In this document: positions 1 through 64,000 of the stretch, piece by piece
Layout of the letters: each line of letters begins with the position of its first letter
Numbering within the stretch: position 1 is the first letter of the stretch
Assembly: GCF_002192255.1 (NCBI RefSeq)
Contig: NZ_CP021768.1
Span: forward strand, 2,994,001-3,058,000
DNA: 64,000 nt
Origin: Stenotrophomonas sp. WZN-1
Lineage (GTDB): Bacteria; Pseudomonadota; Gammaproteobacteria; Xanthomonadales; Xanthomonadaceae
Reading direction: 5' to 3'
Position numbers and translations under genes: made by a program
Notes under the pieces: generated by a model
What the model was told of the DNA's origin: nothing
The model's input: only the letters and a program-made list of their open reading frames with translations
The model's database searches: none

Positions 1-995
1 GCAGCCATGATCGCCTTCTGCACGTGCAGGCGATTCTCGGCTTCGTTGATGGCGATGCACTGCGGCGAGTCCATCACCGCGTCGGTGGCCTTGACGTTGC
101 GGCGCAGCGGCAGGCAGTGGCTGAACACACCGTTGTTGGTCAGCGCCATCTTCCGTTCGTCCACGATGAAGTGCTTGAACTGGTCGCGGATCGGCTTTTC
201 CGGTTCCCAGTTGCCGAAGAACGGCAGCGCGCCCCAGCTCTTGGCGTAGACCACGTCGGCGCCGGCGTAGGCGCTGTCGATGTCATGGCTGATCTTCAGC
301 GAGCCACCGCTCTCGGCCACGTTCTGCTCGGCCCAGCCCATGTAGCGGTCGTCGAGGATGTAGTCGGCGGTCGGGCACAGCAGGGTCACGTCCATGCCCA
401 TGCGGGTGGCGATGGTCAGCGCCGAATTGGCAACCGCGGTGTTCAGCGGCTTGGGGTGGTAGGTCCAGGTCAGCACGTACTTCTTGCCGCGCAGGTCCTG
501 GGTGCCGAAGTGCTCCTGCAGGGCCATGATGTGGGCCAGTTCCTGGCACGGATGGGTGATGGTCTCCATGTTGATGACCGGCACCGGCGAATACTTGGCG
601 AAGCTGTTGAGGACGATGTCCTGGCGGTCGTAGGCCCAGTCGATGAACTTGGGGAACGCGCGCACGGCGATGATGTCGCAGTAACGGCCCAGCACCTTGG
701 CCACTTCAGCGATGTGCTCTTCGGTATCGCCGTCCATCACGGTGCCGAGGTTGAACTCGATCGGCCACGCATCCTTGCCCGGCTGCAGCACCACCGCGTG
801 GGCGCCAAGCTGGAATGCGCCCAGCTCGAAGCTGGTGCGGGTGCGCATGGACGGGTTGAAGAACACCAGCGCGATCGACTTGCCCTTGAGCTGGTCGCCG
901 AGCTTGTTGCGCTTGAACAGCGCGGCCTGGGTCAGCAGCGCGTCGAGATCGCTGCGGCTCCAGTCCTGGGTGTTCAGGAAGTGCTTGGGGGACAT
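1..995 (-). CDS. argF': N-acetylornithine carbamoyltransferase, 3' end outside window
   Basis: Transfers a carbamoyl group from carbamoyl phosphate to N-acetylornithine, giving N-acetylcitrulline. Xanthomonadales use this arginine route in place of ordinary ornithine carbamoyltransferase. The carbamoyl-phosphate motif SMRTRTS is at residues 49-55, HPCQ at 148-151, and HCLPLRR lies near the visible C-terminal part. Glu92 is present; from family knowledge this residue marks acetylornithine specificity, whereas succinylornithine enzymes carry Pro. Two adjacent ATGs (998 and 995) follow an AAGGA box. The second matches the family start (MSxKHFLNTQDW) and has better spacing. The gene is partial because the window starts inside it. 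A leader ORF and terminator precede it. Confidence 0.95.
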   Translation of the reverse strand, partial: MSPKHFLNTQDWSRSDLDALLTQAALFKRNKLGDQLKGKSIALVFFNPSMRTRTSFELGAFQLGAHAVVLQPGKDAWPIEFNLGTVMDGDTEEHIAEVAKVLGRYCDIIAVRAFPKFIDWAYDRQDIVLNSFAKYSPVPVINMETITHPCQELAHIMALQEHFGTQDLRGKKYVLTWTYHPKPLNTAVANSALTIATRMGMDVTLLCPTADYILDDRYMGWAEQNVAESGGSLKISHDIDSAYAGADVVYAKSWGALPFFGNWEPEKPIRDQFKHFIVDERKMALTNNGVFSHCLPLRRNVKATDAVMDSPQCIAINEAENRLHVQKAIMA

Positions 996-1102
996 CATCT
1001 TTCCTTGCGAGGCGGCGCCGGGTTCGACGCAGTGGAAGGGAAAAGCAGGAACCAAAGGTGGAGCGAAAAGGTTGCAGTTGCAGCTTTCAGAACGCAGAAA
1101 CG

Positions 1103-1133
1103 AAAAAACCCAGCCGGCGGGCTGGGTTTTTTT
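1103..1133 (-). terminator. Intrinsic terminator upstream of argF', candidate attenuator
   Basis: A 7-bp GC stem (CCCAGCC/GGCTGGG) with a four-base loop is extended by A/T tracts on both sides, so it can terminate in either direction. Read leftward it lies between the leader ORF and argF'. It either ends transcription of the gene at 1315-1878 or acts as an attenuator. Confidence 0.8.
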
Positions 1134-1157
1134 CGGACGAACAGCAAAAAGCTCCGG

Positions 1158-1259
1158 TTACCCAGCGAGGATGTGGGGTTCCGGTCGACGCGCACGCGAG
1201 GTCATGCCAGACGCCTGTCGGGCTGCGCTGCTGTCGTGCTGGAAGTCGGTGAGCTTCAT
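1158..1259 (-). CDS. Candidate arginine-responsive leader peptide (33 aa)
   Basis: A short ORF between the gene at 1315-1878 and argF', in the same direction. The peptide has four Arg codons, two of them the CGA codon that is rare in this genome type, with three clustered in SRARR about nine codons before the stop. Its last codons, GCT GGG plus the T of the stop, can pair with ACCCAGC in the 5' arm of the terminator about 25 nt downstream, which would form an antiterminator. An in-frame ATG at 1277 would add six residues, including an AGA-coded Arg. Neither start has a clear ribosome site, so translation is uncertain. Function is inferred. Confidence 0.4.
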   Translation of the reverse strand: MKLTDFQHDSSAARQASGMTSRARRPEPHILAG

Positions 1260-1314
1260 GGTCAAATATCTTTGCATGCGCCCGGGGCCGGCGCAAGGGG
1301 CCGGGGTCGCAGAA

Positions 1315-1878
1315 TCAGGGATTGCTGGCAGTGCCCTGCTCGGGGCCGACCCAGGGAGTGATCGACACCCGGATCTTGAGCCGGTTGCCGGGGTCTTCCG
1401 GCAGCCGCGAGCGGTACTTGGTGCCCTTGTAGACGTAATCCACGTCGTAGGCGATGGGGCGACGGAATTCACGCCCCACCGGCACGATGCGGCAGTCGCG
1501 GGTCAGCATCGGGCCAGTGTTGGCCGGCGCCGGGGCCGGCGTCTCGGCTCCGGTCTCCTCAACAGGCTCCTCGTCGCTGCGCTTGAACATCGAGCGCACC
1601 GAGTCCCAGAAGCGGCTGATCCGGCCCTTGTCCTCGACCGGCTCCTCGCCGGTCACGTTCACCGGGGCCAGGGTCCGGGTCGACACCGGCTCGCAGTGCT
1701 CCTCGGTGCGGGTCGCACGCAGGGTCTGGAACACCGGTTCGACATTCAGCACCTGGGCGTAGTCGAACTTCACGTTCTCCACGATCACCACCCGGTTGCG
1801 GGGCTCGGCCTCCTGCGCCAGCACCACGGCGGGCAGCGCCGACAGGCAGGCCAGGGTCAGCAACGCGGTGGATTTCAT
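1315..1878 (-). CDS. Conserved secreted protein of unknown function (187 aa)
   Basis: A signal peptide (residues 1-21, cleavage near VLAQ) precedes a low-complexity acidic and proline-rich middle. The C-terminal part, about 50 residues, contains a Cys and the pattern YDVDYVYKGTKYRSRLPEDPG. That pattern resembles the C-terminal domain of glycine-zipper 2TM outer-membrane proteins, although no glycine zipper is visible here. The start is placed at the ATG of the signal peptide (MKSTALLTL), because the longer upstream reading has no signal sequence. Probably periplasmic or outer-membrane associated. It lies divergent from cysS. No function is assigned. Confidence 0.75.
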   Translation of the reverse strand: MKSTALLTLACLSALPAVVLAQEAEPRNRVVIVENVKFDYAQVLNVEPVFQTLRATRTEEHCEPVSTRTLAPVNVTGEEPVEDKGRISRFWDSVRSMFKRSDEEPVEETGAETPAPAPANTGPMLTRDCRIVPVGREFRRPIAYDVDYVYKGTKYRSRLPEDPGNRLKIRVSITPWVGPEQGTASNP

Positions 1879-2066
1879 TGGCGACGGGAGCAAGGACACG
1901 GCAATAGTGTAGGCAGTGGCGAGCGCAAGGGGCTGAACATTACCCGTCCGCGCTGCTCCTGCCCACCCCACCCGGGGTGGACCCGGCGTCCACCGGTGGC
2001 AACGGGTGCCCCCAAACGGGGCCGACACGTTCTAAAATCACAGGCTTGTCCCCCAGTCACAGCCCC

Positions 2067-3443
2067 ATGACCCTGCGCCTGCACAACAACCTGACTCGCC
2101 AGCTCGAACCGTTCACTCCGCTCGATCCGGCCTGTCCGACCCTGTATGTGTGCGGCCCGACGGTCTACAACTACGTGCACATCGGCAACGCCCGTGGCCC
2201 GGTGGTGTTCGGGGTGCTGGCCGACCTGCTGCGGCGCCGTTTCGGCGCGCTGCGCTACGCCCGCAACATCACCGACGTGGACGACAAGATCAACACTGCC
2301 GCGCGCGAGCAGGGCGTGCCGATCAGCACCATCACCGACAAGTTCGCCGCCGCCTACCGTGAAGACATGGCCGCGCTGGGCGTGGTGCCGCCGGACATCG
2401 AGCCGGAGGTGACCGCGCACATTCCGCAGATCATCACCATGATCGAGCAGCTGATCGCCAACGGGCATGCCTATGCCGCCGAGGGCCACGTGCTGTTCGC
2501 GGTGGCCAGCTTCGACGGCTACGGCAAGCTCTCGCGCCGCGATCCCGACGAAATGCTGGCCGGTGCCCGCGTCGACGTCGCCCCGTACAAGCGTGACCCG
2601 GGTGATTTCGTGCTGTGGAAGCCGTCGAGTGACGACCTGCCCGGCTGGGAATCGCCGTGGGGCCGGGGCCGGCCTGGCTGGCACATCGAGTGCTCGGCGA
2701 TGGCCGCCGCCCACCTGGGCGAGACCATCGACATCCACGCCGGCGGCGTCGACCTGCAGTTCCCGCACCACGAGAACGAGCTGGCGCAGAGCGAATGCGC
2801 CCATGGCGGCAAGATCTTCGCCCGTTTCTGGCTGCACAACGGCATGCTCAACTTCGGCGGCGCCAAGATGAGCAAGTCGCTGGGCAACATCGAGCGAGTA
2901 CATGACTTGGTCCGCCAGCACCCGCCGGAAGCGCTGCGCCTGGCCCTGCTGTCGGCCCACTACCGGCAGCCGCTGGACTGGTCCGATGGCCTGATCGAAC
3001 AGTCGGTGCGTACCCTGGACCGCCTGTACGGCACCCTGCGCGAACTGGCATCGGTCGAGGCGGGCGTGGCGATCCCGGCCACGGTCGAGGCGACCCTGGA
3101 CGACGATCTCAACACCCCGCAGGCGCTGGCTGAAGTGGCCCGCATCGCCGCCGAAGCGCGTCGTGCCACCGATCCGGCCGAGCAGGCGCGCCTGAAGGGT
3201 GAACTGCTCGGCGCCGGCCTGGCACTGGGCCTGCTGCAGGCCGATCCGGCGCAGTGGTTCGGCACCGCGGCCAGCGATGATGGCGACGATGCCCGCATCC
3301 AGGGCCTGATCGATGAGCGTGCCGCTGCCAAGAAGGCGCGTGACTTCGCCCGTTCCGATGCCATCCGCGACCAGCTGGCCGCCGAAGGCATCGTGCTGGA
3401 AGACACCCCGCAGGGCGTGCGCTGGTCGCGCAAGCGCGGCTGA
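2067..3443 (+). CDS. cysS: Cysteinyl-tRNA synthetase
   Basis: Charges tRNA-Cys with cysteine using ATP. It is a class I synthetase of 458 aa, close to the usual 461. The HIGH motif reads HIGN (residues 38-41), preceded by the zinc-ligand Cys29 in YVCGPT. The remaining zinc-site region (ECS, and HHENE) is near residues 209-240. KMSKS is at about 267-271. The start ATG at 2067 gives the family N-terminus (MTLRLHNN). An in-frame extension upstream to 1977 is rejected because it lacks family similarity. It is followed by sufE and a transporter in the same direction. Confidence 0.97.
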
Positions 3444-3456
3444 CCCGCCCTGCCCC

Positions 3457-3476
3457 GTGGCCGGTCCGCCGGCCAC
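3457..3476. other. Stem-loop between cysS and sufE
   Basis: A perfect 8-bp palindrome (GTGGCCGG/CCGGCCAC) with a 4-nt loop. There is no T tract, so it is not an obvious intrinsic terminator. It may be a processing or stability hairpin between cysS and sufE. Confidence 0.45.
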
Positions 3477-3497
3477 GCCCCCACCGTAGAGACTGTT

Positions 3498-3950
3498 GTG
3501 ACCGACTCCCCGTTCCCGCTTGAACCCACCGCCGCCGAGGCCCAGACCGCCATCGCCGAGGAATTCGGCTTCTTCGGCGACTGGTCCGAGCGCTACCAGT
3601 ACCTGATCGACCTCGGCCGCAAGCTGCCGGCCTTCCCGGAAGAATGGAAGACCGAAGAGCATCGCCTGCTCGGCTGCCAGTCGATGGTCTGGATCGTCCC
3701 CGAAGGCAACGCGCAGTCGCTGCGCTTCCATGCCATCAGCGATTCGGCGATTGTCTCCGGCCTGATCTTCCTGGCCCTGCGCGTGTACTCCGGGCGCTCG
3801 GCGCAGGAGATCCTGGCCACCGAGCCGAGCTACATCCAGGACATCGGCCTGGCCCGCCACCTCTCGCCAACCCGCAGCAATGGCGTGGCGGCGATGCTGG
3901 CCTTCATCCGCGAGACCGCGCAGGCGCAGCTGCAGCGCGACCCATCGTGA
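3498..3950 (+). CDS. sufE: Cysteine desulfuration protein SufE
   Basis: Sulfur acceptor that stimulates the cysteine desulfurase (SufS/CsdA type) and hands persulfide sulfur on to Fe-S cluster assembly. It is 150 aa, the usual family length of about 140-150. The catalytic cysteine is in the LLGCQS motif (about residue 57). The GTG start at 3498 is required to keep the family N-terminus. No other suf genes are in view, so here it is unlinked from the suf operon. Its stop overlaps the next gene's start (GTGA), indicating translational coupling to the transporter. Confidence 0.93.
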   Translation: MTDSPFPLEPTAAEAQTAIAEEFGFFGDWSERYQYLIDLGRKLPAFPEEWKTEEHRLLGCQSMVWIVPEGNAQSLRFHAISDSAIVSGLIFLALRVYSGRSAQEILATEPSYIQDIGLARHLSPTRSNGVAAMLAFIRETAQAQLQRDPS

Positions 3951-5194
3951 GCGAACCTGCCACAGCCGAAGACAGCGCGCTGGGCCTGCTGTCCCGGCCC
4001 GGTTTCGCCAGGCTGCTGGCGTACCGCATCTTCGCGATGCTGTCCTACCAGGTGGTCGCGGTCACCGTCGGCTGGCACATCTACGAAGTCACCCGCAATC
4101 CGTTCTCGCTGGGCCTGATCGGCCTGGCCGAGGTCGTGCCGTTCTTCTGCGTGGCGCCGTTTGCCGGTTACCTGGTGGATCATCTGCCGCGCCGCCGGCT
4201 GGGCATGGTCGCCTGTTGCGGACTGATCGCCACCGCACTGGTATTGACCAGCGTGGCCATGGGCTGGCTGCCGATCGACGGCGTGTGGCCGATCTACGCA
4301 GCCATCGCGCTGACCGGCATGGTCCGCGCCTTCCTGTCGCCGATCTACAACGCCCTGTTCGCCCGCGTACTGGCCCGTGACCAGTTCGCCCGTGGCGCTG
4401 GCCTGGGCGCGGTGGTGTTCCAGGCCGGCATGATCGCCGGCCCGGCACTCGGTGGCGTGCTGGTGGGCTTCGGCGGCAAGGGCCTGTCCTACGCGGTGGC
4501 CACCGCCTTCGCGCTGGTGGCGATGGCCTGCCTGGCCACGCTGAAGGTGGAAGAGCCGGTGCATGCCGGCCCAGCCGCGCCGATCTTCAAGAGCATCGCC
4601 GAAGGCGCGCGCTTCGTGGTCGGCAACCGGATCATGGTCGGCGCGATGGCGCTGGACATGTTCTCGGTGCTGCTGGGCGGCGTGGTGGCGATGCTGCCGG
4701 CGTTCCTGCACGAGATCCTGCACCACGGCCCGGAAGGCCTGGGCATCCTGCGCGCGATGCCGGCGCTGGGCTCGGTGTGCGTGGGCCTGTGGCTGGCCCG
4801 CCACCCGCTGCACCGCAATGCCGGCCGCGTGCTGCTGTTCGCGGTGGCCGGTTTTGGCCTGTGCGTGATCAGCTTCGGGCTGTCGCAGCACTTCTGGCTG
4901 TCGGCGCTGATCCTGCTGTTCTACGGCGCCTTCGATGGCGTCTCGGTGGTGATCCGCTCGACCATCCTGCAGCTGGCCACGCCGGAAGAAATGCGCGGGC
5001 GGGTGTCGTCGATCAACGGCATCTTCATCAGTTCGTCCAACGAGCTGGGCGCGTTCTATGCCGGCACGATGGCGAAGCTGCTCGGCCTGGTGCCGGCAGT
5101 TGTGCTGGGTGGGTTCGCAGTGCTGAGCGTGGCCGGGATCACCGCGTGGAAGAACCCGACGCTGCGGAAGTTGAATCTTCGCGACCTGCAGTGA
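3947..5194 (+). CDS. MFS transporter, EntS-like
   Basis: Inner-membrane major facilitator of 415 aa with about 12 hydrophobic segments. It is the single-domain MFS type related to the enterobactin exporter EntS (MFS_3-like). The cytoplasmic loop between TM2 and TM3 has the basic signature DHLPRRRLG. The GTG start overlaps the sufE stop by four bases, so the two are probably coupled. The substrate is not predictable from sequence; a siderophore or drug exporter role would be family inference only. The reading frame that starts at 3644 is out of the real gene until this point. Confidence 0.85.
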   Translation: MSEPATAEDSALGLLSRPGFARLLAYRIFAMLSYQVVAVTVGWHIYEVTRNPFSLGLIGLAEVVPFFCVAPFAGYLVDHLPRRRLGMVACCGLIATALVLTSVAMGWLPIDGVWPIYAAIALTGMVRAFLSPIYNALFARVLARDQFARGAGLGAVVFQAGMIAGPALGGVLVGFGGKGLSYAVATAFALVAMACLATLKVEEPVHAGPAAPIFKSIAEGARFVVGNRIMVGAMALDMFSVLLGGVVAMLPAFLHEILHHGPEGLGILRAMPALGSVCVGLWLARHPLHRNAGRVLLFAVAGFGLCVISFGLSQHFWLSALILLFYGAFDGVSVVIRSTILQLATPEEMRGRVSSINGIFISSSNELGAFYAGTMAKLLGLVPAVVLGGFAVLSVAGITAWKNPTLRKLNLRDLQ

Positions 5195-5268
5195 TGCTGC
5201 GAACAGCGGATTCGGCGGCGCCGGGCGTTTGGCTGGGTCCGTTGCTCTCCCTCGATGATTGGGCTTGT

Positions 5269-5430
5269 CACTTTCTTTTCGCGAAAAGAAAGTGACCAAA
5301 GAAACGCTCCGCCATCCGCGAGCCGACTAGCAGTCGGCTCTACAGGATAGAGCCGCCTCTTCGTCCCTGATTTCCCTGCGGTGCTCGGCTCGCTACAAGG
5401 CGGACCCAGGTCAACGGCCACAGCCGCCCG
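5269..5430 (+). repeat. Repeat family B, single copy
   Basis: Opens with a perfect 28-bp palindrome (TCACTTTCTTTT-CGCG-AAAAGAAAGTGA) followed by CCAAAGAAACGCTCCGCC. It ends near GCTCGGCTCGCTACAAGGCGGACCCAGGTCAA. The same opening and closing blocks recur in two inverted copies at 19955-20414. This fills most of the gene-free stretch 5195-5517. No transposase is present. Confidence 0.8.
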
Positions 5431-5465
5431 TGCCAACCGCGGCCGCGCACCATCGAACACCCAAC

Positions 5466-5492
5466 AAAAAACCCGGCCGAGGCCGGGTTTTT
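5466..5492 (-). terminator. Bidirectional intrinsic terminator after the dksA-like gene
   Basis: A 7-bp CCCGGCC/GGCCGGG stem with A and T tracts on opposite sides. It sits 26 bp past the stop of the leftward DksA-like gene. Confidence 0.85.
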
Positions 5493-5517
5493 CGCATGAC
5501 ATCACAACGATCGGGAA

Positions 5518-6747
5518 TCAGTCGCCCTGCTGCTTCTGCAGGTGCTCCCAACGCTCCTGGGCGTCGATGGTGCGCTCGGCGGTCAGGCGCGCCTCGAGGC
5601 GCTCCAGGCCGATTTCTTCGCCGGTGTCGACGCAATAACCGTAGTCGCCCGCTTCCAGGCGCTTCAGGGTGCTGTCGATCTTGCCGATCAGCTTGCGGTA
5701 GCGGTCGCGGGTACGCAGTTCCAGCGAGTTCTCGGTCTCGCGAGTCGCACGCTCGGCTTCGTCGCCGATGTCACGCACTTCCTCGCGCAGGTTCTCGATG
5801 GTCTGCTTGGACTCTTCCACCAGGTCCGCGCGCCAGTTCTGCAGGCGCTGGCGGAAATACTCCTGCTGCAGCGGGCTCATGTATTCCTCTTCCGAGGACG
5901 GCTTGTAGCCAGCGGGCAGGATCGGGCGGCCAGTGGCCTCGTCGGTCTTGTATTCGACCACCTTGTACTTGCTGCGCGGGGCCGGTGCCGCCGAGCGGGC
6001 GGCGACGGCCACGGCAACCTTGCCGACAGGGCGCGACACGGTCTTCGGGGCGGAATCGGATTTCACGGCGGTTTTGGCAGGCGATTTCGAAACGGGCACG
6101 GGATTCTTGGATTGCGGGGCCTTCGAAGCAGCAGGAGCGGCGGCCGGGGCCGGCTTGGAAGCCGGTTGGGCTGCTGCCACTGCCACGGTCTTGGCCGGGA
6201 CAGGCTTGGCCGGAGCCGGCTTGGCGGCAGGCTTCGGTGCGGACTTCACTACAGGGGCCGGGGTCGGCTTCACGGCCGGCGCGGCAACATTCTTGGCAAC
6301 CTTCTTTACAGCGGCAGGCGTGGCGACCGGCTTGGCCGCAGCGACCTTCTTTGCCGCCGGTTTTGCGACCGGCTTGGCTGCAGCCTTCTTCACCACCGCC
6401 TTCGGCGCCGGCTTGGCTACTGCCTTCTTGACCACCGGCTTGGCGGCGGCCTTTTTCACCGGCGCAGCCTTGCTGACGGCTTTCTTCACCACCGGCGCCT
6501 TTTTGCTGGCAGCGGCTGGCTTGGCCTTGGCGGGCGCAGCGGCCTTCTTCGCCACCGGCTTGGTCGCCTTGACCGGCGTTTTCTTTGCGGTGGCCTTCCT
6601 GGCCGCCGGTTGCGAGGACGCTGCCTTGGTCGCCGGCTTGCTGGCCGGTTTCCTGGCAACGGGCTTTGCCGCCAACTTCTTCACAACAGGCTTGGCGGTT
6701 TTCTTGGCGGCCGTTGCGGCCTTCTTTGCAGTTTTTTTAGCAGCCAC
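5518..6747 (-). CDS. DksA/TraR-family protein with long histone-H1-like N-terminal tail
   Basis: 409 aa. Residues 1 to about 270 are a low-complexity Ala/Lys/Pro-rich tail with repeated AAKPVxKKA units, like histone H1 or bacterial AlgP-type proteins. The last ~130 residues are a DksA coiled-coil and zinc-finger region (RDRYRKLIGKI, GDYGYCVDTGEEI, RLEARLTAERTIDAQER). DksA acts in the RNA polymerase secondary channel with ppGpp. Of the four zinc-finger cysteines only the first remains (CVDTG and TIDAQ instead of CxxC pairs), so zinc binding is probably lost, as in alphaproteobacterial DksA. The GTG start follows an AAGGAAGAG box. The tail probably binds DNA or RNA non-specifically (inference). 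Confidence 0.88.
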   Translation of the reverse strand: MAAKKTAKKAATAAKKTAKPVVKKLAAKPVARKPASKPATKAASSQPAARKATAKKTPVKATKPVAKKAAAPAKAKPAAASKKAPVVKKAVSKAAPVKKAAAKPVVKKAVAKPAPKAVVKKAAAKPVAKPAAKKVAAAKPVATPAAVKKVAKNVAAPAVKPTPAPVVKSAPKPAAKPAPAKPVPAKTVAVAAAQPASKPAPAAAPAASKAPQSKNPVPVSKSPAKTAVKSDSAPKTVSRPVGKVAVAVAARSAAPAPRSKYKVVEYKTDEATGRPILPAGYKPSSEEEYMSPLQQEYFRQRLQNWRADLVEESKQTIENLREEVRDIGDEAERATRETENSLELRTRDRYRKLIGKIDSTLKRLEAGDYGYCVDTGEEIGLERLEARLTAERTIDAQERWEHLQKQQGD

Positions 6748-7019
6748 GAAACGCTCTTCCTTGGATTCCCCGGGGCCCGGGAAAGCGGGCCTTTATAGCC
6801 TACCCGACCCGCAGCAGCAACCTCGGCGCCCTGCTCCATTCAGTCCTGGAGTCAAGGCGCCCTTGGAGGCAGTCCGACGAACACGGACCGCCTTGCGCGG
6901 TACGGAACCTGGCCAGCACCCGAAGGTGCTGGTACCGGTCGCAGGCCATCGGCGACATGCGACCAACGGCCCATCCTGCACAAATGCGGCCTTCATGCCA
7001 ACTGGCATAAGATGACTGG

Positions 7020-7274
7020 GTGATCTCGCGCCTGCTCATCGCCCTGCTGCGCTTCTACAAGCGCTTCATCAGCCCCTTGCTGGGGCCACGCTGCCGTTTC
7101 GTGCCGAGCTGTTCTGAATACGCGATGGACGCCATCTCGCGGCACGGTCCGCTGCGCGGCAGCTGGCTGGCTGCGCGCCGGCTCGGTCGCTGCCATCCGT
7201 TCCATCCCGGCGGCTTCGACCCCGTGCCCGAGTCTCCCAACGCCCCCTCTTGCCGTTGCACAGGAAAACACTGA
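7020..7274 (+). CDS. yidD: Membrane protein insertion efficiency factor YidD
   Basis: 84 aa with the YidD core [21 protein letters not shown] followed by [11 protein letters not shown] and [16 protein letters not shown] small membrane-associated protein that aids YidC/Sec-dependent insertion. It is normally encoded between rnpA and yidC near oriC. Here it stands apart from those genes and runs directly (1 bp) into dihydroorotase. The GTG start gives the family N-terminus. Confidence 0.92.
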
Positions 7275-7275
7275 C

Positions 7276-8622
7276 ATGTCCTCCACCCTCATCACCAACG
7301 CCCGGATGGTCAACGAAGGCCGCACCTTCGACGGCGACCTGCGCATCGAGAACGGCCGCATCGCGCAGATCGGCAGCGGGCTGGCGCCGCGCGACGGCGA
7401 GCAGGTGGTGGATGCGGCCGGACGCTGGCTGCTGCCCGGCATGATCGATGACCAGGTGCACTTCCGCGAACCAGGCCTGACCCACAAGGGCGACATCGCC
7501 AGCGAATCGGCCGCGGCCGTGGCCGGTGGCCTGACCAGCTTCATGGACATGCCCAACACCAACCCGCCGACGCTGGATTCGACCATCCTGGAAGCCAAGT
7601 ACGAGCTCGCGCGCGGCCGCGCTTGGGCCAACTATGGCTTCTACCACGGCGCCAGCAATGACAACCTCGACGCGATCCGTGCCCTGGATCCGAAGAAGGC
7701 CCCGGGCGTGAAGGTGTTCATGGGTGCTTCGACCGGCAACATGCTGGTGGACGACCCGGAAACGCTGGACGCGATCTTCCGCGAGTGCCCGACCCCGATC
7801 ATCACGCACTGCGAAGACACGCCGATGATCGATGCCAACCTGAAGGCCTTCCAGGAGAAGTACGGCGATGCGCTGACCCCGGACATGCATCCGGACATCC
7901 GCTCGCGCGAGGCCTGCATCAAGTCGACCCGCCTGGCGATGTCGCTGGCGCGCAAGCACGGCACCCGCCTGCATGTGCTGCACATCTCCACCGCCGACGA
8001 GCTGGCGCTGTTCGAGAAGGGCCCGATGATCCGCGCCGACGGCAGCCGCAAGCAGATCACCGCCGAGACCTGCGTGCACTTCCTGCACTTCGCGCGCCCG
8101 GACTATGCGACCAAGGGCAACCTGATCAAGTGCAATCCGGCGATCAAGGAAGTGTCCGACCGCGAGGCTATCACCGCTGCGCTGGCCGACGACGTGCTGG
8201 ACGTGCTGGCCACCGACCACGCGCCGCACACCTGGGAAGAGAAGCAGAAGCCCTACGCGCAGGCACCGTCGGGCCTGCCGCTGGTGCAGTACGCACTGGT
8301 GGCCGCACTGGAGCGCGTGCACGAAGGCAAGCTGACCCGCGAGCAGGTGGTGCAGAAGTTCGCCCACGCCCCGGCGCAGCTGTTCGATGTGGAAGAGCGC
8401 GGCTTCCTGCGCGAAGGCTACTTTGCAGACCTGGTGCTGGTGGAAGACGTGCCGTTCACGGTCAAGCGCGAGGACGTGCTGTCCAAGTGCGGTTGGTCGC
8501 CGTTCGAAGGCACCACCTTCCGTTCGCGCATCGCCTCCACCTGGGTCAACGGCCAGCAGGTGTGGGACGGCAGCAAGCTGGTGGGTGAACCCGCCGGCCA
8601 GCGCATGACCTACGACCGCTGA
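7276..8622 (+). CDS. pyrC: Dihydroorotase, class I-like
   Basis: Cyclises carbamoyl-aspartate to dihydroorotate in pyrimidine synthesis. 448 aa amidohydrolase. Metal-site motifs are DDQVHFREPG near residue 58, the carboxylated lysine in VKVFMGAST, THCED, HVLHIST and ATDHAPH. The first motif has Gln where many family members have His (DxHxH); family members with DDQVHF exist. No other pyr genes are nearby. It follows yidD by 1 bp and overlaps the M23 peptidase start (TGATG), so the three may be one transcript. A hydantoinase or allantoinase role is less likely given the motif set. Confidence 0.88.
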   Translation: MSSTLITNARMVNEGRTFDGDLRIENGRIAQIGSGLAPRDGEQVVDAAGRWLLPGMIDDQVHFREPGLTHKGDIASESAAAVAGGLTSFMDMPNTNPPTLDSTILEAKYELARGRAWANYGFYHGASNDNLDAIRALDPKKAPGVKVFMGASTGNMLVDDPETLDAIFRECPTPIITHCEDTPMIDANLKAFQEKYGDALTPDMHPDIRSREACIKSTRLAMSLARKHGTRLHVLHISTADELALFEKGPMIRADGSRKQITAETCVHFLHFARPDYATKGNLIKCNPAIKEVSDREAITAALADDVLDVLATDHAPHTWEEKQKPYAQAPSGLPLVQYALVAALERVHEGKLTREQVVQKFAHAPAQLFDVEERGFLREGYFADLVLVEDVPFTVKREDVLSKCGWSPFEGTTFRSRIASTWVNGQQVWDGSKLVGEPAGQRMTYDR

Positions 8623-9470
8623 TGCGTTCGGCACTGATGATCGGGGCGCTGCTGCTGGCCGCGCCCCTGTTTTCCTCATCCCCGGCGCAGGCGCAGGATG
8701 GCATCGGCAGCCTGATCGACAGCCGCGTGGTGTTCCCGGCCAGCGCGTCGCAGGGTGCGCTGGTGATCGGCAAGGTACCCGCCGGCAGCCGCGTGCAGTA
8801 CGCCGGCCGCCAGCTGCGGGTGAGCGGCTATGGCAGCGTGGTGTTCGGCATCGGCCGCGACGAGAAGGGCCCGCTGCGCGTGCAGGTGCAGCGCCCCGAC
8901 GGTGGCAGCGAGACCGCGACCATTGCGGTGACACCGCGTGACTGGCCGACCGAGCGGGTCAACGGCGTGCCGCCGAAGACGGTCAATCCGCCGCCGGCGA
9001 TTGCCGAGCGGATCAAGCGCGAACAGGCGCAGGTGACCGCCGCGCGTGCCCGCGATGACAACCGTACCGACTTCACCCAGACCTTCATCTGGCCGGTGCA
9101 GGGCCGCATCAGCGGCCGCTTCGGCAATGCGCGCGTGTACAACGGGCAGCCCGGTGCCGGTCATTCCGGCATGGACATCGCGGTACCAACTGGCACGCCG
9201 GTGAAAGCACCGGCCGCCGGCATCGTCACCTTCGCCGGCCCGGACCTGTACTTGACCGGCGGCACCCTGCTGCTCGATCACGGCTTCGGGGTCAGCTCCA
9301 ACTTCCTGCATCTGTCGCGCATCGACGTAAAGGTCGGCGACCGTGTGGAACAGGGCCAGGTGATCGCCGCGGTCGGCGCCACCGGCCGTGCCACCGGCCC
9401 GCACCTGCACTGGGGCATGAACTGGTTCGACACCCGCATCGACCCGCTGCTGGTGCTGGAACGGAAGTAA
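8622..9470 (+). CDS. M23 family metallopeptidase, LytM type
   Basis: Secreted or periplasmic peptidoglycan endopeptidase of 282 aa. A signal peptide at residues 1-24 (cleaved after AQA) precedes a beta-rich region and then the LytM domain (about 150-275). The zinc ligands are visible: H and D in GHSGMDIAVPTG and the HLH of GPHLHWGMNW. Domain completeness suggests an active enzyme rather than a degenerate activator like EnvC. The start ATG overlaps the dihydroorotase stop (TGATG). It is followed by a SMAG repeat at its 3' end. Confidence 0.9.
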   Translation: MRSALMIGALLLAAPLFSSSPAQAQDGIGSLIDSRVVFPASASQGALVIGKVPAGSRVQYAGRQLRVSGYGSVVFGIGRDEKGPLRVQVQRPDGGSETATIAVTPRDWPTERVNGVPPKTVNPPPAIAERIKREQAQVTAARARDDNRTDFTQTFIWPVQGRISGRFGNARVYNGQPGAGHSGMDIAVPTGTPVKAPAAGIVTFAGPDLYLTGGTLLLDHGFGVSSNFLHLSRIDVKVGDRVEQGQVIAAVGATGRATGPHLHWGMNWFDTRIDPLLVLERK

Positions 9471-9504
9471 CGCGCGTCACTCACTGGAGTGGCATCCCGC
9501 TTCT

Positions 9505-9578
9505 GTAGAGCCGAGCCCATGCTCGGCTGCTATTGCGCGGGCGCGGGCACGGTGAGCCGAGCATGGGCTCGGCTCTAC
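9505..9578. repeat. SMAG/REP element, inverted dimer
   Basis: GTAGAGCCGAGCCCATGCTCGGCT, 26 bp of spacer, then AGCCGAGCATGGGCTCGGCTCTAC: two GTAG-headed palindromes in inverted order, each able to fold, with the pair forming a larger hairpin. This is the Stenotrophomonas SMAG repeat type. A further small palindrome (GCGGACCAAGGTCCGC) follows at 9589-9604. Confidence 0.85.
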
Positions 9579-9618
9579 AGACAGCATGCGGACCAAGGTC
9601 CGCACCCACCAGAATCGA

Positions 9619-10323
9619 TCAACCGCGGGCAGCCCACCACACGCGCAGCAGGGTGCGCACCGGCGTGGCTTCGATCGGCTTGCCTGCGGCCTGTGCAGCA
9701 ACGCGTGCACGCGCCAGGCTGGACCACACGCGGCGCGGGCGCGGACCTGGCACCCGGCTGCCCCACCCCTTCAGCAGATGCTGCGCCCAGCGCTGCGCGG
9801 CGCTGCTGGCATCGCCGTCCAGCAGGCTGCGCGGCACACCGGCCACGCCGGCATCCTGTAGGCGCTGGGCCAGGGTCTGCAGCTGCACTGCGCGACCGGC
9901 GCCGGTGCGCGGCTTGTCAGCGAACAAGGCCGCCTCGACCGAAGCCACGGCTTCCGCGTAACGGGCCAGCGCGCGCTCGGCTCCGGCCGCATCCAGTGCC
10001 ACGGTGCGCGCTTCAACCAGGTCCGGCAGCGCCTCGGCCAACTGCGCCCACGGCGCACGCACCGGCTCCAGCAGACGGCCCAGCGGATGGCGCGAACGAT
10101 GCGCGGCCCAGCTGCGCAGCTCCTCACCCCACCACGCCAGCTTGGCGTCAGCCGGCAATGGGTCGCCGCTGGCGTTGAGCATGTCGTCGAATTCCTGCAG
10201 CAGCGCGAACCACGCCACTGCAAGCTCGCGTTGCGATTCGGCCACGAACGGGGCGGCCACCGACCATTCCGGCCAACGGCTGCGCCACTTGTCGAGGAAA
10301 CTGTCCAGCGCGGTACTGCTCAC
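9619..10323 (-). CDS. Squalene/phytoene synthase-like protein
   Basis: 234 aa, rich in Ala and Arg. The block FDDMLNASG followed by KLAWWGEELRSWAAHRSRHPLG resembles the first aspartate-rich region and the WWxEE helix of the squalene/phytoene synthase fold, including NDUFAF6-like members. A clear second catalytic DxxxD motif is not visible, so activity is doubtful. The GTG start at 10323 has an AAGGA box 7 nt upstream; the longer reading to 10371 lacks one. It is the last gene of the leftward MTA deaminase-ubiG-phosphatase run, 11 bp behind the phosphatase. Confidence 0.7.
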   Translation of the reverse strand: MSSTALDSFLDKWRSRWPEWSVAAPFVAESQRELAVAWFALLQEFDDMLNASGDPLPADAKLAWWGEELRSWAAHRSRHPLGRLLEPVRAPWAQLAEALPDLVEARTVALDAAGAERALARYAEAVASVEAALFADKPRTGAGRAVQLQTLAQRLQDAGVAGVPRSLLDGDASSAAQRWAQHLLKGWGSRVPGPRPRRVWSSLARARVAAQAAGKPIEATPVRTLLRVWWAARG

Positions 10324-10334
10324 TACGTGATTCC

Positions 10335-11030
10335 TTACGGCTGGGCCGGGGCTGCCGGCCGGGTCGGCCACAGACTGGCCAGTTGCAGAAGCTCGGCGTT
10401 CTCGACCAGCACGTCGGCCTGCCAGGCCAGCGGGTCGTCACTGTGCAGGCGGTAGCCCCACAGCGCCGCCACCGACGGCATGGCGGCGGCACGTGCCGCG
10501 ATGATGTCGCGCTCGTCGTCGCCCACGTACACGCAGTCTTCGGCGGCAACGGCAATCGCCTGCGCAGCGTGCAGCAGCGGCAACGGGTGCGGCTTGCGCT
10601 CGGCCAGGCTGTCACCACCGACCAGTACCGCGCAGCGCTGCTGCCAGCCATGCTGCGGCAGGATCAACCGTGCCAGGTACTCGGGTTTGTTGGTGACGAT
10701 GCCCCACACCGTACCGGCGTCGTCCAGCGCGGCAAGCATGCCGGCCACGCCATCGAACAGCACCGCGTGCTGGCCGATCAACGCTTCGTAGCGCTGCAGG
10801 AATTCCGGGATCAGCGCATCGCGTGCGGCGGCATCCAGGTCCGGGAACGCCGCCCCGACCATCGCACGCGAGCCCTTCGACACCACCGGGCGCAGCGACG
10901 CCGGATCGATCGGTGCGCGACCACGATCGGCCAGCATCGCGTCGCAGGTGGCGACGAAGTCCGGTGCGCTGTCCAGCAGCGTGCCATCCAGGTCGAACAG
11001 CACCGCGCGCGGGAAGCGGGCCGCGGTCAT
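10335..11030 (-). CDS. HAD phosphatase: phosphoglycolate phosphatase or MupP
   Basis: 231 aa haloacid dehalogenase hydrolase with motif [11 protein letters not shown], motif II TNKP, and motif IV GDDERDI. Annotated relatives are called phosphoglycolate phosphatase. In Pseudomonas the gene next to ubiG at this position is mupP, a MurNAc-6-phosphate phosphatase of cell-wall recycling. The identical neighbourhood (MTA deaminase, ubiG, phosphatase) makes MupP the better guess, but the sequence alone does not decide. The start ATG overlaps the ubiG stop (ATGA). Confidence 0.85.
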
Positions 11031-11743
11031 GCCGGCTTGACCGCGTAGGCCAGGTAGTTGATGTCGGTGCGGCTGCTCAGGCGGGCATGGTTGCGCCACG
11101 GCTCGTAGGCCATGCCGCTGACATCCACCAGCTGGACGTCGGCCTCGCGCAGCCAGCGTGCCAGCTCGGCCGGCTTGATGAATTCCTGGTAGTGGTGGGT
11201 TCCCTTGGGCAGCAGGCGCGCCACGTACTCGGCGCCGACAATCGCCACCGCGAAGGCGGCAGCGGTGCGGTTGATGGTCGACAGGAACAGGTGGCCGCCC
11301 GGCTTCAGCAGGCGCTTGCAGGCCTCGATGATCGCGCCCGGGTCCGGCACGTGCTCGAGCATTTCCATGCAGGTAACCACGTCGAAGCTGCCCGGCTGCT
11401 CGGCGGCCAGGTCCTCGGCGGCCTGCACCCGGTAATCGACCTTGGCACCGCTTTCCAGCGCATGCAGGCGGGCGACCTTGACCAGTTCCGGGGCCAGGTC
11501 GATGGCAGTGACGTCAGCACCGGCCTGCGCCAGCGCTTCGCTCAACAGGCCGCCACCGCAGCCGATGTCGAGCACGCGTGCGCCGCGCAGCGGCACGCGG
11601 TCGGCCACGTACTTCAGGCGCACCGGATTCAGTGCGTGCAGCGGCTTCTGCGGGCCGTCAGCGTCCCACCAGCGGTTGGCCAGCGCGGCGAACTTGTCCA
11701 GCTCGGCCTGATCGAAATTGGAGGAAGCGTGGGGGGCAGTCAT
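11027..11743 (-). CDS. ubiG: Ubiquinone biosynthesis O-methyltransferase UbiG
   Basis: SAM-dependent methyltransferase for both O-methylations of ubiquinone synthesis. 238 aa, close to the family length of about 240. The N-terminal signature [13 protein letters not shown] is followed by the SAM site [11 protein letters not shown] near residue 65 and EMLEHVPDP. It overlaps the downstream phosphatase by 4 bp and lies 25 bp after the deaminase gene, consistent with one operon. Confidence 0.95.
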
Positions 11744-11768
11744 GAGGGAGTCCTTGCGGCGCCGGGAT

Positions 11769-13112
11769 TCAGGCGCGGATATGACGGATGCGCTCGCGCC
11801 ACTGGCGCGCGTTGGCAATGATGCCCGGCAGGTCCATGCCGACCAGCTCGCGCTGCACCAGCTTCGGCTTGCCGGCAATCCAGACGTCGCAGACCTGCTG
11901 GCGGCCGGTGGCGTACACCAGCTGCGACAGCACGTTGTGCAGCGGCTGGGTTTCCAGCGCGGACAGGTCGACGCAGACCAGGTCGGCCTGCTTGCCGACT
12001 TCGATCGAGCCAATACGCTCGCCGAAGCCCAGCGCGCGGGCGCCGCCCAGGGTGGAGGCGCGCAGCGTAGTGGCCGCGTCCAGCGCGGTGGCATCGTCGG
12101 CCACCGCCTTGGCCAGGATCGCCGCGGTGCGGTTCTCGCTGAACATGTCCAGGTCATTGTTGCTGGCGCAGCCATCGGTACCGATTGCCAGGTTCACGCC
12201 GGCGCGCTGCAGGGCGCAGGCCGGGCAGAAACCGGAGGCGAGCTTCAGGTTCGATTCCGGGCAGTGCACCACGCTGACGCCGCGTTCGGCGCACAGGTGG
12301 ATTTCCGCGTCGGTCAGCTGGGTCATGTGCACCGCGATCAGGCGGTCGTTGACCAGGCCGAGGCGATCCAGCCGCGCCAGCGGGCGCTGGCCGTGCAGCT
12401 TGATCGAATCGTTGATTTCCTGCGCGGTCTCGTGGGTGTGCAGGTGCACCTGCATGTCGAGCTGGTCGGACAGCATCCGCACCCGCTCGAAGTTGGCATC
12501 GTTGACCGTGTACGGCGCATGCGGCGCGAACGCGGTGCCGATCAGCGGATCGGTGCGCCACTGGTCATGCAGTTCACCGGCCTTGGCGAAGTACTCGTCG
12601 TCGGTCTTGGCCCAGGCGGTGGGGAAATCGATGATGACCGCGCCGACCAGCGCGCGGAAACCGTGCTTCTTGTAGACCGCGGCCTGCACGTCGCCGAAGA
12701 AGTAGTTCTCGTTGGCGCAGGTGGTCCCGCCGCGCAGCATCTCGGCGATGGCCAGGGTGGTGCCGTCGGCCACGAATTCCGGGCCGATCACCGCCGCTTC
12801 CACCGGCCAGATGTGCTGCTGCAGCCAGGTCATCAGCGGCAGGTCGTCGGCAACGCCGCGCAGCAGGGTCATCGGGTTGTGTGTGTGCGCGTTGACCAGG
12901 CCCGGCATCAGCGCAGCCTCGGGGCGGCTCACCACCTGGGTGGCGCGGAACCGCGCGCGCGCCTCGGCACGCGGCAGGATGGCCACGATCTCGCTGCCAC
13001 GCACGGCAACGGCATGGTCTTCCAGCACCACCGCGTGCGGCTCGATCGGAACGACGTAACCGGCTTCGATGAGCAGGTCGCAGGCTTCGGGGAGGTGCGG
13101 GCTATCGCTCAT
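11769..13112 (-). CDS. mtaD: 5'-methylthioadenosine/S-adenosylhomocysteine deaminase family (TRZ/ATZ)
   Basis: 447 aa amidohydrolase. Metal ligands are visible in [29 protein letters not shown] and [14 protein letters not shown]. It deaminates 5'-methylthioadenosine and possibly S-adenosylhomocysteine, salvaging products of SAM use. Placement just before the SAM methyltransferase ubiG matches the Pseudomonas arrangement, where the neighbour was shown to be an MTA deaminase. Substrate choice is inferred from family and context, because other TRZ/ATZ members act on guanine or cytosine. Confidence 0.85.
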
Positions 13113-13213
13113 GCGGGCTCACTGGCTGGGGGAGGAGGGACCATTGGCGGCCTTGGGTCTGCCGGGCGACCGATCTCCGGCCGAACGGCTACCGCTGAGC
13201 TTCTGGAAAACGA

Positions 13214-13312
13214 GCCCCTGAGTCAGGGGCGGCCGCGAAGCGGCGGGGTGTGGGTGGTGGTAAGTGGGGCCCACGATCCGCATCGCGGATCGTGGGAGCG
13301 CCAGCGCGAATG
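13214..13312. repeat. Stem-loop cluster between efp and the deaminase gene
   Basis: Contains CCCCTGAGTCAGGGG, then a perfect 12-bp-arm hairpin (CCCACGATCCGC, 3-nt loop, 13270-13296), then a GCGCCAGCGC duplication. It lies just past the efp stop and could form the efp transcript end, but there is no T tract. Confidence 0.5.
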
Positions 13313-13330
13313 CGCCAGCGCGTACCCGGA

Positions 13331-13897
13331 TTACTTGACGCGTGCGGAGTACTCGCCCGAACGGGTGTCGACGCGGATCACTTCTTCCTGGTTGACGAAC
13401 AGCGGCACGCGGACCACGGCGCCGGTTTCCAGGGTGGCCGGCTTGCCGCCGCCGCCCGAGGTGTCGCCACGGACGCCCGGATCGGTTTCGGTGATCTTCA
13501 GTTCGACGAAGTTCGGCGGCTGCACGAAGATCGGCTCACCATTCCACAGGGTGACCACGCAGGACTCTTCGCCCTTCAGCCACTTTTCGGCGCCGCCCAT
13601 GCCGGCCTTGGTGGCCTGGACCTGCTCGAAGGATTCCGGGTCCATGAAGTGCCAGTATTCGCCGTCGCTGTACATGAAGTTCATGTCGGTATCGACGACG
13701 TCGGCTGCATCCAGCGAGTCGGTCGACTTCATGGTGACTTCCTGGGTACGGCCGTCCTTGATCAGGCGGTACTTCACGCGGGTGAAGGCCTGGCCCTTGC
13801 CCGGCTTGACGTATTCGGTGTCGATGATGACGGCCGGTTGGTTGTTGACCAGGATCTTCATCCCGTTCTTGACGTCGTTCATGCCGTAGCTGGCCAT
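13331..13897 (-). CDS. efp: Elongation factor P
   Basis: Rescues ribosomes stalled on polyproline stretches. 188 aa in three beta-barrel domains, the standard length. Lys34, in the loop KPGKGQAF, is the residue that carries beta-lysylation in EpmA/EpmB organisms. The start at [14 protein letters not shown] has an AGGAG box 8 nt upstream; an in-frame extension to 13918 is rejected. The modification gene epmB is divergent, with a 96-bp shared promoter region. epmA is not in this window. Confidence 0.97.
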
Positions 13898-13993
13898 GCG
13901 TAAACTCCTGAGTGGCAAAAACGCCGCGGGTGCGGCGAGCCGTTAGAATGGAAAGCCCACCGGATGCCGGTGGGCGACTGTTTTTCTGCCCCC

Positions 13994-15034
13994 ATGATAA
14001 CCGCAGGCCCCCTCTCCATGCAGCTTTCCGCCTTCCCCCGGCCCCAGTCGCCAGGCGCGCCCGCGCGCTGGCAGCAGCTCTGGCGCCAGGCGCTGCGCGA
14101 CCCGCACGCCCTGCTGGCCCGGCTGCAGCTGGACCCGGCGGCGCTGGGTGTCTCGGAGGCGGCCATCGCCCAGTTCGCGCTTCGCGTCCCCGAGGGCTTC
14201 GTGGCGCGCATGCGCGTGGGCGATGCGGCCGACCCATTGCTGCGCCAGGTGCTGCCGATCGACGAGGAAATGCGCCCAGCCCCCGGGTTCAGCTTCGACG
14301 CGGTGGGCGATGGTGCCGCCAGGAAGGCCACCGGGGTCATCCAGAAATACCGCGGTCGCGCCCTGCTGGTCGCCACCGGCAGCTGCGCGATCAACTGCCG
14401 CTACTGCTTCCGCCGCCACTTCGACTATGGCGCGGAAAACGCCGCCAAGGGTGGCTGGCAGGAGGCCGTAGCCGCCATTGCGGGCGACCCGGACATCGAC
14501 GAAGTGATCCTGTCCGGCGGAGACCCGCTGTCGCTGGCCACGCACAAGCTGGTGGAGCTGACCGACGCCCTCCGCGCGATCCCGCACCTCCGCCGCATGC
14601 GCATCCATACCCGGCTGCCGATCGTGCTGCCGGAACGCGTGGACGAGGAGCTGCTGGCCTGGCTGGGCAGCCTGCCCTGGCCGCTGGCGATCGTGGTCCA
14701 TGCCAACCATGCCAACGAATTTGACGCCAGCGTGGACGCGGCGATGGGCCGCCTGCGCGGCGTCGGTGCCCAGCTGCTGAACCAGGCCGTCCTGCTGCGC
14801 GGGGTCAACGACAGCGTGCAGGCCCTGCAGGACCTGAGCGAGCGCAGCTTCGCCGCCGGCGTGCTGCCCTACTACCTGCACCAGCTGGACCGGGTCGAGG
14901 GCGTGGCCCACTTCGAAGTGGACGATAGCCAGGCCAAGGCGCTGATTGCCGGCCTGACCGCACGCCTGTCCGGCTACCTGATCCCCAAGCTGGTGCGCGA
15001 ACTGCCCGGCGATCCGAGCAAGCGCCCGCTGTAA
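13994..15034 (+). CDS. epmB: EF-P beta-lysine aminomutase EpmB
   Basis: Radical SAM and PLP enzyme related to lysine 2,3-aminomutase. It makes (R)-beta-lysine, which EpmA attaches to EF-P Lys34. The Fe-S motif CAINCRYCF (CxxxCxxC) is near residue 125, followed by SGGDPLSL, and the PLP-lysine region is towards the C-terminus (YLIPKLVRELPGD). 346 aa compared with 342 in E. coli. An ATG at 14018 is also possible; neither start has a strong ribosome site. It is divergent from its target efp, which strongly supports the role. Confidence 0.92.
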   Translation: MITAGPLSMQLSAFPRPQSPGAPARWQQLWRQALRDPHALLARLQLDPAALGVSEAAIAQFALRVPEGFVARMRVGDAADPLLRQVLPIDEEMRPAPGFSFDAVGDGAARKATGVIQKYRGRALLVATGSCAINCRYCFRRHFDYGAENAAKGGWQEAVAAIAGDPDIDEVILSGGDPLSLATHKLVELTDALRAIPHLRRMRIHTRLPIVLPERVDEELLAWLGSLPWPLAIVVHANHANEFDASVDAAMGRLRGVGAQLLNQAVLLRGVNDSVQALQDLSERSFAAGVLPYYLHQLDRVEGVAHFEVDDSQAKALIAGLTARLSGYLIPKLVRELPGDPSKRPL

Positions 15035-15043
15035 CAAAAAAGG

Positions 15044-17170
15044 TCAGACACCCGATTCGATCATCCGCACCACTTCGGTGGCGGTCACCGGGTGGCTCAG
15101 CCAGTAGCCCTGGCCGAGGTCGCAGCCACGCTGGACCAGCAGCTCGAACTGTGCCTGCTGCTCGATGCCTTCGGCCACCACCGTGATACCCAGCGCGTGG
15201 GCCATGGCGATGATCGCCGTGGTCAGCGCAAGGTCGTCGGGATCACGCTGCATGTCGGCCACGAAGCTCTTGTCGATCTTCACCCCGTCCACCGGCACCT
15301 GGCGCAGATGGCTGAGACCGGAGAAGCCGGTACCGAAATCGTCCAGCCAGACCTTCACGCCGGTGCGGTGCAGTTTGTCCAGCAGCTGCGCGGCAACCAT
15401 TTCGTCGCCGATCACCGCGGTTTCGGTCAGCTCCAGGTGCAGGCGCGAGGCCGGCAGGCCGGACTCGTGCAGGCACTGCGCAACCAGCGCCGGCAGTTCA
15501 CCACCGCGCAGCTGCCGCGGCGATACGTTCACCGACACGAACAGATCATCGCCACCGGCCCCGCGCGGCCACTGCGAGGCTTCCATGCAGGCCGCCCGCA
15601 GCACCTTCGGGCCGATGATCTCGATCAGTCCGCTCTGCTCGGCCACTTCGATGAACACCGACGGCGGAATCGTGCCCAGGGTCGGGTGCTGCCAGCGCAG
15701 CAGCACTTCGACGCCAACCATGCGGCGGTCGCGCATGCGGAAGATCGGCTGGTAGGCCAGGCGCAGCTCGCCGCGCTCCCAGGCCCCGCGCAGCTCCTGT
15801 TCCATGTGCACGCGGCGCTCGACCGCATGGTCCATCGCCCGGCTGTAGTAGCGGTAGCAGTTCTTGCCGGCCATCTTCGCCTGGTACATGGCGATGTCGC
15901 CGTTCTTCAGCAGCGTGGTCGCATCGGCGGCATCGTCCGGGAACAGGGTCACGCCGATCGAGGTCCCCAGGAACAGCTCCCTGCCCTGCACCACCAGCGG
16001 CTTGCCCAGCTCGCGCACCAGCACCTCGGCCAGCAACCGCGCATTCGCGGCCACGTCTCCATCACCGACCAGGATCACGAACTCATCGCCGCCGAACCGC
16101 GCCAGCAGCGCCTCGTCGCCACCGGCCTCGGTGACCGCGCGCCCGATACGCTGCGCGAACTGCAGCAATGCCTCATCGCCGGCTTCATGGCCGAGGGTAT
16201 CGTTGACCCGCTTGAAGTCGTCGATGTCGGCGAACAGCAGGCCCAGCCGATGATTGGATGCGCGCGCCGCCATCAGGCGATGGTCCAGCGCTTCCCGGAA
16301 TGCCAATCGGTTGGTCAACCCGGTCAGCGCATCGGTATACGCCATGCGCCGTACCTCACGGTCATGGCGGGCGATGGAATCACGCATCCGGGCAAAGCCG
16401 CGCACCAGCTCGCCGACCTCATCGTCGCGGGTGTTCTCGGCCAGCGGCGCCTGGTAGTCGCCGGCCTCGATGCGGCGCGCCGCGGCAGCCAGATCCCGGA
16501 TCGGCGCAACCAGGGTGCGCTGCACGTACAGGATCACCACCACGCCGATCACCACCAGCAGGCCCAGCATCAGCAGCAGCCAGCCCAGGTGGCGGCTGCC
16601 GACCTGCTGCAGGCGCTTGCCGAGCGTGGCATTGGCCGCCTGTTCGCGCTGCTGCACCTCGTCCAGCGCCATGCCGACGCGGACGCCGCCGATGCGCTGG
16701 TTGCCGACCATGATCGGCATGGTGTTGTCGAGCACCTTGGGCGATTCCTGCACCACCAGCGCCTGCGCCACTGCCGCCTTGGGCGCCAGCGGATCGGCCA
16801 TGGGCTGCCCGAAGCCAGCGACCTCCACCGTACCGTCATGTACCAGCCGGCCATGGTCATCGAACACCAGCACGTAGCGCACCACCTGCTGGCGGGCGGT
16901 ATTGCGCACCAGCGCGCCAACCTGGTCCAGGTCGCGGTAGTACAGCGGGTTGGCCAGTGCATCGGACAACTCACGCGCCATCGCCTCGCCACGGCTGCGC
17001 ACGCCGCGGTCGAACAATTCATGGATGACGCTGCCGCTGAGGTTGCGCACCTCGCTCTGCATTGCCGCCTGCCGCCCCAGCAGTACCGCCAGGATCGCCA
17101 CGACAACGATCATCGCCCCGCCCATCGCGAGCAGGAACCGGGCCTGCATTCCCGAGCCGAGCCACTTCAT
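15044..17170 (-). CDS. Membrane GGDEF-EAL c-di-GMP protein with periplasmic sensor and HAMP
   Basis: 708 aa. TM1 (about 11-32), a periplasmic sensor loop (about 35-190), TM2 (about 197-217), HAMP (about 218-270), GGDEF (about 280-440) and EAL (about 455-705). The cyclase motif is intact (RFGGDEF), and the RxxD inhibitory site expected 5 residues upstream is absent. In the EAL domain the signature reads EVL, with DDFGTGFS, KIDKSF and VVAEGIE present, so phosphodiesterase activity is plausible. It overlaps the upstream PhnD-like gene by 4 bp (ATGA), suggesting that the binding protein feeds its periplasmic sensor. Confidence 0.92.
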   Translation of the reverse strand: MKWLGSGMQARFLLAMGGAMIVVVAILAVLLGRQAAMQSEVRNLSGSVIHELFDRGVRSRGEAMARELSDALANPLYYRDLDQVGALVRNTARQQVVRYVLVFDDHGRLVHDGTVEVAGFGQPMADPLAPKAAVAQALVVQESPKVLDNTMPIMVGNQRIGGVRVGMALDEVQQREQAANATLGKRLQQVGSRHLGWLLLMLGLLVVIGVVVILYVQRTLVAPIRDLAAAARRIEAGDYQAPLAENTRDDEVGELVRGFARMRDSIARHDREVRRMAYTDALTGLTNRLAFREALDHRLMAARASNHRLGLLFADIDDFKRVNDTLGHEAGDEALLQFAQRIGRAVTEAGGDEALLARFGGDEFVILVGDGDVAANARLLAEVLVRELGKPLVVQGRELFLGTSIGVTLFPDDAADATTLLKNGDIAMYQAKMAGKNCYRYYSRAMDHAVERRVHMEQELRGAWERGELRLAYQPIFRMRDRRMVGVEVLLRWQHPTLGTIPPSVFIEVAEQSGLIEIIGPKVLRAACMEASQWPRGAGGDDLFVSVNVSPRQLRGGELPALVAQCLHESGLPASRLHLELTETAVIGDEMVAAQLLDKLHRTGVKVWLDDFGTGFSGLSHLRQVPVDGVKIDKSFVADMQRDPDDLALTTAIIAMAHALGITVVAEGIEQQAQFELLVQRGCDLGQGYWLSHPVTATEVVRMIESGV

Positions 17171-18099
17171 TCCACTTCCATCCGCACGCGCGTCAATCCT
17201 TGTTTCAATTCATCCAGCCGCTGCTGCGCATGCGCATCGACGCGGTGGAAACCGGAAGTGCCAAAAAACCGATGCAACGCTCCCTGCGCCCCCGGATCGC
17301 CGGCCGCCTCCAGCAGCACCTGCTGCAGGCGGTCACGCACCTTCGGATCGAGGTCGGCGCGCACCATCTCCACCGCACGCGGGTACGGCTCGGTGCGCAG
17401 CAGTTCGCGGAAATCGCGCCGGAACGCCGCCGGCACCCGCCGTTCGTCGCTCCAGTCCACGCTGCTCACCGCCCCCGCATCGGCCATGCCCTTGTGGACA
17501 TAGGTGGCGATGTTCAACTCGCTGCGCGCGAACACATACCCCACGCTGTCCCGGCCCGGCATGTCCCACGTACCCACCAGGATCTGCGGCGACAACCCTT
17601 CCTGCAGCAGCGTCATCACCGGCACCAGGTAGGCACTGGTGGACGCCGTGTTCTGCAGGGCCAGGCGATGCCCGCGCAGATCCTGCACGCGCTGGATTGG
17701 ACTGTCGCGGCGCACGAAGAACACGGTCTGGTACTCACGTACGCCGTTGCGCTCGGTCAGCAGCAGTGGCCGCGCGCCACTGCGCTGGCCCAGCGCCACC
17801 GCCGTGCCCGACGTTTCCGTGACCCAGTCGACCCGCCCCCGCCGCAGATAGCTGGCCATCTGCTGCGGGTCGCGTGCCATCAGGATCCGCCCCTCCTTGA
17901 TGCCGACGTCATGCATGCGTTCCACCACGTAGTCCAGCAACGGCTGCAGCTGCTCGTAATGGGCCTTGGGATCATCGCTGATCCGGCCCAGCACCAGCAC
18001 CGGGTCCGGTGCTGCATGCACCGTCCCGGCCAGCAGGATCATGACCAGGCTCAGCAGTCCCCTCTGCACTGCCCTTCGCAGACCCGACACAGGCTTCAT
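17167..18099 (-). CDS. PhnD-like periplasmic substrate-binding protein
   Basis: 310 aa with a signal peptide (residues 1-29, ending in VHA). The fold is that of phosphate/phosphonate binding proteins: LGRISDDPKAHYEQLQPLLDYVVERM, VTETSGTAVAL, LALQNTASTSAYLVPV, and repeated contacts after that. No ABC permease or ATPase gene is nearby. The only partner is the overlapping GGDEF-EAL gene. It is therefore more likely a sensory ligand receptor than an importer subunit (inference). The start ATG lies in a GGGGG-rich ribosome site. Confidence 0.85.
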   Translation of the reverse strand: MKPVSGLRRAVQRGLLSLVMILLAGTVHAAPDPVLVLGRISDDPKAHYEQLQPLLDYVVERMHDVGIKEGRILMARDPQQMASYLRRGRVDWVTETSGTAVALGQRSGARPLLLTERNGVREYQTVFFVRRDSPIQRVQDLRGHRLALQNTASTSAYLVPVMTLLQEGLSPQILVGTWDMPGRDSVGYVFARSELNIATYVHKGMADAGAVSSVDWSDERRVPAAFRRDFRELLRTEPYPRAVEMVRADLDPKVRDRLQQVLLEAAGDPGAQGALHRFFGTSGFHRVDAHAQQRLDELKQGLTRVRMEVE

Positions 18100-18145
18100 C
18101 CCCCCTGGGTATCCAGACAGACTACCCGAAAAAATGAGAACGTCG

Positions 18146-18916
18146 TCAGCTGTCCTTGTTGCCAGCTTGTGCCAGTCGCGCCATGCGCTGGGTGTCGGCC
18201 AGGATGCCGCGCAGGAGGCGCACTTCCTGCTCGCTCGGCTCGCTGCGCAGGAACAGGCGACGCAGCTTGCGCATCGCCGATTCCGGGGCGCGGCCCTTGT
18301 GGAAATCGATCTCGTCCAGCGTGTCAGCCAGCTGGGCGAAGAAGCTCTCCATCTGCTCATGGCTGGCCGCCTGCTCGCGGAAGCCGGGCTCGGCGTCGGC
18401 CGCAGGCTGCGCACCCAGCAGCTGCATGCGCGTTTCATAGGCCAGCACCTGCACGGCGGCAGCCAGGTTGAGCGAGCTGAACTCCGGGTCGGACGGGATG
18501 TGCACCGCCGCATGGCAAAGCTGCAGTTCCTCGTTGGTCAGGCCGGTGCGCTCGCGCCCGAACACCAGCGCCACCTCTGCCCCCTCGCCGGCCTTGGCCA
18601 CCGCGCGGGCAGCGGCATCGGCGGGCAGGTACTCCTCCAGCTGGACGCGGCGGGCACGGGCGGTGCAGCCCAGCACCAGGCGGCAGTCAGCCACGGCCTC
18701 GGCCAGGGTGGCCACCACCGGGGCGTCCCCCAGCACGTCTTCGGCACCGGCCGAGCGACGGAAGGCCTCCTCGTCCAGCGGCTTTTCGGGGGCGACCAGG
18801 ACCAGGCGGGCCAGACCCATGGTCTTCAGGGCACGGGCGGCAGCGCCCATGTTGCCGGGGTGCTGGGTACCGACCAGGACGAATCGGAGGCGGGTGGCGG
18901 CAGGAAACTGGGACAT
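18146..18916 (-). CDS. trmJ: tRNA (cytidine/uridine-2'-O)-methyltransferase TrmJ
   Basis: SPOUT-class enzyme that 2'-O-methylates position 32 of tRNAs. 256 aa, the family length. Motifs are VGTQHPGNMGAAARALK near the N-terminus, FGRERTGLTNEE and SSLNLAAAVQVLAYE, the knotted SAM site. It lies divergent from suhB, the same pairing as in E. coli. The ATG at 18916 has only a weak ribosome site, but it gives the family start. Confidence 0.93.
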   Translation of the reverse strand: MSQFPAATRLRFVLVGTQHPGNMGAAARALKTMGLARLVLVAPEKPLDEEAFRRSAGAEDVLGDAPVVATLAEAVADCRLVLGCTARARRVQLEEYLPADAAARAVAKAGEGAEVALVFGRERTGLTNEELQLCHAAVHIPSDPEFSSLNLAAAVQVLAYETRMQLLGAQPAADAEPGFREQAASHEQMESFFAQLADTLDEIDFHKGRAPESAMRKLRRLFLRSEPSEQEVRLLRGILADTQRMARLAQAGNKDS

Positions 18917-19036
18917 GAACAGGGAAAAGGTCGAGCTGGACGATGACCAATGGTAAACTGTGCGGCCGGCCACTGCGCCGGACCCGCTCTTTTCCCCCGC
19001 CAGTCCATCTCTTCTGCCTTTCCGGGAGCCCACGCC

Positions 19037-19864
19037 ATGCAGAAACCCGCCGTCACCGTCATGGTCAAGGCCGCCCGCCTCGCCGGCAACGTCCTGTTGC
19101 GCAACATCAACAAGCTCGAGGCACTGAACGTGGTGCAGAAGGGCCGGATGGACTACGCCAGCGAAGTGGATGCGGACGCGGAAAAGGTCATCGTCAAGGA
19201 ACTCAAGCGCGCCTACCCGGACTACGGCATCTTCGGTGAAGAAGGTGGCGTGCAGGGCGAGCGCCGCCAGATGTGGGTCATCGACCCGCTGGACGGCACC
19301 AGCAACTACCTGCGCGGCGTGCCGCACTACTGCGTGTCGATCGCCCTGGTCGAGAATGGTGAGCCGACCGATGCGGTCATCTTCGACCCGCTGCGCAATG
19401 AACTGTTCACCGCCAGCCGTGGCGCCGGCGCCGTGCTGAACGACCGCCGCATCCGCGTGGCCGAACGCAAGGATCTGGAAGGCACGATGATCCACACCGG
19501 CTTCGCCCCGCGCGAGCGCAGCCGTGCCAGCGCCCAGCTGAAGGCGGTCGACGCCCTGCTGGTGCACGGCGAGGACATCCGCCGCACCGGTTCGGCAGCA
19601 CTGGACCTGGCCTACGTGGCCTGCGGCCGCGCCGACGCCTACTTCGAAGCCGGCGTGAAGGCATGGGACATCGCCGCCGGCCTGCTGCTGGTCCGCGAGG
19701 CCGGTGGCAAGGTCTGCGACTTCAAGGGCGCGACCCTGGGCCGCATGGACAACCGTGGCCCGGAGACCCACCAGATCGTGGCCGGCAACCTGAAGGTGGC
19801 CGAGTCGCTGCAGAAGGTGCTGGTCAACACCGGCTACGCGGCGGAGTTCGACGCGAAGTTCTGA
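19037..19864 (+). CDS. suhB: Inositol-1-monophosphatase family protein SuhB
   Basis: 275 aa. Metal and substrate motifs are GEEGG (near 70), [15 protein letters not shown] (near 85) and [17 protein letters not shown] (near 215). It hydrolyses inositol monophosphate. In E. coli SuhB also joins rRNA antitermination complexes, a role that may or may not hold here. An in-frame extension upstream to 18950 is rejected, because MQKPAVTVM matches the family. It is followed by a clear terminator. Confidence 0.94.
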
Positions 19865-19892
19865 TCTGCGCGTAGACGCGGTTCATGGAGAC

Positions 19893-19918
19893 GGCACCTG
19901 CGGAGGTGCCGTTTTCGT
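19893..19918 (+). terminator. Terminator after suhB
   Basis: GGCACCT-GCGG-AGGTGCC stem-loop followed by GTTTTCGTTT, 29 bp past the suhB stop. Confidence 0.8.
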
Positions 19919-19954
19919 TTGCGCGCCGGGAGATTCGTTTCCGCGACCGCGGAG

Positions 19955-20187
19955 GGGTGTCACTTTCTTTGCGCGCAAAGAAAGTAACCAAAGAAACGCT
20001 CCGCCGGCCGCGAGCCGACGTGCTGCGCACGCCGGTGCCCTGCGCTTCTCGGCGAATCAGGGGACGGCGCCGAACTCGCTGCGCTCAAACACCGGCGCCT
20101 TTTCGCCCCTGATTCCCCTGCGATGCTCGGCTCGCTCAAGGCGGACTGGAAGGTCAAGATCAACGGCAACGGCATCCACGCGTGGCA
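19955..20187 (+). repeat. Repeat family B, forward copy of an inverted pair
   Basis: Begins with TCACTTTCTTTGCGCGCAAAGAAAGT and AACCAAAGAAACGCTCCGCC, and continues through ACTCGCTGCGCTCAAACACC to GATGCTCGGCTCGCTCAAGGCGGAC. About 230 bp. It matches the copy at 5269-5430 in its end blocks. The gene-free stretch 19919-20476 is filled by this copy and its mirror copy. Confidence 0.8.
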
Positions 20188-20414
20188 TGGATCAACCGGA
20201 TGCGGCTGTGGCATTTGACCTTGGGTCCGCCTTGAGCGAGCCGAGCACCGCAGGTCCGGCGAGGGCGAAGAGGTGCGGGTGTCTGAGCGCAGCGAGTTGC
20301 CGCACCGTCCCTCGACGGACCGAGGAGCGCAGGGGACCGATGCGCAGCATCGGCTCGCGCCCCGGCGGCGTGTTTCTTTGGTTACTTTCTTTGCACGAGC
20401 AAAGAAAGTGACAC
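20188..20414 (-). repeat. Repeat family B, reverse copy of the inverted pair
   Basis: On the minus strand it opens with GTCACTTTCTTTGC and AACCAAAGAAAC, and ends GGTGCTCGGCTCGCTCAAGGCGGACCCAAGGTCAA. It is tail-to-tail with the forward copy, with the two copies meeting around 20188. Confidence 0.8.
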
Positions 20415-20476
20415 TCCTCCGCAGGCGCGGAAACGATCCGCTGGGCACGATCCGGCATCAGCAATGCACCGCGCAA

Positions 20477-20506
20477 ACAAAAACGCCCGGCGCGAGGCCA
20501 GGCGTT
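20477..20506 (-). terminator. Likely terminator after htpX
   Basis: Read leftward, an imperfect AACGCC...GGCGTTTTTG hairpin lies 28 bp past the htpX stop. Confidence 0.6.
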
Positions 20507-20533
20507 CCTGCACTACGGTGGAAGTACGGGGGC

Positions 20534-21400
20534 TTACGCCGCCGTCGATGCCCGCAACGCGGCGATGCGCTCTTCCAGCGGCGGGTGGCTCATGAACAGC
20601 TTCTTCGCCGTCGAACCAGCAATACCGAAGGCCGCGATCTGCGTCGGCAGCGTGCTCTGGCCATGGTTCAGTTGCAGGCGCTCCAGCGCGGCGATCATCT
20701 TCTGGCGGCCGGCCAGCGAAGCACCACCCGCATCGGCGCGGAACTCGCGGTGGCGCGAGAACCACATCGAGATCATGGTGGCGAACAGGCCGAACACCAT
20801 CTCCAGCACGAACACGATGATGTAGTAGGCGAAGCCGCGGCCGCCGCCTTCGCGGTTGCCCGACAGTGCGCTGTCGATGATGCCGCCGACCACGCGTGCC
20901 AGCACGATCACGAAGGTGTTCAACACGCCCTGCAGCAGGGCCATGGTGATCATGTCACCGTTGGCGACGTGGGCGATCTCGTGGCCCAGCACCGCTTCGG
21001 CCTCGTCTTCGCTCATGTTGTGCAGCAGGCCGGTGGACACGGCCACCAGCGCGTTGTTGCGGTTGGCGCCGGTGGCGAAGGCATTGATCTCCGGGCCATC
21101 ATAGACCGCCACTTCGGGCATGCCGATGCCGGCCGCCTTGGCCTGGCGCTCGACGGTGGCCAGCAGCCAGCGCTCGGTCTGGTTGCGCGGCTCGGTGATC
21201 ACCACCGCACCGGTGGAGCGCTTGGCCATCCACTTGGACAGCAGCAGCGAGATGAAGGAGCCACCAAAACCAAAGATCGCGGCCATGACCAGCAGGCCGC
21301 TCATCTGGCTCGGATTGACCCCCAGCAACGACATCACGATGCTGGCGAGGATCAGGACCGCGAAGTTGGTCGCCAGGAACAGGGCAATGCGGGTAAACAT
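20534..21400 (-). CDS. htpX: Membrane zinc protease HtpX
   Basis: M48 protease of inner-membrane quality control; in E. coli it works alongside FtsH and is Cpx or heat inducible. 288 aa with two N-terminal TM segments (about 5-25, 33-54) and two more around 155-200. The HEIAH zinc motif is at residues 140-144, with a third-ligand Glu in FRADAGG near 220. Length and motifs match E. coli HtpX. It is divergent from gluQ. Confidence 0.95.
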
Positions 21401-21493
21401 GGGAAAATCCGGCTCGGAAGGGGTCGATACCGGTCAATTTGCGGTGTGGTCAGCTTGAATTCAAGCGCCAACCTGACCGACGATTCAGCCAGC

Positions 21494-22414
21494 ATGACCT
21501 CCCCCATTCCCTGCGGCCGCTTCGCGCCCTCGCCGACCGGCCTGCTCCACCCCGGATCCCTGCTTGCCGCCTTCGGCAGCTGGCTGCTCGCCCGCCATCA
21601 CGGCGGCCTGTGGCGGCTGCGCATCGAAGACGTCGACCCACCGCGCACCGTGCCCGGTGCCGCCGAGGCACAGCTGCAGGCGCTGGCGGCATTCGGCCTG
21701 GCCCACGATGGCCCGATCGTCTGGCAGAGCGCGCGCGGCGACGCCTACCAGGCCGCGCTGGACGTGCTGCTCGCCGGCGACCAGGCCTTTGTCTGCCACT
21801 GCAGCCGCAGCGACCTGGCGGCCAGCGGCGGCATCCACCACCGCTGCGTTGCGCGGCAGCCACGACCGGACCCTGCCGTCCGCTTCCGCGTGCCGCGCGG
21901 CAGCATCGTGTACTTCAATGATGGCCTGCGCGGACCTCAACACCAGGACGTGCACGCCGAGGTTGGCGACTTCGTGCTGCGCCGTGCGGACGGCTGCTGG
22001 GCCTACCAGTTGGCCGTGGTGGTCGATGACGCCGCACAGGGCGTGACCGAAGTGGTGCGCGGCGCCGACCTGCTCGATTCCACAGCGCGGCAGATCCTGC
22101 TGCAGCGTGCACTGGGCCTGGCGGCGCCGCGCTACTGGCACCTGCCGCTGCTGCTCGATACCCCGGGCCACAAACTGTCCAAGTCGCTGGCGTCGCTGCC
22201 GGTGGACAGTACGCGCCCGCTGCCCGTGCTGCGCCAGCTCTGGCAGTTGCTGGGCCAGTCGCCTGCCGCCCTGGACCACGCGCACGATCTGGACACACTG
22301 CTGGCCGCCGCTCGGCAGGCCTTCGACCCCGCCCAGCTGCCGCGTACCGACATCCTGCTGCCGGCCGGCGCACTTTCCGCGCCGATGTTGCAGAATCCCC
22401 CTTCCCCCACCTGA
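21494..22414 (+). CDS. gluQ: Glutamyl-Q tRNA(Asp) synthetase
   Basis: GluRS paralogue lacking the anticodon-binding domain. It attaches glutamate to queuosine in tRNA(Asp). 306 aa. The HIGH-like motif is in PSPTGLLHPGS (residues 13-23), the zinc cluster includes CHC near 99-101 and HHRC further on, and the KMSKS-like HKLSKS is near 235. It shares the window with queG, the last step of queuosine synthesis, but at a distance. Followed 17 bp later by phaB. Confidence 0.94.
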   Translation: MTSPIPCGRFAPSPTGLLHPGSLLAAFGSWLLARHHGGLWRLRIEDVDPPRTVPGAAEAQLQALAAFGLAHDGPIVWQSARGDAYQAALDVLLAGDQAFVCHCSRSDLAASGGIHHRCVARQPRPDPAVRFRVPRGSIVYFNDGLRGPQHQDVHAEVGDFVLRRADGCWAYQLAVVVDDAAQGVTEVVRGADLLDSTARQILLQRALGLAAPRYWHLPLLLDTPGHKLSKSLASLPVDSTRPLPVLRQLWQLLGQSPAALDHAHDLDTLLAAARQAFDPAQLPRTDILLPAGALSAPMLQNPPSPT

Positions 22415-22431
22415 TACCCGGACAGCACTCC

Positions 22432-23172
22432 ATGACATCTCGCGTCGCACTGGTCACCGGCGGAACCGGCGGCATCGGCACCGCCATCTGCCAACGCCTG
22501 GCCGACCAGGGCCACCGGGTCGCCACCAACTACCGCGACGAGGGAAAGGCCCACGCCTGGCAGCAGGCGATGACCGAACGCGGCTACAACGTGTCGATCT
22601 TCCCGGGCGATGTCTCCGATCCGGACAGCGCCGAAGCGCTGGTGCGCGCCGTCGAGGCCAAGCTGGGCCCGGTCGAGATCCTGGTCAACAACGCCGGCAT
22701 CACCCGTGACACCACCTTCCACCGCATGCGCGTGGACCAGTGGCACGATGTGATCAACACCAACCTCAACTCGGTGTTCAACGTCACCCGGCCGGTCATC
22801 GAAGGCATGCGCCGCCGCGGCTGGGGCCGGGTCATCCAGATCAGCTCGATCAACGGCCTGAAGGGCCAGTACGGCCAGGCCAACTACGCCGCGGCCAAGG
22901 CCGGCATGCACGGCTTCACCATCTCGCTCGCCCGCGAGAACGCTGGTTTCGGCATCACCGTGAACACCATTTCGCCCGGCTACGTCGCCACCGACATGGT
23001 GATGGCGGTGCCGGAGGACGTGCGTGCCAAGATCATCGCCGACATCCCCACCGGACGCCTCGGCAAGCCGGAGGAAATCGCCTATGGCGTGTCCTTCCTG
23101 GTAGCCGAGGAAGCCTCGTGGATCACCGGCAGCAACCTGGATATCAACGGCGGCCACCACATGGGCTGGTGA
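22432..23172 (+). CDS. phaB: Acetoacetyl-CoA reductase (PhaB/PhbB type)
   Basis: NADPH-dependent reduction of acetoacetyl-CoA to (R)-3-hydroxybutyryl-CoA, the precursor of polyhydroxybutyrate. 246 aa short-chain dehydrogenase with TGGTGGIG (residues 9-16), NNAG, the catalytic SSING...YAAAKAG (Tyr/Lys) and SPGYVATDMV. The N-terminal YRDEGKAHAW pattern is PhaB-like rather than FabG-like. phaR lies 183 bp downstream. No PHA synthase is in the window. Confidence 0.9.
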   Translation: MTSRVALVTGGTGGIGTAICQRLADQGHRVATNYRDEGKAHAWQQAMTERGYNVSIFPGDVSDPDSAEALVRAVEAKLGPVEILVNNAGITRDTTFHRMRVDQWHDVINTNLNSVFNVTRPVIEGMRRRGWGRVIQISSINGLKGQYGQANYAAAKAGMHGFTISLARENAGFGITVNTISPGYVATDMVMAVPEDVRAKIIADIPTGRLGKPEEIAYGVSFLVAEEASWITGSNLDINGGHHMGW

Positions 23173-23223
23173 GCCGCGCAGGGGGGCGCCGCGACTTGCA
23201 CTGGCGGCCCCTGCCGATGGTCA

Positions 23224-23308
23224 TGCTGCGCAGCACGCAAACCCTTGTTGCGCAACATGATCACCCGTGAAAGCCAAGCCTGGCGGGGGCTGGGGCGGTT
23301 GCAACCGC
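23224..23308. promoter_or_regulatory. Three palindromes in front of phaR, candidate PhaR operators
   Basis: Perfect palindromes TGCTGCGCAGCA (23224-23235), TGTTGCGCAACA (23246-23257) and GCGGTTGCAACCGC (23295-23308). The first two have the same TGCGCA core and are 22 bp apart centre to centre, two helical turns. PhaR proteins are known to bind TGC-rich palindromic sites near their own gene; that these are its sites is inference. Confidence 0.45.
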
Positions 23309-23355
23309 TGCTGCACTGCGCCATGCTGCGCGTCTACTGTGACGAGTACCGCTTC

Positions 23356-23889
23356 ATGGCTGCGACCCGCATCATCAAGAAGTATCCGAACCGCCGTCTC
23401 TACGACACCGAGATCTCCAGCTACATCACCATCGAGGACGTGCGCCAGCTGATCCTGGACGGTGAAGACTTCGAAGTCCGCGACGCCAAGAGCGGCGACG
23501 ACCTCACTCGATCGGTCCTGCTGCAGATCATCGCCGACCAGGAACAGGACGGCGAACCAATGCTGTCCACCCAGCTGCTGAGCCAGCTGATCCGCTTCTA
23601 CGGCGATTCCCTGCAGGGCTTCATGGGCAACTACCTGGAGCGCAGCATGCAGGTCTTCCTCGACCAGCAGCAGCAGTTCCGCCAGCAGATGGGCAACCTG
23701 CTGGGCCAGACCCCGTGGGCGATGATGAACCAGCTGACCGAGCGCAACCTGGAGCTGTGGCAGGAATTCCAGCGCAGCATGGGCAGCGGTTTCGGTGGCC
23801 CGCGCCCGGGCGGCACCGGAACGGGGACCGGCACCGGCAACAAGCCCGGCGAACCGGGCACCGGCACCGGCGGCAAGACCCGCCGCTGA
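23356..23889 (+). CDS. phaR: Polyhydroxyalkanoate synthesis repressor PhaR
   Basis: 177 aa. The conserved N-terminal DNA-binding domain reads IIKKYPNRRLYDTEISSYIT and is followed by a PHB-accumulation regulatory domain (QLLSQLIRFYGDSLQGFMGNYLE). It ends in a Gly/Thr/Pro-rich tail (from about residue 145) with repeated GTGTG. PhaR represses phasin and its own gene, and is released by binding nascent PHB granules. The start is chosen at the ATG just before the conserved domain; an in-frame ATG at 23323 exists. Palindromes upstream suggest autoregulation. Confidence 0.9.
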   Translation: MAATRIIKKYPNRRLYDTEISSYITIEDVRQLILDGEDFEVRDAKSGDDLTRSVLLQIIADQEQDGEPMLSTQLLSQLIRFYGDSLQGFMGNYLERSMQVFLDQQQQFRQQMGNLLGQTPWAMMNQLTERNLELWQEFQRSMGSGFGGPRPGGTGTGTGTGNKPGEPGTGTGGKTRR

Positions 23890-23910
23890 GCGGCAGCTAC
23901 GGCTGATACG

Positions 23911-23939
23911 AAAACGGCGCGCCCCTGGCGCGCCGTTTT
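23911..23939. terminator. Bidirectional terminator between phaR and the TraB-family gene
   Basis: AAAACGGCGCGCC-CCT-GGCGCGCCGTTTT: a perfect 13-bp-arm hairpin with A and T tracts, serving the two convergent genes. Confidence 0.9.
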
Positions 23940-23963
23940 GCTTGGCATCGTGGCAACGATGCG

Positions 23964-24920
23964 TCAGCGTTTCGCCTTGCACCCCGTGCACACGCGCTCG
24001 ACCTTGTAGCCCTTGGCCTTCAGTTTCTCGACCACGCCATCACTGCCCAGCAGGTGCAGCGTGCCGACCACCACCAGCGTACCGCCCTGCCCGGCCTGCA
24101 GGTACGGCTGCAGCTTCGGTACCCAGGCATCATTGCGCCCGGTGTTGATGCGCTGATACAGCTGCGGATACTGCTGGCGCATCTCCGCCGCCATCTTGGT
24201 CCACAGCAGTCGTTCGTCGCCGCGGCGCCATGCATCATGCAGCAGCCGCGCCTGCTCATCGGCCTTGCCGGCCTGGTCCAGCGCTTCGGCCAGCATCTGC
24301 CGCTGTTCCTGCACCGTCATCCCGTCAAGCATGCCGATCTGGGTATCGATGTCCTCCAGGCCAGCGGTCTTGCGGCCGGTCTTCTGCGCGCGCTCCATGA
24401 AGTGGCGGTCCAGGCCCAGCGCCGGGTCCAGGCCCAGCTTCTGCATCTGCCCGACCGAAATGCTGAGGCCGACGAACCAGGCTTTCATGCCCTGCATCTG
24501 TGCCAGCGGCAGCTTGTTCCCGGTGGCAAAGGCCTGCAGCTTCTGCCAGGTCGCCGCATCCAGATCACGCTTGAGCTCGCTGCCATCAGTGCGGGTCGCG
24601 GCCTGCACCATGCGGCTGGCCAGCTGTGGCGACTGCATGTCTTCCGGCGACAGTTCGAACACCACCCGCTGCGAGGCTTCGAACGCCTGTTCGACATCGG
24701 GCGACAGCGGGTAGTCCTGCGGTTTCAGCAGATGGAACGATCCCAGCAGGTACACACGTGCATCGCCCGGGCCGGTGACTTTCCACAACAGCGGTACGGG
24801 CGGCTTGGCCGCCGCAGCGGCCGCGGCCGTGGTGCCCGGCGCATCGCGGGCAGTAGCCAGTGGTGCCATCGCGCACGCCGCCATCAGCAGTGCGGCACGG
24901 AACAGATGTTTGATCGGCAT
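23964..24920 (-). CDS. TraB/GumN family secreted protein
   Basis: 318 aa with a signal peptide (about 1-24) and an Ala-rich linker. Diagnostic motifs are LLGSFHLLKPQDYPL (near 57) and the C-terminal VVVGTLHLLGSDGVVEKLKAKGY, with two Cys at the end (CTGC). Family members resemble Tiki-type metalloproteases; the catalytic role in bacteria is not settled. It lies 2 bp after a DUF1684 gene and probably belongs to the leftward mutL transcript. Confidence 0.85.
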   Translation of the reverse strand: MPIKHLFRAALLMAACAMAPLATARDAPGTTAAAAAAAKPPVPLLWKVTGPGDARVYLLGSFHLLKPQDYPLSPDVEQAFEASQRVVFELSPEDMQSPQLASRMVQAATRTDGSELKRDLDAATWQKLQAFATGNKLPLAQMQGMKAWFVGLSISVGQMQKLGLDPALGLDRHFMERAQKTGRKTAGLEDIDTQIGMLDGMTVQEQRQMLAEALDQAGKADEQARLLHDAWRRGDERLLWTKMAAEMRQQYPQLYQRINTGRNDAWVPKLQPYLQAGQGGTLVVVGTLHLLGSDGVVEKLKAKGYKVERVCTGCKAKR

Positions 24921-24922
24921 GG

Positions 24923-25852
24923 TCAGCCTTCTCCTTCAGGCAGGTGGTAAGCCTTCTCGCCTGCTTCCACGCGCAGGTCCAGCCGGTTTTCCGGTGGCGC
25001 CAGCGGACAGGTGGCGTAGGCGGTGAACGCGCATGGCGGGTTGTAGGCATGGTTGAAATCGATGCGCACGGTGCCGTCTGCGGCGGGCGCATCGGTATCC
25101 AGGTAGCGCCCGGCCGGATAGCTGCCGCGGCCGCTGGTGCGGTCGGCGAAGATCAGGAACAGCGGCTGCCCGGGCGCACCGATCGCTTCCAGCCGCCAGC
25201 TGCGGCCGTCGCGCTGGAACTCGACCGCGCCGGCATTGGGCATCTCGGTGGTCAGGCCGGTGATGTCGACGATCGGCAGTGTCTTGCCCGGCGGGTGCGC
25301 GATGAAGCGCGCCTGCACCTGCCAGTCCGCGCCGCCCGGCCAGTACTGCAGGCCGGCGAAATCACGGCGTGCGGCGGCATCGGCATGCTTGACCCGCAGC
25401 GCATCACGCGCCCCCCTGCGGATGATGCTGAGCTGGCCCTTGCCGCCATCGAAGGCCAGCAGCGTCGGTTGCGCGTCCTTGTCGGTGTCGATGCGGACGC
25501 GGCCGCGCACCGGCTGGCCATCATGACTGACATCGGCACCGGCTTCAGGTGTGAACCACCACTGGGTGCCTTCGCGGCGCAGCAGGCCCAGCTTGTCCGG
25601 GCCGACCGTCAGGCGGATGCCGTTGGTGGCGCCGCTGCCAACGAAATGGGATTTGTTCTGCAGCCAGTGCAGGCCGACCAGGGCCGTCCAGCCATCGGGC
25701 CGGGTCAGGTCCTGGTAGCGCGCCACACGCCATTGCTGCTGCGCGGCCGCGTAGGCCGGATCTTCAGCGGCCGTCGGTGCCGGCGGTGTTGCCGGGCTGC
25801 AGGCGGCCAACACCACGGCGGCCAGCAGGCCCGCCATTCCCCGATAACGCAT
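24923..25852 (-). CDS. DUF1684 lipoprotein
   Basis: 309 aa. The N-terminus has a lipobox (LLAAVVLAAC, Cys about 18). The body has the DUF1684 signatures YWPGGADW, GRGSYPAGRYL and DFNHAYNPPCAFTAYATCPLAPPEN, the last being the family hallmark. Biochemical function is unknown. It sits 11 bp after mutL and 2 bp before the TraB-family gene, so it is probably cotranscribed. Confidence 0.85.
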   Translation of the reverse strand: MRYRGMAGLLAAVVLAACSPATPPAPTAAEDPAYAAAQQQWRVARYQDLTRPDGWTALVGLHWLQNKSHFVGSGATNGIRLTVGPDKLGLLRREGTQWWFTPEAGADVSHDGQPVRGRVRIDTDKDAQPTLLAFDGGKGQLSIIRRGARDALRVKHADAAARRDFAGLQYWPGGADWQVQARFIAHPPGKTLPIVDITGLTTEMPNAGAVEFQRDGRSWRLEAIGAPGQPLFLIFADRTSGRGSYPAGRYLDTDAPAADGTVRIDFNHAYNPPCAFTAYATCPLAPPENRLDLRVEAGEKAYHLPEGEG

Positions 25853-25863
25853 CGATGCTCCCC

Positions 25864-27765
25864 TCAACGTCCGCGCAGGAACCAGCGGTCGATCTCCGCC
25901 AGCGAAAAACGGGCCCAGGTCGGTCGGCCGTGGTTGCACTGGCCGGACCGTTCGGTGATTTCCATGTCGCGCAGCAGCGCGTTCATTTCCGGCACGGTCA
26001 GGCGCCGGTTGGCACGCACCGCGCCATGGCAGGCCATGGTCGACAGCAGTTCGTCGCGTGCACTGGCCACGCGGCGGCTCTGGCCATGCTCGCGCAGGTC
26101 GGTCAGCACGTCGCGCAGCAGCCCTTCCGGTTCGGCATGCGCCAGCAGTGCCGGAATGCTGCGCACGTGCAGCGAACCGGGGCCGGCACGGGTCACCTCG
26201 AAGCCGAGCGCCGCCAGGGTTTCGGCTTCGCTTTCGGCGGTGTCGGCCTCGCGCTCGCCCACCGCCAGCGTGATCGGCACCAGCAGCGGCTGCGACTGCA
26301 GGCCGATGCCATCGTGTGCGTTCTTCAGGCGCTCGTAGCCGATGCGTTCGTGTGCCGCATGCATGTCGACCACGATCAGGCCTTCGGCATTCTCGGCCAG
26401 GATGTAGATGCCATGCAGCTGCGCGATCGCGTAGCCCAGCGGTGGCACGCCTGCATCGGCGCTGGTCACCGGCAATCCGTTCTCGGTGGGCATCGGTGGC
26501 AGTGCCGCCGCACGCTCGGCACCGGCCGGCGTGGCATACAGCGCAGCATAGGCAGCCGGTGCATCGGCCACCTGCAGGCCCAGTGGCTGCTGCGGTCGCC
26601 ACCCGGAGAATCCACCACCACCGCCGGAGCCGGCACCGGGTGCCGGACCGCGCACCAGCCCGAAGCCGGAAGCGCCCGCGCTCGAAGCCGTGGCTGCAGC
26701 CGTGGCATCCGCCGGATGCACCGGGCCAGCACCGATCTCCTGCGCCGACATGCCGGCGCGGGTATCGGCCAGCGCATCCTTCAGCGTGCGGTAGACGAAA
26801 TCATGGACCAGCCGCGAATCGCGGAAGCGCACCTCGTGCTTGGCCGGATGCACGTTGACGTCGACGCGGGTGGGGTCCAGTTCGAGGAACAGCACATAGG
26901 CCGGCTGGCGGCCGTGGTACAGCACATCGCCGTAGGCCATCTTCACCGCATGGGCGACGCTGCGGTCACGCACCGAACGTCCATTGACGTACAGGTACTG
27001 CTGGTCGGCACTGGCGCGCGAATAATGCGGCTGCGCGATCCAACCGTGCAGGCGCAGGCCGGCACCGCTATGGTCCACCCGCACGGCCTGGTTGGCGAAA
27101 TCCTCGCCCAGCGTTTCGGCAAGGCGCGCATCGGAATACAGATCACCCGGCTTGTAGCGCCGCGAGGCCTTGCCGTTGTGCGACACGCGCAGCTCGACAT
27201 CCGGCCGCGCCAGCGCCAGTGAACGCAGCCACTCTTCGATATGGCCCAGCTCGGTGCGCTCGGCGCGCAGGAACTTGCGCCGCGCCGGCACGTTGTAGAA
27301 CAGCTCGCGTACTTCCACCGTGGTGCCCGGCGCATGCGCGCGCGGGGTCACCTCGCCGATCTTGCCGCCTTCGATCTGCAGTGCCGAACCGTGCTCGTCG
27401 TGCGCGCGGCGCGAGGACAGGGTGAAGCGGCTGACCGACGCGATCGACGGCAGCGCTTCACCCCGGAAACCGAGGGTGGCCACCGATTCGAGATCGTCCA
27501 GATCGGCGATCTTGCTGGTCGCATGCCGCGACACCGCCAGTGGCAGCTGTTCGGGCGCGATGCCGCTGCCGTTGTCGCGGATGCGGATCAGGCGTACACC
27601 GCCTTCTTCCAGGTCGATGTCGACGCGGCTTGCGCCGGCGTCGATCGCGTTCTCGACCAGTTCCTTGACCACAGACGCGGGCCGTTCAACTACTTCGCCA
27701 GCGGCGATCTGGTTGATCAGGATGTCCGGCAACGGCCGGATCGGACGCGGACCGGGCGCGCTCAT
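25864..27765 (-). CDS. mutL: DNA mismatch repair protein MutL
   Basis: 633 aa. The GHKL ATPase domain shows [42 protein letters not shown] and GFRGEAL. A Pro/Gly/Ala linker (about 340-440) leads to the C-terminal dimer domain. That domain carries [12 protein letters not shown], the endonuclease motif DQHA(x)2E(x)4E with Met for Gln, plus ACHGAVRA and CNHGRP. It is therefore likely a nicking MutL like those of Pseudomonas, not the motif-less E. coli type. The start follows [13 protein letters not shown]. It is in the nnr-tsaE-amiC-mutL order. Confidence 0.96.
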
Positions 27766-27818
27766 GGGAGGTGATGGGCAGCAGACTTCATGGGTCGATG
27801 ATAGCGGAGCGGTCCCAT

Positions 27819-27879
27819 GTAGAGTCGACTGCTCTTCATCGGGCACAAAACCCCGCGCTGCACGCCAAGTCGACGCTAC
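27819..27879. repeat. Degenerate GTAG-type repeat between mutL and amiC
   Basis: GTAGAGTCGACT ... AGTCGACGCTAC: inverted ends of the SMAG kind with an unpaired centre. Confidence 0.5.
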
Positions 27880-27904
27880 AGAAACGGCAACCCGCCTTGG
27901 CCGG

Positions 27905-29473
27905 TTATTTGCTGCCGCCGGCCATGGTGCCGGCCGCGTCGATCTCGGCCTGGGCGCGGGCGGCATACAGCGTGCCCGGCGGCGGCTGGCGGCTGAAGAA
28001 TGTGTGCACGCCATCCAGCACGGCGCCAGCGATCTTGCGCTGGTACGCCGGGTCCATCAGGCGGCGCTCTTCATCCGGATTGGAGATGAACGCGGTTTCC
28101 ACCAGCATCGCCGGCATGTCCGAAGTGCGCAGCACCGCGAAGTTGGCGCGCTCGATGTTCGGCTTGTGGTTGTTGCCGATCCGCTTCAGGCCGCCCAGCA
28201 CGTGGCCGGCTGCGTCCTCAGACGCCTTCATGTAGCCGCTCTGTGCCAGGTCCAGCAGCACGTTGGCCAGGGTGCCTTCGGTCTGCTGCAGGCGCACGCC
28301 ACCCACCAGGTCGGCCGCGTTTTCCTTGTCCGCCAGCCAGCGGGCGCGCTGCGAAGAGGCACCCTTGGTCGACAGCACGTAGACCGACGAGCCCGTGGCC
28401 GAACGGTTTTCGGCCGCGTCGGCATGGATCGAGATGAAGATGTCCGCCTTGTTCGCACGCGCCTTCTGCGCACGCATCGGCAGAGGAATGAACACGTCGC
28501 TGTCGCGCGTCAGGTAGGCCTTCAGGCCCGGCGTGGCGTTGACCTGGCGGGCCAGCTCGCGTGCCACTGCCAGGGTGACGTCCTTCTCGCGCTTGCCGGT
28601 CGGGCCGATCGCACCCGGGTCCTGGCCGCCGTGGCCGGGATCGATCGCCACCACCAGGTGGCGCATGCCGGCCTGCATGCGGATCCGCGACGCATCGCTG
28701 GGCATGGCCGGACGCGGCGGTTCCACCGGCGTCGGGGCCGGTGTGGGCAGGGTGGCCGGCGGCGTGGTCACCACCGCCGCGGTGCGCTGGCCGGCGAGGA
28801 TCGCGGCCGGCGAGGACGAAGGCGTGCTGCTGGCGGTGACGCCAGCCGCGGCGACCTGGGCCGGCGCGGTGGTCGGTGCCGGGGTCGGCGTGGCCGGTGC
28901 GGCGGCAGTGGCGCTGGCCTGCTGCTGTACCTGTGCGGTCAGCAGGGCCGTGGCACGCGCGGCATCAGTGCGCGACTGCGCGCTCTCGGCCGGAGTGGGT
29001 ACAGGTGCGGCCCCCGCAGCGGGTGCCTGCGACTGCCCGGCCGGCGTCGCCGCCGGGCGGCTGGCGGCCACGGCCGGGCCATCACCCGGCCATTCGATCA
29101 CCAGCTTGGATTCATTGCCCTCGCGCTGCATCTGCGGGCGGAACGGCGCCACCGATTCAGCGAGGTCGAAAACGACACGGAAGGTACCCGGCACCGGCTG
29201 TCCAGTGCGCACGGCCGTGACCACACCCTGCGCAGCCGGCATCTTCAGGTTGCGAATCGCACTGGAATCGGGGAAATCGACCACCAGCCGGTTCGGACCC
29301 GCCAGCGACAAGGTCTTGTAGCCGCCGCTGCCGACCAGCGAGATTTCGGCGCGGGTACCGGTCGCGCCCGTATTCAGCAGGACCTGGCGGACTTCGCCGG
29401 CCCACGCACTGACACTCGCCAGACCCAGTCCGACGGCGGCACAGATGGCAATGAGACGGTTCCCCGGGCGCAT
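27905..29473 (-). CDS. amiC: N-acetylmuramoyl-L-alanine amidase, AmiC/AmiB type
   Basis: 522 aa. A signal peptide (1-26), an AMIN domain (about 28-130) for septal or outer-membrane-proximal targeting, a long Ala/Pro/Thr linker (about 135-275) and a zinc amidase_3 domain (about 285-505). Zinc and catalytic residues are seen in [17 protein letters not shown] and [10 protein letters not shown]. It splits peptidoglycan between daughter cells. The position between tsaE and mutL matches amiB in E. coli. Confidence 0.94.
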
Positions 29474-29555
29474 GGCTCAGGATTCAATCACCGCGCTGAA
29501 CGGAATGCAACACCTTTTTCCTTAATAATCCGTAACCTGCCGGTGTTTGTTCTCG

Positions 29556-30038
29556 TCAGCCGACAGAAATGGCCTGCAAGTCGCCCCCTTTGGGAAGCCG
29601 TTCCAGCCATTCACGCCCCACGTCGCTGGCCCCAGTGAGACGAACGCGCCGCCCTTGCCCCTCGATTTCCAGGGCCACCACCAGGTCAGTCGGCGGCAAT
29701 GCACCGGCCCCGCGCTCGGGCCATTCGACCAGCCACAGCACCGCGCTGCCCTCGTCCAGGCCAAGGAAATCCAGCTCGCCGGCTTGGCCGATGCGGTACA
29801 GGTCCAGGTGCCACGCCTCACCGCCACTGGCCAGCGGATAGCGCTCGACCAGGGTGTAGGTGGGGCTGCGGATCGCGCCCTGCACGCCCAGCGCGCGCAG
29901 CAGCGCGCGGGCCGTGGTGGACTTGCCAGCCCCAAGGTCGCCGCGCAGTTCGATCAGCGCCTGCGGCGGCCGGGTGGCCGCCAGCCACTGCCCGAGCAGT
30001 TCGGTAGCGTCGCTGTCGGCAAGGAAAAAATCGGTCAT
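29556..30038 (-). CDS. tsaE: tRNA t6A biosynthesis ATPase TsaE
   Basis: 160 aa. P-loop ELRGDLGAGKST (Walker A GDLGAGKS about 33-40), SPTYTLVERY, HLDLYR and LVEWPER, all TsaE hallmarks. Works with TsaB and TsaD to make N6-threonylcarbamoyl-A37 in tRNAs. Its start overlaps the nnr stop by 4 bp. An 82-bp gap separates it from amiC. Confidence 0.95.
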   Translation of the reverse strand: MTDFFLADSDATELLGQWLAATRPPQALIELRGDLGAGKSTTARALLRALGVQGAIRSPTYTLVERYPLASGGEAWHLDLYRIGQAGELDFLGLDEGSAVLWLVEWPERGAGALPPTDLVVALEIEGQGRRVRLTGASDVGREWLERLPKGGDLQAISVG

Positions 30039-31519
30039 GGGGAGAGGTCCGGGTTGGCCAGTCGCCGCAACGGCGCCAGCAGATCAGTAGGAAGCAGGCC
30101 GCGCGCGCCATCGGCGGCAGCCATGTCGCCGGCCAGCCCGTGCAGCAACGCACCCGCGGCCGCGGCATCGAACGCCATCAGGCCCTGCGCGCGCAGGCTG
30201 GCGATGATGCCGGTGAGCAGGTCACCCATGCCACCCACGGCCATTCCGGGATTGCCGGCGGCGATCAACCGGGGCGTTTGCGCAGGCGCCGCCACGATGC
30301 TGCCAGCGCCCTTCAACACCACCACGGCGTGGAAGCGTTCGGCCAGCGCCTGCGCGCTGGCATAGCGATCGGCCTGGATTTCAGCCGTGCTGCAGCCAAG
30401 CAGGCGTGCGGCCTCGCCCGGGTGCGGGGTGAGAATGGCATCGGGCAACGCGCGCGGATCCTGCGCCAGCACGTTCAGGGCATCGGCATCGACCACCAAT
30501 GGTTTGGCGCTGGCCAGCACCCGCGCAAACAAGGCGCGTGCCCATTCGTCCTGGCCCAGTCCGGGCCCGATCGCCACCACCTTCGCCTTGTCCAGCAGCG
30601 CCGGCAGCACATCGCCGTCTTCCAGTGCATGGGTCATGGCCTCGGGCAACCGGGCCAGCAGTGGACCGACGTGGTCGCGGCGGGTGCCCAGGCTCAACAG
30701 CCCCGCACCCGCGCGCAAGGCGGCTTCGGCCGCCATCGCGATGGCGCCGCCGCTGCCATGGTTGCCGCCGACGCACAGCACGTGCCCGGATTCGCCCTTG
30801 TGGGTATTGGCGCGGCGCGGTGGCAACAGGGCCCGCAACCGCACCTGCGTCCAGTGCTCCGCAGCGGGCGCCACGCCCTGCCAGGCGTCTGCAGGCAACT
30901 GCAGGGGCGCCAGCTGCTTCCGCCCGCAGTGATCCAGTGCATCACCGGTATACAGGCCGCGATGGGCCACGATGAACTGGAGCGTCAGCGTGGCGCGCAC
31001 CGCCTCACCCGGCACCGCCCCGCGCTCGGCATCGACCCCACTGGGAACGTCCAGTGCCAGTACCGGCGCCGTCTGCGCGTTGAGCGCGGCGATCAACGCC
31101 TGCGCCACGCCCTCCGGCGCGCGGTCGAAGCCCAGCCCGAACAGGGCATCGACCCAGATATCGGCGCCGGGCAGTGCGCCGTCGAACTCGGCGATGTCGC
31201 CGCCTGCGGACCTGAATTCCAGCGCCGCACGCTGTGCCAGTGCGGTCGACGGCGGCCTGCCCGGCAAGGCGATCACCGTCACCTCACATCCGGCCTGCAG
31301 CGCGTGACGGGCCAGCACATGGCCATCGCCCCCATTGTTGCCGGCACCGACCACCACGCCGATCCGCCGCGCCTGCGGCCAGTGCTGCAGCAGGCACTGC
31401 CAGGCAGCCTGGCCGGCCTGCGCCATCAGGCCCCAGCCGCCGTCGGCGGCCAGCGCCGAGGCCTGCGCATCAAGCGCGCGTGCGGCAGCGGAATCGAACA
31501 GATCGGCAAGGTTGGCCAT
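30035..31519 (-). CDS. nnr: Bifunctional NAD(P)H-hydrate epimerase/dehydratase
   Basis: 494 aa. The N-terminal NnrE (YjeF_N) epimerase domain has VGAGNNGGDGHVLAR (about 57-71) and VDALFGLGFDR. The C-terminal NnrD ADP-dependent dehydratase has GNHGSGGAIAMA, DADALN, TPHPGEAARL and NPGMAVGGMGDLLTG. It repairs hydrated NAD(P)H. It is first of the leftward nnr-tsaE-amiC-mutL run. Only 23 bp separate its ATG from queG, so its mRNA has almost no leader. Confidence 0.95.
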   Translation of the reverse strand: MANLADLFDSAAARALDAQASALAADGGWGLMAQAGQAAWQCLLQHWPQARRIGVVVGAGNNGGDGHVLARHALQAGCEVTVIALPGRPPSTALAQRAALEFRSAGGDIAEFDGALPGADIWVDALFGLGFDRAPEGVAQALIAALNAQTAPVLALDVPSGVDAERGAVPGEAVRATLTLQFIVAHRGLYTGDALDHCGRKQLAPLQLPADAWQGVAPAAEHWTQVRLRALLPPRRANTHKGESGHVLCVGGNHGSGGAIAMAAEAALRAGAGLLSLGTRRDHVGPLLARLPEAMTHALEDGDVLPALLDKAKVVAIGPGLGQDEWARALFARVLASAKPLVVDADALNVLAQDPRALPDAILTPHPGEAARLLGCSTAEIQADRYASAQALAERFHAVVVLKGAGSIVAAPAQTPRLIAAGNPGMAVGGMGDLLTGIIASLRAQGLMAFDAAAAGALLHGLAGDMAAADGARGLLPTDLLAPLRRLANPDLSP

Positions 31520-31542
31520 GCAGGGATTTTATACTGGTGCAC
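31520..31542. promoter_or_regulatory. Divergent 23-bp nnr/queG promoter with overlapping -10 boxes
   Basis: The spacer contains TTTTATACTG. Rightward, TATACT (31530-31535) is spaced so that transcription would start at or next to the queG ATG (31543). Leftward the same bases read TATAAAAT, with the expected start at or next to the nnr ATG. No Shine-Dalgarno sequence fits on either side, so both mRNAs look leaderless. The -35 matches are weak. Confidence 0.55.
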
Positions 31543-32613
31543 ATGTCCCCCGCCCCCACCCCTGTCGATCCGGCCCAGGCCGTGCAGCGCATCCGCGATC
31601 TGGCGCGTGCGCATGGCTTCCAGCGCTGCGGCATTGCCGGCATCGAACTGGGCGAGGATGAAGCGCATCTGGCCGACTGGCTGGGCCAGGGCCTGTACGG
31701 CACGATGGACTGGATGGCGCGCCACGGCACGCTGCGCGCGCGCCCGGCCGAGCTGCTGCCCGGCACCGTGCGCGTGATTTCAGTGGGCATGGACTACAGC
31801 CACAAGGACGATACCGAAGCCTGGGCGACCCTGGCCGACCCGGGCCGCGCCTACGTGGCCCGCTACGCGCTGGGCCGCGACTACCACAAGCTGATGCGCA
31901 ACCGCCTGCAGAAGCTGGCCACGCAGATCAATGATGAAGTGGCACCGCTGGGCTATCGCGTGTTCGTCGATTCCGCCCCCGTACTGGAACGTGCACTGGC
32001 ACGCAATGCAGGGCTCGGCTGGATCGGCAAGCACACCTGCCTGATCGACCGCCATGGCGGTTCCTGGTTCTTCATCGGCGAGATCTACATCGATATCCCG
32101 CTGCCGATCGATACGCCAGCCACGGCGCACTGCGGCACCTGCACGCGCTGTATCGATGTCTGCCCGACCCAGGCCATCACCGGCCCGCAGCGGCTGGATG
32201 CGCGGCGCTGCATTTCCTACCTGACCATCGAGCACGACGGCGCCATTCCCGAAGACATGCGGCCACTGATGGGCAACCGCATCTACGGCTGCGACGACTG
32301 CCAGCTGGTGTGCCCCTGGAACAAATTCGCCAAGCGCACCGACGAATCCGATTTCCGCGCGCGCAACAACCTGGATACGGCTCGCCTGGACCAGCTGTTC
32401 GCCTGGGACGAAGCCGAGTTCCTGCGCCGCACCGAAGGCAGCCCGATCCGCCGCAGCGGCCACGAGCGCTGGCTGCGCAACATCGCCGTGGCGCTGGGCA
32501 ATGCACCGTCCTCGGCCGAAGCGCTTGCCGCCCTGCACACCCGCGTCGACGATCCCTCGCCGCTGGTGCGTGAACACGTGCAATGGGCGCTGGGCCAGCA
32601 CACGGCGCGCTGA
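31543..32613 (+). CDS. queG: Epoxyqueuosine reductase QueG
   Basis: Last step of queuosine synthesis in tRNA; a cobalamin-dependent reductase with two 4Fe-4S clusters. 356 aa. Cluster motifs are CGTCTRCIDVCPT (near 191) and YGCDDCQLVCPWN (near 245). The C-terminus has a HEAT-like stretch. It is divergent from nnr, as queG/yjeS is from yjeF in E. coli. The ATG at 31543 is used; a GTG at 31537 is in frame but would fall inside the likely promoter. Confidence 0.95.
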   Translation: MSPAPTPVDPAQAVQRIRDLARAHGFQRCGIAGIELGEDEAHLADWLGQGLYGTMDWMARHGTLRARPAELLPGTVRVISVGMDYSHKDDTEAWATLADPGRAYVARYALGRDYHKLMRNRLQKLATQINDEVAPLGYRVFVDSAPVLERALARNAGLGWIGKHTCLIDRHGGSWFFIGEIYIDIPLPIDTPATAHCGTCTRCIDVCPTQAITGPQRLDARRCISYLTIEHDGAIPEDMRPLMGNRIYGCDDCQLVCPWNKFAKRTDESDFRARNNLDTARLDQLFAWDEAEFLRRTEGSPIRRSGHERWLRNIAVALGNAPSSAEALAALHTRVDDPSPLVREHVQWALGQHTAR

Positions 32614-32656
32614 CGTGCGATCCTGAGCTCCCGTTCCGCCCGCCGCACGCTGTTCC

Positions 32657-33988
32657 ATGCAACCACGCAACAACGACATCCTGACCCCCAGCCAGCTCAA
32701 TACCCTGGCCCGCGATCTGCTCGAAGGCAGCTTCCCGGCGATCTGGGTCGAGGCCGAGCTGGGCAGCGTGGCGCGCCCAGCCTCCGGACACCTCTACTTC
32801 ACCCTGAAGGATGCGCGCGCGCAGCTGCGTGCGGCCATGTTCCGGATGAAGGCGCAGTACCTGAAGTTCGTGCCGCGCGAAGGCATGCGCGTACTGGTGC
32901 GCGGCAAGGTGACCCTGTACGACGCCCGTGGCGAGTACCAGATGGTGCTGGACCACATGGAGGAAGCCGGCGAAGGCGCACTGCGCCGCGCCTTCGAGGA
33001 ACTGAAGGCACGGCTGGAGGCCGAAGGCCTGTTCGACCCGGCGCGCAAACGGCCGCTGCCAGCGCACGTACAGCGCCTGGCAGTGATCACCTCGCCGACC
33101 GGCGCCGCAGTGCGCGACGTGCTGAGCGTGCTCGGCCGCCGCTTCCCGCTGCTGGAAGTAGACCTCCTGCCGGCCCTGGTGCAGGGCAGCAGCGCCGCCG
33201 CGCAGATCACCCGCCTGCTGCAGGCGGCCGATGCCAGTGGCCGCTACGACGTGATCCTGCTGACCCGCGGTGGCGGTTCGCTGGAAGACCTGTGGGCGTT
33301 CAATGACGAAGCCCTGGCCCGTGCGATCGCTGCCAGCCGCACCCCGGTGGTCTCGGCGGTCGGCCACGAAACCGACTTCAGCCTCAGCGATTTCGCCGCC
33401 GACCTGCGCGCGCCGACGCCTTCGGTGGCCGCCGAACTGCTGGTACCCGATCAGCGCGAACTGGCACTGCGCCTGCGCCGCACGGCCGCGCGCATGGTGC
33501 AGCTGCAACGGCATGCGATGCAGCAGGCCATGCAGCGCGCCGACCGCGCCCTGCTGCGCCTGAACGCCCAGAGCCCGCAGGCGCGGCTGGACCTGCTGCG
33601 CCGACGCCAGCTCGACCTGGGCCGGCGCCTGCATGCCGCGTTCAACCAGCAGCAGGAGCGCCGTGCCGCGCGCCTGCGTCATGCGGCGGCAGTGCTGCGC
33701 GGGCACCATCCACAACGCCAGCTCGATGCGATGCAGCGCCGTCTGGCTGCCCTGCGCGGGCGGCCGCAGGCAGCGATGCAGCGGCTGCTGGAGCGCGATG
33801 CACTGCGACTGCGCGGACTGGCGCGTTCACTTGAAGCAGTCAGCCCGCTGGCGACCGTGGCGCGCGGCTACAGCATCCTGACCCGCAGCGATGACGGTAC
33901 GCTGGTGCGGAAGGTCGATCAGGTACAACCCGGTGACGCCCTGCAGGCCCGCGTCGGCGATGGCGTGATCGACGTGCAGGTCAAGTAG
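32657..33988 (+). CDS. xseA: Exodeoxyribonuclease VII large subunit
   Basis: 443 aa, family length about 450. An N-terminal OB fold ([38 protein letters not shown]) is followed by the nuclease domain ([61 protein letters not shown]) and a long coiled-coil with many Arg/Gln (about 270-395). It degrades single-stranded DNA to oligonucleotides with XseB, whose gene is not in view. A composite repeat begins 7 bp after its stop. Confidence 0.95.
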
Positions 33989-33994
33989 AGGGGC

Positions 33995-34352
33995 GTTCGG
34001 CAGGGCTGCGCCCTGCACCTGCAGAGGCTTCAAGCCAAGGCAACGCCAACGCCAACGTCAACGTCAACGTCAACGTCAAAAGCGTGCATTCCGTGGGATG
34101 GCGGGGCGGTGTCGGAGTACGGGGACGCTGCAAGTACGTCCCTGTAAGCTTGGCAGCCGCTTGCTCGTGTGCGCAGGACTGCGCACACGGCAAGACCGGG
34201 GTTGGGCGTCCTGCCCAACCCGCCCGAGGCATGCCTCGGGCCCATGCGGCTGACACCCCGCACTCCGACACCGCCCCACCTCTGACAGATTCCGGAGGCT
34301 GTTGGTAGGTGTCGACCTTGGTCGACACGGTAGATCCACGCCATGCGTGGAT
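33995..34352 (+). repeat. Composite repeat family A, copy 1
   Basis: Modules in order: hairpin GGCAGGGCTGCGCCCTGC after the xseA stop; six hexamer units CAACGC/CAACGT (34042-34077); preamble AGCGTGCATTC..GGGATGG; a long hairpin with outer arms GGGGCGGTGTCGGAGT (34103) and its complement (34262-34277); CTCTGACAG; GTCGACCTTGGTCGAC; and ATCCACGCCATGCGTGGAT. No ORF of note. Together with copy 2 it fills the whole gene-free stretch 33989-34653. Confidence 0.75.
34042..34080 (+). repeat. Hexanucleotide tandem repeat (CAACGY)6
   Basis: Two CAACGC units then four CAACGT units, followed by CAA. The corresponding place in the other two copies of the composite element reads CAACAGCAACAGC or similar. 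The unit number is therefore likely variable between strains. Confidence 0.8.
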
Positions 34353-34384
34353 GAATCTCTGTCAGATATCGAATCAATTCGCGA

Positions 34385-34647
34385 TTCCGACAGATCGCAG
34401 AAATCTGTCGAAGGCGGGGTGGGTCCGGTTGCGGGGGCGTGAGCCGCATGGGCCCGAGGCATGCCTCGGGCGGGTTGGGCAGGACTGCGCACACGAGCAA
34501 GCGGCGACCGAGCTTACATGGACGTACTTGCAGCGCCCCCGCAACCGGACCCACCCCGCCATCCCGCCGAATGCACGCTGTTGCTGTTGAGGTTGCCGGC
34601 CAGCGGCCAGCACTAGCGCGGGCGCAGGGCTGCAAGCCCTGCCGAAC
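34385..34647 (-). repeat. Composite repeat family A, copy 2 (reverse)
   Basis: Read leftward from just after the M48 gene stop: GTTCGGCAGGGCTTGCAGCCCTGC; CTAGTGCTGGCCGCTGGCCGGCAAC; CAACAGCAACAGCGTGCATTCGG; and a hairpin whose 27-bp outer arms (34534-34560 with 34413-34439) differ in sequence from copy 1 yet still pair. The core shares with copy 1 a block including CGCTGCAAGTACGTCC and CGCCCGAGGCATGCCTCGGG. Confidence 0.75.
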
Positions 34648-34653
34648 AACACC

Positions 34654-35550
34654 CTACTTTGCCTGCTCGCAGAATTTCTGCCGGTACTCGAGCGCCTTCG
34701 GCATCAGCGCCTGCAGGTTCTGGATGCGGGTACCCGGATTCGGGTGGGTGGAGGCGAACTCCGGCGGCGACTGGCCGCCACTGGCCTGGCCCATGCGCTG
34801 CCACAGCGGCACCGCCTCGCGGGGATCGAAGCACGCCGCCGCGGCCAGCATCAGCCCCACTTCGTCGGCCTGCGTCTCGTGGCTGCGCGCGTAGGGCAGC
34901 AGGTAGCCGTAGCCCATCGCCGACATCATCATCTGTTGCTGCTGCGCGTCCATGCCACTCGCGGCGCCGGCCATCTGCCCGATCTGGGTCAGCTTCTGCT
35001 GCGCCATCCGCTGTGCACCATGGCGCAGCAGTGCATGGGCGATCTCGTGGCCCATCACCACGGCCATCGCGTCACGCGTGCGCGCCACCGGCACCAGGCC
35101 GGTATAGACCGCCATCTTGCCGCCCGGCAGGCAGAACGCATTGGCCTGCTCGGACGGGATCACGTTCACTTCCCACTGGAAATCCCGGGCGAAATGCGCC
35201 GGCTGCACGCCGTGCTCCTGTGCCAGCGCGGTCTCCACCACGTCGACCTTGGCGATCAGGCGCTGGGCGATGTCGCGCACATCGCGCGCGATCGGTGCAT
35301 TCGGATCCATCGGCCGTTCCTGCGACAAAATCTGCTGGTAGGCCTGCAGCCCCAGCGCGGTCTCCTGGCGCGCATCCAGGCTGCTGTCGATCATCACCTT
35401 CTCGCCGGTATACGGATCGACCGTGCGGTTGGAAAACCAGTAGAACACCGCATAGCCGGCTGCCAGCAGCAGCACCAACCAGCGGATGTTGCCGAACAGG
35501 CCGCGTCGTTGCGGGCCTTGCGGCGAGCGGGAGAAGGGATCGTTGCGCAT
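34654..35550 (-). CDS. M48 family metalloprotease, membrane-anchored (LoiP-like)
   Basis: 298 aa. One TM segment (about 22-40) near the N-terminus, with the bulk probably periplasmic. The zinc motif HEIAHALLRHG is near residue 160, the third ligand is in SHETQADEVGL, and the C-terminal STHPNPGTRIQNL is typical of the LoiP/BepA group of envelope proteases. An in-frame upstream ATG at 35589 would add 13 residues; the one at 35550 was preferred because the TM then lies near the start. It probably degrades misfolded envelope proteins. Confidence 0.85.
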   Translation of the reverse strand: MRNDPFSRSPQGPQRRGLFGNIRWLVLLLAAGYAVFYWFSNRTVDPYTGEKVMIDSSLDARQETALGLQAYQQILSQERPMDPNAPIARDVRDIAQRLIAKVDVVETALAQEHGVQPAHFARDFQWEVNVIPSEQANAFCLPGGKMAVYTGLVPVARTRDAMAVVMGHEIAHALLRHGAQRMAQQKLTQIGQMAGAASGMDAQQQQMMMSAMGYGYLLPYARSHETQADEVGLMLAAAACFDPREAVPLWQRMGQASGGQSPPEFASTHPNPGTRIQNLQALMPKALEYRQKFCEQAK

Positions 35551-35638
35551 CAGGCGGTCTTCCGGCAGGTCCCGCCGGCTGGCGGGCACGGCGCAATCTT
35601 AGTGCGCCGATGCCCGCGGCGGGTGAAGCCGGGGCCGC

Positions 35639-37537
35639 TCAGATGCCGCGCACCAGGCGGAAGCCGATGCGCGCGTTGGTGGTGTCCGAATCCTGCGATT
35701 GCCGCCAGGCCGCACGGGTCTGCTCGGGCGCGTTGGCCCAGTTGCCCCCCCGGATCACCCGCGACCGGCAGCCCGGATTGAACCAGGCGACACCATCGGA
35801 GGGCGCACGCCGGTAGCTGGCATGCCAGCAATCGGCCACCCATTCACTGAGATTGCCGGCCATGTCGTGCAGGCCGAAGGCATTGGCCTGGAAACTGGCC
35901 ACCGGCGCCGGCCCCCACCAGCCATCGCCGTAGCCGATGAAGGCGTTGTGCCAGTGCCGGCCAGAGGGCGAAACATCCCTGCTGCCGGTGAAGTTGCCGG
36001 TGCCGGGCGGCGGCGTGCCGGCGTCGCCCCACGGGTAGCGGCCACTGCCGCCACCGCGCAGCGCGTACTCGAACTCTGCTTCACTGGGCAGCCGGTAGCT
36101 GCGTCCTGTCTGCTCGGACAGCCACGCCGCGTAGTTTTCGGCATCCCGCACACTCACATGCATCACCGGCGAATTGCCCAGTGCGCGCGCGCCATCGTAA
36201 TCGGAACGCCAGTCCACACCGCTGCGGCGGATGAAATTGCCGCTGCGCTCGTCATAGACCACCGAGTGGCCGCGCCGGGTTGCCCGCGGCCGCGCATTGG
36301 TCGACTTCACGTAGCGCTCGAAATCGCCGACGGTGACCTCGGTGATCGCCATCGCAAACCCACGGTCGAAGCGCACGTAATGCGAGGGCCGCTCGGCGTC
36401 GGTGGCGCCGGGCTCGGCGTCACCGGCGCCCATCTGGAAGCCGCCATGCGGCACCACCACCATCTGCGGCCCGCGCCCACCATCGCGCATCGCGTCGCTG
36501 AACACCTGCCCGGGACGGAAGCTGCCGTAATGGGTGGCCAGGTCGATGCGTTCGCGCAACTGGGCCACCACCGCATCCCCGGGCAAGGCAATGCGCAGTG
36601 CCTCGGCCAGCTTCTCGCGCGCCGGCTTCAGGCCCTGCGGCGTCGCCAGCTCGCGCAGGCCATCGTCGCGCAGCTGCAGCAGCGCGGACGCGCGGATCTG
36701 TTCGATGCGCTCGAAGGCATCGGCAATGGTCGGTGACGAATCACGCACCTTGCTGGCTTCGGCCAGCCAGGTGCCGGCGCTGGCGAAGTCACGCACCCGC
36801 GCTGCGTCCTCGGCACGGCGGATCAGGCCACTCTCGGCTGCCGCCAGGCCCTGACGTGCCCGGCTGTTGTGTTCATCCAGGGCCAGCGCTTCACGGAAGT
36901 TGCCGATCGCACCGTCACCGTCCTCACCGATCCGCCCCGATCGCAGGTCTTCCTCGCCGGCCCGGTTGTAGGCCACCACGCGCTGGGCGAGCTCCACCCG
37001 GCCCTGCAGCGCGCGCACCTTCTCGTCCTTCGGCGCCAGGGTCAGCAGCACCAGCGCCTGGCGGCTGGCCTCGGCCAGCGCCTCGCGCTGCTGCAGCGGC
37101 CGGACCAGCAGGGCATCGGCCTGCTGCTGAAGGCGCTGGCGTGCGCGCAGCAGGCCGTTGCGGGCCTGCCGGTCATCCGCGTCTTCCTCCTGCACCGCCA
37201 GCCACAGCGGAACCGCCGCATCGGCGTCCTCGTACAGGCGCCCTTCGCTGAACGCCTTCTCGGCCGCGCGACGCAGCTGGGCCAGGCTGCGCCCCTGCCG
37301 ATCGACCCGCGGCGGCGTCCACCGCTGCACATCCTCGGCGGCATCCTCACCGGCAATGGTGACGCTGCCCTGCCCTGCCTCCGGCGTCGCGTCCGCCTGC
37401 GAACCGTCCTGCGGCCGTGCATCTTCGCCAGCAGCCGGACCCGGCTCCGGCGTCGCCGAGGGCGACGGCGACGGCGTGCAGCCGGCCAGGGCCACGGCCA
37501 GGGCGGTGCACAGCGCGGACGACAGCGGAAAACGCAA
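35639..37537 (-). CDS. Lipoprotein with C-terminal formylglycine-generating-enzyme-like (SUMF1) domain
   Basis: 632 aa. Lipobox VALAGC (Cys about 20), a Pro/Glu/Asp-rich linker (to about 70), and a helical repeat-like region (about 80-340, Ala/Leu/Arg/Gln). The SUMF1 domain (about 355-632) has GGFQMGAGD, EVTVGDFERYV, NSPVMHVSVRDAENYAAWL, YRLPSEAEFEYALRGG, GLHDMAGNLSEWVAD and RVIRGGNWAN. Similar modules activate sulfatases or act as ligand-binding folds; the two active-site cysteines of true FGE are not evident, so a binding role is more likely. No sulfatase gene is nearby. Confidence 0.85.
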   Translation of the reverse strand: MRFPLSSALCTALAVALAGCTPSPSPSATPEPGPAAGEDARPQDGSQADATPEAGQGSVTIAGEDAAEDVQRWTPPRVDRQGRSLAQLRRAAEKAFSEGRLYEDADAAVPLWLAVQEEDADDRQARNGLLRARQRLQQQADALLVRPLQQREALAEASRQALVLLTLAPKDEKVRALQGRVELAQRVVAYNRAGEEDLRSGRIGEDGDGAIGNFREALALDEHNSRARQGLAAAESGLIRRAEDAARVRDFASAGTWLAEASKVRDSSPTIADAFERIEQIRASALLQLRDDGLRELATPQGLKPAREKLAEALRIALPGDAVVAQLRERIDLATHYGSFRPGQVFSDAMRDGGRGPQMVVVPHGGFQMGAGDAEPGATDAERPSHYVRFDRGFAMAITEVTVGDFERYVKSTNARPRATRRGHSVVYDERSGNFIRRSGVDWRSDYDGARALGNSPVMHVSVRDAENYAAWLSEQTGRSYRLPSEAEFEYALRGGGSGRYPWGDAGTPPPGTGNFTGSRDVSPSGRHWHNAFIGYGDGWWGPAPVASFQANAFGLHDMAGNLSEWVADCWHASYRRAPSDGVAWFNPGCRSRVIRGGNWANAPEQTRAAWRQSQDSDTTNARIGFRLVRGI

Positions 37538-37621
37538 GCAGGATCTCCTTCGGCACGGATGCGGACCGACGTTAGGCTATTCTCCCCTGCCTGAGCAAAC
37601 CCGAGTAGTAGGCCCTGACCC

Positions 37622-38701
37622 GTGGCAACCTGGATCACCACCCCCGCCGAGCTGGATGCGTACTTCCAGCAGCGCCCGGCCCGCATCGGCCTGGACACCG
37701 AATTCATCCGTGAGCGCACCTTCTGGCCGCAACTGGCCCTGGTGCAGATGGCGGTCGGGCAGGACATCCTGCTGATCGACCCGCTGATTCCCGGCATGAC
37801 CGAGGCCCTGGCGCCCTGGCTGGCCGATGAATCCATCATCAAGGTGATGCACAGCGCCAGCGAAGACCTGGTCGCCTTCAAGTGGACCTGTGGTGTGTTG
37901 CCACGGCCACTGTTCGACACCCAGATCGGAGCCTCGCTGGCCGGCATCGGTGGCGGCATGGGCTACCAGAAGCTGGTCGCAGAAATCACCGGCGTGGCAC
38001 TGGCCAAGGGCGAAACCCGCTCGGACTGGATGCGCCGCCCGCTCTCGGAATCGCAGCTGCAGTACGCCGCCGACGACGTCGAGCACCTGTTTGCACTGCA
38101 CGACGCCATCGATGCCAAGCTGCAGGCGCTGGGCCGCCAGCAGTGGCTGCACGACGACGGCGAGCGCCTGCTGGCCAGCGTCGCCAACGACGAAGACCGT
38201 TGGCCGCACCTGGCGATGCGCTCGGCGCAGTTCCTCGACGCCGCCGCACAGCACCGCCTGCTGCGCCTGCTGCGTTGGCGCGATGTGCAGGCGCGCAGCA
38301 GCGACCGCCCGCGCAGCTGGATCCTGGACAACGAACTGGCCGCCACGCTGGCACGCACGCCACCGGCCGATGCCGCCGCACTGGGCAAGCTGTTCGAACA
38401 GTTCCCGAAGGCTCCGCGCAAGCTCGCGGGCGCTGTGTGGCAGGCGCTGGATACGCCGCTGGCCGATGAGGCCGAGGCACCGCTGGCGCTGCCGGCCAAT
38501 GACAGCAACAAGCAGGCACTGAAGAAGCTGCAGGATGCCGTCGCCGAACGCAGCCGCGAACTGGGCCTGCCGGATGGCGTGTTGGCCTCGCGCAAGCATC
38601 TGGAAAGTTATCTGGAACGCCGCCAGTGGCCGGCCGCACTTTCCGGCTGGCGCCAGCAGGAACTGGAATCACGGTTGCAGGCGCTGCTGCCGGCACGTTG
38701 A
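37622..38701 (+). CDS. rnd: Ribonuclease D
   Basis: 3'-to-5' exoribonuclease for tRNA 3' maturation. 359 aa. DEDD catalytic motifs: IGLDTEFIRE (near 24), a second Asp in VMHSASEDLVAF, and YAADDVEHLF with the DEDDy tyrosine. HRDC domains follow (about 210-290 and beyond). GTG start at 37622, divergent from the SUMF1 lipoprotein with an 84-bp gap. Length is close to E. coli RNase D (375). Confidence 0.95.
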   Translation: MATWITTPAELDAYFQQRPARIGLDTEFIRERTFWPQLALVQMAVGQDILLIDPLIPGMTEALAPWLADESIIKVMHSASEDLVAFKWTCGVLPRPLFDTQIGASLAGIGGGMGYQKLVAEITGVALAKGETRSDWMRRPLSESQLQYAADDVEHLFALHDAIDAKLQALGRQQWLHDDGERLLASVANDEDRWPHLAMRSAQFLDAAAQHRLLRLLRWRDVQARSSDRPRSWILDNELAATLARTPPADAAALGKLFEQFPKAPRKLAGAVWQALDTPLADEAEAPLALPANDSNKQALKKLQDAVAERSRELGLPDGVLASRKHLESYLERRQWPAALSGWRQQELESRLQALLPAR

Positions 38702-38791
38702 TGGCACAAGGCGCCGGACCACGCCGGCGCCGTGCACCTCAGGCCTGCAGGGGCCGTGCTAGGGTTTGCCGGTACTGACAAGGAGACGTCG

Positions 38792-39865
38792 ATGCAGACC
38801 CTCAAGATCGCGACCGCCTGCGCACTGCTGCTAACCCCGTTGGTCCTGGCATGCGCTGGCCAGGCCGCACCGCTTTCCTATGCACAGGAAAAGGAGAACA
38901 CAGCCAAGCTGGTGGACATCATTGACGGTGCCACCCGCGATGGTCTGGTTGCCGTGCTGGTGCCGGCCCCGTATGTCGTGCACAACGACGGGCCAGGCGT
39001 CGGCTCTCCGGTCCCCGGCTTTCATCTGGGCAACCGCTCGACCGACCTGCCCGGGTTCTCGACGCGGGTGTCCTTCCAGCACAAGGACATTCCCTCCCAG
39101 GGCTACGTGCAGCTGTTCAACACCAACGAGCTGGAAACCGGCCCGCAGCGGACGGTGTTGATGGACGTGTTCGAGGTGCATCTGATTCCGCCGGGCACCT
39201 ATCTGCTGAACGGTGCGGAGAACTACCGCCTGAACACCCGCGTGTCCAAGCTGAAGCCGCTGGGGACGATGGACGAAGTATCGAAGGACATCGGCGCCAC
39301 CCGCCTTGCCGACGTCGATTACCGTTTCTATTCCTGGAAGAAGGTCTGGGTACCACCGGGCGTCCTGACCGATCAGCACTCCCAGCAGGTCTGCATCTCG
39401 GTGCACGTGGCTTCCGGCAACTGCGTGGCATGGGGCACCCAGAACTACGAAACCTCGCGCCCGACCGAAGGCTACTGGGATGACAGGATCGTCCCTGAAG
39501 ACATCCCAGCCGTACGCATCCAGGCGGTCATCGCCAAGGCCCACGCGCCACTGGCCTTCACTGCCCACGAAGGGCAGATCCTGCTCAGCCCCTTCATTGT
39601 CGCCGCCGACGGCGATATCGATTTCAACGCGAACGACTGCGCACCGGTCGACAAGCTGACGGGCTGCGCCCTGCGCCGCTTCAGGGTGCACTACCAACCC
39701 GCGCCGCTGGACGCTGCACGCAAGCACATCGCAATCACCTCGCGCGGCCTCAACGGCAAGCAGCGCAAGGTACTGGAGCGGATGGAGGCGATGCAGCTGC
39801 AGGTGCTGGGCCCCAGTGCGCCGTCCGATGCAGCGCTGGGCAAGGGCGTCAGCGCCACGCCTTGA
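38792..39865 (+). CDS. Secreted protein of unknown function (357 aa)
   Basis: N-terminal export signal (MQTLKIATACALLL), cleaved either at a lipobox-like VLAC or after GQA. The remainder is beta-rich, with motifs LVAVLVPAPYVVHNDGPGVGSP, MDVFEVHLIPPGTYLLNGAENYRL and CISVHVASGNCVAWGTQNYETSRP, and paired cysteines near 207/214 and 285/292. I do not recognise the family. A good AAGGAG box precedes the ATG. It is convergent with the TonB receptor across a shared terminator. Confidence 0.75.
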   Translation: MQTLKIATACALLLTPLVLACAGQAAPLSYAQEKENTAKLVDIIDGATRDGLVAVLVPAPYVVHNDGPGVGSPVPGFHLGNRSTDLPGFSTRVSFQHKDIPSQGYVQLFNTNELETGPQRTVLMDVFEVHLIPPGTYLLNGAENYRLNTRVSKLKPLGTMDEVSKDIGATRLADVDYRFYSWKKVWVPPGVLTDQHSQQVCISVHVASGNCVAWGTQNYETSRPTEGYWDDRIVPEDIPAVRIQAVIAKAHAPLAFTAHEGQILLSPFIVAADGDIDFNANDCAPVDKLTGCALRRFRVHYQPAPLDAARKHIAITSRGLNGKQRKVLERMEAMQLQVLGPSAPSDAALGKGVSATP

Positions 39866-39891
39866 GCACGGATGATGCCTGGCCAGCAACG

Positions 39892-39919
39892 AAAAACGGC
39901 GCTCGATGAGCGCCGTTTC
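39892..39919. terminator. Bidirectional terminator
   Basis: AAACGGCGCTC-GAT-GAGCGCCGTTT hairpin between two convergent genes. Confidence 0.85.
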
Positions 39920-39940
39920 CGTTACACGACGGGGTAAGGC

Positions 39941-42271
39941 TTACCAGTTCATGTTCAGCGAGACACCGACGGTACGCGGTTCGTTGTAGACCGCGGCCAT
40001 GTAGTTCTCGATCACACCCTTGAGGTTCTTCTCGTTGGTGATGTTGCGCGCGAACAGCGCCACTTCGTAGGCACCGTAGTTGCCCGAGTAGCCGATCTTC
40101 AGGCCGCCCTCGAAATCACCCTTGGAGTTGAACTCCTTGCTGTCGTACAGCACGAAGCTGGTGTAACCCTGCTTGTTCCAGTCGGTGGACACGAACATGG
40201 TGCCGGCGTCGCTGACCGGGAAGTCGTAGCGTGCTGCGAGGTTGACGTTGTACTTCGGCGCGTTCGGCAGCGGGTTGCCGTCGATCTGCGCGAAGGTGTT
40301 GGCACCGACCTTGATGGTCGGGTCGCCGACGGTGCAGACCACCTGGCCATTGAGCCCGCAGACCTGCGCGTAGACGCGCTTGTCCTTGATCTCGCTGTGC
40401 AGCAGGCTCAGGCCAGCGCTCAGGGTCAGGTTCGGGATCGGACGCAGCTCCATGTCCGCTTCGAACCCGTAGGCCTTGGCCTTGTCGGCGTTGAACAGCA
40501 CGCCGTTGCCGTCCGAATCGTTGCCGTTGAGCTGGATGTCGTTGACGGTGTAGGTGAACGCGGTGGCGTTCAAGCGCAGGCGGTTGTCCCACAGGCTGCT
40601 CTTCACGCCCGCTTCCCAGGACAGGATGGTCTCGGAATCAGCGGTGGTGAAGTCGGCATTGAACACCGCCGAACGGCCCTGGATGGTCGGGCCACGGAAG
40701 CCACGCGCGACCTTGGCGTAGACGCTCACGTCCGGCGTGATCTGATACATCGCGCTCAGGTCCCAGCTCGGGGTGGTGTCGGACATCTTGACGTCGGTGC
40801 GGCCCTTGTAGGTCACCACGCCGGCGGCTGTATCAGCGGTCTTCAGCAGGCGGGTGTGCTTCTCGTCCTTGGTCTGGCGCAGGCCGGCAGTAACAGTGAA
40901 CTTGTCGGTGAAGGCGTAGCTGATCTGGCCGAAACCGGCCCACGATGTGTTCTTGTTGCGCAGGCGCACCCAGTTGTTCGGGTTGCGGGCCGCGCCCTGC
41001 AGGAACCACGCACGCTGGTAGAAGTCGGTGGTGTCACTGCCGTTGAAGTAGAACGCACCGGCCTGCCACTGCAGTGCACTGTCGTCATGGCTGGCCAGGC
41101 GGAACTCCTGGGTCCACTGGTCCAGATCGCGGATGCGGCCCATCGACTGGCCATAGCCGTTCGGCACGCCGTTCACCGGGAAGTTCACCGCAGCGCCGCC
41201 GTCGGTGTCGCCGCGGCTGTAGCCGGAGGTGGTCTCGTAGGCGGTGATCGAGGTGAAGTCGATCGCGCCGAAGTCGTAACGCGCCTTCACCGAGCCGCCG
41301 TAGGTCTTGTAGGCCTGCGGGTTGTTGTCGGCTTCGTCGTAGGCGACCTGGTCACGCGGCACGTCGGTCTTGTTCGAGCCCTTGGTCAGCGCACCGCGCA
41401 GGAACAGGGTCGAGGTGCCTTCGTAGTCACGGGCGTGGGCCGAGGCCAGGATCGAGAACTGGTCGCTTGGGGTCAGCAGCAGCTGCGCGCGCACGTTGCG
41501 GTCATCGAAGCCGCCCATGGCGTTCTTCTTCGGGCTGACCGTGCCGTCGGCACTCGGGCCCTTGTAGGTGTTGTCGACGTAGTCGTCGCGGTGCTGGTAA
41601 AGCGCCGACACGCGGAACGAAGCAATGTCGTTGATCGGGCCGCCGAAGCCGCCGTCGATCGACACGCTGTTGTACGTCGCATAGCTGGCGCTGACGCGGC
41701 CAGTGTAGTCCTGGGTCGGCTTCAGGGTGTCGAACTTGACGATGCCGGCGGTGGTGTTGCGGCCGAACAGCGAGCCCTGCGGGCCGCGCAGCACTTCCAC
41801 CTGGTCCACGTCATAGACCGGATTGGACTTCAGCACCACATGTTCCAGCACCACGTCGTCCTGGATGATCGACACCGGCTGCGAGGCACCCAGGTAGAAG
41901 TCGATGTTGCCCAGGCCGCGGATGTAGAAGCGCGGGAAGATGCGGCCGGTGGTGGTTTCCGCATACAGGCTCGGCACGCGACCGGACAGCGCCAGCAGAG
42001 TGTCGTCGCCGCCGGCGGTGAAGTCACGCATGCGCTCGCCCTGCACCACGCCCACCGAAACCGGCACTTCCTGCAGGTTCTGCTCGCGGTGTTCGGCGGT
42101 CACGGTGATGGTGTCCAGCCCGGTCGGGGTCGGCGCGCTGTCCTGCGCGGCGGCGCCGAAGCTGCCGACCAGGGCCAGGCCAGCACAGGCCAAGGCCAGC
42201 GGGTGGCGGCGGAAGGAAACGAAGGAAGACGACATACCCGACAGGCGGCGGGAATCGGAATGGGAGGGCAT
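39941..42271 (-). CDS. TonB-dependent outer-membrane receptor
   Basis: 776 aa. Signal peptide (MSSSFVSFRRHPLALACAGLA..AAAQ), then a TonB-box-like ITVTAEHR, plug domain (NLQEVPVSVGVV, then GPQGSLFGRNTTAGIVKFDT) and a 22-strand barrel ending in the typical aromatic C-terminus (VGVSLNMNW). This is the type often annotated as a siderophore or saccharide receptor in Xanthomonadales; the substrate is not predictable. The start at 42271 gives a 12-residue extension before the signal; an ATG at 42235 is an equal candidate. A much longer upstream reading is rejected. Confidence 0.9.
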   Translation of the reverse strand: MPSHSDSRRLSGMSSSFVSFRRHPLALACAGLALVGSFGAAAQDSAPTPTGLDTITVTAEHREQNLQEVPVSVGVVQGERMRDFTAGGDDTLLALSGRVPSLYAETTTGRIFPRFYIRGLGNIDFYLGASQPVSIIQDDVVLEHVVLKSNPVYDVDQVEVLRGPQGSLFGRNTTAGIVKFDTLKPTQDYTGRVSASYATYNSVSIDGGFGGPINDIASFRVSALYQHRDDYVDNTYKGPSADGTVSPKKNAMGGFDDRNVRAQLLLTPSDQFSILASAHARDYEGTSTLFLRGALTKGSNKTDVPRDQVAYDEADNNPQAYKTYGGSVKARYDFGAIDFTSITAYETTSGYSRGDTDGGAAVNFPVNGVPNGYGQSMGRIRDLDQWTQEFRLASHDDSALQWQAGAFYFNGSDTTDFYQRAWFLQGAARNPNNWVRLRNKNTSWAGFGQISYAFTDKFTVTAGLRQTKDEKHTRLLKTADTAAGVVTYKGRTDVKMSDTTPSWDLSAMYQITPDVSVYAKVARGFRGPTIQGRSAVFNADFTTADSETILSWEAGVKSSLWDNRLRLNATAFTYTVNDIQLNGNDSDGNGVLFNADKAKAYGFEADMELRPIPNLTLSAGLSLLHSEIKDKRVYAQVCGLNGQVVCTVGDPTIKVGANTFAQIDGNPLPNAPKYNVNLAARYDFPVSDAGTMFVSTDWNKQGYTSFVLYDSKEFNSKGDFEGGLKIGYSGNYGAYEVALFARNITNEKNLKGVIENYMAAVYNEPRTVGVSLNMNW

Positions 42272-42464
42272 GGAATGCTCTGAGGAGGCGTCCGTGCGGC
42301 CTGCGCGAGCCGGGCGGCAAATAGGAGGAAAACTGCGCAAGCCGCCATTATCCCCCAAATTGTTACGATTTCGTTGCGCGGCGCCCACGCCCGGTGAAAC
42401 AAGCGGTTTCGGCACACTTGTGCACTTGCGCGCCATGTCTTCCGGCACGAACGCCTGGGTCGGC

Positions 42465-42493
42465 TTGGCAAGGAGCAGCTGCTTGGCTACACT
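42465..42493 (+). promoter_or_regulatory. tRNA-Ala promoter
   Basis: TTGGCA (42465-42470), 17-bp spacer, TACACT (42488-42493): a near-consensus sigma-70 promoter 13 bp before the tRNA. Confidence 0.75.
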
Positions 42494-42506
42494 GAAGCCC
42501 TGCCGT

Positions 42507-42582
<76 letters not shown>

Positions 42583-42593
42583 CTATTCAGAAG

Positions 42594-42627
42594 AACCCGT
42601 AGATCTCCGCGATCTGCGGGTTTTTTC
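42594..42627 (+). terminator. Terminator after tRNA-Ala
   Basis: AACCCGTAGATC / GATCTGCGGGTT stem followed by TTTTTTCTTTT. Confidence 0.85.
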
Positions 42628-42643
42628 TTTTCCGGCGTCCGCC

Positions 42644-42817
42644 TCAGGCCGGCTCCTCACCGCCGTCCTTGCGCCGTGGGCTCCGCGAGTGCGCATCACG
42701 CACCTGTTGATCGCGCTGACCTGGCCGCCGCCTGGCCACGTCGTCCTGCTTCCTGTCCTGGCGGCTTTCCTGCACGCCCTGCTTCGGATCGCCGTGGTCG
42801 TTGTCTCGCTCACTCAT
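42644..42817 (-). CDS. Small highly charged protein (57 aa)
   Basis: Starts [20 protein letters not shown] and is dominated by Arg, Asp, Gln, Lys and Glu, with no hydrophobic core, so it is probably intrinsically disordered. A strong GAAGGAG box 7 nt before the ATG supports translation. The overlapping alternative frame on the same strand lacks such a site. No family recognised. It is convergent with tRNA-Ala. Confidence 0.65.
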
Positions 42818-43015
42818 CGAACACTCCTTCGCCGGTGAAGTCCGACGCCGACTCCACGCTAGAACGCAGCGGGTGAGCCGCAGGTCAGTCCGGCGCGAAC
42901 ACCGTGTGCAGCCAGCGGCTTGCAGCCATCGACGAGGTACATCCAGAATCCGATGCAAACCGCATATCGGTACGCCATGCCCTCAACGTCCAAGCGCCTC
43001 GCGTCATTCGTACCG

Positions 43016-43462
43016 ATGAACCTCAATCCGGTCAACGGCAGCATCCAGCTCGGCAATCTGCCGAACCTGATCTGCCCAACCCTCTCGCTGGACGAGGCGC
43101 GCATCGCCTTCGCCACGCTGATGCATGGCGAGCGCGATGTCGGCACCGGCTACCACTGGCTGAGCCTGCACCGGCTCAGCCTGGGCGGCGCGCCCGCTGG
43201 CATCAGCCTGTGCTTCCACGGGCAACAGCTCGACATGGTGACGATGGGCGTCGATCTGCCCGGTGCGGCACTGGAAGATGGATGGCCGACCCAGGCAGCG
43301 ATCGACGCCGAGGTCGCGTTCATGCGCCGAACGCTGGGCGCGGCACTGCGGCGCAAACTGGCCGGCGGCCACGCCCGCTTCGACTGGGGCGAAGCCTGGG
43401 CCCGGTTCGACCCGAAAGGCTTCATGGCCAGCAGCGGTATCCGCTACGCGCCACGCACGTGA
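43016..43462 (+). CDS. Conserved hypothetical protein (148 aa)
   Basis: The core reads NPVNGSIQLGNLPNLICPTLSLDEARIAF, then a block rich in Trp, His and Gly (GTGYHWLSLHRLSLGG) and a C-terminal half with RRKLAGGHARFDWGEAWARFDPKG. It appears to be a small globular cytoplasmic protein, resembling immunity-like or unknown DUF proteins, with no recognisable catalytic motif. In-frame ATGs exist at 42920 and 42953; 43016 is chosen because the sequence from there looks folded, but no start has a clear ribosome site. Convergent with the SDR gene. Confidence 0.6.
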   Translation: MNLNPVNGSIQLGNLPNLICPTLSLDEARIAFATLMHGERDVGTGYHWLSLHRLSLGGAPAGISLCFHGQQLDMVTMGVDLPGAALEDGWPTQAAIDAEVAFMRRTLGAALRRKLAGGHARFDWGEAWARFDPKGFMASSGIRYAPRT

Positions 43463-43468
43463 CCGTGC

Positions 43469-44230
43469 TCAGGTACGGGTAATCGAGACCCCACCCTCCA
43501 CGCGCATCGCGCTGCCGGTAACGAAGCTGCTCTCATCGCTGGCCAGGAACAGCGCCGCGTTGGCGATCTCCTCCGGCTCGGCCATGCGCTTCAGTGCGTG
43601 CAGCGAGCGCACGAAGTCGCGGGCATCGCCGGTGGGTGCAGCCTGCCGGCCCATTTCGGTATCGGTGCCCCCGGGCAGCAGCACGTTGCTGCGCACGCCG
43701 CGCGCCCCGTATTCGGCGGCGATCACCTGGCTCAGGCCGATCAGGCCGGCCTTGCTCGACGCATAGGCTGCCATGCCCGGGAATCCCACGGTATGGCCGA
43801 CGAAGGTACCGACGAACACCAACGAGCCGCCGCCGCGCGCAATCAGTGCGGGCAACTGCGCGCGTGCGGCATGGAAGGCGGCATCCAGATTGGTGGCCAT
43901 CACTTCGCGCCAGGCGTCCGCCGGAAACTCCGCCGCCGGCACGCCCGGGCCGAGCATGCCGGCATTGTTGAGGGCGATGTCCAGGCCCCCGAATGAATGC
44001 TGGGCCAGATCGACCAGCGCCTGCGCCGTGCCCGGGGCGGCCACGTCGGCAGCATGCACCACCACTTCGCCACCGGCGGTGCGGATCTGTTCGGCCAGCG
44101 CCTGCAGCGGCTCCGGCCGCCTTGCGTTGAGCACCAGCTTTGCGCCTTCGGCAGCGAAACGCAGCGCGCTGGCGCGGCCGATACCGGCGCTGGCACCGGT
44201 GATGAGAGCAATCTTGTTATTCAGGCGCAT
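43469..44230 (-). CDS. Short-chain dehydrogenase/reductase
   Basis: 253 aa classical SDR. NAD(P) site TGASAGIG (residues 11-18), RRPE at the end of beta2 (an NADP-type Arg-Arg), NNAG, catalytic Ser in VFVGTFVG region and YASSKAG (Tyr/Lys), and PGGTDTEM. Substrate unknown. It is divergent from the ada-like gene with 132 bp between. Confidence 0.88.
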   Translation of the reverse strand: MRLNNKIALITGASAGIGRASALRFAAEGAKLVLNARRPEPLQALAEQIRTAGGEVVVHAADVAAPGTAQALVDLAQHSFGGLDIALNNAGMLGPGVPAAEFPADAWREVMATNLDAAFHAARAQLPALIARGGGSLVFVGTFVGHTVGFPGMAAYASSKAGLIGLSQVIAAEYGARGVRSNVLLPGGTDTEMGRQAAPTGDARDFVRSLHALKRMAEPEEIANAALFLASDESSFVTGSAMRVEGGVSITRT

Positions 44231-44362
44231 GGTCGCGGTACCGGTTGTGAAGTGGCCGCCACGATGCCGCGCCTTCGGCCCGCCAACACTCCGATTCCGG
44301 GCCTCACAGATGGGTGCAGGAAACGGAGTTTCCGCAGCACCGGCACATGCCAGAATCCGGCC

Positions 44363-45205
44363 ATGGACAGCACCCCCACCACCGCCCTCGATGCCCGCGT
44401 CGAACGGGTCTGCCGCCACCTTCAGGCCAGCCTCGACGAACCCTCGCTGCAGGAACTGGCGGACATCGCCGGCTGCAGCCCGACGCGCCTGCATCGCCTG
44501 TTCAAGCAGGCCACCGGGCTGACCCCCAAGCAGTACGCCGCCGCGCTGCGCGCCGACCGCCTGCGCACCGGGCTTCAGCAGCAGCAACGCATCACCGATG
44601 CCTTCCATGATGCTGGCTTCGGTTCCAGCGGACGCTTCTACGAGAACGCACCGAAGTTGCTGGGCATGACGCCGAAGCAATGGCGCGCAGGTGGCCGCGG
44701 CGAAGTCATCCACTTCGCCATCGCCGAAAGTTCACTGGGTAGCGTGCTGGTGGCCAGCAGCAGTACCGGTGTGGTTGCGATCCTGCTCGGCGATGATCCG
44801 GAGACGCTGTTGCAGTCGCTGCAGCAGCGCTTCCGCCAGGCCGAACTGGTCGGCGCCGACCAGGGCTATGAGCAACTGGTGGCACAGGTCGTAGGCCTGG
44901 TCGAGGATCCTTCGCGAGGCACCACGCTGCCGCTGGATATCCGTGGCACCGCGTTCCAGCAACGGGTGTGGCAGGCACTGCAGCAGATTCCGCGCGGGCG
45001 CACTGCCTCGTATGCCGATATCGCCGCGCGCATCGGCGCGCCCCGATCGAGCCGCGCGGTGGCACGCGCCTGTGCAAGCAATCCGCTGGCGGTGGCGGTG
45101 CCCTGCCACCGCGTCGTGCGCCGCGATGGCGACCTGTCCGGCTACGCCTGGGGCGTAGCGCGCAAGCGCGAACTGCTGCGCCGGGAAAAGGCCTCGACGG
45201 CCTGA
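44363..45205 (+). CDS. Ada-type protein: AraC HTH plus O6-methylguanine-DNA methyltransferase
   Basis: 280 aa. The AraC-type double HTH (about 10-105: ELADIAGCSPTRLHRLFKQATGLTPKQY) is followed by the alkyltransferase domain with the acceptor cysteine in VPCHRVV (about 250). E. coli Ada (354 aa) has an extra N-terminal zinc domain with a phosphotriester-sensing Cys38; it is absent here. The protein can therefore repair O6-methylguanine, but activation of transcription must work differently. Followed by a small REP-like palindrome (GTGCCGACCTTGGTCGGCAC) at 45211-45230. Confidence 0.9.
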   Translation: MDSTPTTALDARVERVCRHLQASLDEPSLQELADIAGCSPTRLHRLFKQATGLTPKQYAAALRADRLRTGLQQQQRITDAFHDAGFGSSGRFYENAPKLLGMTPKQWRAGGRGEVIHFAIAESSLGSVLVASSSTGVVAILLGDDPETLLQSLQQRFRQAELVGADQGYEQLVAQVVGLVEDPSRGTTLPLDIRGTAFQQRVWQALQQIPRGRTASYADIAARIGAPRSSRAVARACASNPLAVAVPCHRVVRRDGDLSGYAWGVARKRELLRREKASTA

Positions 45206-45242
45206 CGTGGGTGCCGACCTTGGTCGGCACACCGCCAGGCCC

Positions 45243-46268
45243 TCAATCCAGCTTCACCACCAGCTTGCCGAAGTTGTGCCCCTTCAGCAGCCCGAAGAAC
45301 GCCTCCGGCGCCTTCTCCAGCCCTTCCACCACATCCTCGCGGTACTGGATGCGGCCGTCGCGTAGCCACTGCGCCATCTCGCGTTCGAAGTCCGGCCACA
45401 GGTGGTTGAAGTCGTGCACGATGAAACCGCGCACGGTCAGGCGCTGGCGCAGGATCTGGCTGAACAGTGACGGCAACCGGTCAGGGCCAGGCTGCTCGAC
45501 GCCCCGCTCGTTGTAGGTGGCGATGGTGCCGCACACCGGAATGCGGGCGAAGTCATTGAGCAAGGGCAGCACCGCATCCAGTACATGGCCGCCGACGCTC
45601 TCGAAGTACACGTCGATACCCGCAGGCACCGCCCCGCGCAGCTGCTCGGCAAAATCAGCCGCGCGATGATCCAGCGCCACGTCCACGCCCAGCGTCTGCA
45701 GATAGGCGCGCTTGGCCTCACCACCGGCGATGGCCACCACCCGTGCGCCCTGCAGCTTGGCCAGCTGCGCCACGGTCGCGCCGACCGGCCCGGTCGCGGC
45801 AGCCACCACCAGCGTCTCGCCCGGCTTCAAACGGGCGATTTCATGCAGGCTGGAGTAGGCGGTGAAGCCGGGCATGCCATACACGCCCAGCGCCGTACTC
45901 AGCGGCAGTCCGGCCGGATCCAGACGACGCCCCAGCGCCTTGGCCGGCAGCACCGCGTGGGTCTGCCAGCCACCCGGCGCCAGCACCAGCTCACCTGCGG
46001 TTACGCCCTCGGCTTTGGATTGCAGCACCTCGGCCACGGTCTGGCCTTCCATCACCGCCCCTACCGCCACCGGCGCGGCATACGACGGGACCTCGTCCAT
46101 GCGTCCACGCATGTACGGATCCAGCGAAAGGTAGCGGTTGCGCAGCAGCACTTCGCCATCGGCCAACGCCGGCAACGCAACCTGTTCCAGGCGGAAGTTG
46201 GCTGCACTTGGCGCCCCCTGCGGACGCGACGCAAGCACGATGCGGGAGGTGGTCGAGGGATCGGACAT
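45243..46268 (-). CDS. Zinc-independent MDR NADP-dependent oxidoreductase (CurA-like)
   Basis: 341 aa. Leukotriene B4 dehydrogenase/curcumin reductase family: RNRYLSLDPYMRGRM near 43, MPGFTAYSSLHEIARLKPGETLVV, AATGPVGATVAQLAKLQGARVVAI (NADP Rossmann) and YFESVGGHVLDAVLPLL. It reduces alpha,beta-unsaturated carbonyls. No zinc-ligand motif is present, as expected. The stretch 46269-46534 upstream holds no further gene or structure that I can support. Confidence 0.9.
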   Translation of the reverse strand: MSDPSTTSRIVLASRPQGAPSAANFRLEQVALPALADGEVLLRNRYLSLDPYMRGRMDEVPSYAAPVAVGAVMEGQTVAEVLQSKAEGVTAGELVLAPGGWQTHAVLPAKALGRRLDPAGLPLSTALGVYGMPGFTAYSSLHEIARLKPGETLVVAAATGPVGATVAQLAKLQGARVVAIAGGEAKRAYLQTLGVDVALDHRAADFAEQLRGAVPAGIDVYFESVGGHVLDAVLPLLNDFARIPVCGTIATYNERGVEQPGPDRLPSLFSQILRQRLTVRGFIVHDFNHLWPDFEREMAQWLRDGRIQYREDVVEGLEKAPEAFFGLLKGHNFGKLVVKLD

Positions 46269-46534
46269 GGCCAGGTCTCTGCTGTTGCCAGCATCAGGAA
46301 AGGAGTGCCGACACTACGCCGCGGCGATCCCCGATGGCGGCCACGAAAACAGCGTTCCATTGCCCGGACCGGCGCGGGTCCGGCGCAGCCCTTGCCCTTG
46401 CGCCTTTGCCGCCCACGATGGCCTGCTGATTTCCACCGCAGACGATGATCGACTGGCCACGCCCCGCCCCACGACGGAGGATCAAGCACTTGCGAGCGCG
46501 CAGACGGCAATGTGAAGAAATCTTGGCAAAACGC

Positions 46535-46563
46535 TTGCCGAAGGCAGCCGACCTCCGTAATAT
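46535..46563 (+). promoter_or_regulatory. tRNA-Phe promoter
   Basis: TTGCCG (46535-46540), 17-bp spacer, TAATAT (46558-46563), followed by a GC-rich discriminator, 39 bp before the first tRNA-Phe. Confidence 0.7.
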
Positions 46564-46602
46564 ACGCGTCCTTGGCAGCGACCTCGCTGCAACGAAACAT
46601 GT

Positions 46603-46678
46603 GGCCGAGTAGCTCAGTTGGTAGAGCAGGGGATTGAAAATCCCCGTGTCGGCGGTTCGATTCCGTCTTCGGCCACCA
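46603..46678 (+). tRNA. tRNA-Phe (anticodon GAA), copy 1
   Basis: 76 nt with encoded CCA. Acceptor GGCCGAG/TTCGGCC. The anticodon stem GGGGA/TCCCC encloses loop TTGAAAA, so the anticodon is GAA. T arm GGCGG TTCGATT CCGTC. Identical to copy 2. Confidence 0.96.
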
Positions 46679-46750
46679 CTTTCGAAGGCCTGCAGAAATG
46701 CGGGTCTTTTTTTTCCGGAAACCGCATTCACCGCGGTCGCCACACAATTT

Positions 46751-46826
46751 GGCCGAGTAGCTCAGTTGGTAGAGCAGGGGATTGAAAATCCCCGTGTCGG
46801 CGGTTCGATTCCGTCTTCGGCCACCA
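46751..46826 (+). tRNA. tRNA-Phe (anticodon GAA), copy 2
   Basis: Identical 76-nt copy, 72 bp downstream of the first. The spacer holds a weaker version of the terminator hairpin (CCTGCAGAAATGCGGGTC plus T8), so copy 2 may depend on read-through or on an unseen promoter. Confidence 0.96.
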
Positions 46827-46831
46827 TCTTC

Positions 46832-46863
46832 AAAGACCTGCAGAAATGCAGGTCTTTTTTTGT
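46832..46863 (+). terminator. Terminator after tRNA-Phe pair
   Basis: AAAGACCTGCA-GAAA-TGCAGGTCTTTTTTTG: a strong stem with a T tract. The first spacer carries a partly degraded duplicate. Confidence 0.9.
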
Positions 46864-46967
46864 TCGCGCTCCGCGCAAGCGGTGGCCACCGCCGCCCGGT
46901 TGACGAAACATTTACACCGGCATGCGCGGCGGCACCTACGCTCCAGACTCCTGCCTGGAGCCTGCCG

Positions 46968-47519
46968 ATGCCTCTGCGCCCCGCCCTGCTCGCCTGCCTG
47001 CTGCTGGCCGCCTTCCCGGCCCTCGCCGCCGAACCGGTGCGCGCGGTCGAAACGCTGGACATCGACCGCTACGCAGGCCAGTGGCACGAAATCGCGCACC
47101 TGCCGGTGTCATTCCAGAAGCAGTGTGTCGGCGAGATCACCGCCAACTACGGGCTGCGCCGCGACGGCCGCATCAGCGTCACCAATGCCTGCCGCAATGG
47201 CGAGGGCGAACGCGTGGTTGCCGAAGGCGTGGCACGCCTGGTGGCCGGACACCCCGGCCAATTGCAGGTGCGCTTCGTGCCCGACTGGCTGAGCTGGGTC
47301 CCCCTGGTCTGGGCCGACTACTGGGTGCTGGCGCTGGACCCGGACTATCAGTGGGCGCTGGTCGGCGAACCTGGCCGCAAATACCTGTGGATCCTCTCGC
47401 GGCTGCCGGAAATGGATCGCGCCCGGTTCGAACAGTTGAAAGCCAAGGCCGAGGCCATGGGCTACGACCTCGGCCCGCTGCGGCTGATGGCACCGTTGCG
47501 CGATACGCCCGCCGACTGA
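46968..47519 (+). CDS. blc: Lipocalin family protein (Blc-like)
   Basis: 183 aa. Signal peptide (1-20, ALA-AEP) without a lipobox, so soluble periplasmic rather than lipid-anchored like E. coli Blc. The lipocalin GxW motif is in DIDRYAGQWHEIAHLP, then ANYGLRRDGRISVTNACRN, and WVLALDPDYQWALVGEPGRKYLWILSR covers the conserved TDY-like and arginine strand motifs. Binds small hydrophobic molecules or lysophospholipids (family knowledge). In-frame upstream ATGs run into the tRNA and are rejected. Confidence 0.9.
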   Translation: MPLRPALLACLLLAAFPALAAEPVRAVETLDIDRYAGQWHEIAHLPVSFQKQCVGEITANYGLRRDGRISVTNACRNGEGERVVAEGVARLVAGHPGQLQVRFVPDWLSWVPLVWADYWVLALDPDYQWALVGEPGRKYLWILSRLPEMDRARFEQLKAKAEAMGYDLGPLRLMAPLRDTPAD

Positions 47520-47683
47520 ACCGCCCCGCATCGGGCGCATCCCGCGCGCCCGATCCAGCGTTGCGCACGCCCGGCCGCCATCTTCACGCGCTACCCTCTG
47601 CGACGGGTCGCCACAGGCGATCCACAAAACCATACGCCGTAGTATGCTTGCGCCAACGCACCCCCTCCAGAGGACTTGCGCCC

Positions 47684-48160
47684 ATGTTCCACCGTTTCCG
47701 TACCACCTTGATCGTCCTGTGCACCCTCGCCCTTGTTGCCTGCAACAACGGCATCGTCAAGCGTGTTTCGGAACCGGCGGCCAGCCTGCAGCAGCTGACC
47801 GTGCGTGCCGACGGCAACTGGACCGTGGCCCTGCGCCTGCAGAACTTCAGCTCGATGCCGATGACCTTCGATGACGTCTCGCTGGCGCTGACCGTCGGCG
47901 ACAACGAAGCCGGCACCCTGCAGGTCAAGCCCGGCATTTCCATCGGCGGCACCTCCGCCGACGTCATCAATGTCGACCTCGTCCCCAGCTCGGCCGCGCG
48001 CCTGGTGGTGGCCGACGCGCTGGCCAGCAACCGTACCCTGGCCTATGGCCTGAAGGGAACCGTGGCGGCCACGCCGCAGGAAAAGAAGCAGCGCAGCTTC
48101 GACATCAGCAGCCGCAGCACCCTCAACCAGGCCCCCGGCCTGCCCGGCGTGCTGCGCTGA
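47684..48160 (+). CDS. LEA14-like lipoprotein
   Basis: 158 aa. Lipobox LALVAC (Cys near 20). The rest is a single fibronectin-like beta domain of the LEA14/WHy type: VALRLQNFSSMPMTFDDVSLALTVGDNEAG, then VINVDLVPSS. Such proteins are linked to desiccation or stress in other organisms; the role here is unknown. 64 bp before the acyl-CoA dehydrogenase. Confidence 0.8.
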   Translation: MFHRFRTTLIVLCTLALVACNNGIVKRVSEPAASLQQLTVRADGNWTVALRLQNFSSMPMTFDDVSLALTVGDNEAGTLQVKPGISIGGTSADVINVDLVPSSAARLVVADALASNRTLAYGLKGTVAATPQEKKQRSFDISSRSTLNQAPGLPGVLR

Positions 48161-48224
48161 ACCCGCCTTTCGTCGCGGCGCCCGGCGCCGCTCTCCCCTG
48201 CCCTGATCAAATCGAGACGTACCG

Positions 48225-50015
48225 ATGAGCAGCTACACCGCCCCGCTTTCCGACCTCCGTTTCGCCCTGCACGACGTACTCAAGGTCGAGCCCCTGTTCG
48301 CCCGCCTGGGCTTCACCGACGCCACCGCCGACGTGGTCGATGCCGTGCTGGAAGAAGCCGGCCGCTTCAGCGCCACCGTGCTGGCCCCGCTCAACAGCGT
48401 CGGCGACGAGATCGGCTGCGTACTCGACCAGGCCACCGGCGAAGTGACCACCCCGCCCGGCTTCAAGCAGGCCTACGACCAGTTCGTCGATGGCGGCTGG
48501 ACCGGCCTGACCGCCTCGCCGGAGCTGGGCGGCCAGGGACTGCCGCACACCCTGGGCGTGCCGCTCAACGAAATGATCAACGCCGCCAACCTGGCGTGGG
48601 GCAACTTCCCGCTGCTCTCGCACGGCGCCATCGAAGCGCTGAAGCAGCACGGCGAGGCCTGGCAGCACGAGGCCTTCCTCAAGCCGCTGATCGAGGGACG
48701 CTGGACCGGCACCATGTGCCTGACCGAACCGCACTGCGGCACCGACCTGGGCCTGCTCAAGACCAAGGCCGAGCCGAACGCCGACGGCAGCTACTCGATC
48801 ACCGGCACCAAGATCTTCATCACCGCCGGCGAGCACGACCTGACCGGCAACATCGTGCACCTGGTGCTGGCCAAGCTGCCCGACGCCCCTCCAGGCGCCA
48901 AGGGCATCTCGCTGTTCGTCACCCCGAAGTTCAAGGTCGACCGCGAGGGCAACGTCGGCGAGCGCAACGCACTGCGCTGCGGCTCGATCGAGCACAAGAT
49001 GGGCATCAAGGGCTCCGTCACCTGCGTGATGAACTTCGATGGTGCGCAGGGCTACCTCGTCGGCCAGCCGCACAAGGGCCTGCAGGCCATGTTCACCATG
49101 ATGAACACCGCGCGCCTGGGCGTCGGCCTGCAGGGCATCGGCCTGTCCGAGCGCGCCTACCAGAACGCACTGAAGTACAGCCGTGAGCGACTGCAGTCGC
49201 GCGCCCTGAGCGGCGCCAAGTTCCCGGACAAGCCGGCCGACCCGATCCTGGTCCATCCGGATGTGCGGCGCATGCTGCTGACAGTGAAGTCGCTGGTCGA
49301 AGGCAGCCGCCTGCTGGCTCTGCACGCCGCCACCCTGATCGACGTCGCCCACCACGCCGAGGATGCCACCGAACGCGAGCGCGCCGACACCCTGGTGAGC
49401 TTCCTGACCCCGATCTCCAAGGCCTGCCAGACCGAATGGGGCATCGAGAACACCTACAACGCCCTGCAGTGCTTCGGTGGCCACGGCTACATCCGCGAAC
49501 ACGGCATGGAGCAGTTGGCCCGCGATGCGCGCATCACCACGCTGTATGAAGGCACCACCGGCATTCAGGCGCTGGACCTCATCGGCCGCAAGACCGCGTC
49601 CAGCCAGGGCGCCGGCCTGAAGCTGATGCTGGCCGAGATCGAAGCCTTCGCCAAGGAACACGAGGGCAACGAAGCGCTGGCCGAGTTCATCGGCCCGCTG
49701 CGCGCCAAGGCCGCCGAATGGGGCAAGCTGACCCTGGACGTGCTGCAGCGCGCGGCCACCAACCCCGACGAACTGGGCGCAGCCAGCTACGACTACCTGT
49801 TCTATTCGGGTTACGTGGTACTGGCCTACTGGTGGGCCCGCAGCGTCGCCGCCGCCGATGCCAGCGCGCACGGCGCCGCCTTCGCCCAAGGCAAGCGCGA
49901 GACCGCACGGTTCTACTTCGCCCGCGTGCTGCCGCGCACGCTCAGCCACGCCGCCGCGATCCAGGCCGGCGCCGCCCCGCTGATGGCCATGGACGACGAG
50001 CGCTTCGGCGCCTGA
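48225..50015 (+). CDS. Acyl-CoA dehydrogenase, long form
   Basis: 596 aa FAD enzyme of the class with an extra C-terminal helical domain (3-methylmercaptopropionyl-CoA dehydrogenase/DmdC-like group). FAD and substrate motifs are MCLTEPHCGTDLGLL, TGTKIFITAGEHDL, and the C-terminal QCFGGHGYIREHGMEQLARDARI with YEGTTGIQALDLIGRK, including the catalytic-region Glu. Chain-length specificity is not predictable. Its stop is immediately followed by composite repeat copy 3. Confidence 0.93.
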   Translation: MSSYTAPLSDLRFALHDVLKVEPLFARLGFTDATADVVDAVLEEAGRFSATVLAPLNSVGDEIGCVLDQATGEVTTPPGFKQAYDQFVDGGWTGLTASPELGGQGLPHTLGVPLNEMINAANLAWGNFPLLSHGAIEALKQHGEAWQHEAFLKPLIEGRWTGTMCLTEPHCGTDLGLLKTKAEPNADGSYSITGTKIFITAGEHDLTGNIVHLVLAKLPDAPPGAKGISLFVTPKFKVDREGNVGERNALRCGSIEHKMGIKGSVTCVMNFDGAQGYLVGQPHKGLQAMFTMMNTARLGVGLQGIGLSERAYQNALKYSRERLQSRALSGAKFPDKPADPILVHPDVRRMLLTVKSLVEGSRLLALHAATLIDVAHHAEDATERERADTLVSFLTPISKACQTEWGIENTYNALQCFGGHGYIREHGMEQLARDARITTLYEGTTGIQALDLIGRKTASSQGAGLKLMLAEIEAFAKEHEGNEALAEFIGPLRAKAAEWGKLTLDVLQRAATNPDELGAASYDYLFYSGYVVLAYWWARSVAAADASAHGAAFAQGKRETARFYFARVLPRTLSHAAAIQAGAAPLMAMDDERFGA

Positions 50016-50272
50016 GCCGGGCTGCGCCCGGCACCCGCGGTAGTGCCGGCCGCTGGCCGGCAACCGCAACAGCAACAGCTGCATCCCGATGAATGGCTGG
50101 GCGGCGTGGGCTGGCAGGACACGCCGTAAACCCATCCATGGGGGCTCGATGGCGCCATCCATGGCGCCAACGGTCCTGCCACCCCACACCGCCCGGCCTC
50201 TGACAGGTTCACTCGGCTGATGGCAGGTGTCGACCTTGGTCGACATGGCAGATCCACGCCACGCGTGGATGG
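50016..50272 (+). repeat. Composite repeat family A, copy 3
   Basis: Starts on the base after the dehydrogenase stop with GCCGGGCTGCGCCCGGC, then GTAGTGCCGGCCGCTGGCCGGCA, CAACAGCAACAGC, and a hairpin with about 22-bp outer arms (50099-50120 and 50172-50194; two mismatches) around small palindromes. It then has CTCTGACAG, GTCGACCTTGGTCGAC and ATCCACGCCACGCGTGGAT, in the module order of copy 1. Confidence 0.75.
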
Positions 50273-50301
50273 AAACCACCGGGATCTCTCTGGAGAAGAG
50301 C

Positions 50302-50391
50302 CCCCCTTTGTTAAGGGGGGCGCGCCGACGGCGCAGGGGATAGGAGAAATGCGCGGGCATCCCAACCCGCCGACAGCGGGCTGGGATGCCG
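50302..50391. repeat. Stem-loops downstream of repeat copy 3
   Basis: CCCCCCTTTGTTAAGGGGGG (near 50302-50322), followed by GCATCCCAACCCGC-CGACA-GCGGGCTGGGATGC (about 50358-50390, one mismatch). No T tract. These and the palindrome that follows fill the gene-free stretch up to 50478. Confidence 0.6.
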
Positions 50392-50400
50392 AATGCGCGG

Positions 50401-50462
50401 ACCTGAATGTTGACGATTTGTGTATCGCCCGTTGGCGATACACAAATCGTCAACATTCAGGT
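50401..50462. promoter_or_regulatory. Perfect 29-bp-arm palindrome in front of the HNH gene
   Basis: Two perfectly complementary 29-nt arms (first arm ACCTGAATGTTGACGATTTG..GTATCGCC) around a 4-nt CGTT loop. It ends 16 bp before the HNH start codon. Base composition is lower in GC than the surroundings. A TATAAG box (50462-50467) abuts the right arm, so the palindrome overlaps the probable promoter. As RNA it would be a very stable hairpin. Confidence 0.75.
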
Positions 50463-50478
50463 ATAAGCTGTTCTCCCG

Positions 50479-51144
50479 ATGGAGACAGACACTACACGCT
50501 TGGGTCTGATCGAAGCCGGAGCTCCGTTTTCTGCTCCGGGCGCCGAAGCATCGCCCAACGCCACGACGCTGCATCGCCCCGGTTCGGTCCGGCTGCTCTC
50601 GCTTGATGCCCACGGACGCGTACTGGACTGGATCACCTGGCAGGATGCGGCGTGCCTCTACGCACGCGAAGCGGTGGCCTGGACGCTCGGCGATCCCTGC
50701 CTGCACATCCACGGCGGCACCAACCGCTTCAGTGGCCTGCAGAGCGGCATGGACCTGCACCCGATCATCGCCGCCCGCGGCCATGCCCGCTCCCGCGCGA
50801 TCGACCCGACGCCAAACCTGACCAACCAGGCCCTGTTCGCCCGCGACGCCCATCTGTGCATGTACTGCGGCCAGCAGTTCAGCCGCCCCACGCTCACCCG
50901 CGACCATGTCATGCCGCTGTCCAAGGGCGGGCTGGACTGCTGGGAAAACGTGGTCACCGCCTGCTTCCACTGCAATTCGCGCAAGAGCGACCGCACCCCG
51001 CAGCAGGCCGGCATGCCCCTGCTGGCAGTGCCCTACCGGCCCAGCTGGATCGAGCACCTGATCCTGTCCAACCGCAACATCCTGGCCGACCAGATGGCCT
51101 TCCTGAAGGCGCAATTGCCCAAGCGGTCAAAACTGAGCACCTGA
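50479..51144 (+). CDS. HNH endonuclease family protein
   Basis: 221 aa. The C-terminal HNH/zinc-ribbon domain (about 128-178) reads CMYCGQQF, RDHVMPLSKGGLDCWENVVTACFHCNSRKSDRTP: two CxxC pairs with the His-Asn-His core. The N-terminal ~100 residues are of unknown fold (ITWQDAACLYAREAVAWTLGD). This type is common in proteobacterial chromosomes outside mobile elements; the target is unknown. The perfect palindrome directly upstream is a candidate control or cleavage site. Confidence 0.88.
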   Translation: METDTTRLGLIEAGAPFSAPGAEASPNATTLHRPGSVRLLSLDAHGRVLDWITWQDAACLYAREAVAWTLGDPCLHIHGGTNRFSGLQSGMDLHPIIAARGHARSRAIDPTPNLTNQALFARDAHLCMYCGQQFSRPTLTRDHVMPLSKGGLDCWENVVTACFHCNSRKSDRTPQQAGMPLLAVPYRPSWIEHLILSNRNILADQMAFLKAQLPKRSKLST

Positions 51145-51246
51145 ACGCCCGAAAATGCAACCCTCACCGTCCTGTCACGGACGGCGGCGTTTGCTTGCTC
51201 CACCCCCGTTTGAGGGCGAAAATGGGCGTTCAGAAAAAGTGCGAAC

Positions 51247-53157
51247 ATGATGATCGACTCTGCCCGCTATCCCCGCCTCGCGCGCATCCAGACACCGGAT
51301 GACCTGCGCACGTTCGACGAATCCGAATTGAGGGCGGTTGCCGACGAACTGCGCGCCTACCTCATCGAATCGGTGGGCAAGAGCGGCGGCCACTTTGCCG
51401 CCGGCCTGGGCGTGATCGAACTCACCGTGGCCCTGCACTACCTGTACCAGACGCCGCACGACCAGCTGGTCTGGGACGTCGGTCACCAGACCTACCCGCA
51501 CAAGATCCTCACCGGCCGCCGCGACGAGATCCACACCGTCAAGCAGAAGGACGGCGTCGCGCCGTTCCCGAAGCGCGAGGAAAGCGAGTACGACACGTTC
51601 GGTGTCGGCCACTCCTCGACCTCGATCTCGGCCGCACTCGGCATGGCCATCGCCCGCCAGTCCGAAGGCGACGACCGCAAGGTCGTGGCGGTGATCGGCG
51701 ACGGCGCGATGACCGCCGGCATGGCGTTCGAAGCGCTGATGCATGCCGGCGGCATGGAGCCGGAGCCGAACCTGCTGGTGATCCTCAACGACAACAACAT
51801 GTCGATCTCCGAGGCCGTGGGCGGCCTGACCAAGATGCTGGGCCGCGCCACCGGCAGCCGCACGCTCAATGCGCTGCGCGAAGGCGGCAAGAAGATCCTC
51901 GGTGACAAGAAGAACAACCCGGCGCGCTTCGTGAAGCGCTGGGAAGAACACTGGAAGGGCATGTTCGTGCCCTCCACGATGTTCGAGGAAATGGGCTTCC
52001 ACTACACCGGCCCGATCGACGGCCACGACATGCCTGCCCTGCTGTCCACGCTGAAGACGCTGCGCGCCTCCAAGGGCCCGAAGCTGCTGCATGTGATGAC
52101 CACCAAGGGCAAGGGCTACGAGCCGGCCGAAGGCGACCAGATCGGTTACCACGCCGTGGGCCCGTTCGATCCGGACAAGGGCCTGGTCGCCAAGGCCGGG
52201 GCCAAGAAGCCGACCTATACCGATGTATTCAGCGACTGGCTGTGCGATGCCGCCGCCGCCGAGCCTCGCCTGTACGGCATCACCCCGGCGATGCGCGAAG
52301 GCTCCGGCCTGGTGCGCTTCAGCAAGGAGTACCCGCAGCGTTACTTCGACGTGGCGATCGCCGAGCAGCACGCGGTCACCCTCGCCGCCGGCATGGCCAC
52401 CCAGGGTGGCAAGCCGGTGGTGGCGATCTATTCCACCTTCCTGCAGCGCGCATACGACCAGCTGGTGCATGACGTGGCGATCCAGGACCTGGACGTGCTG
52501 TTTGCGATCGATCGCGCCGGCGTGGTCGGCCCGGACGGCGCAACCCACGCTGGCAACCTCGACCTGAGCTTCCTGCGCTGCGTGCCTAACCTGGTGGTGA
52601 TGGCACCGTCCAATGAAGCCGAGTGCCGGCAGATGCTCAGCACCGGCCTGCAGCACCCGGGCCCGGCCGCCGTACGCTACCCGCGTGGCACCGGCACCGG
52701 CGTTGCGGCCGGTACCGACCTGTCGACCCTGCCGATCGGAAAGGGCGAGCTGCGCCTGCAGGGCAGCCGCGTCGCCCTGCTCGCCTTCGGCAGCACCGTG
52801 GCCGCCGCTGAGCAGGTCGGCCGCGAACTGGGCCTGAGCGTGGTCAACATGCGCTTCATCAAGCCACTGGATCGCGAGCTGGTGCTGGCCATGGCGGCCC
52901 AGCACGAGGGCCTGGTGACGATCGAAGACAACGTGGTGGCCGGTGGTGCCGGGTCCGGCGTCGGTGAACTGCTCAATGCCGAAGGCGTGCTGCGCCCGAT
53001 CCTGCACCTGGGCCTGCCCGACAGCTACCAGCACCACGCCAGCCGCGAGGACCTGCTGGCCGAAGCCGGCATCGACGCGGCAGGCATCCGCGCCGCTGTA
53101 CTGAAGCGCTGGCCGCAGCTGGCCGCAGGTACCTCACCCCTGAGTGCAGCGGGCTGA
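51247..53157 (+). CDS. dxs: 1-deoxy-D-xylulose-5-phosphate synthase
   Basis: First enzyme of the MEP isoprenoid pathway; condenses pyruvate with glyceraldehyde 3-phosphate using TPP. 636 aa, family length about 620-640. Substrate and TPP motifs: [42 protein letters not shown]...NDNNMSIS (GDG-N TPP motif), [17 protein letters not shown] and [15 protein letters not shown]. Likely monocistronic. Confidence 0.96.
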
Positions 53158-53282
53158 GACCGCTCAGAGACCCACGAATGAGGGGAAGGTGCGGGACCGC
53201 ACCTTCGACGGCAGAAGCGGGTAGAGCCCCGCCATGCGTGGATGGCGGAATCCTGGCGGCGCGCCTCGGCAGGCACCCGCGC

Positions 53283-53486
53283 TCAGCCGTAACTGACCGC
53301 TTCGACGAATGCGCCGCTGGCCTCCACGCGCACGGCCGCACGCTGACCGGTGTCGACAAAGTGCAGGCGGGCCAGGGTCTCGGCGAAGTCATAGGCACGG
53401 GCGCCATCGCGGAACTCGATCGGCTCCGGCCGGTCCGGATGCACCACGCGCCACTGGCGCTGTTCGCATTGCAGGCGGATCAACAT
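53283..53486 (-). CDS. Small DUF2188-like protein (67 aa)
   Basis: Starts MLIRLQCEQRQWRVVHPDRP and ends VRVEASGAFVEAVSYG. A beta-alpha-beta-like small protein with the pattern of DUF2188 family members (W-V-x near the N-terminus, an amphipathic Ala/Leu helix, VRVEAxG at the end). AAGGAG precedes the ATG at 53486; the longer upstream reading has none. A relative lies at 59536-59793. A GTAGAGCCCCGCCATGCGTGGATGGCGG repeat remnant lies beyond its stop (53221-53248). Confidence 0.65.
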   Translation of the reverse strand: MLIRLQCEQRQWRVVHPDRPEPIEFRDGARAYDFAETLARLHFVDTGQRAAVRVEASGAFVEAVSYG

Positions 53487-53660
53487 GCAGCTCACTCCTT
53501 GAGGCAGCGTATCGATGGCGGTGCGATGCGCATGCCGACCGGGGCACGCGACATCGCTGGAAGTCAGGGCACGCAAGGCGCCCTGTTCGCAGACAATACG
53601 GCGTTCAAAATGTGAGCTGTATCAGATTATTCTGATTTTCTCGGGCTGAACCCGAAAAGC

Positions 53661-54218
53661 TCAGTTCACCTGGAACTGCGCCCGGCAGCCATCACTGACC
53701 CAGATGCCACGGCGATCCCAGCCCCAGCTCTGGCCTTCGATGCAGGCGCTGCGCGAGTCCTGGCGGATCAGGCGTACACCCCGGCGGATCCGGGCATCGC
53801 AGTACTCCTGGCGATGACCATTGGAATGGCAGGTGACCACATCGCCGCCGCCCCACCCGTTGCCATTCCCCCAGCCGCCGCCATTGCCGCCCCAGCCGCC
53901 ACCGCGGCGGTACTCACCCACGAATTCGGCACGGCACCCCTGGGTGACCCAGACGCCATTGCGCGACTGGCCCCAGGTTTCGCCTTCCACACAGGGCGAA
54001 CCGGACAACTGGCGGATCAACCGCGCGCGTCCGTCCAGGCGGCACTCATTGCTGCGGTTCTTGATCGACTCGCAGCGCACGATGCCATTGCCATCGCGGC
54101 CACCATAGCGGTCGTCGTCATAGCCGTAGCCATAGCTCTGCGCCTGAGCGCCACCGGCAGCCGCCAGCATCGGCAACAGGGTGCAGGCCAGGGTGCGCCA
54201 GGTGAGTGCCTTGCCCAT
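53661..54218 (-). CDS. DUF3011 secreted protein with two repeats
   Basis: 185 aa. Signal peptide (to about 26, AQA), then two ~55-residue DUF3011 units: the first from VRCESIKNRSNECRLDG to VTQGCRAEFVGEY, the second from VTCHSNGHRQEYCDARI to VSDGCRAQFQVN. They are joined by a Gly/Trp/Asn-rich linker (GGGWGGNGG repeats). Each unit has four cysteines, probably two disulfides. Exported; function unknown. Confidence 0.85.
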   Translation of the reverse strand: MGKALTWRTLACTLLPMLAAAGGAQAQSYGYGYDDDRYGGRDGNGIVRCESIKNRSNECRLDGRARLIRQLSGSPCVEGETWGQSRNGVWVTQGCRAEFVGEYRRGGGWGGNGGGWGNGNGWGGGDVVTCHSNGHRQEYCDARIRRGVRLIRQDSRSACIEGQSWGWDRRGIWVSDGCRAQFQVN

Positions 54219-54345
54219 CGAGATCTCCAGATGAATACGATGGCGCAAGCATCCGGGATTCACGGCCCGGCGCACAGAGGGGGGCGCAACGGCAGTTTTT
54301 CCCCATTCAAACAACGCAACCGGACCTGACTGGACCGCAGTGAGC

Positions 54346-55017
54346 TCATGGGCTCCCGTTTGCTGCCCCACTGGCCGTGCCACCGGCATTGCCCAGGCGC
54401 TCCTCGAACGCATAGGCGAACAGCTCGGCATCATTGCTGATGCCCAGTTTCCTCATCGCCGAAATGCGTTGCCGGCTGATGGTACTGACGGTACGCCGCA
54501 GCCGCCCGGCGATCTCTGTGATCGAAGGCCCCGACACATACAGCCGCAGGACTTCCAGTTCCTTGGGCGACAACACCGAAAGCGATCGCTCGCGCCCACC
54601 GTCCTGCAGGCAGTGCGCCAACTGGGGGTCCAGGTAAATCCCCCCGCTCAACACGGTATCGACCGCCTTGCGGGTGCCATCCACGCAACTGCACTTCCAC
54701 ACCAGCCCGCGCACACCGGTACGCATGGCCATGTTCAAGGTGGTGGCATTGGTGATCATCGTGACCAGGATCACCGGCACCTTGGGGTAATTGCGACTCA
54801 ACGCCTGCAGCATCGCCTGGCCGTCCGAGCGGCCGACATCCGGCATCGAAAAATCAGTCACCACCAGATCCACCGGTTCTTCAGCCAGGATGGCCAGCAG
54901 GCTTTCTGCACATCGCGCCTCCGCCACCACGCGATGGCGCCCACCGGCCTCGATCACGATGCGCGTGCCAAGCAAGACCAGTGGATGATCATCCGCAATG
55001 GCAATTCGAGTGAGCAT
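54346..55017 (-). CDS. LuxR/NarL-family response regulator
   Basis: 223 aa. Receiver domain (1-125): IADDHPLV acidic pair, phospho-acceptor Asp in VVTDFSMPD (about 54), Thr in LVTM, and Lys in LVWKCS. The GerE-type HTH (about 150-210) reads LSPKELEVLRLYVSGPSITEIAGRL...STISRQRISAMRKLGI. The RcsB-like domain order and the DGQAMLQALSR helix resemble RcsB-type regulators of capsule and fimbriae. No kinase is adjacent. It is divergent from the GTPase operon across a 250-bp gap. Confidence 0.9.
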   Translation of the reverse strand: MLTRIAIADDHPLVLLGTRIVIEAGGRHRVVAEARCAESLLAILAEEPVDLVVTDFSMPDVGRSDGQAMLQALSRNYPKVPVILVTMITNATTLNMAMRTGVRGLVWKCSCVDGTRKAVDTVLSGGIYLDPQLAHCLQDGGRERSLSVLSPKELEVLRLYVSGPSITEIAGRLRRTVSTISRQRISAMRKLGISNDAELFAYAFEERLGNAGGTASGAANGSP

Positions 55018-55267
55018 GCTGATTACCCGTCAATAGTCACGCCGCAGTGCGCAGTGGAGACGCTAGTAATCATTCCAGGTTACGTCAACTTAATAATCGC
55101 TCACTGCAATTGATTTCATCGCAGCAGAAACATCCGGCCGATTCCATTAGTTGCAGAGCGCATCAAGAACACGAATGGCACAGCAGTTTTCCCAATAGTT
55201 TCATTCCAGAAAGCCAGGGGGGCCGCTTACAAAGTCAGCTCCGATCACTCGCTGCCCTGGACATCCC
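55018..55267. promoter_or_regulatory. AT-richer divergent control region before the GTPase operon
   Basis: 250 bp with visibly lower GC than its flanks, including ACTTAATAATCG and CAATTGATTTCATC. It must hold promoters for the leftward response regulator and the rightward operon. I see several weak -10-like boxes but no unambiguous pair. Confidence 0.4.
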
Positions 55268-55975
55268 ATGGTCCGTTTCCGTCGTCAACCGTTTGAGGAT
55301 CTGCAAGAGCCCTTTGAAGCAGAGCCACTGGCGCCGGCCGCATTGCCAACTGCCGCATTGCCGTTCGTACAGCAGTTGCGCCTGCACCTGGCAAGCGATG
55401 GCGCGCTGCCAAGGCGTTCGGCCCATGCCGCGATCATTCATGACGGGACTACCGTGTGCTGGCTGGACGCGAGGAACGACCGGATGATGACGACCGCACC
55501 CGCGCCGATCACGCTGGCAATGTTGCAGAGACTACTGGGCGACGCAGACCCTCGGCTGAGCCTGGTACCGGTGACACAGGAGGTCTTCGTGCAGCGCGCA
55601 ACGGTGTGCAGTAATGTTCCGCTGCGTCTGACGCTGTGGAACGTTGCCCTGGTCGCGGACGGGCACGGCGTTCCGATCCCGCCCCTGCAGGACTGCACGA
55701 AGTTGCGCCTCCGGCGTTGGCCAGACTTCCGCATCCTGGCCCATCGTCCCGATCACTTCCGGCTGTGCGCGCTGCTGATCAAGCAGGGTGCGTCCGTGCC
55801 GGCATGCTGCGACATCCTCGATCTGCCACGCCAATCCGTGCAGTCGTTCTTCAACGCAGCGTTCCTCACCGCCTATGCCTTTCCCGTCGTGGGCGAGGAC
55901 GCACCCGTGCGCCCCTCGCCCGCCGACGGCCTCGTCAATCTGTGGCGACAACTTCGCATCCGCTGGAGTGCATGA
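55268..55975 (+). CDS. Unknown protein heading the GTPase/roadblock operon (235 aa)
   Basis: No recognised family. The N-terminal ~30 residues are Pro/Ala/Glu-rich, followed by HAAIIHDGTTVCWLDARNDRM and a beta-rich centre (SNVPLRLTLWNVALVADGHG). The C-terminal third looks like a winged helix (RWPDFRILAHRPDHFRLCALLIKQGASVPACCDILDLPRQSVQSFFNAAFLTAYAF). The stop overlaps the GTPase start (ATGA), so the two are coupled. Possibly an adaptor between the GTPase and a regulator (inference). Confidence 0.75.
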   Translation: MVRFRRQPFEDLQEPFEAEPLAPAALPTAALPFVQQLRLHLASDGALPRRSAHAAIIHDGTTVCWLDARNDRMMTTAPAPITLAMLQRLLGDADPRLSLVPVTQEVFVQRATVCSNVPLRLTLWNVALVADGHGVPIPPLQDCTKLRLRRWPDFRILAHRPDHFRLCALLIKQGASVPACCDILDLPRQSVQSFFNAAFLTAYAFPVVGEDAPVRPSPADGLVNLWRQLRIRWSA

Positions 55976-56523
55976 CCGTGCGTGAGCACAAGATCGTAGT
56001 GATGGGCCCACTCGGCGCGGGCAAGTCCACCCTCGTGCAGACCCTGACCCAGGGCAGGGCCGTGGTGACGGAAGCCCGCAATACCGACCCTTCCGTGGGC
56101 AAGCAATACACCACCGTGGCCATGGACTATGGCGACATCGACCTGCCAGGTGGCGACCGCCTGCGCCTGTACGGATCGCCTGGGCAGGAACGCTTCTCCT
56201 ATATCTGGCCAATCCTGCTGGCCGGTGCAGAAGGTGCCATCGTTCTGATCGATGGCAGCGCCAACGTGGGCACCACGCTGGCCGGGCGGCATCTGAGAGC
56301 CATCGCCGAAAGCGCACCGGGCCTGCCCGTGGTCATCGGCTTCACCCGATGCGGCAGCACCGATGATCCGGTACAGCCGCACTGGCAGGACTGGCTGCAG
56401 GACCATGCGCCACACCTGCCGGCATTGCCGCTGGACCCACGCGACATGGCGCAGGCCATCATTGCGATGGATCTGCTGATGAGCCAGATCGAATGCAATG
56501 CCATGGCGGCCGCCCATGAATGA
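55972..56523 (+). CDS. Ras-like small GTPase (MglA/CvnD-like)
   Basis: 183 aa. P-loop GPLGAGKST (residues 12-20), a switch I region with Thr in KQYTTVAMDYG, and G3 as YGSPGQERFSYIW (Gln retained, Asp replaced by Ser). The G4 position reads IGFTRCGS rather than NKxD, as in the divergent prokaryotic GTPases of conservon-type operons. Guanine specificity is therefore uncertain. It has roadblock partners directly downstream, as MglA has MglB. It overlaps both neighbours. Confidence 0.85.
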   Translation: MTVREHKIVVMGPLGAGKSTLVQTLTQGRAVVTEARNTDPSVGKQYTTVAMDYGDIDLPGGDRLRLYGSPGQERFSYIWPILLAGAEGAIVLIDGSANVGTTLAGRHLRAIAESAPGLPVVIGFTRCGSTDDPVQPHWQDWLQDHAPHLPALPLDPRDMAQAIIAMDLLMSQIECNAMAAAHE

Positions 56524-56887
56524 CATCGACCGCACATCGGCACTCGACGCGCTGGTACACGATGTCACCGGCATCCAGGCGCTCGTCGTTGCCAGCACTG
56601 ATGGTTTCGCCCTGGCCCAGGCCGGCCCGAAGGGCCATGTCGCCGATCGCCTGGCCGCGATGACCAGCTCGATGCTCGGCCTGGCCAGTGCGCTGGGTCG
56701 CGAACTGCACTTCGGTGAACTCGACACACTCATCCTCGATGCCGCCAACGGCAAGGTACTGATGCTCGCCATTCCAGGGAAGCAACCGCGCCTGCTGATG
56801 ACGGCGTGCGATCACAGCTGCGTCATCGGCAACGTGCTGTGGCATGCCAAGCAGTGCGTGCGCGCATTGGCCAACACCCCGACCTGA
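56516..56887 (+). CDS. Roadblock/LC7-domain protein 1 (123 aa)
   Basis: MglB-like alpha/beta roadblock fold: LDALVHDVTGIQALVVASTDGFALAQAG, an MTSSMLGLASALGRELHF helix, then LILDAANGKVLMLAIPGKQPRLLMTACDHSCVIGNVLWHAKQCVRAL. Expected to regulate the GTPase as a GAP or GEF dimer (family knowledge). Its start overlaps the GTPase stop by 8 bp; an in-frame ATG at 56498 would deepen the overlap. Confidence 0.85.
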   Translation: MNDIDRTSALDALVHDVTGIQALVVASTDGFALAQAGPKGHVADRLAAMTSSMLGLASALGRELHFGELDTLILDAANGKVLMLAIPGKQPRLLMTACDHSCVIGNVLWHAKQCVRALANTPT

Positions 56888-56950
56888 TACATGCCTCTCT
56901 CAGTACTCAGACGCCTCTTCACCCCCTCACACCCGCAACGGACCACTGAA

Positions 56951-57313
56951 ATGAATATCGCCATCAACAAATGCCTGGACACGCTCATGCAGATCAACGG
57001 CGCGCAAGCCGTTGCCCTGGTCGACTTCGAAAGCGGCATGCTGCTGGGTAACGCCGGCTCGGGCGTGGACATGGAACTGGCGGCAGCTGGAAACACCGAG
57101 GTGCTGCGCGCCAAGATGAAAACGGCCGAAGCGCTGAACCTCAACGACAACATTGAAGACGTGCTGATCACGCTGGGTCGGGCGTATCACGTACTGCGCC
57201 CGGTATCGGCCAAAAAGGGCCTGTTCTTCTATGTCGTGCTGGACCGGCAGAAGGCAAATCTTGCCCTCGCCCGGCGCATCGTACTGGACGTGGAAAGTTC
57301 GTTGGCGCTGTAG
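56951..57313 (+). CDS. Roadblock-like protein 2 (120 aa)
   Basis: MNIAINKCLDTLMQINGAQAVALVDFESGMLLGNAGSG opens a second, more divergent roadblock-type fold, ending FFYVVLDRQKANLALARRIVLDVESSLAL. Starting at 56951 gives the domain alone; an in-frame ATG at 56891 would add 20 residues (LSVLRRLFTPSHPQ) and is possible. Two different roadblock proteins per GTPase may allow a heterodimer. A hairpin follows at 57345. Confidence 0.75.
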   Translation: MNIAINKCLDTLMQINGAQAVALVDFESGMLLGNAGSGVDMELAAAGNTEVLRAKMKTAEALNLNDNIEDVLITLGRAYHVLRPVSAKKGLFFYVVLDRQKANLALARRIVLDVESSLAL

Positions 57314-57344
57314 CGCGAGGCAACGATAGACAGGGGATCGGAAC

Positions 57345-57376
57345 GCCGGGGCTGCTCTGGGGAGAGCGGCCCCGGC
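57345..57376. terminator. Stem-loop between roadblock 2 and the pilin-like genes
   Basis: GCCGGGGCTGCTCT-GGGG-AGAGCGGCCCCGGC: a 14-bp stem with one G-U pair and a GGGG loop. There is no T tract, so it may attenuate or process rather than terminate between the operon halves. Confidence 0.5.
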
Positions 57377-57421
57377 CTGTGTTGCGCCGCGCGCCGTTCT
57401 CAACCGCAGGAGCTGCCGTCC

Positions 57422-57868
57422 ATGCGCTCTCGATCAACCACCCAGTCGACACGTCGCCCTCGACACTACCGGCCATGGGCGTCGGTCAGCATCGTCGCCG
57501 GACTGACAGCCATCTACGCACTACTGTTGTGTGCGCCCCGCTTGGATAGCGATGCCAGCCACACCCGGCTGCGCGACGAGGCCAGTGTGCTGGGCGGCGC
57601 CATCGCCGCGGTGGAAAACAGTTACGCCGAAGGCGATCTCACCGTGACCGACCAGCATCTGGGCCTGCCGGCCAGCACCACACACTGCGCGCGCCTGCGC
57701 GCCTCGCTCCCCGATACCGGCCGCGCAGTGCTGACCTGTAACCTGCGCCAGGAGGGCAGCGTGCGGTGGCGGCGAACCCCTGCGGGCGAATGGCGATGCA
57801 CTGCAAGCACAGCCGCTGTGCATGCAGCGCCGACGCCGTGCCCCAAGGAGCTACGGCGCACGTTCTGA
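57422..57868 (+). CDS. Membrane-anchored pilin-head protein lacking a prepilin leader (148 aa)
   Basis: A basic N-terminus and one TM segment (about 20-38, SVSIVAGLTAIYALLLCAP), then a domain matching the globular part of the next two pilins: SVLGGAIAAVENSYAEGDL, LGLPASTTHC and EWRC. The four cysteines are spaced C-x16-C-x19-C-x13-C, against x16/17 and x13 in the neighbours. The Gly-Phe-Ser-Leu-Ile-Glu prepilin site is absent, so it cannot be a normal PilD substrate. Role unknown; perhaps a membrane decoy, chaperone or assembly gate for the pilins (inference). Confidence 0.7.
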   Translation: MRSRSTTQSTRRPRHYRPWASVSIVAGLTAIYALLLCAPRLDSDASHTRLRDEASVLGGAIAAVENSYAEGDLTVTDQHLGLPASTTHCARLRASLPDTGRAVLTCNLRQEGSVRWRRTPAGEWRCTASTAAVHAAPTPCPKELRRTF

Positions 57869-58021
57869 TTACCTGCAAAACAATCGTGCAGTTACTCAAC
57901 AGGTTCGACTTTACCAGTTCTTGAATATACCCACTGCTGCACACGTGATTTTCTATGACTGCGCCACGAATGATCGTTTCGTGGCCGAACCCAGGAAACC
58001 ACCATGTCACAGAGGATTATC

Positions 58022-58477
58022 ATGAATACCGTACTCGACCCGGCCGCCCGCGCAGGCACAGGCCCATCCCGGCAGAAGGGCTTTTCCCTCATTGAGCTCA
58101 TGGTGGTGGTGGCGATCATCGGGATTCTGGGGATGATTGCCTTGCCGCAGTACCAGCGGTTCGCGGCCAAGGCAAAGTTGGCGGGCGCCCTCGCAGAAGT
58201 TGCCGGTGGAAAAGTTGGCGTTGAATCACTCCTCGCCGAGGGCAGCGAGATCACCACGTCGGCATCGATTGGCCTGCCCGAATCAAGCTCCCGCTGTACC
58301 TGGATTACGGTGACAAGCGATGTCACGAATGGAGCTACGAGCATCAACTGCGTGCTCAAGAGCGACGCTGCAATCGGCAGTGGCAACCTGACCTTGGATC
58401 GCGACTCGCAGGGAGTCTGGCTCTGCAGGAGCGACGTTTCAGACCAGAGCCTCCTTCCCCACGGTTGCCAGGGCTGA
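58022..58477 (+). CDS. Type IV pilin-like protein A
   Basis: 151 aa. A class III leader of about 20 residues ends in Gly before FSLIELMVVVAIIGILGMIALPQY, with the conserved Glu5. The head domain has Cys at C-x17-C-x24-C-x13-C and the LGLPES-like IGLPESSSRC. An AGAGGA box supports the ATG at 58022; an in-frame ATG at 58004 (AGGAAA box) is also possible. Exported, cleaved and methylated by PilD, then assembled into a type IV pilus or a pseudopilus; no other pil genes are here. Confidence 0.88.
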   Translation: MNTVLDPAARAGTGPSRQKGFSLIELMVVVAIIGILGMIALPQYQRFAAKAKLAGALAEVAGGKVGVESLLAEGSEITTSASIGLPESSSRCTWITVTSDVTNGATSINCVLKSDAAIGSGNLTLDRDSQGVWLCRSDVSDQSLLPHGCQG

Positions 58478-58587
58478 TCGCACACGCATGCCACTACGCA
58501 GATTGCCAGGCATGCAATCAGTTGCATGCGTCTCCCCATTGGGTGCGCCGACCGCGATTCAACGTTGATTTCCTCATGGAGGAACCG

Positions 58588-59070
58588 ATGAGCAAGAAAA
58601 TCTCAGAGGCCGGCTGCGCGTTGACGCGTACACGCCGGCAGCGAGGGCTCTCTCTGGTCGAACTCATGGTGGTCGTAGCCATCATTGCAGTTCTTTCCCT
58701 GATCGCAGTCCCGCAATACAAGAAGTTCTCTACCAAAGCCAAGCTGGCGGCGGCGTTGGCCGAGCTGGCCGGCGGGAAGGCAGGAGTGGAGGCGTGGCTG
58801 GCCGAACGGGGGGATTTCTATGGCTCAGACAACCGCAAGCTGGGACTACCGGAGAGCAGTGAGCGCTGTGAAACCATCGCGGCAAGCTATCGTGCAGATG
58901 GCGGCTTCGAGATCGATTGCCTGCTGCGATTCGATGCTGGCTACAACCTGGGGAAATGGCGAAGCAACCTGGTGCTGATCATGGACACGCGCAGCCGTGA
59001 ATGGCGCTGCTGGACTAACATCCCCTATTACGACCTCCTGCCCAAAGGCTGTGGCCCCAACAATCCATAG
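58588..59070 (+). CDS. Type IV pilin-like protein B
   Basis: 160 aa. Leader of 20 residues ending RRQRG before LSLVELMVVVAIIAVLSLIAVPQY. Cys at C-x16-C-x29-C-x13-C. Very similar to protein A through the N-terminal helix and AKLAAALAELAGGKAGVEAWLAE, so a tandem duplication is likely. A strong GGAGGA site precedes the ATG. The head loop between Cys2 and Cys3 is longer and differs in charge, consistent with a distinct surface. Confidence 0.88.
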   Translation: MSKKISEAGCALTRTRRQRGLSLVELMVVVAIIAVLSLIAVPQYKKFSTKAKLAAALAELAGGKAGVEAWLAERGDFYGSDNRKLGLPESSERCETIAASYRADGGFEIDCLLRFDAGYNLGKWRSNLVLIMDTRSREWRCWTNIPYYDLLPKGCGPNNP

Positions 59071-59075
59071 CCTTC

Positions 59076-59567
59076 ATGCACATACCTCAAGCTGTTGACG
59101 CTTTGCCGCTCCATTCAGGCAGCGGCGCCTGCGAAAACCGGTCATCCCCGGTCCCCACCCTCGTCATCGCCGATGCAAATCCCTGGATCCGACGCGAACT
59201 GATACACGGCGCCCTCCCCTACCTGGGCGGCAAAGCGCTCGGCGAAGCACGCTCGCCCGCAGATGTTCTGACCCAGATTGCCAGCCCGCGATGCAAGGCA
59301 CTGATCATCGATCCCTGCATGCCGACTGTGGGCCAGGTTGACGGCATGCCACTGCTGCGCCGCATCTGCTGCCTGCGCAGGGATCTGCTCATCCTCGTCC
59401 TGGCTCAACAACCCTTGCGCGTATTGCAGGATCGCGCCCTGCCGGCGCAGATCGGTCATGTCTATGCCAAGACGGTCAATCCGTCCTGGCTGTGCCATTT
59501 CGTAAGCCAGGCAGTACGCGAGGGACCATCTGGCGTTACGCCACCGGCGCAGGATGCAGCCCGATAA
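59076..59567 (+). CDS. Stand-alone receiver domain, RcsB-like (163 aa)
   Basis: VIADANPWIRRELIHGALPYLGG, then ALIIDPCMPTVGQVDGMPLLRRICCLRRDLLILVLAQQP matches the receiver of the response regulator at 54346-55017 (IADDHPLV..., VVTDFSMPDVGRSDGQAMLQALSR) over its length. The phospho-acceptor Asp is kept (IIDP), one of the two upstream acidic residues is changed, and there is no output HTH. Likely a partner, decoy or phosphate sink for that regulator. The gene end overlaps the convergent small gene by 32 bp. Confidence 0.7.
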   Translation: MHIPQAVDALPLHSGSGACENRSSPVPTLVIADANPWIRRELIHGALPYLGGKALGEARSPADVLTQIASPRCKALIIDPCMPTVGQVDGMPLLRRICCLRRDLLILVLAQQPLRVLQDRALPAQIGHVYAKTVNPSWLCHFVSQAVREGPSGVTPPAQDAAR

Positions 59568-59793
59568 CCGGCCCGGAGGCAATCGCCAACGCCTCGAAGT
59601 GCACGGCATCCACGCTGTTGCCCAGCGCTTCCACGCGCACTGTGGCGCCCTGGCCGGTCCGGCGGTGGTGGGCGCTGGCCCGGCCAACCGCGGCATCGAA
59701 CGCTGCGGCGCCTGTGTTGAATGCTTCAGCCACGCCCTCAGCCGGGTCCAACAGGGACCACTGCGCGGCATTGCACTTGACGGTAATGACCAT
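59536..59793 (-). CDS. Small DUF2188-like protein (85 aa)
   Basis: Starts MVITVKCNAAQWSLLDPAEG and contains TGQGATVRVEALGNSVDAVHFEA, the same C-terminal pattern as the 67-aa protein at 53283-53486 (GQRAAVRVEASGAFVEAVSYG). An AAGGAG box precedes the ATG. It has an additional ~17-residue tail. It closes the 53-60 kb block on the far side from its relative. Confidence 0.65.
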   Translation of the reverse strand: MVITVKCNAAQWSLLDPAEGVAEAFNTGAAAFDAAVGRASAHHRRTGQGATVRVEALGNSVDAVHFEALAIASGPVIGLHPAPVA

Positions 59794-59960
59794 GGGACGC
59801 TCCTTCTGGGAAAGGCGCAGGGGCGCTTGACCCTCTGCTGATGCCGTCACCCTAGCCAGCCCATCAGGGCACTCCCATCAGATAAGTACGAAAAACCCGC
59901 GCCTGTCCGTCAGAACCCCACCCTCATCACATCCCTGAGTCCGTTTAGCCCGTTCATTTC

Positions 59961-59974
59961 GTGATCCTTGTCAC
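59961..59974. promoter_or_regulatory. CRP/Clp-type binding site
   Basis: GTGA-TCCTTG-TCAC, an exact half-site pair with 6-bp spacing, as bound by CRP-family regulators (Clp in Xanthomonadales). It is 50 bp upstream of a 34-aa ORF. The rest of 59794-59960 shows nothing I can name. Confidence 0.5.
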
Positions 59975-60023
59975 GGAGTCAGCCTGGCTTCACACTACCG
60001 TCATCAACAGGGGCCCCTTCCAC

Positions 60024-60128
60024 ATGCGCACCTTCTTCTCGCAGCAGCGCTGGACGTTGCTGAAGTTCTATTTCGTGGCCAGCTATCTGATCCTGATCGA
60101 AGAGCTGGTCCGCGCCGCCGTGCATTGA
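60024..60128 (+). CDS. Small membrane-type protein (34 aa)
   Basis: MRTFFSQQRWTLLKFYFVAS opens a peptide with one hydrophobic stretch (LLKFYFVASYLILI) and a short charged end (EELVRAAVH). Typical of single-TM small proteins. A CRP/Clp-like palindrome lies 50 bp upstream. Only a weak ribosome site (AGGGG) is seen, so expression needs checking. Confidence 0.5.
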   Translation: MRTFFSQQRWTLLKFYFVASYLILIEELVRAAVH

Positions 60129-60187
60129 GTGCTTGCCGCTAGGGTATTTGCGACACAAACTGTCGCTTTAGGCACGGAGCCCGCCCG

Positions 60188-60475
60188 ATGAAAGCGCTAC
60201 TTCTGATTCCCGCCCTGCTGGTGCTGTCCGCCTGTGCCAGCCCGGACAAGGCGGCGACCGCGCGTGCCGATGCCAACGCGACGTCGACGGCCACACCCGT
60301 GGTGGGGGGCGATCGCGATGCGCATGGCTGTATCGGCTCGGCCGGCTACCAGTGGTGCGAACACAGCCAGCGCTGCGAGCGTCCCTGGGAACTGGCGCAG
60401 GCACAGGGGCTGGCCAACACCGCCGAAGCAATCGATGCGTACTGCGCCACGCCGGCCAGCCCGGCGCGCAAGTGA
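60188..60475 (+). CDS. Small cysteine-containing lipoprotein (95 aa)
   Basis: Lipobox LVLSAC (Cys16), a Thr/Ala linker, then GCIGSAGYQWCEHSQRCERPWELAQ, a pattern seen in small Xanthomonadales lipoproteins. Three cysteines in that motif plus one near the C-terminus suggest disulfides. Exact role unknown. 12 bp before the DUF1653 gene. Confidence 0.8.
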   Translation: MKALLLIPALLVLSACASPDKAATARADANATSTATPVVGGDRDAHGCIGSAGYQWCEHSQRCERPWELAQAQGLANTAEAIDAYCATPASPARK

Positions 60476-60487
60476 GCACGCTCCGTC

Positions 60488-60721
60488 ATGACTGAGCTGA
60501 GTCCCCTGCCCGACCTCGCCCGTGGCCGGTATCGCCACTTCAAGGGCGGCGAATACGAAGTGATCGACATCGTCCGCTGCAGCGAGACGCTGGAACCGCT
60601 GGTGCTGTATCGCGCCCTGTATGGCGAAGGCGGCCTGTGGGTGCGCCCCTACCCGATGTTCATCGAACAGGTACCCGGCGAGCACGGCCCACAGCCCCGC
60701 TTCGCACGCATCGACGGTTGA
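60488..60721 (+). CDS. DUF1653 protein (77 aa)
   Basis: The classic DUF1653 pattern: GRYRHFKGGEYEVIDIVRCSETLEPLVLYRALYGEGGLWVRP, PMFIEQV and PRFARI. A small beta-rich SH3-like protein of unknown function, often found as a single gene. Probably cotranscribed with the preceding lipoprotein. Confidence 0.9.
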   Translation: MTELSPLPDLARGRYRHFKGGEYEVIDIVRCSETLEPLVLYRALYGEGGLWVRPYPMFIEQVPGEHGPQPRFARIDG

Positions 60722-60808
60722 ATCCACGCTGCCGGCCCGGGTCGGCAGCCACGGCGCGGTGGCAGGCCTGCGCTACAATCGTACCGTCCAGTCGGTTTCT
60801 TCCCGCCC

Positions 60809-61378
60809 ATGTCCGCATCCCCTTCCCGTTCGCGCCGCAAGGCGCCCGACAGCGTGCGCCAGTCATTGCTGCAGGCCACCATCACCGTGATCGGCCAGCA
60901 TGGACTGGCGGCACTGACCGTACAGGATGTCGCACGCGCGGCCGGGGTCAGCAAAGGCGCGTTGTTCCACCATTTCAGCAGCAAGCAGGTGCTGGTCGAT
61001 GAAGCCATCGCCACGCTCATCGCCGACTTCGAAGCGCAGGTTCGCGGCCTGATGGAAGGCAGCCCCCGCCATGGCTGCTTCAGCCGCGCCTACGTACGCG
61101 CCAACTTCGATCACCTGCTGCAGCAGGAGCGGGACAACGACATCGGCCTGACCCTGGGCAACATGCTCGAACCTGCCCTGCTTGCCCAGTGGGGCGCATG
61201 GCTGCGACGCATGCTGGCCGAATTCCCGGAGGAAGCCTCCGACCCGCGCCTGTATGCAGCCCGCTGCGTGGCCGATGGCTACTGGGCCACCGCCTACGGT
61301 CGTCCGTTGGATGAAGAAGAACGCCTCAATGCACTGGCCATGGCCGAACAGGCCCTCAAGCTGTGCGACCCGCAGTGA
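60809..61378 (+). CDS. TetR-family repressor of the SMR gene
   Basis: 189 aa. N-terminal HTH AALTVQDVARAAGVSKGALFHHFSSKQVLVDEAI and a variable ligand domain. It is 13 bp before an SMR transporter gene in the same direction, so it very likely controls that operon, including itself. A TACAAT -10 box is at 60774-60779. The reading frame is unambiguous. Confidence 0.9.
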   Translation: MSASPSRSRRKAPDSVRQSLLQATITVIGQHGLAALTVQDVARAAGVSKGALFHHFSSKQVLVDEAIATLIADFEAQVRGLMEGSPRHGCFSRAYVRANFDHLLQQERDNDIGLTLGNMLEPALLAQWGAWLRRMLAEFPEEASDPRLYAARCVADGYWATAYGRPLDEEERLNALAMAEQALKLCDPQ

Positions 61379-61391
61379 CCCGGAGCCCACG

Positions 61392-61724
61392 ATGAACCCC
61401 TATATCTACTTGGCTGCGGCCATCGTGCTGGAAGTGATTGCCACATCGCTGCTGAAAGCATCCGACGGCATGAGCCGACTGGCACCGACGCTGGGCGCGC
61501 TGGTCGGCTACGGACTGTGCTTCTACCTGCTGTCGGTGACCATGAAATCGATACCGACCGGCATTGCCTATGCCATCTGGTCCGGCGTCGGCATCGTGCT
61601 GATCTCGCTGATCGGCCTGGTGGTGTTCAAGCAGCGCCTGGATGCACCGGCGCTGATCGGCATCGGCCTGATCTGTGCCGGCGTGCTGGTGATCAACCTG
61701 TTCTCGCGCAGCAGCGTGCATTGA
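61392..61724 (+). CDS. Small multidrug resistance (SMR) transporter
   Basis: 110 aa with four TM helices. The essential Glu14 is present (VLEVIATSLLKASDGMSRLAPT), with YGLCFYLLSVTMKSIPTGIAYAIWSGVGIVLIS typical of EmrE/QacE-type exporters. Proton-coupled export of quaternary ammonium or other cations, or guanidinium in the Gdx subgroup; the sequence resembles EmrE/QacE more than Gdx. It is under the TetR gene just upstream. Confidence 0.93.
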   Translation: MNPYIYLAAAIVLEVIATSLLKASDGMSRLAPTLGALVGYGLCFYLLSVTMKSIPTGIAYAIWSGVGIVLISLIGLVVFKQRLDAPALIGIGLICAGVLVINLFSRSSVH

Positions 61725-61746
61725 ACCCGCTGCTGCGCGACAGGCG

Positions 61747-61920
61747 CTAGCTGACCTTCTTGGCCACGCTCATGCCGATCAGGAACAGCACCACGGCGAT
61801 GATGATGCCGGCCCAGAACAGGAACTTGGCGATGCCCACGGCGGCACCGGCGATGCCGCCGAAGCCCAGCACGCCCGCGATGATGCCGATGATGGCAAAG
61901 ATGATGGCCCACTTGATCAT
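61747..61920 (-). CDS. DUF1328 small membrane protein (YtjA-like, 57 aa)
   Basis: [20 protein letters not shown] begins two TM segments joined by [18 protein letters not shown], ending GMSVAKKVS. This is the DUF1328/YtjA pattern, common in proteobacteria and often stress-induced. An AAAGGA box precedes the ATG. Convergent with the SMR gene, 22 bp away. Confidence 0.88.
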
Positions 61921-62014
61921 GTCAGTCCTTTCCCCGCAGGGAATGCAAACGGTGTGATCAGGCTAGGGCGCCGCCGATGCGGCAGTCGTGAACAGGCCGC
62001 GTGCGCGGCGTGAA

Positions 62015-62665
62015 TCAGCGCGGCCGGAAGCGCAGCAGGGCCACCGCGAAAGCCAGGAACACGCTCCCCACCAGCCGCTCGAACCAGCGCCGTGCGAAGG
62101 GTTTGGCCAACCAACGGCGCAGGCCATGGCCACCGGCGGCATACATCACGTACCAGAACAGTTCGCAGGTGGCGAAGGTCGCCACCAGCACGCTGTACTG
62201 CAATGCCTGGCCACGCGAGGGGTCCACAAACTGCGGCAGGAACGCCGCCGCGAACAGCAGCAGCTTGGGATTGCTCAAGCCCACCAGGAGACCGCCACGG
62301 AACACTGTTCCTGCGCCGAGCACCGGCGCGATCGGCAGAGCTGCGTCCACCACCACCGGCGGCGCCGGCCGGGTGCTGTCACGCCATGCCTTCAGGCCCA
62401 ACCAGGCCAGATAGGCCACGCCCAGATAGCGCAGCACCTCGAACAGCATCGGCGAGGAATGCAGCAGCGCACTCAGGCCGGCTGCGGAAGCCGCCAGCAC
62501 CAGCAGCATCGCCAACAGGCAGCCAGCCATCGCCGGCACGCTGCCGCGGAATCCGAGCCCGACGCTGCGGCCAAGGATATGCAGCATGTTCGGCCCCGGC
62601 GTGCCACACAGAACGAACACCGTGGCGAGGAACCACCACCAGGTATGCAGGGCCATATCGGACAT
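62015..62665 (-). CDS. LysE/RhtB-family amino-acid exporter
   Basis: 216 aa with six TM segments. LysE signature near the N-terminus: TPGPNMLHILGRSVGLGFRGSVPAMAGCLLAMLL, and GLLVGLSNPKLLLFAAAFLPQFVDP in the middle. Exports amino acids or homoserine-type metabolites; the substrate is unknown. An in-frame ATG 9 bp later (MALHTWWW) is an alternative start. Confidence 0.9.
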   Translation of the reverse strand: MSDMALHTWWWFLATVFVLCGTPGPNMLHILGRSVGLGFRGSVPAMAGCLLAMLLVLAASAAGLSALLHSSPMLFEVLRYLGVAYLAWLGLKAWRDSTRPAPPVVVDAALPIAPVLGAGTVFRGGLLVGLSNPKLLLFAAAFLPQFVDPSRGQALQYSVLVATFATCELFWYVMYAAGGHGLRRWLAKPFARRWFERLVGSVFLAFAVALLRFRPR

Positions 62666-62754
62666 CCACTTCAGAAGACCGCACCAGCATAGTGGCGGCC
62701 CGGCTGGTGCGGCACATACAGCGCAGCATGGATGTGGTGGTTACAGTGGCAGGC

Positions 62755-63363
62755 TCAGGCCACGAGCGCGTCGCGCCGTGCCAGTACCTGGTCGATCAGG
62801 CCCCATTCGCGTGCCTGCTCGGCACTCATGAAACGATCGCGGTCCAGGGTCTGCTCGACCTCCTCGACACTGCGTCCGCAATGCTGCGCATACAGCCGGG
62901 TGATGCGCTGCTTTGTGCGCTGCATCTCCTCGGCGTGGATGAAGATGTCGGACGCCTGGCCCTGGACGCCCCCCAGCGGTTGGTGCACGTGCAGGCTCGC
63001 GTTGGCCAACGCCGCGCGGTGGCCAGGTTCGCCGGCCATCAGCAGGAACGAGCCCATCGAGCGCGCGGTGCCCATGCACAGGGTGTGCACCGGAGCGGAG
63101 ATGTATTGCATCGTGTCGTACATCGCCAGGCCGCTGGAGATCACCCCGCCCGGTGAGTTGATGTACAGATGGATCGGCTTTTCCGGGTTTTCCGATTCCA
63201 GGAACAACAGCTGCGCGCAGACCAGCGCCGACACGGTGTCATCGACTTCGCCGTTGAGGAAGATGATGCGTTCACGCAGGAGCCGCGAGTAGATGTCATA
63301 GGAGCGCTCGCCGCGCTCGCTGCGTTCCACCACCATCGGTACCAGCTGCATTCTGTCCCGCAT
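62755..63363 (-). CDS. ClpP-like protease (second ClpP type)
   Basis: 202 aa. The family core is present: [25 protein letters not shown], catalytic Ser102 in [12 protein letters not shown], His127 in LHVHQPLGG and Asp in [11 protein letters not shown]. The usual GQAASMGAFLL is changed to [11 protein letters not shown], and no clpX or tig neighbour is seen, unlike the housekeeping clpP operon. It is probably an accessory ClpP2; whether it pairs with ClpX or ClpA, or forms mixed rings with ClpP1, is unknown. Confidence 0.9.
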
Positions 63364-63400
63364 GTGCCTGCTCCCTGTAGTGTTCGATCCAGGCGCCGGC

Positions 63401-63751
63401 TCAAGCCGCGCGCATCACCGTGCGATGGTCGTCGTTGGAGGCCGGCGGCATCAGCGCGCGCAGGTCGGTGAGCCGATGCACGATGGTCAGCACCGTTCCT
63501 CCACCCTCGTCCGCGCGCAGCCGGAAACACACCAGGCTGTGCAGATGTGGGGGATGCGCGTCTCGCAGGTGGAAACCCAGCTCCCGCCCCTGTTCGCACA
63601 GGCAGGGCTGCGGATCGGCAAGATCGGCCGCAGGCAACCAGCGCTCACGCAGCGCCGGATCGAACAGTGCGCGCCAGACCCGCTCCGGTGGCGCTGGCAG
63701 CCGCTGCTCCATCACCAACGCCGGAACCGCTTCGTTCAGAACATCGTCCAT
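63401..63751 (-). CDS. SRPBCC/AHSA1-family protein (116 aa)
   Basis: A START-like ligand-binding fold: [31 protein letters not shown], then [10 protein letters not shown] and [27 protein letters not shown]. Common next to ArsR regulators, as here. It starts at the ATG overlapping the regulator stop (TGATG). Ligand unknown. Confidence 0.85.
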
Positions 63752-64000
63752 CAGTCCATCTCCTCCAGCAGGTTCTGCAGTGCGGACATCCGCGCCGGCC
63801 AATAGGCCCGGTAACGCTGCAACCAGCGGCCGATGTGGGCCAGCCCACGCGGATCGACCTCGTAGTGGACGAAGCGGCCTTGACGCTGTTCGATCACGAG
63901 CCCGGCATCGCGCAGCACCGCCAGGTGCTGGGACATCGCGGACTGGCTGATCGCCATGCCCTCGCGCAGTGCACTGGCATGCTGCCCGCCATCGGCCAGC
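63751..64000 (-). CDS. ArsR-family regulator, 5' end outside window
   Basis: The winged-helix core is visible: LADGGQHASALREGMAISQSAMSQHLAVLRDAGLVIEQRQGRFVHYEVDPRGL, then a C-terminal helix (RYRAYWPARMSALQNLLEEMD). The frame is open to the window end. An internal ATG at 63957 is not the start. No metal-binding CxC of classical ArsR is seen in the visible part, so it is probably a non-metal sensor paired with the SRPBCC gene. Confidence 0.85.
   Translation of the reverse strand, partial: LADGGQHASALREGMAISQSAMSQHLAVLRDAGLVIEQRQGRFVHYEVDPRGLAHIGRWLQRYRAYWPARMSALQNLLEEMD

Follow-up and report, generated by a model that had tools for sequence, protein, structure and literature searches.

Positions 54346–59567 of the window, the whole stretch of 64,000 nucleotides that was analysed, form a discrete 5.2 kb island in Stenotrophomonas sp. 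WZN-1. Judged from its sequence, it looks like a self-contained, switchable unit of pilus proteins, since its switch genes and its pilus-type genes have one rare control site in common. The best explanation is an alternative-pilin unit that would be controlled by a response regulator, carry its own GTPase switch and work through the housekeeping pilus machine, a proposal that we hold at about even confidence and in which control of the pilus is inferred. The nine genes, all confirmed at the place given by an earlier note on this DNA, encode a regulator, a four-gene GTPase cassette, three pilin-domain proteins and a lone receiver protein.

Distribution and conservation of the island

The island extends approximately from 54320 to 59590, with ends placed by eye, and is bounded by a DUF3011 gene and a small gene ending at 59536. 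Its G+C content is 62.1%, against 67.4% for the remaining window. It is carried by 10 of 91 Stenotrophomonas genomes, at the same single site in each. Ten island-less loci were fetched as candidate empty sites, and in seven of them the flanking genes lie 138–144 bp apart. The spacer is about 158 bp in G078; in G029 the block is absent and the local gene order differs, and the G062 candidate is uninformative because dxs falls outside the stretch compared. By sequence, then, the block is all-or-none across the genus genomes, with clean empty sites, which bears out its proposed status as a real module.

The tree of the block matches that of its flanks, the sole exception being one weakly supported pairing. 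In all five pairs drawn from four close carriers, dN/dS was below 1 for every island gene, ranging from 0.07 to 0.22 for the regulator and cassette and from 0.15 to 0.57 for the pilin-domain genes and the lone receiver. Recurrence in 10 of 91 genomes together with these ratios indicates that the block is more than chance. Among the titles and abstracts of open-licence papers that a literature search listed, none dealt with this island.

A variant of the Group 3 MglA cassette

The cassette consists of genes for a 235-aa protein (55268–55975, plus strand), a Ras-like small GTPase (55972–56523, plus), roadblock protein 1 (56516–56887, plus) and roadblock-like protein 2 (56891–57313, plus; its start may be 56951). 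It had been described as an overlapping set with two roadblocks. Overlaps do join the 235-aa protein to the GTPase gene (4 nt) and the GTPase gene to roadblock 1 (8 nt), but there is none between the genes for the two roadblocks. Roadblock 1 was recognised by Pfam (Robl_LC7, 46.4 bits), whereas protein 2 had no Pfam roadblock match and was assigned from its position, its conservation and a weak match to the solved roadblock protein 7yh1 (E 0.021).

According to the accessible part of the source, Group 3 MglA loci begin with the gene for an unknown protein, followed by MglA and then by one or two MglB; they are reported from Stenotrophomonas, Xanthomonas and Neisseria, and almost only from beta- and gammaproteobacteria; their GTPases often lack the G4 lysine and have a conserved G5 arginine, and the unknown protein has a conserved N-terminal receiver-like region (PMC4316618). 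The island cassette has the same gene order, with roadblock 2 weakly recognised. Its GTPase, assigned as Group 3 MglA-like by Pfam and NCBIfam matches and by the G-motifs in an alignment, carries FTRCG at G4 and LDPRD at G5 and therefore also lacks the G4 lysine and has the G5 arginine, although its G5 motif contains DPR where that part of the source gives DAR; R157 is invariant in all 17 aligned GTPases. Gene order and the G4 and G5 residues place the cassette with Group 3 MglA; for the N-terminal region that its first protein lacks, we classify it as a variant and not as a plain member.

Alignment with aceK/icd-type proteins and an AlphaFold model (pLDDT 78.5) mark the 235-aa protein as a shortened version of the unknown protein of Group 3, without most of the N-terminal region described in the accessible text (PMC4316618). 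Eight of nine aceK/icd-type first proteins are longer (322–427 aa, from longest open frames), and the one at L041 is also short (227 aa). Searches of the protein against Pfam (E ≤ 1) and NCBIfam (E ≤ 0.1) gave nothing, and Foldseek found no match at E ≤ 0.001 for either the whole protein or its N-terminal domain alone. The C-terminal half, which follows the N-terminal domain, is predicted to be a winged helix. Profile comparison of the N-terminal half with roadblock proteins gave nothing, but the method also missed the relation between roadblocks 1 and 2 and is therefore uninformative here; a likeness to GATOR1 suggested by structure comparison is a weak lead. A second copy of the cassette lies between aceK and icd in the same genome.

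The earlier note did not recognise this combination of genes, a judgement that is half right. The GTPase cassette belongs to a class already described (PMC4316618). New, as far as the accessible part of that source goes, are its short first protein, its association with pilins, a lone receiver and an RcsB-like regulator, and the promoter motif that cassette and pilins have in common. Among 80 loci with a GTPase relative in named genomes, a collection that may leave out genomes close to the window's own, a regulator relative lay within 3 kb in two and a prepilin relative in one (L132; tblastn); prepilin-like frames occurred within about 9 kb in five, one of which (L166) looks spurious. A general pilin link of Group 3 was accordingly rejected, and these low counts argue that neither the regulator nor the prepilin link is general to the group.

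The RcsB-like regulator and the lone receiver

As had been noted, a LuxR-type regulator lies on the strand opposite to the cassette (54346–55017, minus), with Pfam matches to a receiver and a LuxR-type helix-turn-helix (GerE). Its closest solved and curated relatives are RcsB and NarL-type regulators, the best solved ones being RcsB (E 5e-29), and the phosphorylation residues of its receiver are intact. With an intact receiver, a GerE domain and RcsB as nearest relative, its sequence is of the RcsB type; we call it RcsB-like and not RcsB because it scores 117 bits against the NCBIfam RcsB model, for which the cut-off is 235. No kinase gene adjoins it within the island, whereas a different RcsB-like regulator encoded by WZN-1, about 45% identical to it, does have a kinase next to it.

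The lone receiver protein (59076–59567, plus) is degenerate, scoring 19.8 bits against Response_reg (cut-off 30.2). In alignment it retains the phospho-Asp and the Lys, but the second acidic residue and the Thr/Ser are missing.

A motif shared by the cassette and the prepilins

One 17-bp motif precedes both the cassette and the first prepilin, and this regulatory evidence is the strongest. Site A, TTTCCCAATAGTTTCAT (55188–55204, plus), lies upstream of the cassette and is followed by a −10-like element (55228–55233, plus) placed by eye 40 bp after the start of the site in an ungapped alignment of the 10 copies, where it is poor in G109. Upstream of the first prepilin, site B, TTTACCAGTTCTTGAAT (57910–57926, plus), is followed 41 bp after its start, again by eye, by a −10-like element (57951–57956, plus) that is poor in G099. 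All 10 island copies have site A within two mismatches, and 8 have site B; in G099 and G109 the latter is placed by alignment only.

A matrix was built from the 20 sites (A and B of 10 island copies), with a hit cut-off of 12. In four of four rearranged copies from three other genomes, its best match fell upstream of the cassette or prepilin. Scores of at least 12 were found at none of nine aceK/icd cassettes and nowhere in a further 143 kb of fetched sequence; the test loci held extra matches at this level (two in G023, three in G106, three at the second G072 copy and one at the first). G106 and G072 have a regulator-cassette copy with no adjoining pilin, and in each of these genomes a pilin gene elsewhere is preceded, at a distance of 110 bp, by a looser motif. 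Cassette and prepilins keep the motif even when rearranged or separated from each other. Counting against the preferred explanation, the second G072 copy (L107) joins a prepilin to a cassette with no adjoining regulator, and its motif orientation is opposite.

In the genome of WZN-1, four matches lie within one mismatch of the motif, two of them inside the island, and the reversed control gave none. Of the other two, one lies inside an open frame and one is a recurring site, TTTTCCAAGAATTCGAT, which among the matches listed recurs in many genomes. The motif as an island-only signal was rejected, the bare pattern with at most one mismatch being present in at least 83 of 91 genomes; the specific signal is position together with matrix score, not the bare pattern.

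A strong, GC-rich hairpin after the cassette (57345–57376, plus) is present in all 10 copies, with a T run following only in G109. Taken alone it has z = −1.4, with 18 of 200 shuffles folding equally well, and the one site that a terminator scan returned, on the minus strand, is not this hairpin. Because every copy has this hairpin after roadblock 2 and the prepilins have a conserved upstream site of their own, transcription as one single operon is unlikely. A sigma-70 −35/−10 consensus scan gave no pairs (shuffle mean 1.5), and ordinary sigma-70 promoters were set aside.

It is rather unlikely, in our judgement, that the cassette acts on transcription and not on the pilus, with the winged-helix 235-aa protein as a DNA-binding output that reads the motif alone or with the regulator and has the pilins as one target. 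Such a role is favoured by the predicted winged helix and by the transcriptional function that Wuichet 2014 proposed for Group 3, as given in the accessible text (PMC4316618). We favour the regulator as the reader of the motif because the aceK/icd cassettes have a protein of this kind and neither the motif nor such a regulator.

We consider it similarly improbable that regulator, GTPase genes and pilins merely share one RcsB-type regulon in a co-regulated adhesin neighbourhood, with the GTPase not acting on these pilins. In related genomes, autotransporter genes, a kinase gene and an usher operon do have a looser motif upstream, for which reason other RcsB-like regulators may read it; however, exactly this gene set recurs as a unit in 10 genomes, and the cassette is repeatedly paired with pilins, adjacent or unlinked, under the same motif.

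Pilin-domain proteins and the pilus machine

Three pilin-domain genes had been noted, of which two proved to encode prepilins, with a class III prepilin site and a pilin domain (type IVa pilin). The first pilin-domain protein (57422–57868, plus) has a Pfam Pilin match of 25.4 bits (cut-off 22) but no N_methyl match, no prepilin cleavage site and, by eye, only a transmembrane segment; this membrane-anchored pilin-like protein occurs in 8 of 10 island copies and is absent in G099 and G109. The second is a GFSLIE prepilin of major-pilin type (58004–58477, plus; Pilin 65 bits, N_methyl 39.7 bits) and the third a GLSLVE prepilin (58585–59070, plus; Pilin 39 bits, N_methyl 33.9 bits). Each island copy has two or three prepilins.

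Outside the island, the nearest pilins to the first prepilin are two PilA copies (40% and 36%) that adjoin the pilB, pilC and pilD genes. A minor-pilin tip, which the earlier note had entertained, is not supported: the PF00114 matches and PilA as nearest relatives mark the prepilins as major-pilin-like. The same relatives, together with PF00114 matches that span the whole pilin domain, make it very improbable that the prepilins are pseudopilins for type II secretion or DNA uptake instead of pilins, a reading prompted by N-terminal matches to pseudopilin models that all fall below their cut-offs. The island holds no pilus assembly genes, as had been observed, and genes of the PilB, PilC, PilD and PilS/PilR families were found elsewhere in the genome. 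With the assembly genes elsewhere and a control site common to pilins and GTPase, the suggestion that the island controls a remote pilus is reasonable, and a Snodgrassella relative points the same way.

Proposed function

In the regulator-controlled alternative-pilin unit that we prefer, a hybrid kinase encoded away from the island (candidate at genome positions 194477–197923) would phosphorylate the RcsB-like regulator. Bound at the motif, immediately ahead of the −35 region, the regulator would switch on two sets of genes, one being the four-gene GTPase cassette and the other the prepilins together with the lone receiver. The common PilD would cut the prepilins, and the housekeeping machine would assemble them into pili. 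Set by the two roadblocks, the GTPase would tune at that machine when and where pili are made, as Myxococcus MglA/MglB does. Two further parts may provide feedback, the anchored pilin-like protein by sensing pilin or holding it in the membrane, and the lone receiver by pairing with the regulator or titrating it.

Two known systems offer comparison. The MglA/MglB/RomR system of Myxococcus xanthus likewise combines a GTPase, a roadblock and response-regulator partners and sets type IV pilus activity, but its GTPase belongs to another group, and mglA lies apart from the genes that encode its response-regulator partners (accessible part of PMC4316618). The mgl locus of Snodgrassella is Group 3 like the island cassette, and mutation of an orphan mglB there alters pilus-dependent motility and gut colonisation; the available portion of its description contains no pilin or regulator linkage (PMC11112851).

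Wider implications

A bolder possibility, which we regard as doubtful, is a pilus-identity switch, in which the island would swap in fast-evolving major pilins and a dedicated Ras-like GTPase that directs the housekeeping machine, gated by one response regulator. Type IV pili are reportedly the receptors of the Stenotrophomonas phages DLP1 and DLP2 (PMC6024842); if such a switch operates, exchanging pilins could in addition let the bacterium evade phages that bind pili. In the accessible parts of the literature surveyed, the output of Group 3 is largely uncharacterised, the Snodgrassella motility effect being the one functional lead there. For one Group 3 system the island names candidate outputs, the pilins, along with a candidate regulator and a defined promoter motif. 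That makes the function of the system testable within a single organism, where the aceK/icd copy of the same genome serves as a built-in control.

Gene content and genomic context of the island

The genome of Stenotrophomonas sp. WZN-1 is complete (4.51 Mb), and the window covers its positions 2994001-3058000. The nine genes described in the earlier note are real and, apart from corrections of detail, lie where they had been placed. Together they form an island (window positions ~54320-59590) comprising an RcsB-like response regulator (54346-55017, reverse strand), a cassette encoding a 235-aa protein, a Ras-like GTPase and two roadblock proteins, an anchored pilin-like protein, two prepilins and a lone receiver. 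The closest named relatives of the 235-aa protein come from Stenotrophomonas maltophilia. We class the island as a variant Group 3 MglA system, a kind already known; what is new is its testable links to pilins. The best reading, to which we give about an even chance, is that the island governs pilus composition or use; that cassette and pilins are linked in their regulation stands on much firmer ground.

The island is flanked on the left by dxs and a DUF3011 gene and on the right by small conserved genes and a clpP-like gene, dxs and clpP being names that we presume from the sequences. Its G+C content is 62.1%, below the 67.4% of the window outside it. Two related short proteins of 67 and 85 aa, approximately 40% alike (53283-53486 and 59536-59793), enclose the DUF3011 gene and the island, and at empty sites DUF3011 alone.

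Distribution, history and selection

Matches to the 235-aa protein occur in 71 of the 91 genomes of the genus set (genomes denoted G, fetched loci L), and two kinds must be separated. The window type occurs at 14 places in 13 genomes (E ≤ 1.1e-44). Matches of the weaker kind begin at E 1.2e-26, and in all nine such places read, the own genome included, aceK and icd enclose the cassette (neighbour families assigned by Pfam in the own genome). When 13 window-type stretches were searched for these neighbours, not one had this arrangement. In the own genome, this second Group 3 GTPase cassette lies at 4051897-4054225 (L033:6897-9225), a position that suggests a link to isocitrate metabolism.

Ten of the 13 window-type genomes carry the regulator, the cassette, at least two prepilins and the lone receiver at the dxs site. 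The anchored pilin-like protein is present in eight of these ten, and good matches to the lone receiver (E ≤ 2e-18) occur in exactly these ten, the next match having E 1.6e-6. The remaining three genomes hold rearranged copies: hybrid kinase, regulator, prepilin and cassette in G023; regulator and cassette without a pilin in G106 and in one G072 copy; and prepilin and cassette without a regulator in the second G072 copy, the same stretch as L132 from Stenotrophomonas sp. BIGb0135.

Ten genomes were fetched as island-lacking. The spacer from the DUF3011 gene to the next small gene measures 138-144 bp in seven and ~158 bp in an eighth, the other two being differently arranged or uninformative; in nine carriers with a measurable gap, the interval is 5.1-6.0 kb (for G109 read from the gene map, the automatic gap having taken the wrong paralogue). 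Among carriers, trees of five block proteins and four flank proteins agree, the one exception being a G100-G109 pairing that has weak support. In the flank tree, carriers are interleaved with the eight non-carriers included, a pattern that a single recent arrival explains less well than long-standing presence followed by repeated losses, or than exchange at this locus.

Among four close carriers, five pairwise NG86 comparisons gave dN/dS of 0.01-0.04 for dxs, 0.07-0.22 for the regulator and the four cassette genes, and 0.15-0.57 for the lone receiver and the three genes with a pilin domain. The switch genes are conserved; the surface parts change faster yet remain constrained.

A shared control motif

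Alignment revealed one motif common to the regulator/235-aa intergenic region (site A, TTTCCCAATAGTTTCAT, 55188) and the region before the first prepilin (58004-58477; site B, TTTACCAGTTCTTGAAT, 57910). At up to two mismatches, the shared pattern is present at site A in 10/10 island copies and at site B in 8/10. At both sites a -10-like element follows 40-41 bp past the motif start, which would put the motif immediately 5' of the -35 region, where an activator site is expected; other copies keep this spacing, but the element is poor at site A of G109 and at site B of G099.

At up to one mismatch, the own genome contains four occurrences, two of them sites A and B, and none of the reversed control. 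A matrix built from 20 island sites, leaving out the rearranged copies, gave its best match upstream of the cassette or prepilin in all four rearranged copies (scores 18.9-28.6), in opposite orientation in the second G072 copy. Neither the nine aceK/icd loci nor 12 other fetched stretches, 143 kb in total, gave a match ≥ 12. Against such specificity, however, the bare pattern at up to one mismatch is present in 83 of 91 genomes.

A GC-rich hairpin lies 3' of roadblock 2 in 10/10 island copies, followed by a T run only in G109; in the window its folding energy is unexceptional for composition (z -1.4). It suggests, without proving, that cassette and prepilins are separate transcripts.

Unlinked pilins and a possible wider regulon

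A looser motif, TTTNNNANTNNTTGCAT, was scanned in six chosen genomes (own, G017, G086, G023, G106 and G072), yielding 31 matches versus one in the reversed control. Of these, 30 were read. Prepilin genes are among them in all three genomes with rearranged copies (G023, G072 and G106), as is the cassette in G106 and G072. In the latter two genomes, pilins apart from the cassette bear the motif; their PF00114 scores exceed the cut-off, and their identity to the window's first prepilin is 48.5% (G106) and 31.6% (G072). Further matches lie at autotransporter-type genes (Pfam; own genome and G072), an usher operon in G072, a kinase in G023 and several genes without an evident adhesion link, including an AraC-type regulator. 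Cassette and pilins thus remain under one motif even where they are separated, as part of a seemingly broader adhesion regulon.

Two divergent autotransporter-type genes with the looser motif in between lie at own-genome positions 714907-720882 (L249:4907-10882), possibly members of the same regulon. In three genomes (L246, L248 and L243), the looser motif lies between a small conserved gene and a putative methylglyoxal synthase-like gene.

Candidate signal input

The hybrid kinase of the G023 copy adjoins the regulator. Its best own-genome match (194477-197923; 52% over 1150 residues) adjoins another RcsB-like regulator, 45% identical to that of the island. This kinase is the candidate input to the island regulator. 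The surrounding locus (L218:5730-10043; own genome ~193730-198043) comprises the RcsB-like regulator and a 1185-aa hybrid kinase with solute-binding domains. Similar 213-aa frames turn up in many genomes of the genus among the weaker matches to the lone receiver.
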